The notes under the pieces were generated by a model, which did no database searches, was not told the DNA's origin, and saw nothing but the letters and a program-made list of their open reading frames with translations. DNA of 41,464 nucleotides from an uncultured Clostridia bacterium. GTDB taxonomy: Bacteria; Bacillota; Clostridia; TANB77; CAG-508. This document shows positions 1-41,464 of this stretch, piece after piece (positions within the stretch are counted from its first letter, which is position 1; the number at the start of each line of letters is the position of its first letter). The stretch is taken from positions 1 through 41,464 of the forward strand of contig CANPZM010000010.1 of assembly GCA_947589065.1 (NCBI GenBank), read 5' to 3'. The translations under genes were made by a program, and so were the position numbers.

Positions 1-3000
1 CTTGGTTTCTTATCTTCTACTAATTTATAGTATTTTATATGTTTACTTTCTGTTTCATATGCTTTTCCTATATATCCATCTATTGTTTCATCTTCTAATA
101 GTTTTTTATTCGTGCCATCTTCTATATGACTTACTATTACTTTAATATTTCTTGAATAATAGAATATTACTGTTATTGGATCTTTTGTTGTTTTTCCTGA
201 TGTGTTTTTACTATCTCCTACTAATGTATAATCTTTAATTTCTTTTCCTTTAGTATTATAATTTTCTCCTATTTTTATCTTTTGTGTTTCTTCATCTGTT
301 AAAGGTTTATTTGTTTCTTTTTCTATATATTTTATTGTTAGTTTTGTTTCTTTTGGCTTGTAATAGTAATTTATTACTATTTCATCTTTCTTCATATTTC
401 CACTTGTCTCACCTTCAACTGATACATATTCATATTCTTCATCTATATCTGTTGCTTTATTTGTCTCATATGGGTCATTTACCCTTCCGTTCATTACTAC
501 TGTATCACTTACTTCTTTTGTTGTTCCTTCTTCATAATGATGTACTGTTACCTTCGTCGGTTTACCTATGTTAGTTATTTCTACTTCTTGTTGTTTTTCC
601 ACTTCTCTTTTTGGTAGTTGTACTTCTTGATACATAGCCCAATATTCAGCCATTGCCTGAATCGGCATAATTTCTTGTTTTTTCTTCATTTCATTAAAAT
701 CGCTTACAATAATATTAACATCATCAGTAAAATTTACTGAATTTGGTCCTTTTCTTTCCAAATATATATCTATAGCATAAATTATAAAATTATCCCCATA
801 TTCAATTATGCCAATTTTATAAGTACCATATGCAAATAAATTACTATCACAATTTACAGCACAATCTACCTTCCCATCATATGTATATTTTATAAGAGCT
901 ACATTAAAATTGTTATCTCCTTCTAAAACTATTTGTTTATTATCTGCTGTTTCTTCTTTTTCAAACGTTAAATTCTTTGCATAAGAAACTAATACTACAT
1001 ATCCATCAGAAACTTCTTTAATCGGTCCAATTTCAACACGTTCAGAAAGACTTAAATTTTTCACCCATTCTATCTTTCCAAATTTATTAATTTTTATAAA
1101 TATAAAATTATAATAACTATAACTTAATTTTATTTCTTTTCCACTTGCAGTTTCACTTCCCTTAAATACTAGTTCACCACTTTCATCACTACGATTATAT
1201 ATTGTTAATAATATATCACAACTTGATGTTACCAATTCATCTGCTATTCTCCAAATATCTCCTTGAAGTATTTTTTGTAACGTCTGTGGATATTCTTCAG
1301 TAGCTTTTACAATGTCTCTTACTTTTCCGTTTTCATTATATTTTATTAAAATGTCACCATATTCTTCATTTTCTATTGTTATTTGTTCTCCTGATTCTGT
1401 TTCTTCTTTTGGTATAACTATATCATTATTATCCATTATACATGGAATTATAATTTCATTATTCATTATTTCAAATGCAGGATAAATTGCTTCTTTTAAG
1501 TATGATATATCTCTAGCCCAATATACTTTTCCTTCTCTAGTATATTTTATTAAAAAAATGCCATTGTCTTCTTCATCATCGAAATTTAATGCTATTTCTT
1601 TATTTGCAACTGTGTTTTCTTTTGGTATTACTACTGTTCCAGCATAACTACATAAGCCAATTAAATCTTCATTTTCATCTTCAACAATATAGCCTAATAA
1701 ACCAGCATTAGACGAATCTTGATTATTCCACATCTGCAGTATATCTTCTATTTTCCCATTTTCATCTATAATAATATTTATCGAATCCATAAAATCGGAA
1801 TTACTTACCATATGAATATCTTTTACTGAAGATGTATATTTACGATTTATATCAATTTCTCCATAAAAGTAAGCTGAACATACTAATTTTTTGTCTTGAG
1901 TAATAATTCCATCTATTATATAAATATTCCCGCATTCTTCTAAATAATTTAACATATATTCTATGTATATATTATTTAATTCTCCAACTACCAAATTGTT
2001 TATTTTGTTTCCATTTATTGTTATTACTTGTTTTCTTTCTGATTCATCTATTTCAAATCCATCTGGTGTTTTGACTTCTGTTATTTCATATGTACCCGGT
2101 AATAAATTTGCACCTATTAATCCGTCTTCATCAGTTGTTACTACTTGCATTTCTTTTCCATCTATATTTTCTATTTTTCCAACTGATTTACCCAATGCAT
2201 TTGTAGCATAATTACCCTCGTTATTCTTTATTGTAAATTTAGCATTTGCTAATGGCTTTCCATTTTGGTCATGTTTCACTACTTTTAATGATGGTTCATT
2301 ATAAATCGTGAATTTAATCTGATTATCCTCAATTTTTATATTGTCTACTTTTCCTTTTAATATTTCTAATGTATATTCACCATTTTCAATATTAATTTTA
2401 AATTGTATTTCTTCTCCTAATACATATCCAGGAACATACAATTCTTCTAATTTATAAATTTTTCCTATTTCTAAATTTTTTAAATTTAATTTTCCATTTA
2501 CATTTGTTTCATAATTTTTACTTATTTCTTTATTATCCGGTTCTAATATCATTGGAGAAATCTGTATTGATTTTGTTCCAACTGATGGTATTGCGGGTGG
2601 AGTCGTATCTTTATAAATATCACTATTATATTTTAAATTAAATTTTGCATTGCCTATAGGTTCTTTTGTAACTGAATCTAATTTATCTATCTCAACATTA
2701 GCACCAGTTGCTTTTTTATTTAATACATCCACTTTTGTTTGTTTACTAATACCATATTCAGATTTACTTATTAATAAATAATCCAAATTTATAGATTTTT
2801 CTGGTTGAAAATCTATTGAAAGTTCCGATATTCCCGTATCATTTTGTATATTTGATAATAAATATTCATTTTTATATTCATATATATCTACACAATTTTC
2901 TGGTTCTATATAAGATAAATTCTCTATATTTTTTATCCATTCTACTTTACCTGTATTGGTAATTTTTAATACAAATTTTATTTCTCCATCATCGTCTTCT

Positions 3001-4982
3001 TCTATAGAAATTTCTTCATTTTTTACTGTAAATTCATCAGGAATATATATATAATATTGTCCTATTCCATAAGCTAGATATCCATCAGATACTTTCCCTA
3101 TTTTTTCCATTCTCCCTTCAGGGGTTTTTAATGCAGTTACCCATTCCACTTTTCCTTTTTTATCATATTTTATAATTGCATCTGATACATTATATAATTC
3201 TATCTTTTCTCCACTTTTTGTTTGTGTTTCATCAAAAACTAATTTTTCAGAATTAGCTATTTCATAAAACCTAATAAAACCATCTTCTAACCACATGATT
3301 TCATAAAAATATGAATTTCCCGTATCTAGAGAAAAAGCATCTACTATTTCCCCATTTTGATTAAAATTTACTATTATAGATTTTTCTATATTTTCAACTT
3401 TTATTTCTTTTTTATCGGCTGTTTTTTCTGCTGGTATCGTAATAGAATCTATATCTCCGTATACATCTTCGTATACTTGATACTTTATTAAACAACCATT
3501 TTGTGAATTTTCATATATATCATCTATATATAAGTTATCATCCATAGTTATATCTTTTACGTAATTTATTTTTCCTTCTTTATTATATGATATAACAAAA
3601 TCACTTCCTTCTTCTAAACCTTCTAATATAATATCTTTTCCTTCTGCAGTTTCTTCTTTTGGTATATGCATAGTACCATCAAATTTTCCAATTACTATCA
3701 AATTTTGGTTTTCTGTTTCTATTATTTCATTTAATTCAATATATCCATCTATTGTTATTTTGAATACTTTATCAATATATCCATCTGATGAAGTTTTAAT
3801 CACAACTGCATCGTACTTAGCATTTTCACTTAATTTTATATTTATATCTTTCCCTGATGTTGTATATTTTCCATCTATTTTTAAATCTTTCATCATATTA
3901 ATAATAAATGCCATTTCTTTTTCTCTTGTCATAATTACATCTTCCACATGTATTTCATTAAAATCTATTGCTTTATTAATTTTAGATGTACTTATACTTC
4001 TTGGTTCATAAACATAGTAATCTTCAAATTCTCCAACTTTTTCTTCTTTTATTTCTATTATCTTTTCTCTCTCATCTTGTGGTGTATAATAACCTTCTGG
4101 TGTTTGTACTTCTACTATTTTATATTTTCCTGGTAAAAGGTTAAGTGAAATTATTCCATTTTTATTTGTTGTAAATACTCTTATTTTTTCTCCATATATT
4201 TCTTCTATTTCACCTATTTCATTTCCATGTTTATCTAATACCGCTTCTCCAGACATATCTGTTATAGAAAATTTTGCATTTGCCAAAGGCTTTCCTTCTT
4301 CATCATGTTTAAATATTTTTAATGAAGGTGTATTATATATATTAAAAATAATATTGTTTTGGTCAACTTCTACATCTACAGAATTATCACTCGTGATTTC
4401 AACTTCATATTTGTGCTCCTCATAATTATAATGAACTATAAATTTTATTTCATCTTTTTTACTTAAGCAGCCATTTCTAAATTGTTCTGTTAACGTATAT
4501 TCTTTTTCTACTCTTAGTCCAAACCAATATACTTGACCATCATAATATGTTTCTCCAGAATCAATAAATAATTCCTCATCATTGTCTTGGATTTCAGATG
4601 CAGACAACATTGCTGGTTTTGATACATGCTCATAATAAGATAAATCAAATATTACTCCTTCTATAGGTTCTCCTGTATCTGAATTTATTTTATTAACAAT
4701 TAAATTAAATTGTGGAATAACACCAGCTATTGGCTGTACCTCACTATTGCCCCTATTTACTGTATTCCCACTATCACTTGAAACCTTTGTTACTGTCCCA
4801 TAATTTCTAGATTCTATTATTTTCTCTTGTAATGCATTTGAATAACTTGCTATCTCATTTTGTCTTACTTTATCTAAATTTTCTAAAACTAGCATCGTTA
4901 TTCCTAAAAACATTACTAACAATATTTCTATAACCAGTTTCATTTTTTGCACTTTTACTTTTTTATTATTTGTATAGCTCAT
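1..4982 (-). CDS. Giant surface protein, SpaA/CnaB-type domains, propeller-like repeats and MucBP repeats (3' end beyond window)
   Basis: One reading frame stays open from an ATG at 4982 to the left edge (about 1660 codons, no stop), so the C-terminus is missing. The N-terminus is a short basic segment followed by a hydrophobic helix at about residues 15-35, so the rest is probably extracellular. In order I see: a CnaB/SpaA-like domain at about 90-215; a SpaA-type domain beginning SLKIFKHDEEGKP at about 218; a block of ~50-residue repeats at about 360-730; a second SpaA pair at about 760-1000 (SLKVVKHDQNGKP); a second repeat block at about 1020-1415; and MucBP-like repeats from about 1460 (INYYYKPKETKL). 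The ~50-residue repeats carry a recurring IPKEETAxGKxI motif followed by IIKYxxxGKV, like SBBP beta-propeller repeats. The SD is AAAGGA, ten bases before the ATG. A role as a host- or glycan-binding adhesin is inference. Confidence 0.85.
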   Translation of the reverse strand, partial: MSYTNNKKVKVQKMKLVIEILLVMFLGITMLVLENLDKVRQNEIASYSNALQEKIIESRNYGTVTKVSSDSGNTVNRGNSEVQPIAGVIPQFNLIVNKINSDTGEPIEGVIFDLSYYEHVSKPAMLSASEIQDNDEELFIDSGETYYDGQVYWFGLRVEKEYTLTEQFRNGCLSKKDEIKFIVHYNYEEHKYEVEITSDNSVDVEVDQNNIIFNIYNTPSLKIFKHDEEGKPLANAKFSITDMSGEAVLDKHGNEIGEIEEIYGEKIRVFTTNKNGIISLNLLPGKYKIVEVQTPEGYYTPQDEREKIIEIKEEKVGEFEDYYVYEPRSISTSKINKAIDFNEIHVEDVIMTREKEMAFIINMMKDLKIDGKYTTSGKDINIKLSENAKYDAVVIKTSSDGYIDKVFKITIDGYIELNEIIETENQNLIVIGKFDGTMHIPKEETAEGKDIILEGLEEGSDFVISYNKEGKINYVKDITMDDNLYIDDIYENSQNGCLIKYQVYEDVYGDIDSITIPAEKTADKKEIKVENIEKSIIVNFNQNGEIVDAFSLDTGNSYFYEIMWLEDGFIRFYEIANSEKLVFDETQTKSGEKIELYNVSDAIIKYDKKGKVEWVTALKTPEGRMEKIGKVSDGYLAYGIGQYYIYIPDEFTVKNEEISIEEDDDGEIKFVLKITNTGKVEWIKNIENLSYIEPENCVDIYEYKNEYLLSNIQNDTGISELSIDFQPEKSINLDYLLISKSEYGISKQTKVDVLNKKATGANVEIDKLDSVTKEPIGNAKFNLKYNSDIYKDTTPPAIPSVGTKSIQISPMILEPDNKEISKNYETNVNGKLNLKNLEIGKIYKLEELYVPGYVLGEEIQFKINIENGEYTLEILKGKVDNIKIEDNQIKFTIYNEPSLKVVKHDQNGKPLANAKFTIKNNEGNYATNALGKSVGKIENIDGKEMQVVTTDEDGLIGANLLPGTYEITEVKTPDGFEIDESERKQVITINGNKINNLVVGELNNIYIEYMLNYLEECGNIYIIDGIITQDKKLVCSAYFYGEIDINRKYTSSVKDIHMVSNSDFMDSINIIIDENGKIEDILQMWNNQDSSNAGLLGYIVEDENEDLIGLCSYAGTVVIPKENTVANKEIALNFDDEEDNGIFLIKYTREGKVYWARDISYLKEAIYPAFEIMNNEIIIPCIMDNNDIVIPKEETESGEQITIENEEYGDILIKYNENGKVRDIVKATEEYPQTLQKILQGDIWRIADELVTSSCDILLTIYNRSDESGELVFKGSETASGKEIKLSYSYYNFIFIKINKFGKIEWVKNLSLSERVEIGPIKEVSDGYVVLVSYAKNLTFEKEETADNKQIVLEGDNNFNVALIKYTYDGKVDCAVNCDSNLFAYGTYKIGIIEYGDNFIIYAIDIYLERKGPNSVNFTDDVNIIVSDFNEMKKKQEIMPIQAMAEYWAMYQEVQLPKREVEKQQEVEITNIGKPTKVTVHHYEEGTTKEVSDTVVMNGRVNDPYETNKATDIDEEYEYVSVEGETSGNMKKDEIVINYYYKPKETKLTIKYIEKETNKPLTDEETQKIKIGENYNTKGKEIKDYTLVGDSKNTSGKTTKDPITVIFYYSRNIKVIVSHIEDGTNKKLLEDETIDGYIGKAYETESKHIKYYKLVEDKKP

Positions 4983-5256
4983 ATTTTTTCATTCCTTTCA
5001 TAGTCAATAATCTTGTTGAAAAATTTTTAAATTTTGACAATGCAAATTTATAATTATTTTCCAACGATAAGCCTTACATCTATAGTTATACAATTTAATA
5101 ATAAAAAAAATATATTAAAAATCAAGTCTCAAATTCAGTATTTTCAACATTTTCAAGCTTTTGAAGTCTTCCATTCTGCATAATTCCGTAAGCTCTAATA
5201 CATTAATTTTCTAAATATCGAGGCTTATATTACATTTTTGTTACATTTTCAAAATA
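4983..5256. other. Leader/intergenic region upstream of the giant surface gene
   Basis: These 274 bases separate the start of the left-edge surface gene from element copy A. They are AT-rich. I see the SD (AAAGGA) near 4995 but no convincing consensus promoter; a TATAAC-like -10 near 5080-5090 on the minus strand lacks a good -35. No gene is visible. Confidence 0.4.
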
Positions 5257-5398
5257 GAACAAAAGCGAACATTATTAACATTTTCGCTATTTATGACATT
5301 TTAAAGTCCGCTTTTTTGTTCGTCCGCGAAAAATTGTTTAACAATTTTTATGTGGAATGGTTTATATTATAGAAGTTCAGAGAACTTTCCTATAATAC
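5257..5398 (+). repeat. Three-hairpin intergenic element, copy A
   Basis: Copy A of the ~145-nt family. Stem 1 is GAACAAA paired with TTTGTTC, but the inner arm is GCGAAC instead of GCGGAC, which weakens its pairing with GTCCGC. Stem 2 is AAAAATTGTT/AACAATTTTT. Stem 3 is a TATATTATAG-type hairpin with a GTTC/GAAC tip. The 3' end directly abuts the A-run that is the T-run of the minus-strand terminator at 5399-5427. Confidence 0.85.
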
Positions 5399-5427
5399 AA
5401 AAAAGAGACACAATGTGTCCCTTTTTT
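5399..5427 (-). terminator. Rho-independent terminator of the surface-protein operon
   Basis: The hairpin pairs GGGACACA with TGTGTCTC (one G-T pair) and is flanked by A6 and T6 on both sides. It lies 95 bases downstream of the stop of the 1709-aa gene and could act in both directions. Confidence 0.8.
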
Positions 5428-5521
5428 GTGGTAATTATCATACAATAATACCAATTTTCCAATTATATATTTTTTATCCTTAAAACCTTTATTTAATATT
5501 TCAGTAATCACTTAATAAATG

Positions 5522-8500
5522 TTATTTCTTATATTTTTTCTTTAAGCCAATAATTCCTAAAGCTAACACTATTCCACTTACTAATAAAATAATTGGATAA
5601 ACATTTCTACTATTATATTCTCTAATTGATATACCTGTAGGTTCAGAAATTGTAACAAAGCTTGGAGCATCTGTATCCCTTTCTCCGTTCAAATGTACAA
5701 TTCCGCCATTTACCATAACCTCTTTGGCGCCATTATAATCAGTTAATAACTCTCCTCTTTGATATCCAACAGCTGCTGCATATTCTCCTCTAGCAATTTC
5801 TGCATTTCCTGGTACAACCATGTTGTCTCTTCTTCCTGCTGTATTAGAATATTCTAATATTTCTGCAATATTATTATATGCATCTTGTGGGTGTGTATTT
5901 TGATCTAATTGTTTTGTCAAAACAATTCTTATTTCTCCACGAGATTTTCTATTTAATCCTTCAGATGCTGCTTCTGGTACAAGTTTTGTTATAGCACTTG
6001 GATTATATTCTTCACCTTCTGATACTAAAATTTGATTATATTTTCTTTGTTTTGAATCTGCTAATACAATCTTTCCATCAACATTTGAATATACCTTACT
6101 GTCTAGCATTTTTCCATTTTCTAATTCTTCTTGAGAAATTTCAGTCCAGCTACTATCCTCAATTAATTGATTTTTCTCTTCATCGGCTGCTGCATCATTA
6201 TCAATATAATCTATTATTTTTTCAATTTTTGTTTCAACTATTTTATCTGTATCATTATTCTTGTTATTATAATAATTTAGTCCAACATAATTTCCATATT
6301 CAATAAATTCACCAGATACATATTCATAAGCTTTTTCTAATTTTGCAACTTCATCAAGGATTTCCTGTTTTGTATTAAAGCTACTTATTTTTCCTGTCCA
6401 ATCAACCTCTGAATTATTTCTTACATGTATTGTATATTCAACTAATAATCTAGCTCCATTTAAGTATTCACTTTCCACTGGCACATATTCCAACCCTTGA
6501 ATAGTATCTTGTTCATCTACATGAGTCAATTTAGTCATATTAATATTTCCTTCTGCTTCTTTATTAATTGTACCATCTGGATTAAATGTAACACTTAGAA
6601 TTTCTTCAGTTCCATCATTTTTATATAATGTTATTTTTGATATTTTCTTATCTAATTCTATAATAGTTTCTGATCTCTTTTCTAATCCGAAATCTATATT
6701 TTTAACTGTATACGTATATTGTTCAATTCCGTTTACTTTATTAACAGTTCCATAATCTATAAAATCTTGATGTTCTATTTCAATATTCAATTTAGCAGTA
6801 TTAGCAACCATTTGTGTATTATTAATTAATTCATCATGATTTACCATCTGATCTGCACTTTCTAAAACTGTTCCAATACTATTGTTTATATTTTTAGAAT
6901 ATGCAATTACCTTCATTCTTTGCAATTCATAATCTCTAGCATCTGAAACTCTACTATTATTTAATTGAGTAGTCTTTAAATCTTGCCATTCATTATTTAA
7001 TGTAGAACTTCCATCTTCATTAGTCATATTAGCTTGATAAGCAGTATTTTTATAATCTTGACCATTATATTTAATATTTGATTCCTTATTGCCATATTTA
7101 AATCTTACTACATAGTTTCCTGCTAAAATTCCTTTTAAATTATAATTTCCATTTTCATCTGTTTCAATATCCTTTAATTTAAACATTTGCTTTTCTTCTT
7201 CAGATAAATCTGTAAAATCATCTTCTGTCCATATTTTTTCATATTCAACATCATCTATTTTTATTTTTTCTACTAATTGTACATCAATATGTTCAACACC
7301 TTTTTCGCCTTCATCTAATATTCCATTACCAACTTTTTGATTATATAAAAGTTTTTCTGTTTCATTGTCTTCCCAAACATTACCGTTTATTTCTCTATTA
7401 TACTGATATAATATAATGTTTGTTGCTGGTGCACTTTCAGTGTCATCTTCATACCATTCTTTTACATTTCTATTTAAGTCTATATTACCTGGAGCAGAAT
7501 CTTGATCTACTATTCCTGCAACTCTTCCATCTGTATAATATATTGAATAATTAGAAATTTCTGCAACATTATTCTTTTCACCTAATAAGTTTGGTCTATC
7601 AGTTGTGTTTTTATAACCATTTTGGTCAACTTCAAAAGTTATAAACATTTCAAGTTGTTCCCCAGCTTTTAATTTAGTATTTTCAAAAGCTGTTATTGTT
7701 AATTTTTTATAACTATCATTTACATTTGTTTTTGTATCATTGCAACTAAATTTTTCCATACCATCAGACCAATATGTATATTCTGGTGTCACGTCTCTTC
7801 CTACAATTCTATAATAAGGTCTCTCTGCAACTACTTTACTTATTCTATTTTGATCATCATCAAGTATATTTGCTTTTATATCTGTTCCTACATATGTAAA
7901 TGATGTATCATAATAATCATCTATGCAATTAATTGTTGCATCTAATCCATTTTCTGCTTGGCTTTCATTATTAATTGCAATCCTATAAGTTAAATAAACT
8001 TTTAATTCTGTATCCTGTTTTATATTTTTTACAACTTCCTCACTAGTATTATATACAGTAGATCTATATTCATAATCAGAACTATATAATCCTATTGTAT
8101 ATTTTCCAATTCTACATGCTTCTATTTGTATATTTAATGCATCTTTATTTTCTTCTTCTTCAACATCTTTATATTTATTATATGTTTTTGTAACTTCCTT
8201 TTCGTTAACTATTATATTTGCCTTATATAAATCTTTAAAAACTGATAAATCAGATTTTTCTCTTTTCTTTACTCCTAAATTTATATGTTGCATGTAATCA
8301 TAAATAGTCTTATATGTAACAATAGTCTCATCATCATTTTTCACTACACTTAGTTGTTTTACATCATCTGCATTCTTTAAAGATATTTTATGATTTACTG
8401 GGAAATAAATTCCAGTATTTCCAGTTGTTGCAATCATCTTATACTGTTCTATTATATGTTCATTTCCATCTAATACAACTAATGATGATTTTCTTCTTGT

Positions 8501-10651
8501 ATTATCATTACCTGGTATTGAAAATTCTGTAGATGTATAATCTAAATTTAATGCATCTGTACCATTACTTGAAAATCCTCTAGTGTTTCCATTTTGGTCA
8601 ATTGCTTCTTGTCCATAGATTCTAGTAAATTTTTTATTGTAATTATCTCTTACTGTTGCATCTTCTGAAGCTAATGAATCCTTTTCATATGCTTTTTTCT
8701 CTTCTTTTGATGCATTAATATAAGTTTGTGCAATTCCATTTGCAGTTACTAATGCTGGTGATGCTTCATAATGTTGACCATCATATTTAAATTCAACATC
8801 ATATGATACATCATAATCATCATTTTCTTCATCTGATGAACCAGGTACATTAATATTTGGTATGCTATAATATCCATTTTCGTCTGTATAAATTGGATAA
8901 TTTATTTTAGTTATATTATCTTCAGCATAAACATCAGCTAATTCTCTTTTTACAACTTTTCCTAATTTTCCCTTGTATACTTTATAAATGTATACTTCTG
9001 CATTTTTATATCCTTTTTCTCCATCTTGCCTTGTACCATTTACTTTATCTACATTCATCTTGTCAGGTTCTATATCTATCCAAACTTCTCCTGCCATTGG
9101 TATTGTTAATTCTATTTTGAAACCAGCAGGGAAAGAATAACTTGCTGTTTCATACCATCTTGCACCAAGATAAGCTTCTGCTAAAGGTTGTGATGTTGAT
9201 GGCTCTAATTTTTTTAATTCTAACCAATATTTCCATTTTACTATGTGATTATGGAAATATCCATGTGAACATTTTTTAGCTCCACCAGCACAAGTCAAAT
9301 TTCCATTTGCATCATATTGTGCACTTGTATGATTACCTCCACATGGGCAACTTTGAGCACCTTCATCACACCAAACTGCTTTTGATTCTGGTTCCCAACT
9401 TGCTTTGAAATATTCACCTTTTAATGAGCTATATTCTCCTCCAGCATTCATATATCTAAAGTCAAATTTTATATCTCTTATATATCTAACATCATCTATA
9501 TAATCCATTACAATATAAAATTCTTCTCCATTATGTGGGAATACTGCTTTGTCATCTTGTAGTCTATCCGTAAATTTAAAATACCAATTTTCATTTTGTA
9601 ATGTTCCTAAATTTGTTTCTATTGATACACTTGTTATACCTGAAAAATCAACTGTTCCTCTTTCTGTTGTAACTGATTCTTCATAATAATTTATTTTTAA
9701 TGGTCCTATTAAATATTTTTCTTCATCTCTGTCATAGTAAACTTCCGCTTCACTGTAATTTCCTACTACTTTGTAATCTATTACTGGTGCAGTAACAGTA
9801 GCAGTTTTTCCATTTACAGTAACTTCTTTTTTCTCTTTTACCATCTCACCCTTTTCATCTCTTTTTGCAACTTTTTCTATGTATCTTTGAAAAGCTTCAG
9901 CTTCTCTATAGAAAGGTGTAGATTGAACTTTATCTGTACTTCCTCCTGCTGGTGTTTTCCACCACGCATATTGAACATATGTATATGGAAGGAATTCTCC
10001 ACTATTAGTTATTTCTACATAATAATATTTACCTGAATCTTCATCTCTAACAACAAATTCCTGAGGTTCTCCTGATTCCTCGTCAATATTTACACCAAAT
10101 ATTGTCGTTCCACCTATGTTATAAAAATAAGCATCTTCTATATTGTCTGTATATTCCCTATTAGTAACATTGTATAAGTCACTTCCTTGTGAAGGTACGT
10201 TTTCTGAAGCTTCAGCTAAGATGTATGCTTCTATTGGTAAAGCAATTTTTCTTTCTGATTCTTTATAATATCCATAAGTATAGTTTGTAGTTGCTGAATA
10301 CGGATTTGAAAAATTATCTGACGTTACATCTCCACTTGCATCTTTTGTTTCACTAAATAATTTTTTTCCAATATCTTTTGCAGTCAAGTAAGGTTCTGAC
10401 TGACTTTTATCTCCTGATCTTACTACAGTTCTCGCATCACCAATTAACGCAATTCCTCTACCACAGCAGAATATATAAGGATCATTTATTAATGTCTCAT
10501 GCTGTAAATATGGAAAACTAGCAGGTAAGCTGTCATCTTGAGAAATCATTTCATTTGTAGATTGTCCTTTTACTTTATATCCTAAGTATGCAAACATTAT
10601 AATTACTATTGCAATTATGATTGAAACGATTATCTTCTTTTTGCTATTCAT
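5522..10651 (-). CDS. Giant secreted surface protein with SdrD_B-like domain and C-terminal membrane anchor
   Basis: About 1709 residues. I choose the ATG at 10651 over the TTG just before it because GGGGGTG sits seven bases upstream. The N-terminus is a basic segment plus hydrophobic helix (about residues 6-28), a signal peptide or signal anchor. A Cys/His-rich segment at about 428-475 (CDEGAQSCPCGGNH, then CAGGAKKCSHGYFHNH) looks like a metal site. A Cna_B/SdrD_B-like domain begins near residue 1085 (EINGNVWEDNE, GNYNLKGILAGNYVVRF). Several DUF11-like beta-sandwich stretches surround it. The end is SEPTG at about 1670, a transmembrane helix (about 1682-1702) and the tail KKKYKK. The gene follows the upstream surface gene by about one base, so the two are probably translationally coupled. 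Adhesion or wall function is inferred. No enzyme motif was recognised. Confidence 0.9.
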   Translation of the reverse strand: MNSKKKIIVSIIIAIVIIMFAYLGYKVKGQSTNEMISQDDSLPASFPYLQHETLINDPYIFCCGRGIALIGDARTVVRSGDKSQSEPYLTAKDIGKKLFSETKDASGDVTSDNFSNPYSATTNYTYGYYKESERKIALPIEAYILAEASENVPSQGSDLYNVTNREYTDNIEDAYFYNIGGTTIFGVNIDEESGEPQEFVVRDEDSGKYYYVEITNSGEFLPYTYVQYAWWKTPAGGSTDKVQSTPFYREAEAFQRYIEKVAKRDEKGEMVKEKKEVTVNGKTATVTAPVIDYKVVGNYSEAEVYYDRDEEKYLIGPLKINYYEESVTTERGTVDFSGITSVSIETNLGTLQNENWYFKFTDRLQDDKAVFPHNGEEFYIVMDYIDDVRYIRDIKFDFRYMNAGGEYSSLKGEYFKASWEPESKAVWCDEGAQSCPCGGNHTSAQYDANGNLTCAGGAKKCSHGYFHNHIVKWKYWLELKKLEPSTSQPLAEAYLGARWYETASYSFPAGFKIELTIPMAGEVWIDIEPDKMNVDKVNGTRQDGEKGYKNAEVYIYKVYKGKLGKVVKRELADVYAEDNITKINYPIYTDENGYYSIPNINVPGSSDEENDDYDVSYDVEFKYDGQHYEASPALVTANGIAQTYINASKEEKKAYEKDSLASEDATVRDNYNKKFTRIYGQEAIDQNGNTRGFSSNGTDALNLDYTSTEFSIPGNDNTRRKSSLVVLDGNEHIIEQYKMIATTGNTGIYFPVNHKISLKNADDVKQLSVVKNDDETIVTYKTIYDYMQHINLGVKKREKSDLSVFKDLYKANIIVNEKEVTKTYNKYKDVEEEENKDALNIQIEACRIGKYTIGLYSSDYEYRSTVYNTSEEVVKNIKQDTELKVYLTYRIAINNESQAENGLDATINCIDDYYDTSFTYVGTDIKANILDDDQNRISKVVAERPYYRIVGRDVTPEYTYWSDGMEKFSCNDTKTNVNDSYKKLTITAFENTKLKAGEQLEMFITFEVDQNGYKNTTDRPNLLGEKNNVAEISNYSIYYTDGRVAGIVDQDSAPGNIDLNRNVKEWYEDDTESAPATNIILYQYNREINGNVWEDNETEKLLYNQKVGNGILDEGEKGVEHIDVQLVEKIKIDDVEYEKIWTEDDFTDLSEEEKQMFKLKDIETDENGNYNLKGILAGNYVVRFKYGNKESNIKYNGQDYKNTAYQANMTNEDGSSTLNNEWQDLKTTQLNNSRVSDARDYELQRMKVIAYSKNINNSIGTVLESADQMVNHDELINNTQMVANTAKLNIEIEHQDFIDYGTVNKVNGIEQYTYTVKNIDFGLEKRSETIIELDKKISKITLYKNDGTEEILSVTFNPDGTINKEAEGNINMTKLTHVDEQDTIQGLEYVPVESEYLNGARLLVEYTIHVRNNSEVDWTGKISSFNTKQEILDEVAKLEKAYEYVSGEFIEYGNYVGLNYYNNKNNDTDKIVETKIEKIIDYIDNDAAADEEKNQLIEDSSWTEISQEELENGKMLDSKVYSNVDGKIVLADSKQRKYNQILVSEGEEYNPSAITKLVPEAASEGLNRKSRGEIRIVLTKQLDQNTHPQDAYNNIAEILEYSNTAGRRDNMVVPGNAEIARGEYAAAVGYQRGELLTDYNGAKEVMVNGGIVHLNGERDTDAPSFVTISEPTGISIREYNSRNVYPIILLVSGIVLALGIIGLKKKYKK

Positions 10652-10655
10652 CAAA

Positions 10656-13600
10656 CTACACCCCCTTTTCTATTCTCATTTGGACTTTTGTAATAATTTT
10701 GGTTTTATTTACTATAAATAAAATTACTAATGTTGCTATTAATGTAATTATGACAATTGATATATTTATCAATGCATTACCAGTCTGAACGCCTATTATT
10801 AAATCCGCTGATGATTTGTTATTATTTTCTTTATTATCAGATTTTATATCTTTATCAGCAATTCCAAACTTATTATATGTTTGATATATTTCTGCTTGAT
10901 TATTAACAATTCCTGTATTTTCTTCTGTCATCTTCTTTGTTAATACTAATTTAACTGTTTTATTTTCGCCTTTTGGTATTATTTCATTCTCTAGTTCTGT
11001 TGTATATAAATTTCCATCAGTACCCTTATACCAATTTTTATTAAGCTCAGTGCTAAAGTCTAATCCAACAGGTAAATAATCAATGATATTTTTTGCATAC
11101 CCATCAACTTCACCTTTATTAGCTATTTCAAATGTATATTCAACAAACACAATAGCATCTCTTAAATATTTTCCATTTATATCTACTTTTGCTAGTTTTT
11201 CATTATTAAAGTCATATGCTTTTGTATTATCTCTTGTTTGTACCGTTACTTTTGAAATAGATTTTTCAATTGACAAATCAAAAGTTTTAGCTTCAATTAA
11301 ACCTATATCAATATTAGATTGGCTTCCATCTTTTACATTAATAATATCTGTTGTTGCAATATTTACATTATCTGCCATTGCTGATATAACGTCTGAATTT
11401 TCATCAGTATCAACATTATTCTTTCTATAATCTGTTAATCCATATCTTGATGCATCATAATAAAATACAGCTATATATTTTCCATTTTCTAAGTTCTTAA
11501 ATTCATATATTCCATTTTCATCTGTAATTTCTTGTGCTATAATTTGGTTATTTGCTGTATTAATTAATTTTACTTTTAATCCTGAAAATCTTTCCTCTGA
11601 TTTTTCCTTTATGCCATTGCCATTTACATCTAACCAAGCTGTTCCTTTTATCTCATATCTTGTTTTTATTTCTTCATTTTCTGAATTTATATTTAATTTT
11701 TCTATGTCTTCAACACTATTTTTACTATTAGCTAACTTAACATTATTTTCAGTTCTTTCAATTGTATTTATCAACATATTAGACTTAATATTACTATCAT
11801 TCTTAGCTGTTATTTGAGCAACGTTCTTTATTTCTTTTTCCTTTGAATTTATATCTTTAACTTTTACAGTAATATTAATATCCATTTTATTATCAGGTTC
11901 TAAATTTCCATATACTACAGCATCTTCATTCTGTGCTACTACTTTTGAAATTTCTTTACCATCAATTGTATAAACTAATTTTTTAATTTCAACATCATCT
12001 GGTAATAAATCTTTTACTACTACATCATTAGCTATAACAGAACCCTTATTTTCAACATTAAATACGTATTGTAGCTCATCTCCTACTTTTACAAATTCAT
12101 TCTTCGTATTAGTAAGCTGTTTTACTACTAAATTTGGTCTTCCTACAGTTATATCCACTTGTCCTGCTTGGTAATTTTGTCCATTTGCTTCTATTGTTGA
12201 ATATGTAGATATTGTTTGTTTATATACATTATCTTTCATATTTGCAACAACAAGTTTGCAAATAACAATACTTGTTTTTTCTGGTTCTAATTTATCTAAT
12301 TTCCAAGTAATAGTTTTTGTTTCTGGATTATAATTATTTGCAAAAGTTTTCTTTAATGTAACACCATCATTTTGATATTCTCTAATATAACTCTCACTAA
12401 AATTTAGTCCTTCTGGTAAAACTTTTGTTATTAATATATTTTCCATAGTTTTATCAGTATTATTTTTCACTTCAATTTTAGCCTCTATTGTTTCACCAAC
12501 TCTAGCTATATCTTCTTGGGTTGATATAGTTTCTTCAGAAACAATCTCTGCCTTTTCAACATGAAGTTCATTACTTTCTGCAACAAGCTCTTTGGCTAAT
12601 TCTTTTGCTGTTATTACAGCCTCTGTTTTTATTGTTACTTCTGGTATATTTGAAACATCAATTATATTTGTCTTTGTTTCTCCATTTTCATCCTTATATG
12701 TTTCTATTATGCTATATGTACCATCTGAATTTTTTGAAAATCCTTTTTGATTTGCATAATATTCTTCGATACTTGGTAATTTATTTATTTGAACATAAAA
12801 ATTAACTGTCTTCTTCTCACCAGGTTTAATTTCTTTTATTGTTTTAGTAAATTCTCTATTACTTTTCAAAGACCAACCTTTTGCCATGTCTACAGTATTA
12901 ATTGTTGAATTTACTGCTAATGTTGCTTCTTTTGGAATTGGAACAGTTATTTTTACATCTTCTGCTGTATCTGTTCCTGTATTTTCTATCTCTGTTGTAT
13001 ATTTAATTTTCTCATATTCCTTAACATTACCCTTTACATTAGTCGTTATTTGAGCTTTTATTTGAGTACCTACTCCAGTTGTTAATCCTACAAGATCTGG
13101 TGAAGATATTTCATTTATTACTGCAACTTCTTTTAAGTTTGTATATATAGTTGCAAATGAACCATATATATATGCATTATGCTCTAGGTTTGCTGGTATT
13201 TCAAATGTATAAGAATATCTTAATATTTCTCCTGGTTTCATCTCATAATTCTTTGGAATTATTAAATATGATTTTATCTCTGACAAATCTTCTGGTTTTA
13301 GAGTCCATCCATTTTCTTGGTTTTCTAAATCTAAAGTAGCTTCGCCATTGCTAGAATAGTATATTGTTGCCTCAGCTAAATTTTCGTCATTTTCTACTAT
13401 TTTACTAATCAACTTTGTATCTATTGTTGTACCTAAATCTTCATTAGTCCTTACATCTTTATTTCCTTTAAAAGGAACTCTTCCTAAGATTTTTATATCA
13501 TTACAATTATTCTGATTATTATTCATAACTAAAATGTTCATTTTAGCTTTTTTAGCAGAATCAAATATTTCTATTTTATCTGTAACTTTTCCTTGAGCTA

Positions 13601-15716
13601 CTGATACAATTGAACTTCCATTATTGTCATAATTTGATATTTCATTTACACTTACCATTCCTATTGGTGCCTTATATGAAATAGTTACTTCTGAATATGG
13701 ATTGTTATTGTCATAGCTTGTAACATTCTTGTTTGTATATGACATCGTTATTTTATCTTCTTTAATTGGAGTGTAAATATTTAATTTTATATTTGCATTG
13801 ATTATTATATTTGTTCCATTTGTTAAATAATTTGAATTATATACTTCTTGACGTCCCTCTAATTTAATATCTAATACAACTTTTCCATCTTTATCTCTAT
13901 CAATTTTAGCATCTGCTATCTTGAATGTATCTTCATTATTTGCAATAGCTATATTTGATATTTCTATATCTTCAATATAACTTGGAAAAACTACTGTAAA
14001 GTTTGGATTTTCATACAAATCAATATCTTCATTTGTATTGTTTAATTTTATTGCTAATTCCACATAATTATTTTCAGCAATTGTACTTAATGTATTATTT
14101 GATATAGATAAATCTGCTTTTGTTGTTGGTTTTATTAGTTTTATTTTTGTTTCAATATCATCAGTTTTATTTTCAATATTATTTAAAAATAAAATACCTG
14201 TTGTATATTTTATTTTTAATTCTTCAAATTTTTTTAACTGTTCAGCACTATAGTCTGAATTATTTATTTCTTTTTGGATGTTTATAATTAAGTTACCAAT
14301 TGACATTGGTTTACTTGTTTTTATATATATTTGATTTATATTTTCTTCCAAATCAATTTTGTAATTATTCTGTTCATCTAACTGTGTATCTTTATTTATT
14401 TCTTTTAGAATTTCTCCATCTTCATTTTGTATCTTTATACTTCCGTCTGTTCCTAATATTGTTTCAAAGTTCTCCTTTGATATTTTAACAGATTTATAAA
14501 ATGAATCTGAATTTGTTAAAGTTTCTTTTTTATTTATAAATTCTTCACCATTATCTTTTATTAAAATTCCTTCTACTAAATCTGTAGAAGATATGTTACT
14601 TGTTAATTGAACATTATAATTTAGAGAATATTGATTTTGCTTACTTATTTTATTTGCTATTAATTTTCCTATTTTCATCTCTGCATCAGAAACAGCATCA
14701 AAAGTAATTATTTCACCAACTTTTTTAGTTACATTGTATTCTATCTCTTTTTCTATATCTTTACTTTCATTGTTTCTGAACATAAAAATACTTCCACTTA
14801 CATTTGAATTTATTTTAAGTGGTAGTTCTATTTCATCTTCTCCTGAAAAATTATATGTTACTATATATTCTTGTGACTTAATTGTTTCACTATTATTTTC
14901 TAACCTAATGCTAATTCTATTGTTCTCTTCATCATAGCTCCATTTGTCACTTAATAATTCATCACCATTTTTTTCAGAAATAGATAAGTTTTCAATTTTA
15001 TATCCTTCTAATTGAACAGCATCAATATTTATTTTTTCTCTTTCAACATAAGAATTATAATTTGGTATTAATGTATTTAGTGAAGTCTGAACTATTATGC
15101 CTTTTCCATTTTCATTATTATACGGAATATATTTCTCAATATTTGAAGTAATATCATATTCTGTGTTTATTTTCCAAATTAATCTTAGAACAACATTTTC
15201 ATAAATTTCTTTTTCTTCTCCAAGATTATTTACATATGTACCAAATAATTGGCAATTGATTTTTTTATTTAAATTTTCAATGTCTTCTCTTTCTTTATAT
15301 GTAATTGGTAATACTAAATCTATCTTTTGCCCTTCACTTACGTTTGACAAATTTACTACATTTCCATTAACTACATTATTTTCCTGAATATTAAAAGATA
15401 ATCCATTTTCAGATTCAATTAATACTTTTCCATCTTTTAAATATCCTTCTTGCTTTACTTCTACTGCAATATGTATTGCCAACTCTTTTTCATCAACTGT
15501 TGACTCATATTCATACCCTAGTATTTCATCATTTTTTACAAAATTCACATCATAATTTATATTTTCGATAAATTGTGTTGTATTCTGTTTTCCTAACTCA
15601 TTAGTTTCTGCAAAACTTAGGGGTGATAGTAATGCGAAGCAATTTGAAAATATAAGACATATTAGTAATAAAATTACTATAATCTTCTTACTATCTCTGT
15701 TCCCTGTTATTAACAT
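10656..15716 (-). CDS. Giant secreted surface protein with DUF11 repeats and SdrD_B domain
   Basis: 1686 residues, ATG start with AAGGAGG eight bases upstream. Residues 1-36 form a classical signal peptide (hydrophobic core IIVILLLICLIFSNCF). The body is all-beta in character. Repeated DUF11-type modules are seen at about 885-930, 1072-1105, 1209-1245 and 1519-1555, each with the pattern IENTGTDTAEDVKI or ENKGSVIANDVVVKD. An SdrD_B-like domain begins near 1359 (GTAWLDVNGNGIKEKSEE, then YEFKNLENGKYIAVFYYD). The C-terminus has GVQTG at about 1642, a transmembrane helix (about 1649-1672) and a short basic tail. A good promoter lies 70 bases upstream. It is the first gene of a two-gene operon with the 1709-aa protein. 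There is no LPxTG; GVQTG resembles the NVQTG type of sortase signal. The ligand is unknown. Confidence 0.9.
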   Translation of the reverse strand: MLITGNRDSKKIIVILLLICLIFSNCFALLSPLSFAETNELGKQNTTQFIENINYDVNFVKNDEILGYEYESTVDEKELAIHIAVEVKQEGYLKDGKVLIESENGLSFNIQENNVVNGNVVNLSNVSEGQKIDLVLPITYKEREDIENLNKKINCQLFGTYVNNLGEEKEIYENVVLRLIWKINTEYDITSNIEKYIPYNNENGKGIIVQTSLNTLIPNYNSYVEREKINIDAVQLEGYKIENLSISEKNGDELLSDKWSYDEENNRISIRLENNSETIKSQEYIVTYNFSGEDEIELPLKINSNVSGSIFMFRNNESKDIEKEIEYNVTKKVGEIITFDAVSDAEMKIGKLIANKISKQNQYSLNYNVQLTSNISSTDLVEGILIKDNGEEFINKKETLTNSDSFYKSVKISKENFETILGTDGSIKIQNEDGEILKEINKDTQLDEQNNYKIDLEENINQIYIKTSKPMSIGNLIINIQKEINNSDYSAEQLKKFEELKIKYTTGILFLNNIENKTDDIETKIKLIKPTTKADLSISNNTLSTIAENNYVELAIKLNNTNEDIDLYENPNFTVVFPSYIEDIEISNIAIANNEDTFKIADAKIDRDKDGKVVLDIKLEGRQEVYNSNYLTNGTNIIINANIKLNIYTPIKEDKITMSYTNKNVTSYDNNNPYSEVTISYKAPIGMVSVNEISNYDNNGSSIVSVAQGKVTDKIEIFDSAKKAKMNILVMNNNQNNCNDIKILGRVPFKGNKDVRTNEDLGTTIDTKLISKIVENDENLAEATIYYSSNGEATLDLENQENGWTLKPEDLSEIKSYLIIPKNYEMKPGEILRYSYTFEIPANLEHNAYIYGSFATIYTNLKEVAVINEISSPDLVGLTTGVGTQIKAQITTNVKGNVKEYEKIKYTTEIENTGTDTAEDVKITVPIPKEATLAVNSTINTVDMAKGWSLKSNREFTKTIKEIKPGEKKTVNFYVQINKLPSIEEYYANQKGFSKNSDGTYSIIETYKDENGETKTNIIDVSNIPEVTIKTEAVITAKELAKELVAESNELHVEKAEIVSEETISTQEDIARVGETIEAKIEVKNNTDKTMENILITKVLPEGLNFSESYIREYQNDGVTLKKTFANNYNPETKTITWKLDKLEPEKTSIVICKLVVANMKDNVYKQTISTYSTIEANGQNYQAGQVDITVGRPNLVVKQLTNTKNEFVKVGDELQYVFNVENKGSVIANDVVVKDLLPDDVEIKKLVYTIDGKEISKVVAQNEDAVVYGNLEPDNKMDINITVKVKDINSKEKEIKNVAQITAKNDSNIKSNMLINTIERTENNVKLANSKNSVEDIEKLNINSENEEIKTRYEIKGTAWLDVNGNGIKEKSEERFSGLKVKLINTANNQIIAQEITDENGIYEFKNLENGKYIAVFYYDASRYGLTDYRKNNVDTDENSDVISAMADNVNIATTDIINVKDGSQSNIDIGLIEAKTFDLSIEKSISKVTVQTRDNTKAYDFNNEKLAKVDINGKYLRDAIVFVEYTFEIANKGEVDGYAKNIIDYLPVGLDFSTELNKNWYKGTDGNLYTTELENEIIPKGENKTVKLVLTKKMTEENTGIVNNQAEIYQTYNKFGIADKDIKSDNKENNNKSSADLIIGVQTGNALINISIVIITLIATLVILFIVNKTKIITKVQMRIEKGV

Positions 15717-15785
15717 ATAAACATCCTCCTTATTTTTTATAACTTTTAATCTTGTCTATCATTTTGATATAGTCACGCCTCTTTT

Positions 15786-15814
15786 ATTATACGATAAAAA
15801 TGGGGATTTTTCAA
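15786..15814 (-). promoter_or_regulatory. Sigma-A promoter of the surface-protein operon
   Basis: Minus strand: TTGAAA (15814-15809), 17-base spacer, perfect TATAAT (15791-15786). The predicted start is about 15779, giving a ~60-base leader before the AAGGAGG. Confidence 0.8.
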
Positions 15815-16030
15815 TCTTTTATTACAAATTTGTTACATTTTTTTTATTTTTTAATTACTTATAAATATTTTTTCTTATTTTAAGCTTATGTAAACCAAGT
15901 ATCCCATGGATTATACCGAATATGAATTATTTATATTCTATGTAATTTAATTAACATTAAGTACATTTAAATATCATCATTTATTGCCAAACTATACTAG
16001 ATTTTTTTGTGCAATGTAAGTTTTTTTATA
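15815..16030. other. Intergenic stretch without a gene
   Basis: This AT-rich sequence lies upstream of the surface operon promoter. No ORF with an SD was seen. Its last ~25 bases (GTGCAATGTAAG followed by a T-run) match the region before stem 3 in element copy E, so they look like the remnant of another element copy fused to copy B. Confidence 0.4.
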
Positions 16031-16174
16031 GAACAAAAGCGGACATTATTATCATTTTTGTTATTTATAACATTTTAAAGTCCGCGTCTTTGTTCGTCCG
16101 CGAAAAATTGCAAAAGCAATTTTTCTGTGCAATGCTTTATATTATAGGAAGTTCAGAGAACTTTCCTATAATAT
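16031..16174 (+). repeat. Three-hairpin intergenic element, copy B
   Basis: Stem 1 is GAACAAA/TTTGTTC plus GCGGAC/GTCCGC, with the asymmetric GTC bulge on the 3' side. Stem 2 is AAAAATTGC/GCAATTTTT with an AAAA loop. Stem 3 is TATATTATAGGAAGTTC with its complement. The 3' end abuts the A-run of the rsmA terminator. Confidence 0.85.
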
Positions 16175-16209
16175 AAAAAAACAAACCCCAGATTTTTCTG
16201 CGATTTGTT
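16175..16209 (-). terminator. Terminator of rsmA
   Basis: On the minus strand AACAAA and CAGA pair with TCTG and TTTGTT around an A-rich loop, followed by T7. The stem is imperfect, with a mismatch in the middle. Confidence 0.6.
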
Positions 16210-16238
16210 AATATCTTATTTTCTTATTTATAATATAA

Positions 16239-17108
16239 TTATATATTTTTGCCCTTCGCTATTAAACTATTACATATGTCATTATATTGTTCTAAAGTCA
16301 ATTTCTCTCCTCTAATTTTTTCATCAATTCCAATTTTTTCTAAACATTCTACTGCTTCTTCTCTATTTTCAAATATTTTTCCATTTACCAGAGCATTTAC
16401 CAAAGTTTTTCTTTTTTGCATAAATGCTGTTTTAATTACTTTAAAAAATAGTTCTTCATTTTCAACCTTTATTCTCGCATTTTCTAATATATCAAATTTT
16501 ACTACGGCTGACTGTACTTCTGGTTTTGGAATAAAAGATGTATTAGGAACATCTAATACAATTTTAGGTTCAGAATAATACCAAATTGTACAAGTTATAC
16601 TACTAGCTTCCTTTCCACCTGGTTTATCTGCTAATCTTTCTGCAACTTCTTTTTGTACCATTACAGTTATACTATCAATATCTAATTTTTCTTCTAATAG
16701 TTTCATAATTATTGGAGTCGTAATATAATATGGTAAATTTGCCACTACTTTAACTTTATTTATACTGTTAATTCTATTATTTTTTATTAAACTTTTTAAA
16801 TCAGTTTTCAATACATCTTGATTAATTAATTCAAAATTTTTATTTTGACTAAACCTTTTATTTAATATACCTATCATTTTTGAGTCTAACTCTATACATA
16901 CTACGCGTCCCGCTTTTTCCAATAATTTTTCTGTTAATGTTCCTAATCCAGGACCTATTTCTATTATCATATCATCTTTGCCTACGTCTGAAGCTTCTAC
17001 TATTTGATTTACAATATTTTCATCAATTAAAAAATTTTGACCCAAGTTTTTATTTGCACTAATATTGTTTTGTTTCATTATTAACTTTGTTTTATCAAAT
17101 AAGTTCAT
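16239..17108 (-). CDS. rsmA: 16S rRNA (adenine1518-N6/adenine1519-N6)-dimethyltransferase (KsgA)
   Basis: This S-adenosylmethionine-dependent enzyme dimethylates the two adjacent adenines in the 3'-terminal hairpin of 16S rRNA during small-subunit maturation. The 289 residues are the full usual length. Visible motifs are KNLGQNFLIDENI near residue 20, the SAM-binding EIGPGLGTLTEKLL at about 50, the acidic CIELDS at about 75, and the catalytic NLPYYITTPI at about 125. The start is the ATG at 17108, with AAAGGTGG upstream. The gene is divergent from the PBP gene, sharing a ~70-base intergenic region, and ends at its own terminator next to element copy B. Confidence 0.97.
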   Translation of the reverse strand: MNLFDKTKLIMKQNNISANKNLGQNFLIDENIVNQIVEASDVGKDDMIIEIGPGLGTLTEKLLEKAGRVVCIELDSKMIGILNKRFSQNKNFELINQDVLKTDLKSLIKNNRINSINKVKVVANLPYYITTPIIMKLLEEKLDIDSITVMVQKEVAERLADKPGGKEASSITCTIWYYSEPKIVLDVPNTSFIPKPEVQSAVVKFDILENARIKVENEELFFKVIKTAFMQKRKTLVNALVNGKIFENREEAVECLEKIGIDEKIRGEKLTLEQYNDICNSLIAKGKNI

Positions 17109-17127
17109 CCCTATACCACCTTTTTAT

Positions 17128-17133
17128 ATTATA
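17128..17133 (-). promoter_or_regulatory. Probable -10 box of rsmA
   Basis: A TATAAT on the minus strand lies about 20 bases before the rsmA start codon. The -35 position (TAGAAA, 17156-17151) is weak, so the call rests mainly on the -10 box. Confidence 0.4.
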
Positions 17134-17138
17134 TCATA

Positions 17139-17167
17139 TTGATTTTTACTTTTCTATATTATAAAAT
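17139..17167 (+). promoter_or_regulatory. Probable promoter of the class B PBP gene
   Basis: TTGATT (17139-17144), 17-base spacer, TAAAAT (17162-17167). The predicted start near 17174 would leave only about eight bases before the ATG at 17182. This favours initiation further downstream, after the SD at 17194-17199. Confidence 0.6.
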
Positions 17168-17181
17168 ATCTATGTAAAATA

Positions 17182-19419
17182 ATGCGTACAAAAGAGGTGA
17201 TTATCATAGCTAAAAAACGTATCCCTAGGAAGAAAAATGATTATGGTTTTAATAACAAAAGACAATTTGCCATTCGTTCTATAGCACTAATGGTTATATT
17301 TTTCTTAGTTTTTTTGGTTCTAATAGTTAGGATTGGTTATATTCAGTTCGTAAAAGGTCCAGAATATAAAGAAAGTGCATATAAACAGCAAACAAAAAGT
17401 CATGTTATTGCAAGTAAACGTGGCACAATATATGATTCTACTAATCACATTTTGGCAATAAGTTCCCCTGTTGATACAATTAGTATCAGTAAAGGTGAAG
17501 TTTTATATAAAGATAGTTCTGTAGTTCCAAATGAAGTTTTAGCACAAGGATTTTCAGAAATCTTTGATTTAAAATATGAGGAAATTTATGAAACTATCAC
17601 CACATCAAAATCTTCTAACATAACTATTGCTAAAAGAGTTGAACAAGAAAAAGTAGATAAATTAAATGCTTGGATGGAAGAAAATGATATTTCCTCTGGA
17701 ATTAATATAGATGAAGATTCTAAAAGAACGTATCCATATAATAACTTAGCTTCTAATATTATTGGTTTTTATGGTACAGATACAGGTATTGATGGAATTG
17801 AAAATTCATGGAATGATGAACTTTCTGGTACTCCAGGAAGAATTGTTACTTCAACAAATGTTAATAAGCAAGCAATTTCTGATGAAAATGAACAATATGT
17901 TCCTGCTCAAAATGGTATGGATTTATATCTTACTGTAGATGCAGAAGTACAATCAATTGCTGAAAAATATCTTGAACAAGCTATCGTTGAAAATAAAGCT
18001 AAAGGTGGATGCATTATTATCATGAGACCATCTACTGGCGATATTCTAGCCGAAGCAAGTTATCCCACATATAACTTAAATGATCCTTATACTCCAAACA
18101 CTGATGAACTTAAGAAAAAATGGGATAAAATGTCCTCTGCTGAAAAAAATACCGCACTATTCCAAATGTGGCGTAATAAGCCTATTTCAAATGGTTATGA
18201 GCCAGGTTCTACATTTAAAATTATTACATCATCAATCGCCTTAGAGGAAAATTTAGTTGAAACCGACACCAAAGGTGATTTTCATTGTAATCATACATAT
18301 GTAGTTAATGGAATTCCTATTTCATGTTGGTATCGTGGTTCACATGGTTCATTATCACTTCGTGGTGCACTTGAAAACTCATGTAACCCATCTTTCATAC
18401 AATTAGGACAACGTATTGGTAAAAAAAGATTTTATAAATATTTAGAAGGTTTTGGATTATTAGGAAAAACTAATATCAGATTACCAGGTGAAGCAAGTGG
18501 ATACTTCTATGATTATGATAAATGTAACGCACTTGAACTTGCCACAATGTCTTTCGGGCAAAGATTTACTATCACACCACTTCAACTAATTACTTCTGTT
18601 TCTGCTTGCGTCAATGGTGGTGACTTAATGCAACCACGTATAGTTAGCAAAATGGTAAATCCTGATACTGGTGTTGTTACCGAAATTGAGCCAGTTAAAG
18701 TTAGACAAGTAATCTCAAAAAATACTTCTGATAAAATAAAAGATTTAATGCATTCTGTAGTTACAGAAGGTACAGGAAAAAGTGCTACTGTTGCAGGATA
18801 CACAGTAGGTGGAAAAAGTGGTACATCTGAGCCACCTGTAGGTCATCCTGAAGAAGGATATTCTTCATCATTTGTTGCAATATCACCTGCTGAAAACCCT
18901 GAAGTTGCAGTTTTAATTGTTATAAATAAACCTGCTGGTAGTTATCATGGTGGTACAGTTTGTGCACCGGTAGCATCAAAAATTTTATCTGAAGTTTTAC
19001 CACATTTAGGTATAACATCTACAAAAACAACAAAAACTAAGGAAAAATTAACTTCAATTCCTTCTGTTACTTCTAAAACTCTATCAGAAGCAAAGAAAAC
19101 TTTGGAAAATGCGGGTTTTGAAGTTGTAATGAAATCATCAGATAGTTCTGACGGAACAGTAGTTTCTCAAACCCCTGTAGCAGGTACTTCTTTAAAAACA
19201 GGTTCAATTATCTGTCTATATACAAAGGGAGCTGAAAAGAAAAAAGTAAAAGTTCCAGATTTAAAAGGAAAAACAGCAGCACAAGCAAAAAATTCTTTGA
19301 ATGCTCTAAATTTAAATATTTCTGTTGAAGGTTCAGGCAAAATCGTGTCGCAAAGTGTAAATGCTGGTACTTCTGTAGCAGAAGGTAGTGTAATTACAGT
19401 CACTTTGAAAAAGAAATAA
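17182..19419 (+). CDS. Class B penicillin-binding protein (FtsI/PBP2B/SpoVD family) with two PASTA domains
   Basis: This peptidoglycan transpeptidase crosslinks stem peptides at division or sporulation septa. It has a basic N-terminus and one transmembrane helix (about residues 30-52). The dimerisation domain begins near 75 (SKRGTIYDSTN). The transpeptidase domain has STFK with Ser343 as nucleophile, SCN at 400-402 and KSGT at 545-548. PASTA domains follow at about 620-680 and 685-745 (VPDLKGKTAAQAK). Numbering is from the ATG at 17182, but that codon has no SD. The only good SD (AAAGAGGTG, 17191-17199) sits six bases before an ATA at 17206, exactly where an ATG would be expected. Initiation at ATA, or at the GTG overlapping the SD (17197), is therefore plausible. 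A strong terminator follows. Division versus sporulation role cannot be decided from sequence alone. Confidence 0.93.
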   Translation: MRTKEVIIIAKKRIPRKKNDYGFNNKRQFAIRSIALMVIFFLVFLVLIVRIGYIQFVKGPEYKESAYKQQTKSHVIASKRGTIYDSTNHILAISSPVDTISISKGEVLYKDSSVVPNEVLAQGFSEIFDLKYEEIYETITTSKSSNITIAKRVEQEKVDKLNAWMEENDISSGINIDEDSKRTYPYNNLASNIIGFYGTDTGIDGIENSWNDELSGTPGRIVTSTNVNKQAISDENEQYVPAQNGMDLYLTVDAEVQSIAEKYLEQAIVENKAKGGCIIIMRPSTGDILAEASYPTYNLNDPYTPNTDELKKKWDKMSSAEKNTALFQMWRNKPISNGYEPGSTFKIITSSIALEENLVETDTKGDFHCNHTYVVNGIPISCWYRGSHGSLSLRGALENSCNPSFIQLGQRIGKKRFYKYLEGFGLLGKTNIRLPGEASGYFYDYDKCNALELATMSFGQRFTITPLQLITSVSACVNGGDLMQPRIVSKMVNPDTGVVTEIEPVKVRQVISKNTSDKIKDLMHSVVTEGTGKSATVAGYTVGGKSGTSEPPVGHPEEGYSSSFVAISPAENPEVAVLIVINKPAGSYHGGTVCAPVASKILSEVLPHLGITSTKTTKTKEKLTSIPSVTSKTLSEAKKTLENAGFEVVMKSSDSSDGTVVSQTPVAGTSLKTGSIICLYTKGAEKKKVKVPDLKGKTAAQAKNSLNALNLNISVEGSGKIVSQSVNAGTSVAEGSVITVTLKKK
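17191..17208 (+). promoter_or_regulatory. SD followed by an ATA codon at the PBP start
   Basis: AAAGAGGTG is followed by ATTATC and then ATA GCT AAA. The layout is that of a normal initiation region except that the start codon reads ATA. It could be a rare-codon start that lowers expression, or a single-base sequence error. Confidence 0.5.
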
Positions 19420-19424
19420 AATTT

Positions 19425-19479
19425 TAAGATTGCACTAAATTTATTTTACAATAAATTTAGCCAATCTTAGTTTTTTCTT
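19425..19479 (+). terminator. Strong terminator after the PBP gene
   Basis: A two-tier hairpin: AAGATTG/CAATCTT enclosing CTAAATTTATT/AATAAATTTAG, then T6. The next gene starts only about 20 bases later with no promoter between, so it would depend on readthrough. Confidence 0.85.
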
Positions 19480-19500
19480 TGGGAAGGAATGATTTAATCT

Positions 19501-20088
19501 ATGGAAAATCATTGTTTGAAATGCAATAAATATACAGAAGTTAATTCTTTTGGATATTGTAAAAAATGTTATAAAAAAATATTTAAATTAAGCAAACATA
19601 CAACAGTTGAGCAAAAAAAAATTCATAAGCATCTTATAAATTTTTTTATAGTTTTTTTAGTTATATGTTCATCTATCTTAATAATTATATTTAGATATAA
19701 TATTTTAAATTTTGCTACCTCAATATTTGGTACAAATTCCGATAGTCATTTACTAGAAAATCCTGATTCTGATACAGTTATTTCATCTTATACACCTTTA
19801 GAATCCCGTATTATCGATGCTGATAACTATGTTCAAATTTTAGATGAATATTCAGCAAAATACCCTGATACAGATAATTATTATTATTTATTCTATTCAG
19901 TTTACCACTATGTAACTACTGAAGGAGCAAAATATGCACAAGAAAATCCTGATGACAAAAATGCTGCATATCAGAGTATTTTTGGTAAAAATATAAATCA
20001 ACTTATCTCTCTTGGTAAATACATGATGGAAGAAAACAAAATTACAATTGATGAATTTAAAAATACCATTTCAAATTTTAATAAATAA
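19501..20088 (+). CDS. Zinc-ribbon membrane protein of unknown function
   Basis: 195 residues; family not recognised. The N-terminus has two CxxC pairs (C5/C8 and C20/C23), a zinc-ribbon spacing. A Lys/His-rich linker follows, then one transmembrane helix at about residues 47-68 (FFIVFLVICSSILIIIF). The outer or lumenal C-terminal part (about 70-195) is acidic and Tyr-rich with predicted helices. The topology suggests a cytosolic zinc knuckle tethered to the membrane. The SD AAGGA lies 12 bases before the ATG, with an intervening ATG ATT TAA mini-ORF. The gene sits directly behind the PBP terminator and in front of the three tandem element copies. Confidence 0.75.
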   Translation: MENHCLKCNKYTEVNSFGYCKKCYKKIFKLSKHTTVEQKKIHKHLINFFIVFLVICSSILIIIFRYNILNFATSIFGTNSDSHLLENPDSDTVISSYTPLESRIIDADNYVQILDEYSAKYPDTDNYYYLFYSVYHYVTTEGAKYAQENPDDKNAAYQSIFGKNINQLISLGKYMMEENKITIDEFKNTISNFNK

Positions 20089-20101
20089 CTTTCATATTAT
20101 A

Positions 20102-20247
20102 GAACAAAAGTGGACATTTTTAACATTTTCACTATATATGACATTTTAAAGTCCGCGTCTTTGTTCGTCCGCGAAAAATTACTAAAGTAATTTTTCTGTG
20201 GAATGTAAATTTATTCTATAATAGGAAAGTAGAACTTTCCTATTATA
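20102..20247 (+). repeat. Three-hairpin element, copy C1 (tandem array)
   Basis: First of three head-to-tail copies with a period of exactly 146 bases. Stem 1 is GAACAAA/TTTGTTC and GTGGAC/GTCCGC, giving a T-G wobble on the plus strand. Stem 2 is AAAAATTACT/AGTAATTTTT. Stem 3 is TTCTATAATAGGAAAGT with its perfect complement. Confidence 0.9.
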
Positions 20248-20393
20248 GAACAAAAGCGGACATTTTTAACATTTTCACTATATATGACATTTTAAAGTCC
20301 GCGTCTTTGTTCGTCCGCGAAAAATTACTAAAGTAATTTTTCTGTGGAATGTAAATTTATTCTATAATAGGAAAGTAGAACTTTCCTATTATA
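20248..20393 (+). repeat. Three-hairpin element, copy C2 (tandem array)
   Basis: Nearly identical to C1; the visible difference is GCGGAC instead of GTGGAC in stem 1, restoring a full Watson-Crick pair. Such similarity implies a recent tandem duplication. The 3' arm of the C1 stem 3 runs straight into the GAAC that opens C2. Confidence 0.9.
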
Positions 20394-20546
20394 GAACAAA
20401 AGCGGACATTTTTAACATTTTCACTATATATGACATTTTAAAGTTTGCGTCCATTGTTCGCCGCAAAAATTTCTTTAGAAATTTTGTGTGAATTTTTAGC
20501 AAAGCTTTTATATAATAGGAATGTTCGGAGAACTTTCCTATTATAT
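20394..20546 (+). repeat. Three-hairpin element, copy C3 (tandem array, diverged 3' half)
   Basis: The 5' half matches C2, but the 3' arm of stem 1 is GTTTGC, which still pairs with GCGGAC through two G-U wobbles. Stem 2 is AAAATTTC/GAAATTTT. An extra small hairpin (AGCAAAGCT) precedes stem 3. The 3' end abuts the rpsR terminator A-run. Confidence 0.85.
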
Positions 20547-20592
20547 AAAAAAACGTTTGAAATTTTTCTAAATTAATTTCAAACGTTTTTTT
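20547..20592 (-). terminator. Terminator of the rpsF-ssb-rpsR operon
   Basis: AACGTTTGAAATT pairs with AATTTCAAACGTT, with A-run and T-run on both sides. It could stop transcription from either direction. Confidence 0.9.
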
Positions 20593-20594
20593 TA

Positions 20595-20879
20595 TTAGTC
20601 CTCTGTATAAGGTAAAATAGCAATATGTCTTGCTCTTTTAACAGCTAATGTAATTTCTCTTTGATGCTTTGCACAAGCACCTGTTGCTCTTCTTGGTAAT
20701 ATTTTACCTTTATCATTAATAAATTTTCTTAATTGTTCAGCATTTTTATAATCTAATTCAAAGTTTTTATCTCCACATAATGGGCAAACTTTTTTTCTGA
20801 TTTTTCTGAACTTTGGATTGAAATCATCATCCATATTATTGTTTCTATTATTTTTCTTGTTTTTCTTATTATCAGCCAT
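20595..20879 (-). CDS. rpsR: 30S ribosomal protein S18
   Basis: This small-subunit protein binds with S6 in the platform of the 30S subunit. 94 residues, slightly longer than usual because of a Lys/Asn-rich N-terminal extension of about 25 residues ([15 protein letters not shown]). The conserved core includes [26 protein letters not shown] and [11 protein letters not shown] at the C-terminus. The CPLC pair, with no second pair visible, is a partial remnant of the zinc-binding form. It is the last gene of rpsF-ssb-rpsR, 29 bases after ssb, followed by a strong terminator. Confidence 0.97.
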
Positions 20880-20908
20880 ATCTTATAACCCCCAATCCTT
20901 TCTAAATT

Positions 20909-21325
20909 TTAGAATGGTAGATCATCATCTGAAGAAACTTGAAATTCTTGGCTTTCTGAAACTGCTGTTCCAAAAGTATTTTCAAAATTTTCTCCTGCAC
21001 CGTCTTTTCTACTATCAGCAAAGTAAGCTTCTTCTGCTATTACTTCTGTAACATAGTGTTTTTGACCTTGATCATCATCCCAATTTCTTGTTTGTATTCT
21101 TCCGATTACGCCAACTTGTTGACCTTTTTTAAAATATTTACTACAAAATTCTCCAGTTTTACTCCATGCAACAATTGGAACAAAATCAGCTTGTCTTTCT
21201 TCTCCTTGTCTAGCAAATCTTCTATTAACTGCTAATGTAAATGAAGCAACTAGAGTATTATTTGTTTGTGTATACCTTGTTTCAGGATCTCTTGTTAATC
21301 TTCCCATTAATACAACTTTGTTCAT
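20909..21325 (-). CDS. ssb: Single-stranded DNA-binding protein
   Basis: It coats single-stranded DNA in replication, repair and recombination. The OB fold opens with MNKVVLMGRLTRDPETRYTQ and runs to about residue 105. The acidic tail ends in DDDLPF, the conserved interaction tip for partner enzymes. I start at the ATG at 21325 rather than an in-frame GTG nine bases upstream, because AAAGGTGG overlaps that GTG and is correctly spaced to the ATG; this gives 138 residues. Its position between rpsF and rpsR is the standard Firmicutes arrangement. Confidence 0.97.
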   Translation of the reverse strand: MNKVVLMGRLTRDPETRYTQTNNTLVASFTLAVNRRFARQGEERQADFVPIVAWSKTGEFCSKYFKKGQQVGVIGRIQTRNWDDDQGQKHYVTEVIAEEAYFADSRKDGAGENFENTFGTAVSESQEFQVSSDDDLPF

Positions 21326-21368
21326 TTTTTCCACCTTTCTATATTAAAGGTTTTCCTTAATATTTTTT

Positions 21369-21650
21369 TTAATCTTTTCTTACAGTAATAAATTTCATTA
21401 TGCCATCTGTTATTCTATAGACTCTTTCTAATTCTGCGATTAATTGTGGATTAGATTCAAAAGTATATACAACATAATATCCTTCTGATTTTTTCTGTAT
21501 TTCATAAGCTAATTTTTTTAACCCCATTTCGTCTACATTTTCTACTTTTCCATCACTATTAATTAAATCTGTAAACTTAGTTATAATTGATTTAATTCCT
21601 TGTTCATCTAAACTTGGATTAATAATGATTATGCTTTCGTATTTATTCAT
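21369..21650 (-). CDS. rpsF: 30S ribosomal protein S6
   Basis: This small-subunit protein forms a complex with S18. 93 residues, the family length. Conserved features are MNKYESIIIINPSLDE at the N-terminus, KLAYEIQKKSEGYYVVYTF in the middle (RNA-binding sheet) and DGIMKFITVRKD at the end. The start has AAAAGGAGGTG at good distance. It is the first gene of the operon. The leader between promoter and start can form a hairpin (AACC...GGTT around CATAT/ATATG) that might be an S6:S18 autoregulatory site, though this is weakly supported. Confidence 0.97.
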   Translation of the reverse strand: MNKYESIIIINPSLDEQGIKSIITKFTDLINSDGKVENVDEMGLKKLAYEIQKKSEGYYVVYTFESNPQLIAELERVYRITDGIMKFITVRKD

Positions 21651-21714
21651 TATTTACACCTCCTTTTGGATATATAACCCATATATTAAATATGAGTAAG
21701 GTTTAACGTTGATT

Positions 21715-21743
21715 ATTTTAACACACTTTAGGCTAATATGCAA
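21715..21743 (-). promoter_or_regulatory. Promoter of rpsF-ssb-rpsR
   Basis: Minus strand: TTGCAT (21743-21738), 17-base spacer, TAAAAT (21720-21715). Element copy D begins about eight bases upstream of the -35. Confidence 0.7.
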
Positions 21744-21750
21744 GCTTCTA

Positions 21751-21896
21751 TACAAGAAAAACTTATATTTTTTAGCATTTTCGCTATTTATGATATTTTA
21801 AAGTCCGCGTCTTTGTTCGTCCGCGAAAAATTGTATAACAATTTTTCTGTGGAATGCTTTATATTATAGGAAGTTCAGAGAACTTTCCTATAATAT
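21751..21896 (+). repeat. Three-hairpin element, copy D (5' arm decayed)
   Basis: The 3' two thirds match copy G closely, including stem 2 (AAAAATTGT/ACAATTTTT) and stem 3. The 5' arm has decayed (ACAAGAAAAACTT replaces GAACAAAAGCGGAC), so stem 1 cannot form. It runs head-to-tail into copy E. Confidence 0.75.
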
Positions 21897-22063
21897 AACA
21901 AATCTCGCTTCGTGAGACCTTTTTTTATTTTTTAACTCTTTCTACTTATATTTAAGGTCTCAAAGAAGCGTAAAGATTTGTTGTCGCGAAAAATTGCTTT
22001 AGCAATTTTTCTGTGCAATGTAAGTTTTTTATATAATAGGAAAGTAAAATTTTCCTATTATAT
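21897..22063 (+). repeat. Three-hairpin element, copy E (replaced first stem)
   Basis: Stem 1 has a different sequence but the same layout. AACAAATCT (21897-21905) pairs with AGATTTGTT (21974-21982), CGCTTC (21906-21911) with GAAGCG (21965-21970), and TGAGACC (21913-21919) with GGTCTCA (21956-21962). That is 22 bp, with a 3-nt bulge on the 3' side as in other copies and a 36-nt loop against 35 in copy G. Stem 2 is AAAAATTGCT/AGCAATTTTT. Stem 3 is TTTTATATAATAGGAAA with its complement. It abuts the ppiB-type gene's terminator. Confidence 0.8.
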
Positions 22064-22113
22064 AAAAAAGTCAACCCAACTTGTTAAGTTTTTATATAAC
22101 AAATTAGGTTGAT
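22064..22113 (-). terminator. Terminator of the cyclophilin gene
   Basis: TCAACCTAATTTGTTA pairs with TAACAAGTTGGGTTGA (two mismatches), followed on the minus strand by T6. Confidence 0.8.
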
Positions 22114-22126
22114 ATTATCTATTTTT

Positions 22127-22981
22127 TTATTTTTGTTCTTTAACATCAATTGATTCAATTATTACATCTTCAACAGGTACTGACATTTCTCCTGTATCAC
22201 TTTCTTTAACTTTAGTTTTAGCAATTTTATCAACTACATCCATTCCTTTTACTACTTGTCCAAACACAGTATAGCTCTTATATAAACTTACTATATTTCC
22301 TCCATATTTTTTATATTGTTCCTTTAAATCTTCTCCATATCCTTGACTTGTTAAATATTCTGCACTAGATTCATCATAATTAGCTTGAACAATAAAGAAT
22401 TGACTTCCTAATGAAGATGTTCCTACTCCTGCACTTGCCATGCATAGAGCTCCTCTATATGGAACTAAAGTATCATCTATTTCTTCTTCAAAGCCTTTTC
22501 CCCAAATACTTTCTCCTCCAGTTCCATCACCTTTTGGATCTCCGCCTTGTATCATAAATTCTTCCATAACTCTATGGAATTTTACGCCATCATAATATCC
22601 ATCTTTTGCATGTTGTAAAAAGTTTTCAACTGCCTTTGGAGCTTTTTTATCAAAAAACTTAAATGTAATATCTCCATATCCTTTTACATGCATTACTGCA
22701 ATTGTCTCACCCTTTTTAGGGTCTGCCATTTGCTCTTTGGCAGCAGATTCATAATCTACTTTAGCCTCATCTTCCTTTACACTATTTGTATTTTCGTCAG
22801 TCTCGTTTTCACTATCTACAGTATTTTGATCTGTTGTAGTTAGATTGGTTTCATTTTCTGCACTTACGTTTTCAGCCTCATTTTTTGAATTGCCACCATC
22901 CAATAATATGACTGCTGTAATAGCTATAAATATTATAATAGCAATTATTCCTATAATAATATAAGTCTTTTTACTTTCCAA
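22127..22981 (-). CDS. Membrane-anchored cyclophilin-type peptidyl-prolyl cis-trans isomerase
   Basis: It catalyses cis-trans isomerisation of X-Pro bonds, here probably outside the membrane. The start is TTG at 22981, with AAAGGAG eight bases upstream. An N-terminal helix (about residues 7-28, no lipobox Cys) is followed by an Asn/Glu/Thr-rich acidic linker (about 30-80), then the cyclophilin domain (about 90-282). Family signatures are KFHRVMEEFMIQGGDPKGDGTGG at about 135-157 (catalytic Arg in FHRV, given in part), FEEEIDD, CMASAGVGTSSLGSQFFI (active-site QFF) and VFGQVVKGMDVVDKIA. It is divergent from rplU-rpmA, with its own promoter and terminator. 284 residues, longer than cytosolic PpiB because of anchor and linker. 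Confidence 0.93.
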   Translation of the reverse strand: MESKKTYIIIGIIAIIIFIAITAVILLDGGNSKNEAENVSAENETNLTTTDQNTVDSENETDENTNSVKEDEAKVDYESAAKEQMADPKKGETIAVMHVKGYGDITFKFFDKKAPKAVENFLQHAKDGYYDGVKFHRVMEEFMIQGGDPKGDGTGGESIWGKGFEEEIDDTLVPYRGALCMASAGVGTSSLGSQFFIVQANYDESSAEYLTSQGYGEDLKEQYKKYGGNIVSLYKSYTVFGQVVKGMDVVDKIAKTKVKESDTGEMSVPVEDVIIESIDVKEQK

Positions 22982-23012
22982 AATTCTATCTCCTTTCTTT
23001 CAATCTTTTAAA

Positions 23013-23041
23013 ATGATATATTAAAATTATTTCAAAGTCAA
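23013..23041 (-). promoter_or_regulatory. Promoter of the cyclophilin gene
   Basis: Minus strand: TTGACT (23041-23036), 17-base spacer, TATCAT (23018-23013). The -35 lies about 20 bases from the divergent rplU -35. Confidence 0.75.
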
Positions 23042-23060
23042 TTGAAAAAAAATGTTTTTG

Positions 23061-23089
23061 TTGACTTTTTTCTTACTCTATGTTAGAAT
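23061..23089 (+). promoter_or_regulatory. Promoter of rplU-rpmA
   Basis: TTGACT (23061-23066), 17-base spacer, TAGAAT (23084-23089), with a predicted start near 23096. Confidence 0.8.
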
Positions 23090-23095
23090 ATGTAA

Positions 23096-23178
23096 CTGTA
23101 ATCCGCTTAATTAGGGTTCCATAAATGTTAATTTACTTAACTACCCATCTTTAAGGATTAGCGAGTATACAAAAAAGG
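23096..23178 (+). ncRNA. Ribosomal protein L21-type leader (cis-regulatory RNA)
   Basis: The leader of rplU folds into nested helices: TAATCC (23099-23104) with GGATTA (23155-23160), GGGT (23113-23116) with ACCC (23142-23145), and an inner hairpin GTTAA/TTAAC. Low-GC Gram-positives are known to carry an L21 leader used for autoregulation. Position and fold fit, but I have not matched the consensus base by base. Confidence 0.6.
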
Positions 23179-23191
23179 GAGGTGTACTTAA

Positions 23192-23578
23192 ATGTACGCA
23201 ATTATTGAAACATGTGGAAAACAGTACAAAGTAACAAAAGGAGATGTTGTATTTTTTGAAAAATTAGATACTGAAGAAGGAAAAAAAGTAACTTTTGATA
23301 AAGTTGTTTTAGTATCAGATGACAAAAATGTACAAGTTGGAAATCCTTATGTTAAAGGTATAAAAGTTGAAGGTAAAGTAGTTTCTCATGGTAAAGGTAA
23401 AAAAATTCTTGTATTCAAATATAAGGCTAAAAAGAATTATAGAAGAACACAAGGTCACAGACAACCATATACAAAAGTAGAAATTACTGGAATTAAATTA
23501 CCTACTGCAAAAGCAGAAACAACAGCTGAAAAAGAAGAAAAACCAGATGCAAAAACAGCTACAAAAAAAGCTGAATAA
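23192..23578 (+). CDS. rplU: 50S ribosomal protein L21
   Basis: This large-subunit protein binds 23S rRNA. The 128 residues comprise the normal ~103-residue core ([37 protein letters not shown]) plus a ~22-residue C-terminal tail rich in Lys, Glu, Ala and Thr ([20 protein letters not shown]), which is absent from most L21 proteins. GGGAGGTG precedes the start. It is followed by rpmA after 53 bases, without the ribosomal-processing protease gene (prp/ysxB) usually found between them in Firmicutes. Confidence 0.97.
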
Positions 23579-23631
23579 TAAATGTGATAATTATAAATCG
23601 ACATAAAAATATGTGAAAGGAGTGAATTGAA

Positions 23632-23895
23632 GTGGCACATAAAAAAGGTCAAGGTAGTGTAAAAAACGGTAGAGACAGTGAATCAAAACGTTTAGGTCCA
23701 AAAAGAGCTGATGGACAATTTGTATTAGCCGGAAATATATTAGTTAGACAAAGAGGAACACATATTCATCCAGGTACAAATGTTGGAAAAGGTAGTGATG
23801 ACACATTATTTGCTTTATCTGATGGAATAGTAAAATTTGAAAAATTAGGTAAAGACAAAAAACAAGTTAGTGTTCACCCAACATCAGCAAAATAA
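23632..23895 (+). CDS. rpmA: 50S ribosomal protein L27
   Basis: This large-subunit protein has an N-terminal arm that reaches the peptidyl transferase centre. 87 residues, starting at a GTG with AAAGGAG ten bases upstream. The sequence begins [20 protein letters not shown] and carries the conserved [20 protein letters not shown]. An in-frame TGA lies three codons before the GTG. The protein therefore lacks the ~9-residue N-terminal extension, cleaved by Prp, that is typical of Firmicutes L27, matching the missing prp gene. A terminator follows. Confidence 0.97.
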
Positions 23896-23917
23896 TTAAT
23901 TTTAAAAACATAAAGAG

Positions 23918-23949
23918 TAGTATAATTTTAAAAATTATACTATTTTTTT
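23918..23949 (+). terminator. Terminator of rplU-rpmA
   Basis: TAGTATAATTT pairs with AAATTATACTA around a short A loop, followed by T7. Confidence 0.85.
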
Positions 23950-23966
23950 ATTTTGTTTTAAGTATC
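23947..23966. repeat. Direct repeat flanking the DUF3800 module, left copy
   Basis: TTTATTTTGTTTTAAGTATC, 20 bases, identical at 25483-25502. It overlaps the T-run of the rpmA terminator. The bases following the right copy include ACTGACAC, which also occurs just inside the left copy. Confidence 0.5.
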
Positions 23967-24242
23967 AGAGAAACAAAGGCAGTGTCAAAATCTCCGTTCC
24001 ACTGACACTGTCCCTGTTCACTGAAACTGTTTCCGTTCCTCTTACATTTATTCTGCATCCTCTGCATAAAAAAAGATTATTCAAAAATGAAAAAAAATAT
24101 AGTGAAACCATTTACTTATTTAATTTCAGCATTTAATTTTCTTTTTCTAAACTCTTCCAAAAAAAATATTCGAATATTTTTGTTTTTGGATTTTTCTAAA
24201 ATTAATTCTTTTTAAATTTTTTCTTCAATATTCAATAATAGT
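23967..24242. other. Gene-free stretch with degenerate short repeats
   Basis: No ORF is supported. CAGTGTCA (23980-23987) pairs with TGACACTG (24003-24010). Next come two imperfect 19-base tandem units, ACTGACACTGTCCCTGTTC (24001-24019) and ACTGAAACTGTTTCCGTTC (24020-24038). These are less AT-rich than their surroundings and look like debris of an imported repeat or insertion element. The remainder to 24242 is AT-rich with no clear signal. Confidence 0.45.
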
Positions 24243-24271
24243 TTGACATTTCTAAAGTGCTGCTTTACAAT
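24243..24271 (+). promoter_or_regulatory. Promoter of the DUF3800 gene
   Basis: TTGACA (24243-24248), 17-base spacer, TACAAT (24266-24271). The predicted start near 24278 gives a ~287-base leader before the DUF3800 ATG. Confidence 0.8.
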
Positions 24272-24285
24272 ATAGTTATCGATTT

Positions 24286-24329
24286 TATTAGAACTTATGT
24301 TTTCTAATTCAAAACATCAAGTTCTAATA
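24286..24329 (+). other. Long hairpin at the 5' end of the DUF3800 leader
   Basis: ATTAGAACTTATGTTTT (24287-24303) pairs with AAAACATCAAGTTCTAAT (24311-24328), one bulged C, loop CTAATTC. It would lie about ten bases from the transcript's 5' end, where such stems often stabilise an RNA. Confidence 0.75.
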
Positions 24330-24370
24330 TATAATCCTAAGAAAATAAAAATAGAAATTATAGAAAAAGT

Positions 24371-24390
24371 CATCTGCACAATTGCAGGTG
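24371..24390 (+). other. Second leader hairpin
   Basis: CATCTGCA pairs with TGCAGGTG (one T-G) around CAAT. There is no T-run on the plus strand, so it is not a plus-strand terminator. It lies immediately before element copy F. Confidence 0.65.
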
Positions 24391-24394
24391 TAAA

Positions 24395-24536
24395 GAACAA
24401 AAGCGGACATTATTAATGTTTTCGCTATCTATGGTATTTTAAAGTCCGCGTCTTTGTTCGTCCGCGAAAAATTGTATAATAATTTTTCTGTGGAATCCTT
24501 TATATTATAGAAGTTCAGAGAACTTCCTCATAATAT
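24395..24536 (+). repeat. Three-hairpin element, copy F (inside a 5' leader)
   Basis: Full copy: stem 1 is GAACAAA/TTTGTTC and GCGGAC/GTCCGC. Stem 2 is AAAAATTGT/ATAATTTTT with a G-T wobble on the plus strand. Stem 3 is slightly damaged (CCTCATAATAT). It is the only copy read in its own orientation as the leader of a gene; the SD of that gene (AGGAG) begins about 15 bases after stem 3. Confidence 0.85.
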
Positions 24537-24564
24537 AAAAAAAATAGATTAGGAGAAACATCAA

Positions 24565-25278
24565 ATGGAAGAATATAATGTTTATATTGATGAAAGTGGC
24601 GATGAGGGAATAAGTAGAGGTAGTGAATGGTTTATACTCACTGCCATAATCGTCCCTAAAAAATACGATTTAACTCTTTCAAATAAAATAGTAAAAATAA
24701 AACAAATTATGAATATGAATAGGAAAGACCAATTACATTGGAATAGGATTTTACAATATGATAAAAAAATTCAAATTATATATGAATTAATTTCTGAAAA
24801 TTTTAAAATAATTCATGTTGCTATAAATACTTTTGAAATAAAAAAATTAAAAACTACAGATATATATCCATATTTTATGAGTTATTTAATCGAAAGAGTC
24901 ACTTCATATATAGATAAAAACAATGCTAAATGTAATATTTATATAAGTACAAGAAATGAAAATAATAAGAATAAAAATGAAACTTTAAGAAAAGAGCTTA
25001 CTTCTAAGAGGAAATATCATCACATAAATATTAAATGTATAAATATTGTTAAATTTATTGATAATCGTGATCGAAACTTATTACAATTAGCTGATGTCTG
25101 CTGTAGTTCTTTTGCGCAAGCCATTAAATATAATACTAGTCAAGAATGGGAATATGTTTTAAAATTAAAATCTAATATTTGGAATTATAAAGGTAAATTT
25201 ATAGGATATGGAATTAAATTTTATCCACCAATAGAATGGTTTAAGAGATTTCCATCATTATTATATTTAAGTACATAA
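24565..25278 (+). CDS. DUF3800 domain protein
   Basis: 237 residues. The N-terminal YIDESGDEG (about 7-15) and the C-terminal LLQLADVCCSSFAQAI (about 172-187) are the two conserved blocks of the DUF3800 family, whose acidic residues suggest an RNase H-like nuclease fold. The family is found in phages, mobile elements and defence-rich regions, and its biochemical activity is not settled. A WFILTAIIVP strand and a Lys/Asn-rich middle (about 118-135) are also visible. The start has AGGAG at 24552. The gene has its own promoter, a ~287-base leader containing five hairpins including element copy F, and is flanked by 20-bp direct repeats, all signs of an accessory insertion between rpmA and tRNA-Met. 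A defence or toxin role is inference. Confidence 0.85.
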   Translation: MEEYNVYIDESGDEGISRGSEWFILTAIIVPKKYDLTLSNKIVKIKQIMNMNRKDQLHWNRILQYDKKIQIIYELISENFKIIHVAINTFEIKKLKTTDIYPYFMSYLIERVTSYIDKNNAKCNIYISTRNENNKNKNETLRKELTSKRKYHHINIKCINIVKFIDNRDRNLLQLADVCCSSFAQAIKYNTSQEWEYVLKLKSNIWNYKGKFIGYGIKFYPPIEWFKRFPSLLYLST

Positions 25279-25384
25279 AAAGAAGAGTAATTCCCCCGAT
25301 TACGTTATCCCATATGTCAATGCATACTGCCAATAGATAAACTATCGACCCGTAATTTACTCGGCGAACGAATTACTCTTACTT
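25277..25384 (-). ncRNA. Structured small RNA of unrecognised class
   Basis: A minus-strand promoter (25390-25417) leads into a ~105-base sequence closed by a perfect 10-bp helix: AGAGTAATTC (25379-25370 on the minus strand) with GAATTACTCT (25293-25284), then CTTTTT. Inside, ATTACG pairs with CGTAAT (25356-25351 with 25304-25299), enclosing two small hairpins (GATAG/CTATT-type and TATG/CATA-type). C- and G-rich single-stranded segments (CGGGGG, TTCGCCGAG) could form a pseudoknot. It is not a tRNA, SRP RNA or any riboswitch class I recognise, and no ORF overlaps it. It lies tail-to-tail with DUF3800. Confidence 0.65.
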
Positions 25385-25389
25385 TATAT

Positions 25390-25417
25390 ATTATACAATA
25401 AGTTAAAAAATATTCAA
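25390..25417 (-). promoter_or_regulatory. Promoter of the small RNA
   Basis: Minus strand: TTGAAT (25417-25412), 16-base spacer, perfect TATAAT (25395-25390). The predicted start near 25383 is two or three bases before the closing helix. Confidence 0.65.
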
Positions 25418-25482
25418 GTTTTTTTGAAAAAATTTTATAGATTCGGCAGAAATACTATGGATAGTTGATATCAGTAAATTAA

Positions 25483-25502
25483 TTTATTTTGTTTTAAGTA
25501 TC
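25483..25502. repeat. Direct repeat flanking the DUF3800 module, right copy
   Basis: Identical 20-base match to 23947-23966. It lies between the small RNA promoter and the tRNA-Met terminator. Confidence 0.5.
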
Positions 25503-25526
25503 CAACTGACACATTCAAAAATAAGT

Positions 25527-25569
25527 AAAAAAAATAGAGGTGACGACTACAGAAGTCAACGTACACCTC
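25527..25569 (-). terminator. Terminator of tRNA-Met
   Basis: On the minus strand GAGGTG and GACT pair with AGTC and CACCTC, followed by a T-rich run (TATTTTTTTT). A small GGAGA/TCTCC hairpin precedes it. Confidence 0.8.
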
Positions 25570-25597
25570 AATTTCGGAGAATATTTATCTCCAATCG

Positions 25598-25674
25598 TGG
25601 TAGCGAGAGGGAGGCTCGAACTCTCGACCTACTGGGTATGAACCAGTTGCTCTAGCCAACTGAGCTATCTCGCC
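25598..25674 (-). tRNA. tRNA-Met (CAT anticodon, elongator type)
   Basis: 77 bases with encoded CCA. The cloverleaf has acceptor GGCGAGA/TCTCGCT (first pair G-T), D arm GCTC/GAGC, anticodon stem ACTGG/CCAGT around TTCATAC, and T arm GAGAG/CTCCC with one A-C mismatch. The body resembles elongator tRNA-Met rather than the initiator (no C1-A72 mismatch, no GGG/CCC anticodon stem). A tRNA-Ile with a lysidine-modified CAT cannot be fully excluded by eye. It has its own consensus promoter and terminator. Confidence 0.93.
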
Positions 25675-25686
25675 ATGACAGATAAT

Positions 25687-25715
25687 ATTATACTTGCTAT
25701 TTTTATTTTTGTCAA
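25687..25715 (-). promoter_or_regulatory. Consensus promoter of tRNA-Met
   Basis: Minus strand: TTGACA (25715-25710), 17-base spacer, TATAAT (25692-25687), a perfect match to both hexamers, preceded by an A-rich stretch that may act as an UP element. Confidence 0.9.
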
Positions 25716-25832
25716 TTATTTTTTTTATATAATAGAAAAAATATCCAAACACATACAATAAATATCAAATTTTTATCATATTTACTATTTATTATACGAT
25801 AATTTTACCAATCAGTTTGTTGCAATGTAAAA

Positions 25833-25975
25833 GAACAAAAGCGGACATTATTAGCATTTTCGCTATTTATGACATTTTAAAGTCCGCGTCTTTGTTCGTC
25901 CGCGAAAAATTGTATAACAATTTTTCTGTGGAATGCTTTATATTATAGAAGTTCAAAGAACTTTCCTATAATATA
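25833..25975 (+). repeat. Three-hairpin element, copy G
   Basis: A clean consensus copy. Stem 1 is GAACAAA/TTTGTTC plus GCGGAC (25841-25846)/GTCCGC (25882-25887) with a 35-base loop. Stem 2 is AAAAATTGT/ACAATTTTT. Stem 3 is TATATTATAG-type. Just upstream, TTGCAATGTAAAA looks like the remnant of a second copy. It lies about 45 bases downstream of the 53-aa gene on the opposite strand. Confidence 0.9.
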
Positions 25976-26019
25976 ACAAAACAATTGTTAAATCAACTCC
26001 ATTATATTGTTTTAGATTA

Positions 26020-26181
26020 TTAATCTTCCTCATCTTCTTCTTTCTTTTTAGGTTGTGGAATTACTATCTCTTCTTTTTTTGGTTTTTTATTGTCACTAAT
26101 TAACTCTCCTATATGATCTTGTGCAGGAGAAATATTTATATTTCCATCTCCTGGAACAATTTCTATTTCTTGTTTATCCAT
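26020..26181 (-). CDS. Small acidic protein (53 aa) downstream of rpoD
   Basis: An ATG at 26181 opens a 53-residue frame with a TAA at 26022-26020. The protein starts MDKQEIEIVPGDGNIN and ends with a charged tail (PKKKEEDEED); no membrane segment and no recognised family. GGAAGG lies about 13 bases before the ATG, with an ATG AAG TAA mini-ORF between. It lies 99 bases after rpoD in the same direction with no clear promoter between, so it is probably cotranscribed. Codon use (A-ending codons) matches its neighbours. The weak hairpin AAAACAAT/ATTGTTTT after the stop may be its terminator. Coding status is an inference from SD, frame and context. Confidence 0.6.
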   Translation of the reverse strand: MDKQEIEIVPGDGNINISPAQDHIGELISDNKKPKKEEIVIPQPKKKEEDEED

Positions 26182-26280
26182 TTTTTACTTCATTCCTTCC
26201 TTGCCTTTATTATGTACTTTCACAAAATAAAGACCTCTATCTATTTTGAAAAAGTAATTACATTTTATTTAAAATTGTTT

Positions 26281-27606
26281 TTAGCTCATATAATCTTTTA
26301 ATCTTTTACTTCTACTTGGATGTCTAAGCTTTCTAAGTGCCTTTGCCTCAATTTGTCTAATTCTTTCACGAGTTACTTGGAATTCTCTACCTACCTCTTC
26401 AAGAGTTCTTGCTTTACCATCTTCCAATCCAAATCTTAGTTTTAATACTTTTGCCTCTCTTGGAGTTAGTGTTTCCATAACCTCTTCCAATTGTTCCTTC
26501 AACAAAGTATATGCAGCTGAATCCTGTGGTGCTGGTGATTCATCGTCTGGTATAAAATCTCCTAAATGGCTATCATCCTCTTCACCAATTGGTGTTTCTA
26601 AAGATACTGGATCTTGAGCAATTTTCTGTATTTCCATTACTTTCTCTACAGGTATTTCCATTTCTTTTGCTATTTCTTCAGGTGATGGCTCACGTCCTAA
26701 TTGTTGTAATAAATGTCTTGATGTTCTTATTAATTTATTTATAGTCTCTACCATATGAACAGGAATTCTAATTGTCCTTGCTTGATCTGCAATTGCTCTT
26801 GTAATTGCTTGTCTAATCCACCAAGTAGCATATGTGCTAAATTTAAATCCTTTTGTATAATCAAATTTTTCAACAGCCTTTATAAGTCCCATGTTTCCCT
26901 CTTGAATTAAATCTAGGAATAACATGCCTCTACCAACATACTTTTTAGCTATACTTACAACAAGTCTTAGGTTTGACTCAGCTAATTTTTGTTTAGCCTC
27001 TTCATCATCTTCAAGTATTCTCTTAGCTAAATCCAACTCCTCTTCAAAAGTTAATAATGGAATTCTTCCTATTTCTCTTAAATACATTCTAACAGGATCA
27101 TCAACGCTTACGCCTTCAATGCTAGTAGTATTCATGTCTTCAAGTTTTATTTCTTCAACTTCTTCTAAGTCTTCGATATCAGGTTCCTCATCACTGTCAT
27201 CTTTTAATACATCTACACCTAATTCTTCAAAAACATCAAATACTTTATCAATTTGATCTGGAGTTACATCTCCTAATTGTGTTGCAAGTTCTCCATAAGT
27301 AATTTTTCCACTATCTTTTGCTGTTTTTAATATGTTATATACTTTATTATTAGCAATTTCTTCCTCAGTTTTTGGATTTTCTATTTTTTTAATTTCTTTA
27401 ATTTTCTTTCCTTTTTCATTTTCGCCAGACTTTTTGCTTTCTTTTTCTACCTGCTTTTCATCTTTTATTTCTTGAGTCTTTTCGGCTTTTACAGTTTTTT
27501 CTGTTACTTTTTCTGGTTCAACTTTTTCTTCCTTAACCTTTTTTGCTTTATTTTCATTTTTAGTTGTTTCTTTAATGTCAGTTTCTTCTTTTTTCATTTT
27601 TGCCAT
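26281..27606 (-). CDS. rpoD: RNA polymerase primary sigma factor RpoD (SigA)
   Basis: It directs RNA polymerase to housekeeping promoters. 441 residues. An ~85-residue Lys/Glu-rich extension precedes a sigma 1.1-like domain (about 90-135, [19 protein letters not shown]). Region 1.2 ([17 protein letters not shown]) is at about 175, region 2 ([33 protein letters not shown]) at about 215-285, region 3 ([11 protein letters not shown]) at about 305, and region 4 ([32 protein letters not shown]) at about 375-430. AGGGGG lies about 12 bases before the start. It follows dnaG by 19 bases in the conserved dnaG-rpoD order. The promoters in this window fit its TTGACA/TATAAT specificity. Confidence 0.98.
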
Positions 27607-27625
27607 AATTCCATAATCCCCCTAT

Positions 27626-29404
27626 TTATTTCATCTTAGTTATCTGCATAATAATTGAACTTAGCTCTTTTTCCAATTCTTTTCTTTTGTCTTCAGGTAA
27701 TTCACTATTTAATTGAATTAATATTTCATTTTTTCTCTTTATGATTCTTTCTTTATTATAACTATTTATAATATCCTCTATACATTTATCAACATCTACT
27801 ATTTCATAATCATCAGCCATAAGACTTGTAAGGTGATTGATAATTTCTTCATCTTGTATTTCATCTAAAATATTATTAACTTCTTTGCCATTTTCAATAT
27901 ATTCATATAATTTTTCTATAATTTTTTGATTTAATTCATATTTTAAATCATCTTTGCTAATATTATTTTTTATTTTCAATCTTTCATCATCATTACTGTT
28001 TAAAAGTAAATAAATTATTACGTTTTCCCTTTTTATTGTATTTTCGTCTATATTTTTTTCTTTTCTTTTAACTATATTTATCTTAGCTTTCTTATTATTT
28101 TCTAGCTCATTATTTTTGTTCACATACCTAATTTTATTTACTTCTGCATATATTGCTTCTTTAGAAATTTTATAATCTCTTGCTATATTATCTATTTGAA
28201 TTTCTAATTCAATCTGACTTTCTACATTTAATAAAATTTTAGCAATTTCCTGTAAAAATTTGATTTTATCACTTGTATTTTCAAGATTATATTTATTTTT
28301 TATAACCTTTATTTTAAATTCCACAAGTGAAATTGCCTTATCAATCAATAAATTAAATCTACCGCTTCCATATTTAATAACATATTCATCCGGATCTTTT
28401 CCGTCATCCATCTGCAAAATTCTTACATCACAGCCAAGATTTTTTAAAATTTCTAATCCTCTTAAAGTAGCTGCTTGTCCTGCTGCATCAGAATCATAGC
28501 TAATAATAACTTGTCCAGCATATTTTCTAAGTAATCTTCCTTGTGCCTCTGTTAAAGCAGTTCCCAATGATGCAACAACATTAGTTATTCCTCTTTGATA
28601 TAATGATATTGCATCCATATATCCTTCTACTATTACAATCTTATCCAAATTTCCCTTTTTAGCAATATTTAGTCCAAACAAATTTCTTCCTTTAGAATAA
28701 ACAATATTTTCTGGTGAATTTATATATTTGGGTAAAGATTTGTCTAATACTCTCCCTCCAAAAGCAATAACTTTTCCTCTAATATCCATAATTGGTATCA
28801 TTAATCTATTTCTAAACCTATCTATAAATTGTCCTCTATCATTTTTATTTACCAAACTTGAAGCTAATATTTCTTCATCAGTAAATTCTTTTTGTTTTAA
28901 ATATTTATAAAGTTCATTATAAGTTCCTGAATAACCAATTAAAAATGATTTTAAAGTTGTATTATTTAATTTTCTAGTTTTTACATATTCTTGTGCTAAT
29001 TTGGATGTAGGTTTATATAAATTTTCATGATAAAACTTTGCAGTTTCTTCATTTATTTTGAAAACCCTATCTTTTAGAAACTGTCTCTTATTAAATTGTT
29101 CATTTTCTGAAGTTGGCAATTCTATGCCAGAACGTTCAGCAAGGAATTCTATAGTTTCTCTAAAATCTAGATTTTCAATTTTGCTTATAAAATGAATAAC
29201 ATTTCCACCTACTCCACAACCAAAACAGTGAAATATTTGTTTATCTGGTGAAACAGAAAAAGAAGGAGATTTTTCTTTATGAAAAGGACATAATCCAAAA
29301 AAGTTTCTTCCACTTCTTTTTAATGTCACATATTGTGATATTGTATCAACTATATCGTTTGAAGATCTAATTTCATCAATTAATTCGTCACTATATCTTA
29401 CCAT
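27626..29404 (-). CDS. dnaG: DNA primase
   Basis: It makes RNA primers for lagging-strand synthesis at the replication fork. About 592 residues. I use the ATG at 29404 (MVRYSDELIDEIRSSNDIV), with AAAGGA six bases before it, rather than a TTG 42 bases upstream that lacks an SD. The N-terminal CHC2 zinc domain has CPFHKEKSPSF and IFHCFGCG (about 38-65). The catalytic core includes the YSKGRNLFGL region and TOPRIM motifs IVEGYMDAISLY (about 255) and ISYDSDAAGQAA (about 300). The C-terminal helicase-binding region is Lys/Asn/Glu-rich. A 14-codon frame with its own SD (29435-29391) overlaps the start and may couple translation. dnaB, its fork partner, is in the same strand block. Confidence 0.97.
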   Translation of the reverse strand: MVRYSDELIDEIRSSNDIVDTISQYVTLKRSGRNFFGLCPFHKEKSPSFSVSPDKQIFHCFGCGVGGNVIHFISKIENLDFRETIEFLAERSGIELPTSENEQFNKRQFLKDRVFKINEETAKFYHENLYKPTSKLAQEYVKTRKLNNTTLKSFLIGYSGTYNELYKYLKQKEFTDEEILASSLVNKNDRGQFIDRFRNRLMIPIMDIRGKVIAFGGRVLDKSLPKYINSPENIVYSKGRNLFGLNIAKKGNLDKIVIVEGYMDAISLYQRGITNVVASLGTALTEAQGRLLRKYAGQVIISYDSDAAGQAATLRGLEILKNLGCDVRILQMDDGKDPDEYVIKYGSGRFNLLIDKAISLVEFKIKVIKNKYNLENTSDKIKFLQEIAKILLNVESQIELEIQIDNIARDYKISKEAIYAEVNKIRYVNKNNELENNKKAKINIVKRKEKNIDENTIKRENVIIYLLLNSNDDERLKIKNNISKDDLKYELNQKIIEKLYEYIENGKEVNNILDEIQDEEIINHLTSLMADDYEIVDVDKCIEDIINSYNKERIIKRKNEILIQLNSELPEDKRKELEKELSSIIMQITKMK

Positions 29405-29532
29405 TTTGTTCCTTTCTTTTATTAATATTCGACATAAATATCTCAAATCCTTCCAAGGTTACATAATTTTTTACATTTATATTTCATTTAGAATACAAAT
29501 ATGTTTATATTTCAGCACTTTTTCAAAATTGC
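29405..29532. other. Spacer between the nrdG terminator and dnaG
   Basis: AT-rich and gene-free apart from the 14-codon overlapping frame starting at 29435. I could not identify a convincing promoter, though the preceding terminator implies that dnaG-rpoD should have one here. Confidence 0.4.
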
Positions 29533-29572
29533 AAAAAAATTCCAAATACGATAAACGCATTTGGAATTTTTT
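29533..29572 (-). terminator. Terminator of nrdD-nrdG
   Basis: AAAAAATTCCAAAT pairs with ATTTGGAATTTTTT around ACGATAAACGC, with a T8 tail. It directly abuts the nrdG stop codon. Confidence 0.9.
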
Positions 29573-30076
29573 TTATAAATCTAAACTAATTACTTTGTGA
29601 ACCTTTAATGATTCCGGTACATCTATAATTCTCTGATTTGCAGAACCCCTGAATTTTAAATTAGGCTTTTTTTCGCTTTCTACAAATCTTCCATCGACTA
29701 GCACATCAATATTATTAAGTAATCTATTAGTCTCATCATCTTGTCTTTCATTTAATTGTTCAAATGTATATCCACTATAACACCACACATTAAATTCTGG
29801 TCTTACCTTTTTAACATCTTCAATAAACTCATTAACTTCTTTTATATTTTCCTTACAAAGTGGCTCTCCTCCACTAATTGTAATTCCTTTTAATATTGAA
29901 TTCTCACAAATTCTATCAATTATTTCCTGTTTATTAAATTCCTGACCATAGTTAAAATCTTGTGCAATTTTATTATGACATCCTGGACAATGATGTGGAC
30001 ACCCACTTACAAAAAGTACTGCTCTCCAACCTAATCCATTAGATATGCTTTCATCGTAAAAACCTGCCATCTTCAT
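29573..30076 (-). CDS. nrdG: Anaerobic ribonucleotide reductase activating protein (radical SAM)
   Basis: It uses S-adenosylmethionine and a 4Fe-4S cluster to generate the glycyl radical on NrdD. 167 residues, the usual size. The cluster motif is CPHHCPGC (about 26-33, spacing Cx3Cx2C), followed by the ISGGEPL SAM-binding motif at about 67. The ATG at 30076 has GGAGG eight bases upstream; a second ATG two codons later is less well spaced. It is separated from nrdD by about 15 bases and clearly cotranscribed. Confidence 0.97.
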   Translation of the reverse strand: MKMAGFYDESISNGLGWRAVLFVSGCPHHCPGCHNKIAQDFNYGQEFNKQEIIDRICENSILKGITISGGEPLCKENIKEVNEFIEDVKKVRPEFNVWCYSGYTFEQLNERQDDETNRLLNNIDVLVDGRFVESEKKPNLKFRGSANQRIIDVPESLKVHKVISLDL

Positions 30077-30091
30077 TTTGTTTTCCTCCTA

Positions 30092-32392
30092 TTATGCACC
30101 TTTTATTCCATTTTCATCTCCATCAATATGTGTAACTCTATCTTTTAGTTCAGCTAATTTACCTTTATTCCATCTTGAAGTTGTTCCAACTAGATATCCT
30201 GTAATTCTTTGAATAACATCTATATCTTCACTTCCACATTCTGGGCAAACTTTTAAATTTGCATCTGCATTTTCAAATCCACAGCTCATGCATCTAGATC
30301 TTGTGTGGTTAACACTACCATATCCCATGTTATACTTATCCATTAAATCAACAACTGCTTCTATACTTTCTGGGTTATGAACTGCATCTCCATCTAATTC
30401 TATATAGAAGATATGTCCACCTCTAGTTAATTCATGATAAGGAGCTTCTATTTTTGCTTTATGCTCTGCTGTACATTTATACCATACAGGAACATGGTTA
30501 CTATTTGTATAATAATCTTTATCTGTTACACCTAAAATTGTACCATATTTTTGTTTATCCATTTTTGTAAATCTTCCAGCTAAACCTTCTGCTGGTGTTG
30601 CTAATACAGAATAATTTAAATCATATCTTTCAGAAAATCCTGTTACCATTTCTTTTAATGAACCTATTATTTCTAATCCTAATTTTTGTGATTCTTCAGA
30701 TTCTGCATGATGTTTTCCAGTTAATACAGTTAAAGCTTCTGCTAATCCTATAAATCCTAGTCCTAAAGTTCCTTCTTTTAATACTGGTTCAACTGAATCA
30801 TTTGGTTTTAGATTTTCACTTCCATTCCAAAGTCCAGACATCAACATAGGAAATTGTTTAGCAACTGCTGTACATTGGAATTTATATCTATCATATAATT
30901 GTCTTGCTCCAATTCCTGCAACATCTTCAAGTTTTTGCATAAATATTTTCTTAACAGCTTTCTTAAATGCTGGAGTCATTTTGTCTTCGCTACCTCTACC
31001 AAGTTCAAATGACACTCCACATTTTTCTTGTGCTTCTAATGCAGATTCAATTGCTAATCCTGGTAAGTTAATAGTTGTAAATGAAAGATTTCCTCTTCCA
31101 ATTGATGTCTTTTCTCCATGTCTATTTTCAAATACTCTTGTTCTGCAACCCATTGTAGCACATTCATATTTATATCTTTCAGGATCTTTAGCATCCCATT
31201 TTTCATGTACATTGAATGTTGCATCTAGATTTATGAAATTAGGGAAAAATCTTTTAGCTGTTACTTTACATGCTAATTTATATAAATCATAGTTTGGATC
31301 TTTCTTTTCATAGTTAACACCACGTTTTTTCTTCCATATTTGAATTGGGAATATTGGAGTTTCTCCATTTCCAACTCCTCTATCAGTTGAAAGAAGTATT
31401 TCTCTGATGATGCATCTTCCTTCTGGTGATGTATCTGTTCCATAATTTATTGAACTAAATACAACTTGGTTTCCACCTCTTGAATGTATTGTGTTCATAT
31501 TATGTATAAAAGCTTCCATTGCTTGGTGAACTCTTGATACTGTATTATTTATAGCTGCTTGTAATTCTCTTTCTTCTCCTTCAAGTCCTTCTAAGTCTTT
31601 CTTTAAATAATCTTTTGGTTGATAATCATAAAGTTTTGATAAATCTTTTCCTAATAGTTCGCCTATTTTCTTTAATTCTTCTTTAAATGTTAATTTAACA
31701 TATGGAGCTAAGTAATAATCAAATGCTGGAATTGCTTGTCCACCGTGCATTTCATTTTGTACAGTCTCCATTGAAATACATCCAATTATACTTGCTGTCT
31801 CAATTCTTTTTGCTGGTCTTGATGAACCATGTCCTGCTCTAAATCCGTTTTTTAATATTTTATCTAGTGGGTGCTGTAAACAAGTTAATGATTTTGTTGG
31901 ATAATAGTCTTTATCGTGTACGTGTATATATCCATTTTTTACTGCTTCTCTTGCTTCATGTGATAGTAAAAAGTCATCAACAAAAGGTTTTGTTGTTTCA
32001 GATGCAAATTTCATCATCATTCCTGCGGGTGTATCAGCATTCATATTTGCGTTTTCTCTTGTTATATCATTTGCCTTTGCACCTATTATATCTAAAAATA
32101 CTTCTTTTGTCTTTGATTTTCTTGCTACATCTCTATTATATCTGTATGTTATATAACTTTGAGCAACTTCTTTTCTTGAAGATGACATTAATCTTTTTTC
32201 TACTAAATCTTGTATTTCATAAACTGTTGCTTGATTTTTATCTTCTAATTTTTTTTGTACATCTGCAGCAATTTTGTTAGCTAAATCTATATCTACACCT
32301 CCTGGTGTTTGTGACATTGCTAATGTTACTGCTTTTACAATTCTTTCTGAATTGAATTCTACTACTCTACCATCTCTTTTTATTACCTGCAT
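30092..32392 (-). CDS. nrdD: Anaerobic ribonucleoside-triphosphate reductase (class III)
   Basis: It reduces ribonucleoside triphosphates to dNTPs by glycyl-radical chemistry under anaerobiosis. About 766 residues from the ATG at 32392 (MQVIKRDGRVVEFNSERIV), which has GGGGG upstream; a longer in-frame extension starting about 99 bases earlier overlaps the promoter and is rejected. The N-terminal ATP-cone covers about 1-95. The catalytic barrel contains CLQHPLDKILKNGF and IGCISMETVQNEMHGGQA. The C-terminal zinc site has CMSCGFENAD and CPECG (about 712-730), and the glycyl-radical loop is ITGYLVGTTSRWN at about 740. The first gene of the nrdD-nrdG operon, with its own promoter. Confidence 0.97.
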   Translation of the reverse strand: MQVIKRDGRVVEFNSERIVKAVTLAMSQTPGGVDIDLANKIAADVQKKLEDKNQATVYEIQDLVEKRLMSSSRKEVAQSYITYRYNRDVARKSKTKEVFLDIIGAKANDITRENANMNADTPAGMMMKFASETTKPFVDDFLLSHEAREAVKNGYIHVHDKDYYPTKSLTCLQHPLDKILKNGFRAGHGSSRPAKRIETASIIGCISMETVQNEMHGGQAIPAFDYYLAPYVKLTFKEELKKIGELLGKDLSKLYDYQPKDYLKKDLEGLEGEERELQAAINNTVSRVHQAMEAFIHNMNTIHSRGGNQVVFSSINYGTDTSPEGRCIIREILLSTDRGVGNGETPIFPIQIWKKKRGVNYEKKDPNYDLYKLACKVTAKRFFPNFINLDATFNVHEKWDAKDPERYKYECATMGCRTRVFENRHGEKTSIGRGNLSFTTINLPGLAIESALEAQEKCGVSFELGRGSEDKMTPAFKKAVKKIFMQKLEDVAGIGARQLYDRYKFQCTAVAKQFPMLMSGLWNGSENLKPNDSVEPVLKEGTLGLGFIGLAEALTVLTGKHHAESEESQKLGLEIIGSLKEMVTGFSERYDLNYSVLATPAEGLAGRFTKMDKQKYGTILGVTDKDYYTNSNHVPVWYKCTAEHKAKIEAPYHELTRGGHIFYIELDGDAVHNPESIEAVVDLMDKYNMGYGSVNHTRSRCMSCGFENADANLKVCPECGSEDIDVIQRITGYLVGTTSRWNKGKLAELKDRVTHIDGDENGIKGA

Positions 32393-32435
32393 AATTTTCC
32401 CCCTATTTATTTTTTTATTTTTCTTTTGTGAATGT

Positions 32436-32463
32436 ATTTTACCATTGTTATTTTTATTGTCAA
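32436..32463 (-). promoter_or_regulatory. Promoter of nrdD-nrdG
   Basis: Minus strand: TTGACA (32463-32458), 16-base spacer, TAAAAT (32441-32436). No clear NrdR box was found around it. Confidence 0.7.
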
Positions 32464-32559
32464 TTATGGTAGTGTTATGTAATCTTTGCAATATATTTCT
32501 TATATTTAGGCACTTACATGATTTTCTAACTTTTTTTGTAAAAAAAATTGATTTCCTTT

Positions 32560-32840
32560 AATCTTTCATACTGTAGTCTTTGCGATTTTTCTGTTACATT
32601 TTGTTTACATTTGCATTTTTTCAAAAAATGATTTTTTTGTTTTTTCGTTTTTTTATATTTTTGTTTTTTGTCTTTTCCTTCATTTTTAAGTATTTTTCAT
32701 TTTTTACATTTTAAAAATATTTTTATTTTTTATTTATTTTTAAAAAATGTTTTTTTACGTTTTAAATATTTTTATTTTTTTATTCTTGATTGTTTTTTAT
32801 ATTAAATTTGCGATTATTTGGTATCAATATTCTATTTAAT
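32560..32840. other. Gene-free region of repeated A/T-tracts upstream of the nrdD promoter
   Basis: Almost pure A+T. Runs of four to seven T (A on the minus strand) recur roughly every 8-10 bases from about 32615 to 32780. Such phased tracts can bend DNA. No ORF or hairpin of note is present until the ftsH terminator. Confidence 0.5.
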
Positions 32841-32852
32841 TTATTAAGCAAT

Positions 32853-32891
32853 AAAAAAATACGTCTCTATAATTTTGAGACGTATTTTTTT
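32853..32891 (-). terminator. Terminator of ftsH
   Basis: AAAAATACGTCTC pairs with GAGACGTATTTTT around TATAATTTT; bidirectional in form. Confidence 0.9.
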
Positions 32892-32906
32892 ATTTATAAT
32901 AATATT

Positions 32907-34727
32907 CTATTCAAATATTTTATTGAATTCATCACCATCAATTTTTTCTTTTTCCATTAGAATATTTGCTACTGCATTTAATTTTTCTATGTTCATTGTT
33001 AATATTTTCTCAGCAGTTTTATAAGCCTTATCTATAATGCATTTTACTTCCTCATCTATTTGTGCTGATGTTGCTTCACTATAATTTTTTCCTTGACCTA
33101 AGTCTCTACCTAAAAATACTTCTTCTTGGCCAGTACCAAAAGTAATAGTTCCAATTTTTTCACTCATACCATATTTAGTAACCATATCTCTTGCAATTTT
33201 AGAAGCTCTTTCAATATCATTGCTTGCTCCTGTTGATATATCTTCTAAAACTATTTTCTCTGCAACTCTACCACCTAGAAGTGATACAATACTTTCTTCC
33301 ATTTCAACTTTTGACATAAAAGATTTATCTTCTGTTGGTCTATACATAGTATATCCACCAGCCATTCCTCTAGGTACAATTGATATTTGATGAACTTGAT
33401 CTTGAGTAGGTAAAAATCTACTAACAACCGCATGACCAGCTTCATGAAATGCAACTAATTTTCTTTCTTTATCACTAATAACTTTTGATTTTTTCTCTGG
33501 TCCCATAGTTACTTTAATCATTGCATCTTCTATATCTTTCATACTAATTTCTTTTTTATCTTGTTTAGCTGCTACTAATGCTGCTTCATTAAGTATGTTC
33601 TCTAAATCAGCTCCAACAAATCCAGCTGTATTTTTAGCAATAGTTCCTAAATCTACGTCATCAGCCATTTTCTTTTTCTTTGCATGAACTTCTAATATCT
33701 TCTCTCTAGCCTTTACATCTGGTGCTCCAACAACTATTTGTCTATCAAATCTTCCAGCTCTTAATAATGCCTTATCTAATACGTCTGGTCTATTTGTAGC
33801 TGCTAGTACAATTACACCTTCATTTGGTGCGAATCCATCCATTTCAACAAGTAATTGATTTAATGTTTGCTCTCTCTCATCATGTCCTCCACCTAGTCCA
33901 GCACCTCTCTGACGTCCTACTGCATCAATTTCATCTATAAATACTATACATGGTGCACTCTTTTTAGCTTGTTCAAATAAATCTCTAACTCTTGAAGCAC
34001 CTACACCAACAAACATCTCTACGAAGTCTGAACCACTTATTATAAAGAATGGTACTCCTGCTTCTCCTGCTACTGCTTTTGCTAATAATGTTTTACCAGT
34101 TCCAGGATGTCCAACTAAAAGAACACCTTTAGGAATTCTTGCTCCCATATCTGTAAACTTCTTAGGATTTTTCAAAAATTCAACTATTTCTTCAAGTTCT
34201 TGTTTTTCTTCTTCAATTCCAGCAACATCTTCAAAAGTAATTTTATTTTTATCTGCAGGTGTCATCATTCTAGCCTTGCTCTTGCCGAATGACATTGTTT
34301 TGTTTCCACCCTGAGCATTAGGATTCATAAACATTATCCAAATGAAGAATATAAATACCATAAGTAGAATTGTTGGTCCAAATGCTTCTAAGATGCTCAA
34401 AAATTTTGATTCTTCAACTTGTGATAACTCTATAGGATTTTCTGTTGTGTCTTCACTTTTTATTAATTTATCTGAAATCTGCTCCATAAAGTTGTCTAAA
34501 CTTAGTATTATAACTCTTTTCTCAACTGGATCATCTTTTAGTTTAACTTCTGCTGTTTTATTATCATCAGAAATCTCAATTGCTTCTACTTTTTTATTTT
34601 CTATATTATTAACTAATTCTGTATAAGTCATTTTTCTATTTGCATTTCCACTAATAGCTGAAATAACCATAATAAATATAATCAATAGAATTAGCCACAT
34701 TGCAATCTTTTTTATTCCACTCTTCAA
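32907..34727 (-). CDS. ftsH: ATP-dependent zinc metalloprotease FtsH
   Basis: This membrane-bound AAA+ protease degrades misfolded membrane and regulatory proteins. About 606 residues from a TTG at 34727. An upstream in-frame GTG (34751) is rejected because AAGGAGG lies between the two, eight bases before the TTG. Two transmembrane helices (about 10-28 and 105-125) flank the extracytoplasmic domain. The AAA domain has Walker A GHPGTGKT (usually GPPGTGKT), Walker [10 protein letters not shown], and the SRH region [20 protein letters not shown]. The zinc site is HEAGH at about 415. It follows tilS as in other Firmicutes, but the hprT gene often found between them is absent. It has its own promoter and terminator. 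Confidence 0.97.
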
Positions 34728-34777
34728 TCTTTTTTCCTCCTTGGTATGCACAACTCATCTATTTTACTTCACTATAA

Positions 34778-34806
34778 AATATAGCATAATTATTTTTCAT
34801 TTACAA
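34778..34806 (-). promoter_or_regulatory. Promoter of ftsH
   Basis: Minus strand: TTGTAA (34806-34801), 17-base spacer, TATATT (34783-34778), placed in the tilS-ftsH gap. Confidence 0.6.
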
Positions 34807-34842
34807 CATAATTGCATAAATTGAAATATGATTGTAATATGT

Positions 34843-35820
34843 TTATTCTTTCGAAATTATTATTTTTTTATCCTTTATTTCTACCCTTGTTTTTTGATTT
34901 GGTTTTAAAAATTTATTTCCAATATTATTGTTGCACAATTTAATTATATCTTCTAAGTTTATCTTTTCTATGCCTTTTGTGTCTCCAAATAATTTTTCTA
35001 CAGCCAATAATATTAAATTTTTTTGTATAACTACATCCATACTATTAAACTTTTTTAAGTCGTACACAATTTTTTCTTCTTGATTTATCACTATTTCATC
35101 ATATGCTTTTTTAACTTGTTTTTCTAAATATATTTGCTCTTCTTTTACAATGTCTGATAATCTATTTATTCCTTTTACTATATTAGGGTTAAATTCTTTT
35201 TGTAAATAAGGAATAACAATATTTCTAATTCTATTTCTTGTATATGTATTATCATCATTTGACTCATCATGCCTTGGATTTATATTATTTTCCTCACAAT
35301 ATTCTTCAATTTCTTTTCTTGAACATTCAATTAAAGGTCTAATATATTTTTCTCTTTTAGGCTCTATACCTTTTAATCCTGAAATTCCTGTTCCTCTTAT
35401 TAAATTCATCAATACCGTTTCGCAATTATCATTCATATTATGCGCAATTGCAATCTTATTGCTTTCAGTCTTATTTAATATCTCTTCAAAAAAACTATAT
35501 CTAATTTCTCTTCCTTTTTCTTCAACACTTTTCTTTTCTTTTTGTGCTAATTCACTCACTTTTTCTTTTTTTACAAAAAATTCAATATTATTATTTTTGC
35601 AAAAAGTTTTTACATATTCCTCATCTAATTTTGCATTCTCTCTAATCATATGATTAATATGTGCAACATATACTGTAATTTTATATTTTTCTTTTAATTT
35701 TAATAAAATATTTAATAATGTCATTGAATCAGGTCCACCTGAAACTCCAACTACAATCCTATCTCCTTCATTAATCATATTAAATTTTTCAATAGTTTTT
35801 TCAACTTTTTCTAATAACAT
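34843..35820 (-). CDS. tilS: tRNA(Ile)-lysidine synthase, short form
   Basis: It converts the wobble cytidine of tRNA-Ile(CAU) to lysidine, changing both decoding and charging from Met to Ile. The ATG at 35820 has AAAGG eight bases upstream, giving about 325 residues. The PP-loop ATP-binding motif is GVSGGPDSM near residue 28. The N-terminal synthase domain includes HNMNDNCETVLMNLIRGTG and RPLIECSRKEIEEYC, and RHDESNDDNTYTRNRIRN marks the tRNA-contacting region. The C-terminal domain of the ~430-470-residue enzymes is missing, as in Aquifex TilS. A hairpin with a T-run separates it from dnaB. Confidence 0.95.
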   Translation of the reverse strand: MLLEKVEKTIEKFNMINEGDRIVVGVSGGPDSMTLLNILLKLKEKYKITVYVAHINHMIRENAKLDEEYVKTFCKNNNIEFFVKKEKVSELAQKEKKSVEEKGREIRYSFFEEILNKTESNKIAIAHNMNDNCETVLMNLIRGTGISGLKGIEPKREKYIRPLIECSRKEIEEYCEENNINPRHDESNDDNTYTRNRIRNIVIPYLQKEFNPNIVKGINRLSDIVKEEQIYLEKQVKKAYDEIVINQEEKIVYDLKKFNSMDVVIQKNLILLAVEKLFGDTKGIEKINLEDIIKLCNNNIGNKFLKPNQKTRVEIKDKKIIISKE

Positions 35821-35833
35821 TTCAATACCTTTT

Positions 35834-35864
35834 AAATTAAAAAGGATGTTTTTTAACACCCTTT
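35834..35864 (-). terminator. Hairpin with T-run between dnaB and tilS
   Basis: AAAGG and TGTT pair with AACA and CCTTT (plus a G-T), followed by TTAATTT. It overlaps the dnaB stop and lies just before the tilS SD. It probably acts as a partial terminator or as an mRNA processing/attenuation point rather than a full stop. Confidence 0.55.
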
Positions 35865-37200
35865 ATTGATTTTCCTCTCTATATCTTTCTAAATTTGCAA
35901 ATTTTGTATAATTTGCTAACCAAGCTAGTTCTACTGTACCAGTTGAGCCTCCTCTATGTTTAGCTAAAATAACTTCAGCATTTTTCTGTTCACTTTCTTG
36001 ATTATAATAACTATCTCTATATAAAAACATTACTATATCAGCATCTTGCTCAATTGCTCCTGACTCTCTTAAGTCTGAAAGCATCGGTCTTTTATCATCT
36101 CTTTTCTCAGCTCCACGAGATAATTGTGAAAGTGCAATAACAGGTATATTCAATTCTTTTGCTAATATTTTTAGTGAACGACTAATTTCTGAAATTTCCT
36201 GTTCACGACTACTATTTCTTTTATTACTTCCCTGAATTAGCTGTAAATAATCTATTACAACCAATCCTATATCTTTCTCTAACTTCAATTTTCTGCATCT
36301 TGCTCTTATTTCCATAATTGAAATTCCTGGTGTATCATCTATATATATAGGTGCTTCTGCCAATCTTCCTGATGAATTTGCAAGTTTTATCCATTCATTG
36401 TCATCTATTTTTCCTGTTCTGATTTTATTGCTGTCAACCATTGCATCACTACATAGGATTCTATTTGCTACCTGTTCTTTTGACATTTCTAAATTAAATA
36501 TTGCTACTGGAACGTTATTATTTACTGCTGCATGTGTTGCAATATTTAATGCAAAAGCTGATTTTCCCATTGCAGGACGTGCAGCTATTATTATTAAATC
36601 TGAATTATGAAATCCTGATGTTTTATAATCTAAATCTTTAAAACCTGTTTCTACACCTGTTATATACCCTTTTTGATTATATAGTCTTTCCAATTCAGCA
36701 AAGGTTTCTACTAATATATCTTTTATTGGCATAGAACCTTTAGAATTTTGATTTTGCATTATATCAAATATTTTTTTCTCTGATATATTCATTATATCTT
36801 CAACATCTTCTGTCTGGTCATATCCTAATGAAATTATATCATTTGCTGTTTTTATCAAATTTCTTAGTACTGATTTTTCTTGAACTATATTTATGTATTT
36901 TTCAACATTTGTAGTTGTTGGAACTTTTTCAGGAAGCATTGCTAAATACTCCAAACCACCAACCTGATCAAATTTTCCATTTGTCACTAATTCAGATTTT
37001 ACAGTTATTATATCTATTGGCTCTGCTCTACCATATAATGACAACATTGCTTCATATATAGCTTTATTATCTTCTCTATAAAAATCTTCTAGTTTTAATT
37101 TTTCAATTGATGCAATAACAGAGTCTCTATCTATAAGCATACATCCAAGCACTGCTTGCTCTGCTTCTATATCATGTGGTGGTACTTTTCCTAGTTCCAT
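35863..37200 (-). CDS. dnaB: Replicative DNA helicase DnaB
   Basis: This hexameric 5'-3' helicase opens the replication fork and recruits primase. 445 residues, full length. The N-terminal domain begins PPHDIEAEQAVLGCMLID. The RecA-like domain has Walker A ARPAMGKSAF at about 210, Walker B-type LVVIDYLQLI at about 315, and ALSQLSRGAEKRDDKRP, SDLRESGAIEQDADIV and KHRGGSTGTVELAW toward the end. No intein or insertion. AAAGGA lies 12 bases before the ATG, with an ATG TGA start-stop between. It follows rplI by 60 bases, the common rplI-dnaB order. Confidence 0.98.
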   Translation of the reverse strand: MELGKVPPHDIEAEQAVLGCMLIDRDSVIASIEKLKLEDFYREDNKAIYEAMLSLYGRAEPIDIITVKSELVTNGKFDQVGGLEYLAMLPEKVPTTTNVEKYINIVQEKSVLRNLIKTANDIISLGYDQTEDVEDIMNISEKKIFDIMQNQNSKGSMPIKDILVETFAELERLYNQKGYITGVETGFKDLDYKTSGFHNSDLIIIAARPAMGKSAFALNIATHAAVNNNVPVAIFNLEMSKEQVANRILCSDAMVDSNKIRTGKIDDNEWIKLANSSGRLAEAPIYIDDTPGISIMEIRARCRKLKLEKDIGLVVIDYLQLIQGSNKRNSSREQEISEISRSLKILAKELNIPVIALSQLSRGAEKRDDKRPMLSDLRESGAIEQDADIVMFLYRDSYYNQESEQKNAEVILAKHRGGSTGTVELAWLANYTKFANLERYREENQ

Positions 37201-37260
37201 TTGGTCTCACATTCCTTTCTAAGTATACAAAATATTTTAATATTTCGTTTTTTATTAGAA

Positions 37261-37704
37261 TTATGCTTCAACATGAATTCTCAACTTTGATAATATTCCT
37301 TCATAAAGTTTTATATCTACTGTAAAAGTTCCTATATTTTTTATTGTTTCTGATAATAAAATTTTTTTCTTATCAATTTCTATTTTATACTGTTTTTTTA
37401 GTTCTTCAGCAATTTCTTTTGAAGTTACGCCTCCAAATATCTTTCCATTTTCCCCTGCTTTAACAGTTATATCTAATGTTATTTCTTTAATTTTTTCTGC
37501 TAATTTTTTGGCTTCATTCATTTCAGTCTCTTTTTTGAATGCTCTTGATTCATTTTGAGATTTTAACTTAGCTAAATTTTCATTATTAGCTTCTACAGCT
37601 AATTTTTTAGGAAATAAAAAGTTTCGTGCATATCCATCACTTGCATTAATGATTTGGTCTTTCTTTCCTACTCCTTTGATATCTGACAATAGTATTACTT
37701 TCAT
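37261..37704 (-). CDS. rplI: 50S ribosomal protein L9
   Basis: This large-subunit protein has two globular domains joined by a long helix. 147 residues from the ATG at 37704 ([18 protein letters not shown]), the conserved family start; a longer frame starting at 37773 is rejected. The N-domain includes [13 protein letters not shown]. The connecting helix is about 42-75, and the C-domain ends with IHVEA. AAAGGA lies 12 bases upstream, with an in-frame ATG AAA ATA AGT between. It sits between gdpP and dnaB, the conserved Firmicutes order. Confidence 0.96.
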
Positions 37705-37798
37705 ACTTATTTTCATTCCTTTCTGAGGTTCAAAATTAATTAAATAATTTAAACTTGATGGAATTATATTCAATCATTTATTCCCTCTAATATCAAAT

Positions 37799-39802
37799 TT
37801 AATCATTTATTTCAGCAAAATACTCATTTATCCTATTTATTAACTCAGCTTTTGCCTCTTCAAGAGTCATATTTTCAAGTTGTGCACCAGCAAGAGTTAT
37901 ATGACCTCCTCCACCAAGTTTTTCTAATATTAATTGGACATTTATATCTCCTATTGAACGTCCACTTATACAAATATTATCACCTGTATCTCCAATTACA
38001 AATGATGCTGTTATATCACTTATTGTTAATAATTCATCTGCTGCCTTAGCACATATTGTATTTGAATCTTTTCCTACCTCTGGATATATTGATATTGCAA
38101 TTGAATTTTCTATCATTTCAGCATTTTTAACAATATCAGCAATTACAGTATAACTTTCTAAATCTGCTTGGAACCATTTTTTTACTTTAATTATATCTAC
38201 TCCAAATTTTCTTAAATATGCTGCTGCTTCAAAAGTTCTTACACCAGTCTTAAATGTAAAGTTCTTTGTGTCTACCATAATTCCACCATATAATCCTTCA
38301 ATTTCTATTGGAGCTAATTCAACTTTACAATCAACATATTGAATCATTTCAGTAACAAGTTCTGCTGTTGATGAAGCATACACTTCTTGAAAAGTTAAGC
38401 TTGCATTCTCAATAAAATCTGTACTTTTTCTATGATGGTCTATAATTACAATATTATCTGTATGTTCAAGCAACTCTGGAGCTTGTACATATGATTTTTT
38501 ATGTGTATCAACTATAATCAATAATGTCTTTGGGCTTATTATGCTAGATGCTTCTTTGGAATCAATTATAACATCTTGATATTCCTCTTCTTCCATTAAA
38601 GTATCAATAAATTTTCCTAAATTCATACCATAGTTTTCATTTACTACATATGCTGGTTTATTTAAAGTTTTAGCTAATCTATATATACCTAATGCAGAAC
38701 CTAAAGAATCTATATCTGCATTTTGGTGACCCATTATAATTACATTTTGTGAATCTTGAATCATATCCTCAATTGTATGAGCCACTATTCTTGCCTTTAC
38801 CTTTGTACGCTTTTCAACTTCAAGTGAAGTTCCACCATAAAACTTATATCTTCCTTCTTTTCTAATTATTGCTTGATCTCCACCTCTACCTAATACAAGA
38901 TCAATACCATCTAAAGCTGATTTATATCTTTCATAGTAATTTTTTTCTTCATTTGAAATTGATATACTTAAAGTTATAGGAATCTTAGCATCAATATCTT
39001 TTACTGTATCTAATATATTTAACTTATTTTTTTCAATCTCAGCCAAATACTTTTGTTCAAAAATATATACATATGTTTCACGCTCATTTTTCAAAACAAG
39101 TCCACCAGTAGTTGATGCCCAATCATATATTGCCTTATCTATTTTGGCCAATACTGTTGGCTTTTCTTCTGGAGACAATCTCTGAATTAGTTCCTCATAA
39201 TTATCAATAACAGCTATTGCAATGCATAATTTTTGATTAGTATACTCATCAAATAATGCATTATATTTTGTTTCATCAACAAAATATAATGTAAGAACAT
39301 ATTCTCTTTGTTTTCTTTTATCTCTTTTCTTACTTATTGCATACTCACATAAAATCTTATAAACCTTTTTATCAATTGTAATCTGTTTAGTAATCTCCTT
39401 TTTTTCTGTTGAATTCTCAATTTCAAGCTTTATCTCTTTTATAATACTCTCTACATAAGTAATAGCATCTATACCCTTAAATTCCTTATTAAATTTTGGA
39501 CTTCTAAAGATTATATTTCCATCTGTTTCTATTACAAGAAGTGGTATAGGTGATTTATTTAATGTATTTCTCACAGTAGAATTCATACCCCAAACAACTT
39601 CTTCTATATGAGATTCTATCTCAGTCTTTTTCTTAGTATTAAACCAAATTGTATATATTAACAAAAGCCCATATAAAATTATTGATGGAGCAATCCAAAC
39701 TGAATCATATGTGCATATTAAAATAAATAGTAAAGCTATAATCGCAAGATATATCTTTACTCTCGAAGCTAATTTTTCAATTGCTTTATTTTCTTTATTC
39801 AT
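37799..39802 (-). CDS. gdpP: Cyclic-di-AMP phosphodiesterase GdpP (DHH/DHHA1 family)
   Basis: It hydrolyses c-di-AMP, a signal for osmolyte and cell-wall homeostasis. 667 residues, the family's length. Two transmembrane helices (about 16-55) are followed by a degenerate PAS-like domain (about 70-170), then a GGDEF-like domain lacking the GGDEF signature (about 175-305). The DHH domain begins about 345 with GHQNADIDSLGSALG; IIDHHRKSTDF carries the DHH residues, and the DHHA1 domain has GGGGHITLAGAQ near the end. The ATG has AAGGGGAT upstream. The first gene of a gdpP-rplI-dnaB-tilS run, with a good promoter. Confidence 0.96.
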   Translation of the reverse strand: MNKENKAIEKLASRVKIYLAIIALLFILICTYDSVWIAPSIILYGLLLIYTIWFNTKKKTEIESHIEEVVWGMNSTVRNTLNKSPIPLLVIETDGNIIFRSPKFNKEFKGIDAITYVESIIKEIKLEIENSTEKKEITKQITIDKKVYKILCEYAISKKRDKRKQREYVLTLYFVDETKYNALFDEYTNQKLCIAIAVIDNYEELIQRLSPEEKPTVLAKIDKAIYDWASTTGGLVLKNERETYVYIFEQKYLAEIEKNKLNILDTVKDIDAKIPITLSISISNEEKNYYERYKSALDGIDLVLGRGGDQAIIRKEGRYKFYGGTSLEVEKRTKVKARIVAHTIEDMIQDSQNVIIMGHQNADIDSLGSALGIYRLAKTLNKPAYVVNENYGMNLGKFIDTLMEEEEYQDVIIDSKEASSIISPKTLLIIVDTHKKSYVQAPELLEHTDNIVIIDHHRKSTDFIENASLTFQEVYASSTAELVTEMIQYVDCKVELAPIEIEGLYGGIMVDTKNFTFKTGVRTFEAAAYLRKFGVDIIKVKKWFQADLESYTVIADIVKNAEMIENSIAISIYPEVGKDSNTICAKAADELLTISDITASFVIGDTGDNICISGRSIGDINVQLILEKLGGGGHITLAGAQLENMTLEEAKAELINRINEYFAEIND

Positions 39803-39829
39803 ATATTTATCTATCCCCTTAACGTTTTT

Positions 39830-39858
39830 ATTTTACTCTATTTTTAGCCAAAAGTCAA
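39830..39858 (-). promoter_or_regulatory. Promoter of gdpP-rplI-dnaB
   Basis: Minus strand: TTGACT (39858-39853), 17-base spacer, TAAAAT (39835-39830). Confidence 0.8.
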
Positions 39859-39944
39859 ACTTACTCCCATTCACCGCTAAATTAATTTTTCATTATATAA
39901 TATCAATCCAAAACAAAAAAATTATACACAACACATTTTAAAAA

Positions 39945-40122
39945 AACAGCTATTAATTTTTGAAGTGACGCACGAAACTTATTTTTTAGCAATTTCAAAA
40001 TATAGATATTAATTTGATGCGACGCGTAGCGACCAAATGGAGTGAAAAAATCACTGATTTTTGAACGTAATGCAATTGGCATTGTCCTCTCCGTCCACCT
40101 TGACATTATTGTCAATAAAAAA
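39945..40122. repeat. Nested inverted-repeat family, unit 1 (degenerate)
   Basis: It shares about 110 bases with unit 2 in direct orientation (for example AGCAATTTCAAAATATAGAT and GCGACCAAATGGAGTG). It contains a palindrome AAAAATCA-C-TGATTTTT where unit 2 has nothing, the core AATTGGCATTGTCC, and a separate TTGACA/TGTCAA hairpin. No long outer inverted repeat is left, so it appears truncated. Confidence 0.65.
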
Positions 40123-40365
40123 CCAAAAAATTTACTCTACACAGTAAAAAAATTCATACATTAATTTTTGACGTGACACACGAAAATTATTTTTTAGCAA
40201 TTTCAAAATATAGATATTAATTTAATGCGACATATAACGACCAAATGGAGTGAACGTAATGCGATTGGCATTATCCTCCATTCTAATATTCGATGGAGAC
40301 AATGCCCCGCAAGAAGCAAAAATTAATATCTATACTTTGAAATTACAGTATTATTAATAACGAAC
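40123..40365. repeat. Nested inverted-repeat family, unit 2
   Basis: The 25-base outer arm at 40199-40223 (AATTTCAAA...TTAATTT) pairs with 40320-40344 with one mismatch. Inside, GGCATT and CTCCAT pair with ATGGAG and AATGCC, closing a ~10-base loop. The core GCGATTGGCATT is shared with the other units. Confidence 0.75.
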
Positions 40366-40556
40366 TAAAAAATTTACTCTGCACAGTTAAAAAAAATCAT
40401 ATATTAATTTTTGCTGTGACGCGCAGCGTTCAACCAAGTAAAAAATATCTTTGATATTTTTTTCGCGGGCGATTGGCATTGCCTTCCCGGAAACATTCCG
40501 AGGCAATGCCAGTAAGGAACAAAAAAATTAATATATGATTTTTTTAACGTCCCGCA
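40366..40556. repeat. Nested inverted-repeat family, unit 3
   Basis: A perfect 23-bp outer inverted repeat, 40390-40412 with 40523-40545, of different sequence from unit 2's outer arms. Inside are AAAAAATATC/GATATTTTTT, then GGCATTGCCT (40475-40484) with AGGCAATGCC (40501-40510) and CGGAA/TTCCG with loop ACA. It shares TTTACTCTGCACAGT-type and GACGCGCAGCG motifs with the other units. Confidence 0.8.
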
Positions 40557-40596
40557 AAGCACAATTATTAAATCTAGTTTTCATACTGCAAAGCAC

Positions 40597-40629
40597 AAAA
40601 AAGAAACGGATTATTTTCCGTCTCTTTTT
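40597..40629 (-). terminator. Terminator of the right-edge surface gene
   Basis: AGA-ACGGA pairs with TCCGT-TCT (one internal mismatch) around TTATTT, with A- and T-runs on the two sides. Confidence 0.8.
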
Positions 40630-40636
40630 AGTGAAT

Positions 40637-41464
40637 TTATTTCTCCTCTTTTTTCCTCTGCCATTTTGCTAACACAATCACCCCAAGAAGCATAACTCCC
40701 ATTGCCACATTTCCAATTAACACCTCATTGATTATCTCATTACCAGTACCAATCGCAATTATCAAATCAGCAGTATCAATATTATCAACCATTATAGTCT
40801 CCTCAAATCCTGCCTCATTCTCTGTTGAAACTATCTCAGCTGTATTCGTCTTCTGTCCTATATTAGCTGCATTTGACCTCCATGTTAACCTTACTTTGTA
40901 CTCTTTTGCCTCTCCTGGATTAATATTCTCTGTCTCTAGTATAGCTTTACTATCATTTATCCTCCAGCCAGCATTCTTTGCCTTCTCCATTGTCATTCCA
41001 CTTGGTATACTCTCTCTTATTGTTCCCTTTCCTGCTAGCTCTCCAGTATTCGTTACCTTTAACGTATATACTACTTCTATTTTACTTGTATTTACAGCCT
41101 TTCTGTATACCTCTGCCTTTCCTAAATCTCCATTAACCTTTATCGTCTTTCCATTTAATATTATGCTATCTATTTTCTTTTCTAGTTTTAAGTTAAATGG
41201 CTTCTTCTCATAGTAGTAAATTACATATGTTGTATCATTTACTGTTATCTTTCCGTCTTTGTCTTTTTCTACTGTTACTGTCATGTTTCCTTCAGTATTT
41301 TCTGGTTTTTCTACTAAGTTATAGAATTTCAAATGTTTTTCCTCTGTTGTATATTTATCATCTTGATATCCTTGTATCTCTTCTGGCTCTATTAAGTCTT
41401 TTTCTGTTTCTTTTTCTACATATCTTACTACTACTTTCGCTGGTCTTATATAATAGTATATTAC
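40637..41464 (-). CDS. Giant surface protein, C-terminal part (MucBP and DUF11-like domains, membrane anchor)
   Basis: The frame is open from the right edge to the stop at 40637 (about 275 residues seen), so the 5' end is outside the window. The visible part opens inside MucBP-like repeats (VIYYYIRPAKVVVRYVEKE, then VIYYYEKKPFNLKL). A DUF11-type domain follows (VVYTLKVTNTGELAGKGTI, ESIPSGMTMEKAKNAGW). Then come TADLIIAIGTGNEIIN, a transmembrane helix and the tail KWQRKKEEK. The end resembles that of the 1686-aa protein (SADLIIGVQTGNALIN), so the two share a C-terminal anchoring module. No canonical LPxTG. It ends at its own terminator. Confidence 0.88.
   Translation of the reverse strand, partial: VIYYYIRPAKVVVRYVEKETEKDLIEPEEIQGYQDDKYTTEEKHLKFYNLVEKPENTEGNMTVTVEKDKDGKITVNDTTYVIYYYEKKPFNLKLEKKIDSIILNGKTIKVNGDLGKAEVYRKAVNTSKIEVVYTLKVTNTGELAGKGTIRESIPSGMTMEKAKNAGWRINDSKAILETENINPGEAKEYKVRLTWRSNAANIGQKTNTAEIVSTENEAGFEETIMVDNIDTADLIIAIGTGNEIINEVLIGNVAMGVMLLGVIVLAKWQRKKEEK

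Follow-up and report, generated by a model that had tools for sequence, protein, structure and literature searches.

The locus examined here raises the question of how one copy of a folded, dispersed repeat can carry a different first stem on an otherwise conserved scaffold. The window, a stretch of 41,464 nucleotides from the genome of an uncultured Clostridia bacterium, contains several copies of this repeat, and one of them, copy E, was described in the first-pass annotation as having a wholly replaced stem 1 of unchanged architecture. Either the geometry of stem 1 was thought to be needed or stem 1 was regarded as an exchangeable module.

Structure of copy E and of the other copies in the genome

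Segment-by-segment pairing and the comparison of the fold with shuffled sequences confirmed the 22-bp stem 1 of copy E, both in its pairing and in its coordinates. The stem consists of 9, 6 and 7 bp, with the segments AACAAATCT (21897-21905), CGCTTC (21906-21911) and TGAGACC (21913-21919) pairing with AGATTTGTT (21974-21982), GAAGCG (21965-21970) and GGTCTCA (21956-21962), respectively, with a TAA bulge (21971-21973) on the 3' side and a loop of 36 nt. A 186-nt stretch including copy E yielded a folding energy of -63.7 kcal/mol, compared with -26 ± 3.5 kcal/mol for shuffled sequences (z = -10.7; 0 of 200). The retention of stem 2 and stem 3 was likewise borne out. The replacement of stem 1 turned out to be partial, since the outer six pairs AACAAA/TTTGTT within the outer arms GAACAAAaGCGGAC ... 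GTCCGCgtcTTTGTTC of the consensus copies are identical in copy E and only the inner part of the stem differs. A 3-nt strand is located on the 3' side in both types, although its letters are TAA in copy E and GTC in the consensus copies, where the GTC strand lies opposite one unpaired A. The similarity in loop length (36 versus 35 nt) was correctly noted for copy E but is uninformative, because the loop is unconserved and in relatives ranges from 4 to about 70 nt. The features of copy E and the further copies in the window are listed in Table 1.

Table 1. Repeat copies and associated features in the window.
Feature	Position	Strand	Basis
Copy E, complete E-type element (stem 1, stem 2, stem 3, A-tract)	21897-22069	+	fold; covariance model R1, tail 94.6 bits
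Copy E stem 1, 5' arm	21897-21919	+	fold, covariation
Local hairpin TCTCGCTTCGTGAGA resembling a terminator, with T-tract, in the 5' arm of stem 1; cannot coexist with stem 1	21903-21926	+	1 found, 0.1 expected; covariation
Copy E stem 1, 3' arm with 3-nt TAA bulge	21956-21982	+	fold, covariation
Copy E stem 2 (CGC-GAAAAATTGC / GCAATTTTTC-T-GTG), conserved G-U pair	21985-22015	+	fold, covariation
Copy E stem 3 (AT-rich hairpin of about 20 bp) and A-tract; outer arms covary with right flank	22026-22069	+	fold, covariation
Hairpin followed by T6, adjoining copy E; presumed cyclophilin gene terminator	22071-22113	-	sequence, flank statistics
D-type copy left of E, 5' arm of stem 1 lost, head-to-tail with E	21769-21896	+	sequence comparison
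Three tandem D-type copies, 146-nt period, ending at terminator hairpin 20553-20590	20102-20552	+	
Mosaic D-type copy sharing the linker CAAT with E	16031-16180	+	
D-type copy directly upstream of a + strand DUF3800 gene, without terminator; exception to the terminator rule	24395-24542	+	
D-type copy (consensus)	25833-25980	+	
D-type copy adjoining terminator GAGACACAATGTGTCCCTTTTTT	5257-5404	+	

Searching the genome from which the window derives (1.8 Mb, 96 contigs) with the region by means of BLAST resulted in 92 matches, including E-type copies elsewhere, and a covariance model built on stems 2 and 3 (the tail) detected at least 86 tail copies in this genome at E<1e-8. The pair of D- and E-type copies recurs with an intact D copy on another contig (G000:C26:3755-4056), the whole pair being 96% identical. 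In the tandem array of three D-type copies, two share 99% identity across 146 nt, which argues for a very recent duplication or insertion.

Stem 1 variants, covariation and arm rewriting

The search for other stem 1 variants among relatives, which had been proposed as a check, was performed by extracting and folding the sequences upstream of the tails located by the model. This survey yielded the inner helices GCGGAC, GCAGAC, GTGGACTTT, GTGGCATG (G051), TCTCGCTTC (copy E), CTCGCTTATTTG (G018), CGGAATGCT (G073) and CTGAAAAAAT (G004), several of which are unrelated to each other in sequence; all stand on one outer helix that precedes stems 2 and 3. The outer helix itself covaries (GAACAAA/TTTGTTC, GAACAAT/ATTGTTC, GAACAAC/GTTGTTC and GGACAAAT/ATTTGTC), and the 3' bulge is mostly TAA, GTC or GTA, with 4 nt in a few lineages. 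Moreover, the two main stem 1 types of the window's own genome each occur with both linker/stem-3 subtypes of the tail. The variants on one scaffold and these mosaics both indicate that stem 1 can be exchanged as a module, and recombination between copies would be the simplest account of the mosaic sequences. The alternative that stem 1 geometry is needed is supported only in part. A change of both arms is no proof on its own, because arms are sometimes rewritten as exact complements with the bulges erased, which accounts for some of the two-arm changes.

Some further architectures were observed. A D-type copy just upstream of position 501 in L137 has a stem 1 loop of only 8 nt, so that the 35-nt loop appears to be dispensable for persistence. 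Two E-type units are directly joined in L234:6736-7040 (CAATATTA next to GAACAAATC) without an intervening stem 3, and the part comprising stem 1 and stem 2 can therefore act as a unit of its own. Tails or stem-3 hairpins with another upstream architecture, for example a GAACAACAGTGGACTT stem 1 or GGGAGCGA downstream, are present in L076-L078 (G003) and L084 (G016), which suggests the existence of further, older subfamilies.

The 22 E-type copies compared, which come from several genera, are paired in 96.3% of the pair cells and show two-sided changes in 21 of 55 pairs; these values for pairing and covariation lie above all 500 shuffles (0 of 500) and above every slid control. Part of this covariation may be mutational, since template switching rewrites hairpin arms and, according to published work, both generates hairpins and preserves them (PMC8794818, PMC7202029). 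In L313, the 5' arm of stem 1 complements the 3' arm exactly, with loss of the bulges, and in L082 and L152 an arm of stem 2 was likewise rewritten as the complement of the opposite arm. Additionally, the outer arms of stem 3 pair better with their own right flank than with the flanks of other copies (9.15 versus 7.80 pairs, p<=0.0005). The persistence of the bulge argues against an entirely mutational origin of the covariation. A strand test on one-sided changes (52 G-U versus 32 A-C) points only weakly to an RNA strand.

The 5' arm of copy E also contains a terminator-like site, in which TCTCGCTTCGTGAGA is followed by CCTTTTTTTA. For this local hairpin, 98.3% of the cells are paired and covariation is evident, with a score reached by 0 of 500 shuffles, and in copies with TCTAGC...GCTAGA the local pair is retained and a long-range pair lost. 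The local hairpin (-5.5 kcal/mol) and the long stem (-30.0 kcal/mol) are mutually exclusive. Since the two structures compete, E-type stem 1 might act as a terminator/anti-terminator pair on + strand transcripts; D-type copies are devoid of this arrangement. The reservation that the inverted repeat could be a terminator of another transcript is inapplicable as worded, yet a terminator-like hairpin does reside within E's own 5' arm.

Position beside terminators and distribution in Clostridia

The location of the copies follows a pronounced pattern. A strong hairpin starts at most 8 nt from the right end in 83 of 137 terminal copies; the controls gave 21 of 685 for mononucleotide shuffles and 4-17 of 73 for left flanks. 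In a second set, comprising matches to the E-type pattern in public genomes and sharing a few genomes with the first set, a strong right-flank hairpin was detected in 49 of 73 copies, the corresponding counts being 10 of 67 for left flanks and 5 of 365 for shuffled sequences. The right-hand open reading frame is located on the minus rather than the plus strand in 120 versus 21 cases in the first set and in 51 versus 15 cases in the second. The orientation is therefore fixed, with the stem 3 side facing the terminator of a gene on the opposite strand. The abutted terminator hairpins are unrelated to each other in sequence and thus represent the target and not a part of the element. Purifying selection against other sites could partly contribute to this adjacency. 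The preference on the left side is restricted to A-rich flanks, with an A at position -1 in 61-84% of the copies. In arrays, usually only the last copy has an A-tract and meets the terminator, and copies nest at a shared terminator; the heterogeneous array in the window, consisting of a truncated D copy followed by E, fits repeated insertion at one terminator.

The interval that holds the window's array is bounded by the start of the rpsF-ssb-rpsR genes on one side and by the end of the cyclophilin gene on the other. The corresponding interval is element-free in eight congeners (G001, G002, G005, G007, G008, G010, G011 and G012), with 62-201 nt between the aligned ends and a hairpin at the corresponding place in most of them. 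In G013, this interval contains a different D-type copy that adjoins the terminator of that genome. The same interval of G003 (L331:1171-1522) contains a different, GC-richer structured insertion, GCGAGGGAGAGC...GACTCTCCCGGGAGCGA, flanked by inverted arms of the TTATTTTAGG type, which is possibly another element using the same site. Taken together, the terminator abutment in fixed orientation, the element-free sites in congeners and the nested arrays indicate, as judged from sequence comparison, that the copies are mobile.

Within the taxonomic family of the host, the tail model had matches in 20 of the 59 genomes and in 16 of the 39 genera. In public genomes, at least 116 stretches contain E-type stem 1 together with the junction; almost all belong to metagenome-assembled genomes (MAGs) of uncultured Clostridia, and one is labelled Bacilli. 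The gut MAG Lapin-022_bin51 contains at least 40 E-type copies of 98-99% identity, which argues for recent spread. With E-type copies widespread across genera and so numerous in another MAG, the notion that copy E is a local replacement of the consensus had to be abandoned. The observation on copy E itself is genuine and generalises beyond one copy. Phage and plasmid collections contained no match to the element apart from one viral-labelled contig; the sole E-type junction match within the viral contig collection is L318:11731-11749. At the gathering threshold of Rfam, the window yields only a tRNA, and a known Rfam family over the element was accordingly rejected; relaxed thresholds applied to the element and eight loci returned sub-threshold matches only, with neither a family nor an intron match. 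In the literature on terminator-targeting repeats or insertion sequences, no report of this repeat family was found. Copy E belongs to a large, widespread and apparently uncatalogued family of folded repeats in gut Clostridia.

A search of carriers and non-carriers for a mobilising enzyme with the RVT_1, Y1_Tnp, IS110 and TnpB domains yielded no consistent partner. The RVT_1 domain is absent from G083, G016 and G020 and only partial in G000, and Y1_Tnp has no match in G000, G003 and G083; these absences are no proof because the genomes are drafts. Transposase_20 (IS110) is limited to some carriers and is not located near the element, and TnpB remained below the cut-off in all 16 genomes searched. 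Element ends were not found around the fetched RT, Y1, IS110 and TnpB loci, and no open reading frame indicating an autonomous version was detected inside stem 1 in an inspection of stem distances up to 120 nt. The left end (G)AACAAA and the right end, terminating in TATATAAAAAA, are not inverted repeats of each other. By eye, no shared target duplication was seen; the left flank contributes the A at position -1 and the right flank the A-tract and hairpin.

Candidate mechanisms and relation to known repeats

We favour, with a probability of roughly 0.7, the interpretation that the family represents a BOX-like, non-autonomous, terminator-targeting structured mobile repeat with folds kept by selection, mobilisation in trans and an exchangeable inner stem 1. 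The non-coding unit of 150-180 nt comprises the outer helix GAACAAA/TTTGTTC with the bulge and the variable inner helix (together stem 1), followed by the conserved AT-rich stem 2 and the long AT-rich stem 3 ending in the A-tract. An enzyme provided in trans may recognise the folded single strand, either RNA or ssDNA, and may set new copies at the T-tracts of terminators. Pairing of all three stems would be kept by selection for recognition along with template-switch correction of the arms, so that the inner stem 1 could be swapped or rewritten while the outer helix and the bulge stay. Secondarily, E-type copies may serve as terminator/anti-terminator pairs on + strand transcripts. The more specific combination of a folded single strand as passport, the intrinsic terminator as target, an enzyme class new to such elements and a stem 1 cassette that doubles as a switch in E is doubtful.

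Template-switch (quasi-palindrome) mutation alone, in which replication rewrites arms as complements and both arms are replaced without any selection on geometry, is unlikely as a complete explanation. The rewritten arms of L313, L082 and L152, the match of stem 3 to its own flank and the published mechanism are in its favour, but it would erase the bulge, which persists as TAA, GTC or GTA in nearly all copies and genera, and it leaves unexplained both the reassortment with tail subtypes and the wholly new inner helices, given that the outer helix is constant. A cis-acting regulatory RNA, with the copies acting as attenuators of neighbouring genes and the E type as a switch, would agree with the competition between terminator and long stem, both of them conserved and covarying. 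This proposal is very unlikely, since the neighbouring genes vary, D-type copies lack the switch, the same site is element-free in congeners, and the element lies downstream of the terminator and, at the window locus, upstream of the opposite-strand rpsF.

Two other routes of mobilisation deserve consideration. A SINE-like process, in which the 3' A-tract of a + strand RNA primes reverse transcription on terminator T-tracts, fits the orientation and the T-tract abutment, predicts the newest copy nearest to the terminator and agrees with the occurrence of 5'-truncated copies with intact 3' ends. It is nevertheless quite unlikely in view of the many-copy draft genomes G083, G016 and G020 without reverse transcriptase and of a centre-anchored set in which 3' truncations are at least as frequent as 5' truncations. 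One-sided truncation was rejected as a proof of retro-mobility, as 5'- and 3'-truncated copies both exist. An IS200/IS605-like or RAYT-mobilised palindromic element moving as ssDNA would be consistent with subterminal hairpins, a one-sided fixed target and the lack of a target duplication recognisable by eye, but has only a slim chance of being correct, given the lack of Y1_Tnp in the three draft genomes named above and the sub-threshold TnpB matches; derivation from IS200/IS605 was rejected on these grounds.

The preferred reading as a terminator-targeting mobile repeat adds a large, apparently uncatalogued set of structured repeats to gut Clostridia. It also raises two testable questions, namely how terminators are located by a small non-coding element that has no recognisable ends, and which share of repeat covariation is due to selection and which to template-switch correction. 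Covarying repeats, if read naively, can be mistaken for riboswitch-like regulators.

Group IIC introns insert directly 3' of intrinsic terminators in fixed orientation. The Clostridia element resembles them in its position beside terminators and in its orientation, according to the counts of flank hairpins and strands, but it differs in its size of 150-180 nt, in the absence of intron domains and of any Rfam match and in the occurrence of several carriers without reverse transcriptase. A group II intron was rejected because the window and the eight loci gave no Rfam intron match. The palindromic, dispersed copies in mosaic arrays are reminiscent of REP/BIME sequences (RAYT), from which they are distinguished by the three-hairpin unit; REP/BIME was discarded since Y1 transposase was not found in the same three drafts. 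MITEs are likewise short, AT-rich, non-coding, dispersed and structured, whereas the present element has no terminal inverted repeats and no target duplication seen by eye; a MITE of a DDE transposase was dismissed because the ends are not inverted repeats of each other. Like the SPRITE elements of S. pneumoniae, the element is a structured repeat near the 3' ends of genes, but SPRITE is itself terminator-like (PMC3049150), whereas the Clostridia element abuts unrelated, pre-existing terminators. As modular structured interspersed repeats, the BOX elements of Streptococcus, which are composed of boxA, boxB and boxC, with boxE and boxF ends around boxB modules in S. suis (PMC3049150), are the nearest known kind when compared by description. 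Both are small, structured and dispersed intergenic repeats of high copy number, over-represented between convergent genes, with exchangeable modules and no proven mobiliser. In comparison with the published description of BOX, the Clostridia element is distinguished by another host lineage, by three hairpins with the outer helix GAACAAA/TTTGTTC and a 3-nt bulge, by its one-sided, oriented abutment to intrinsic terminators and by nested head-to-tail arrays.
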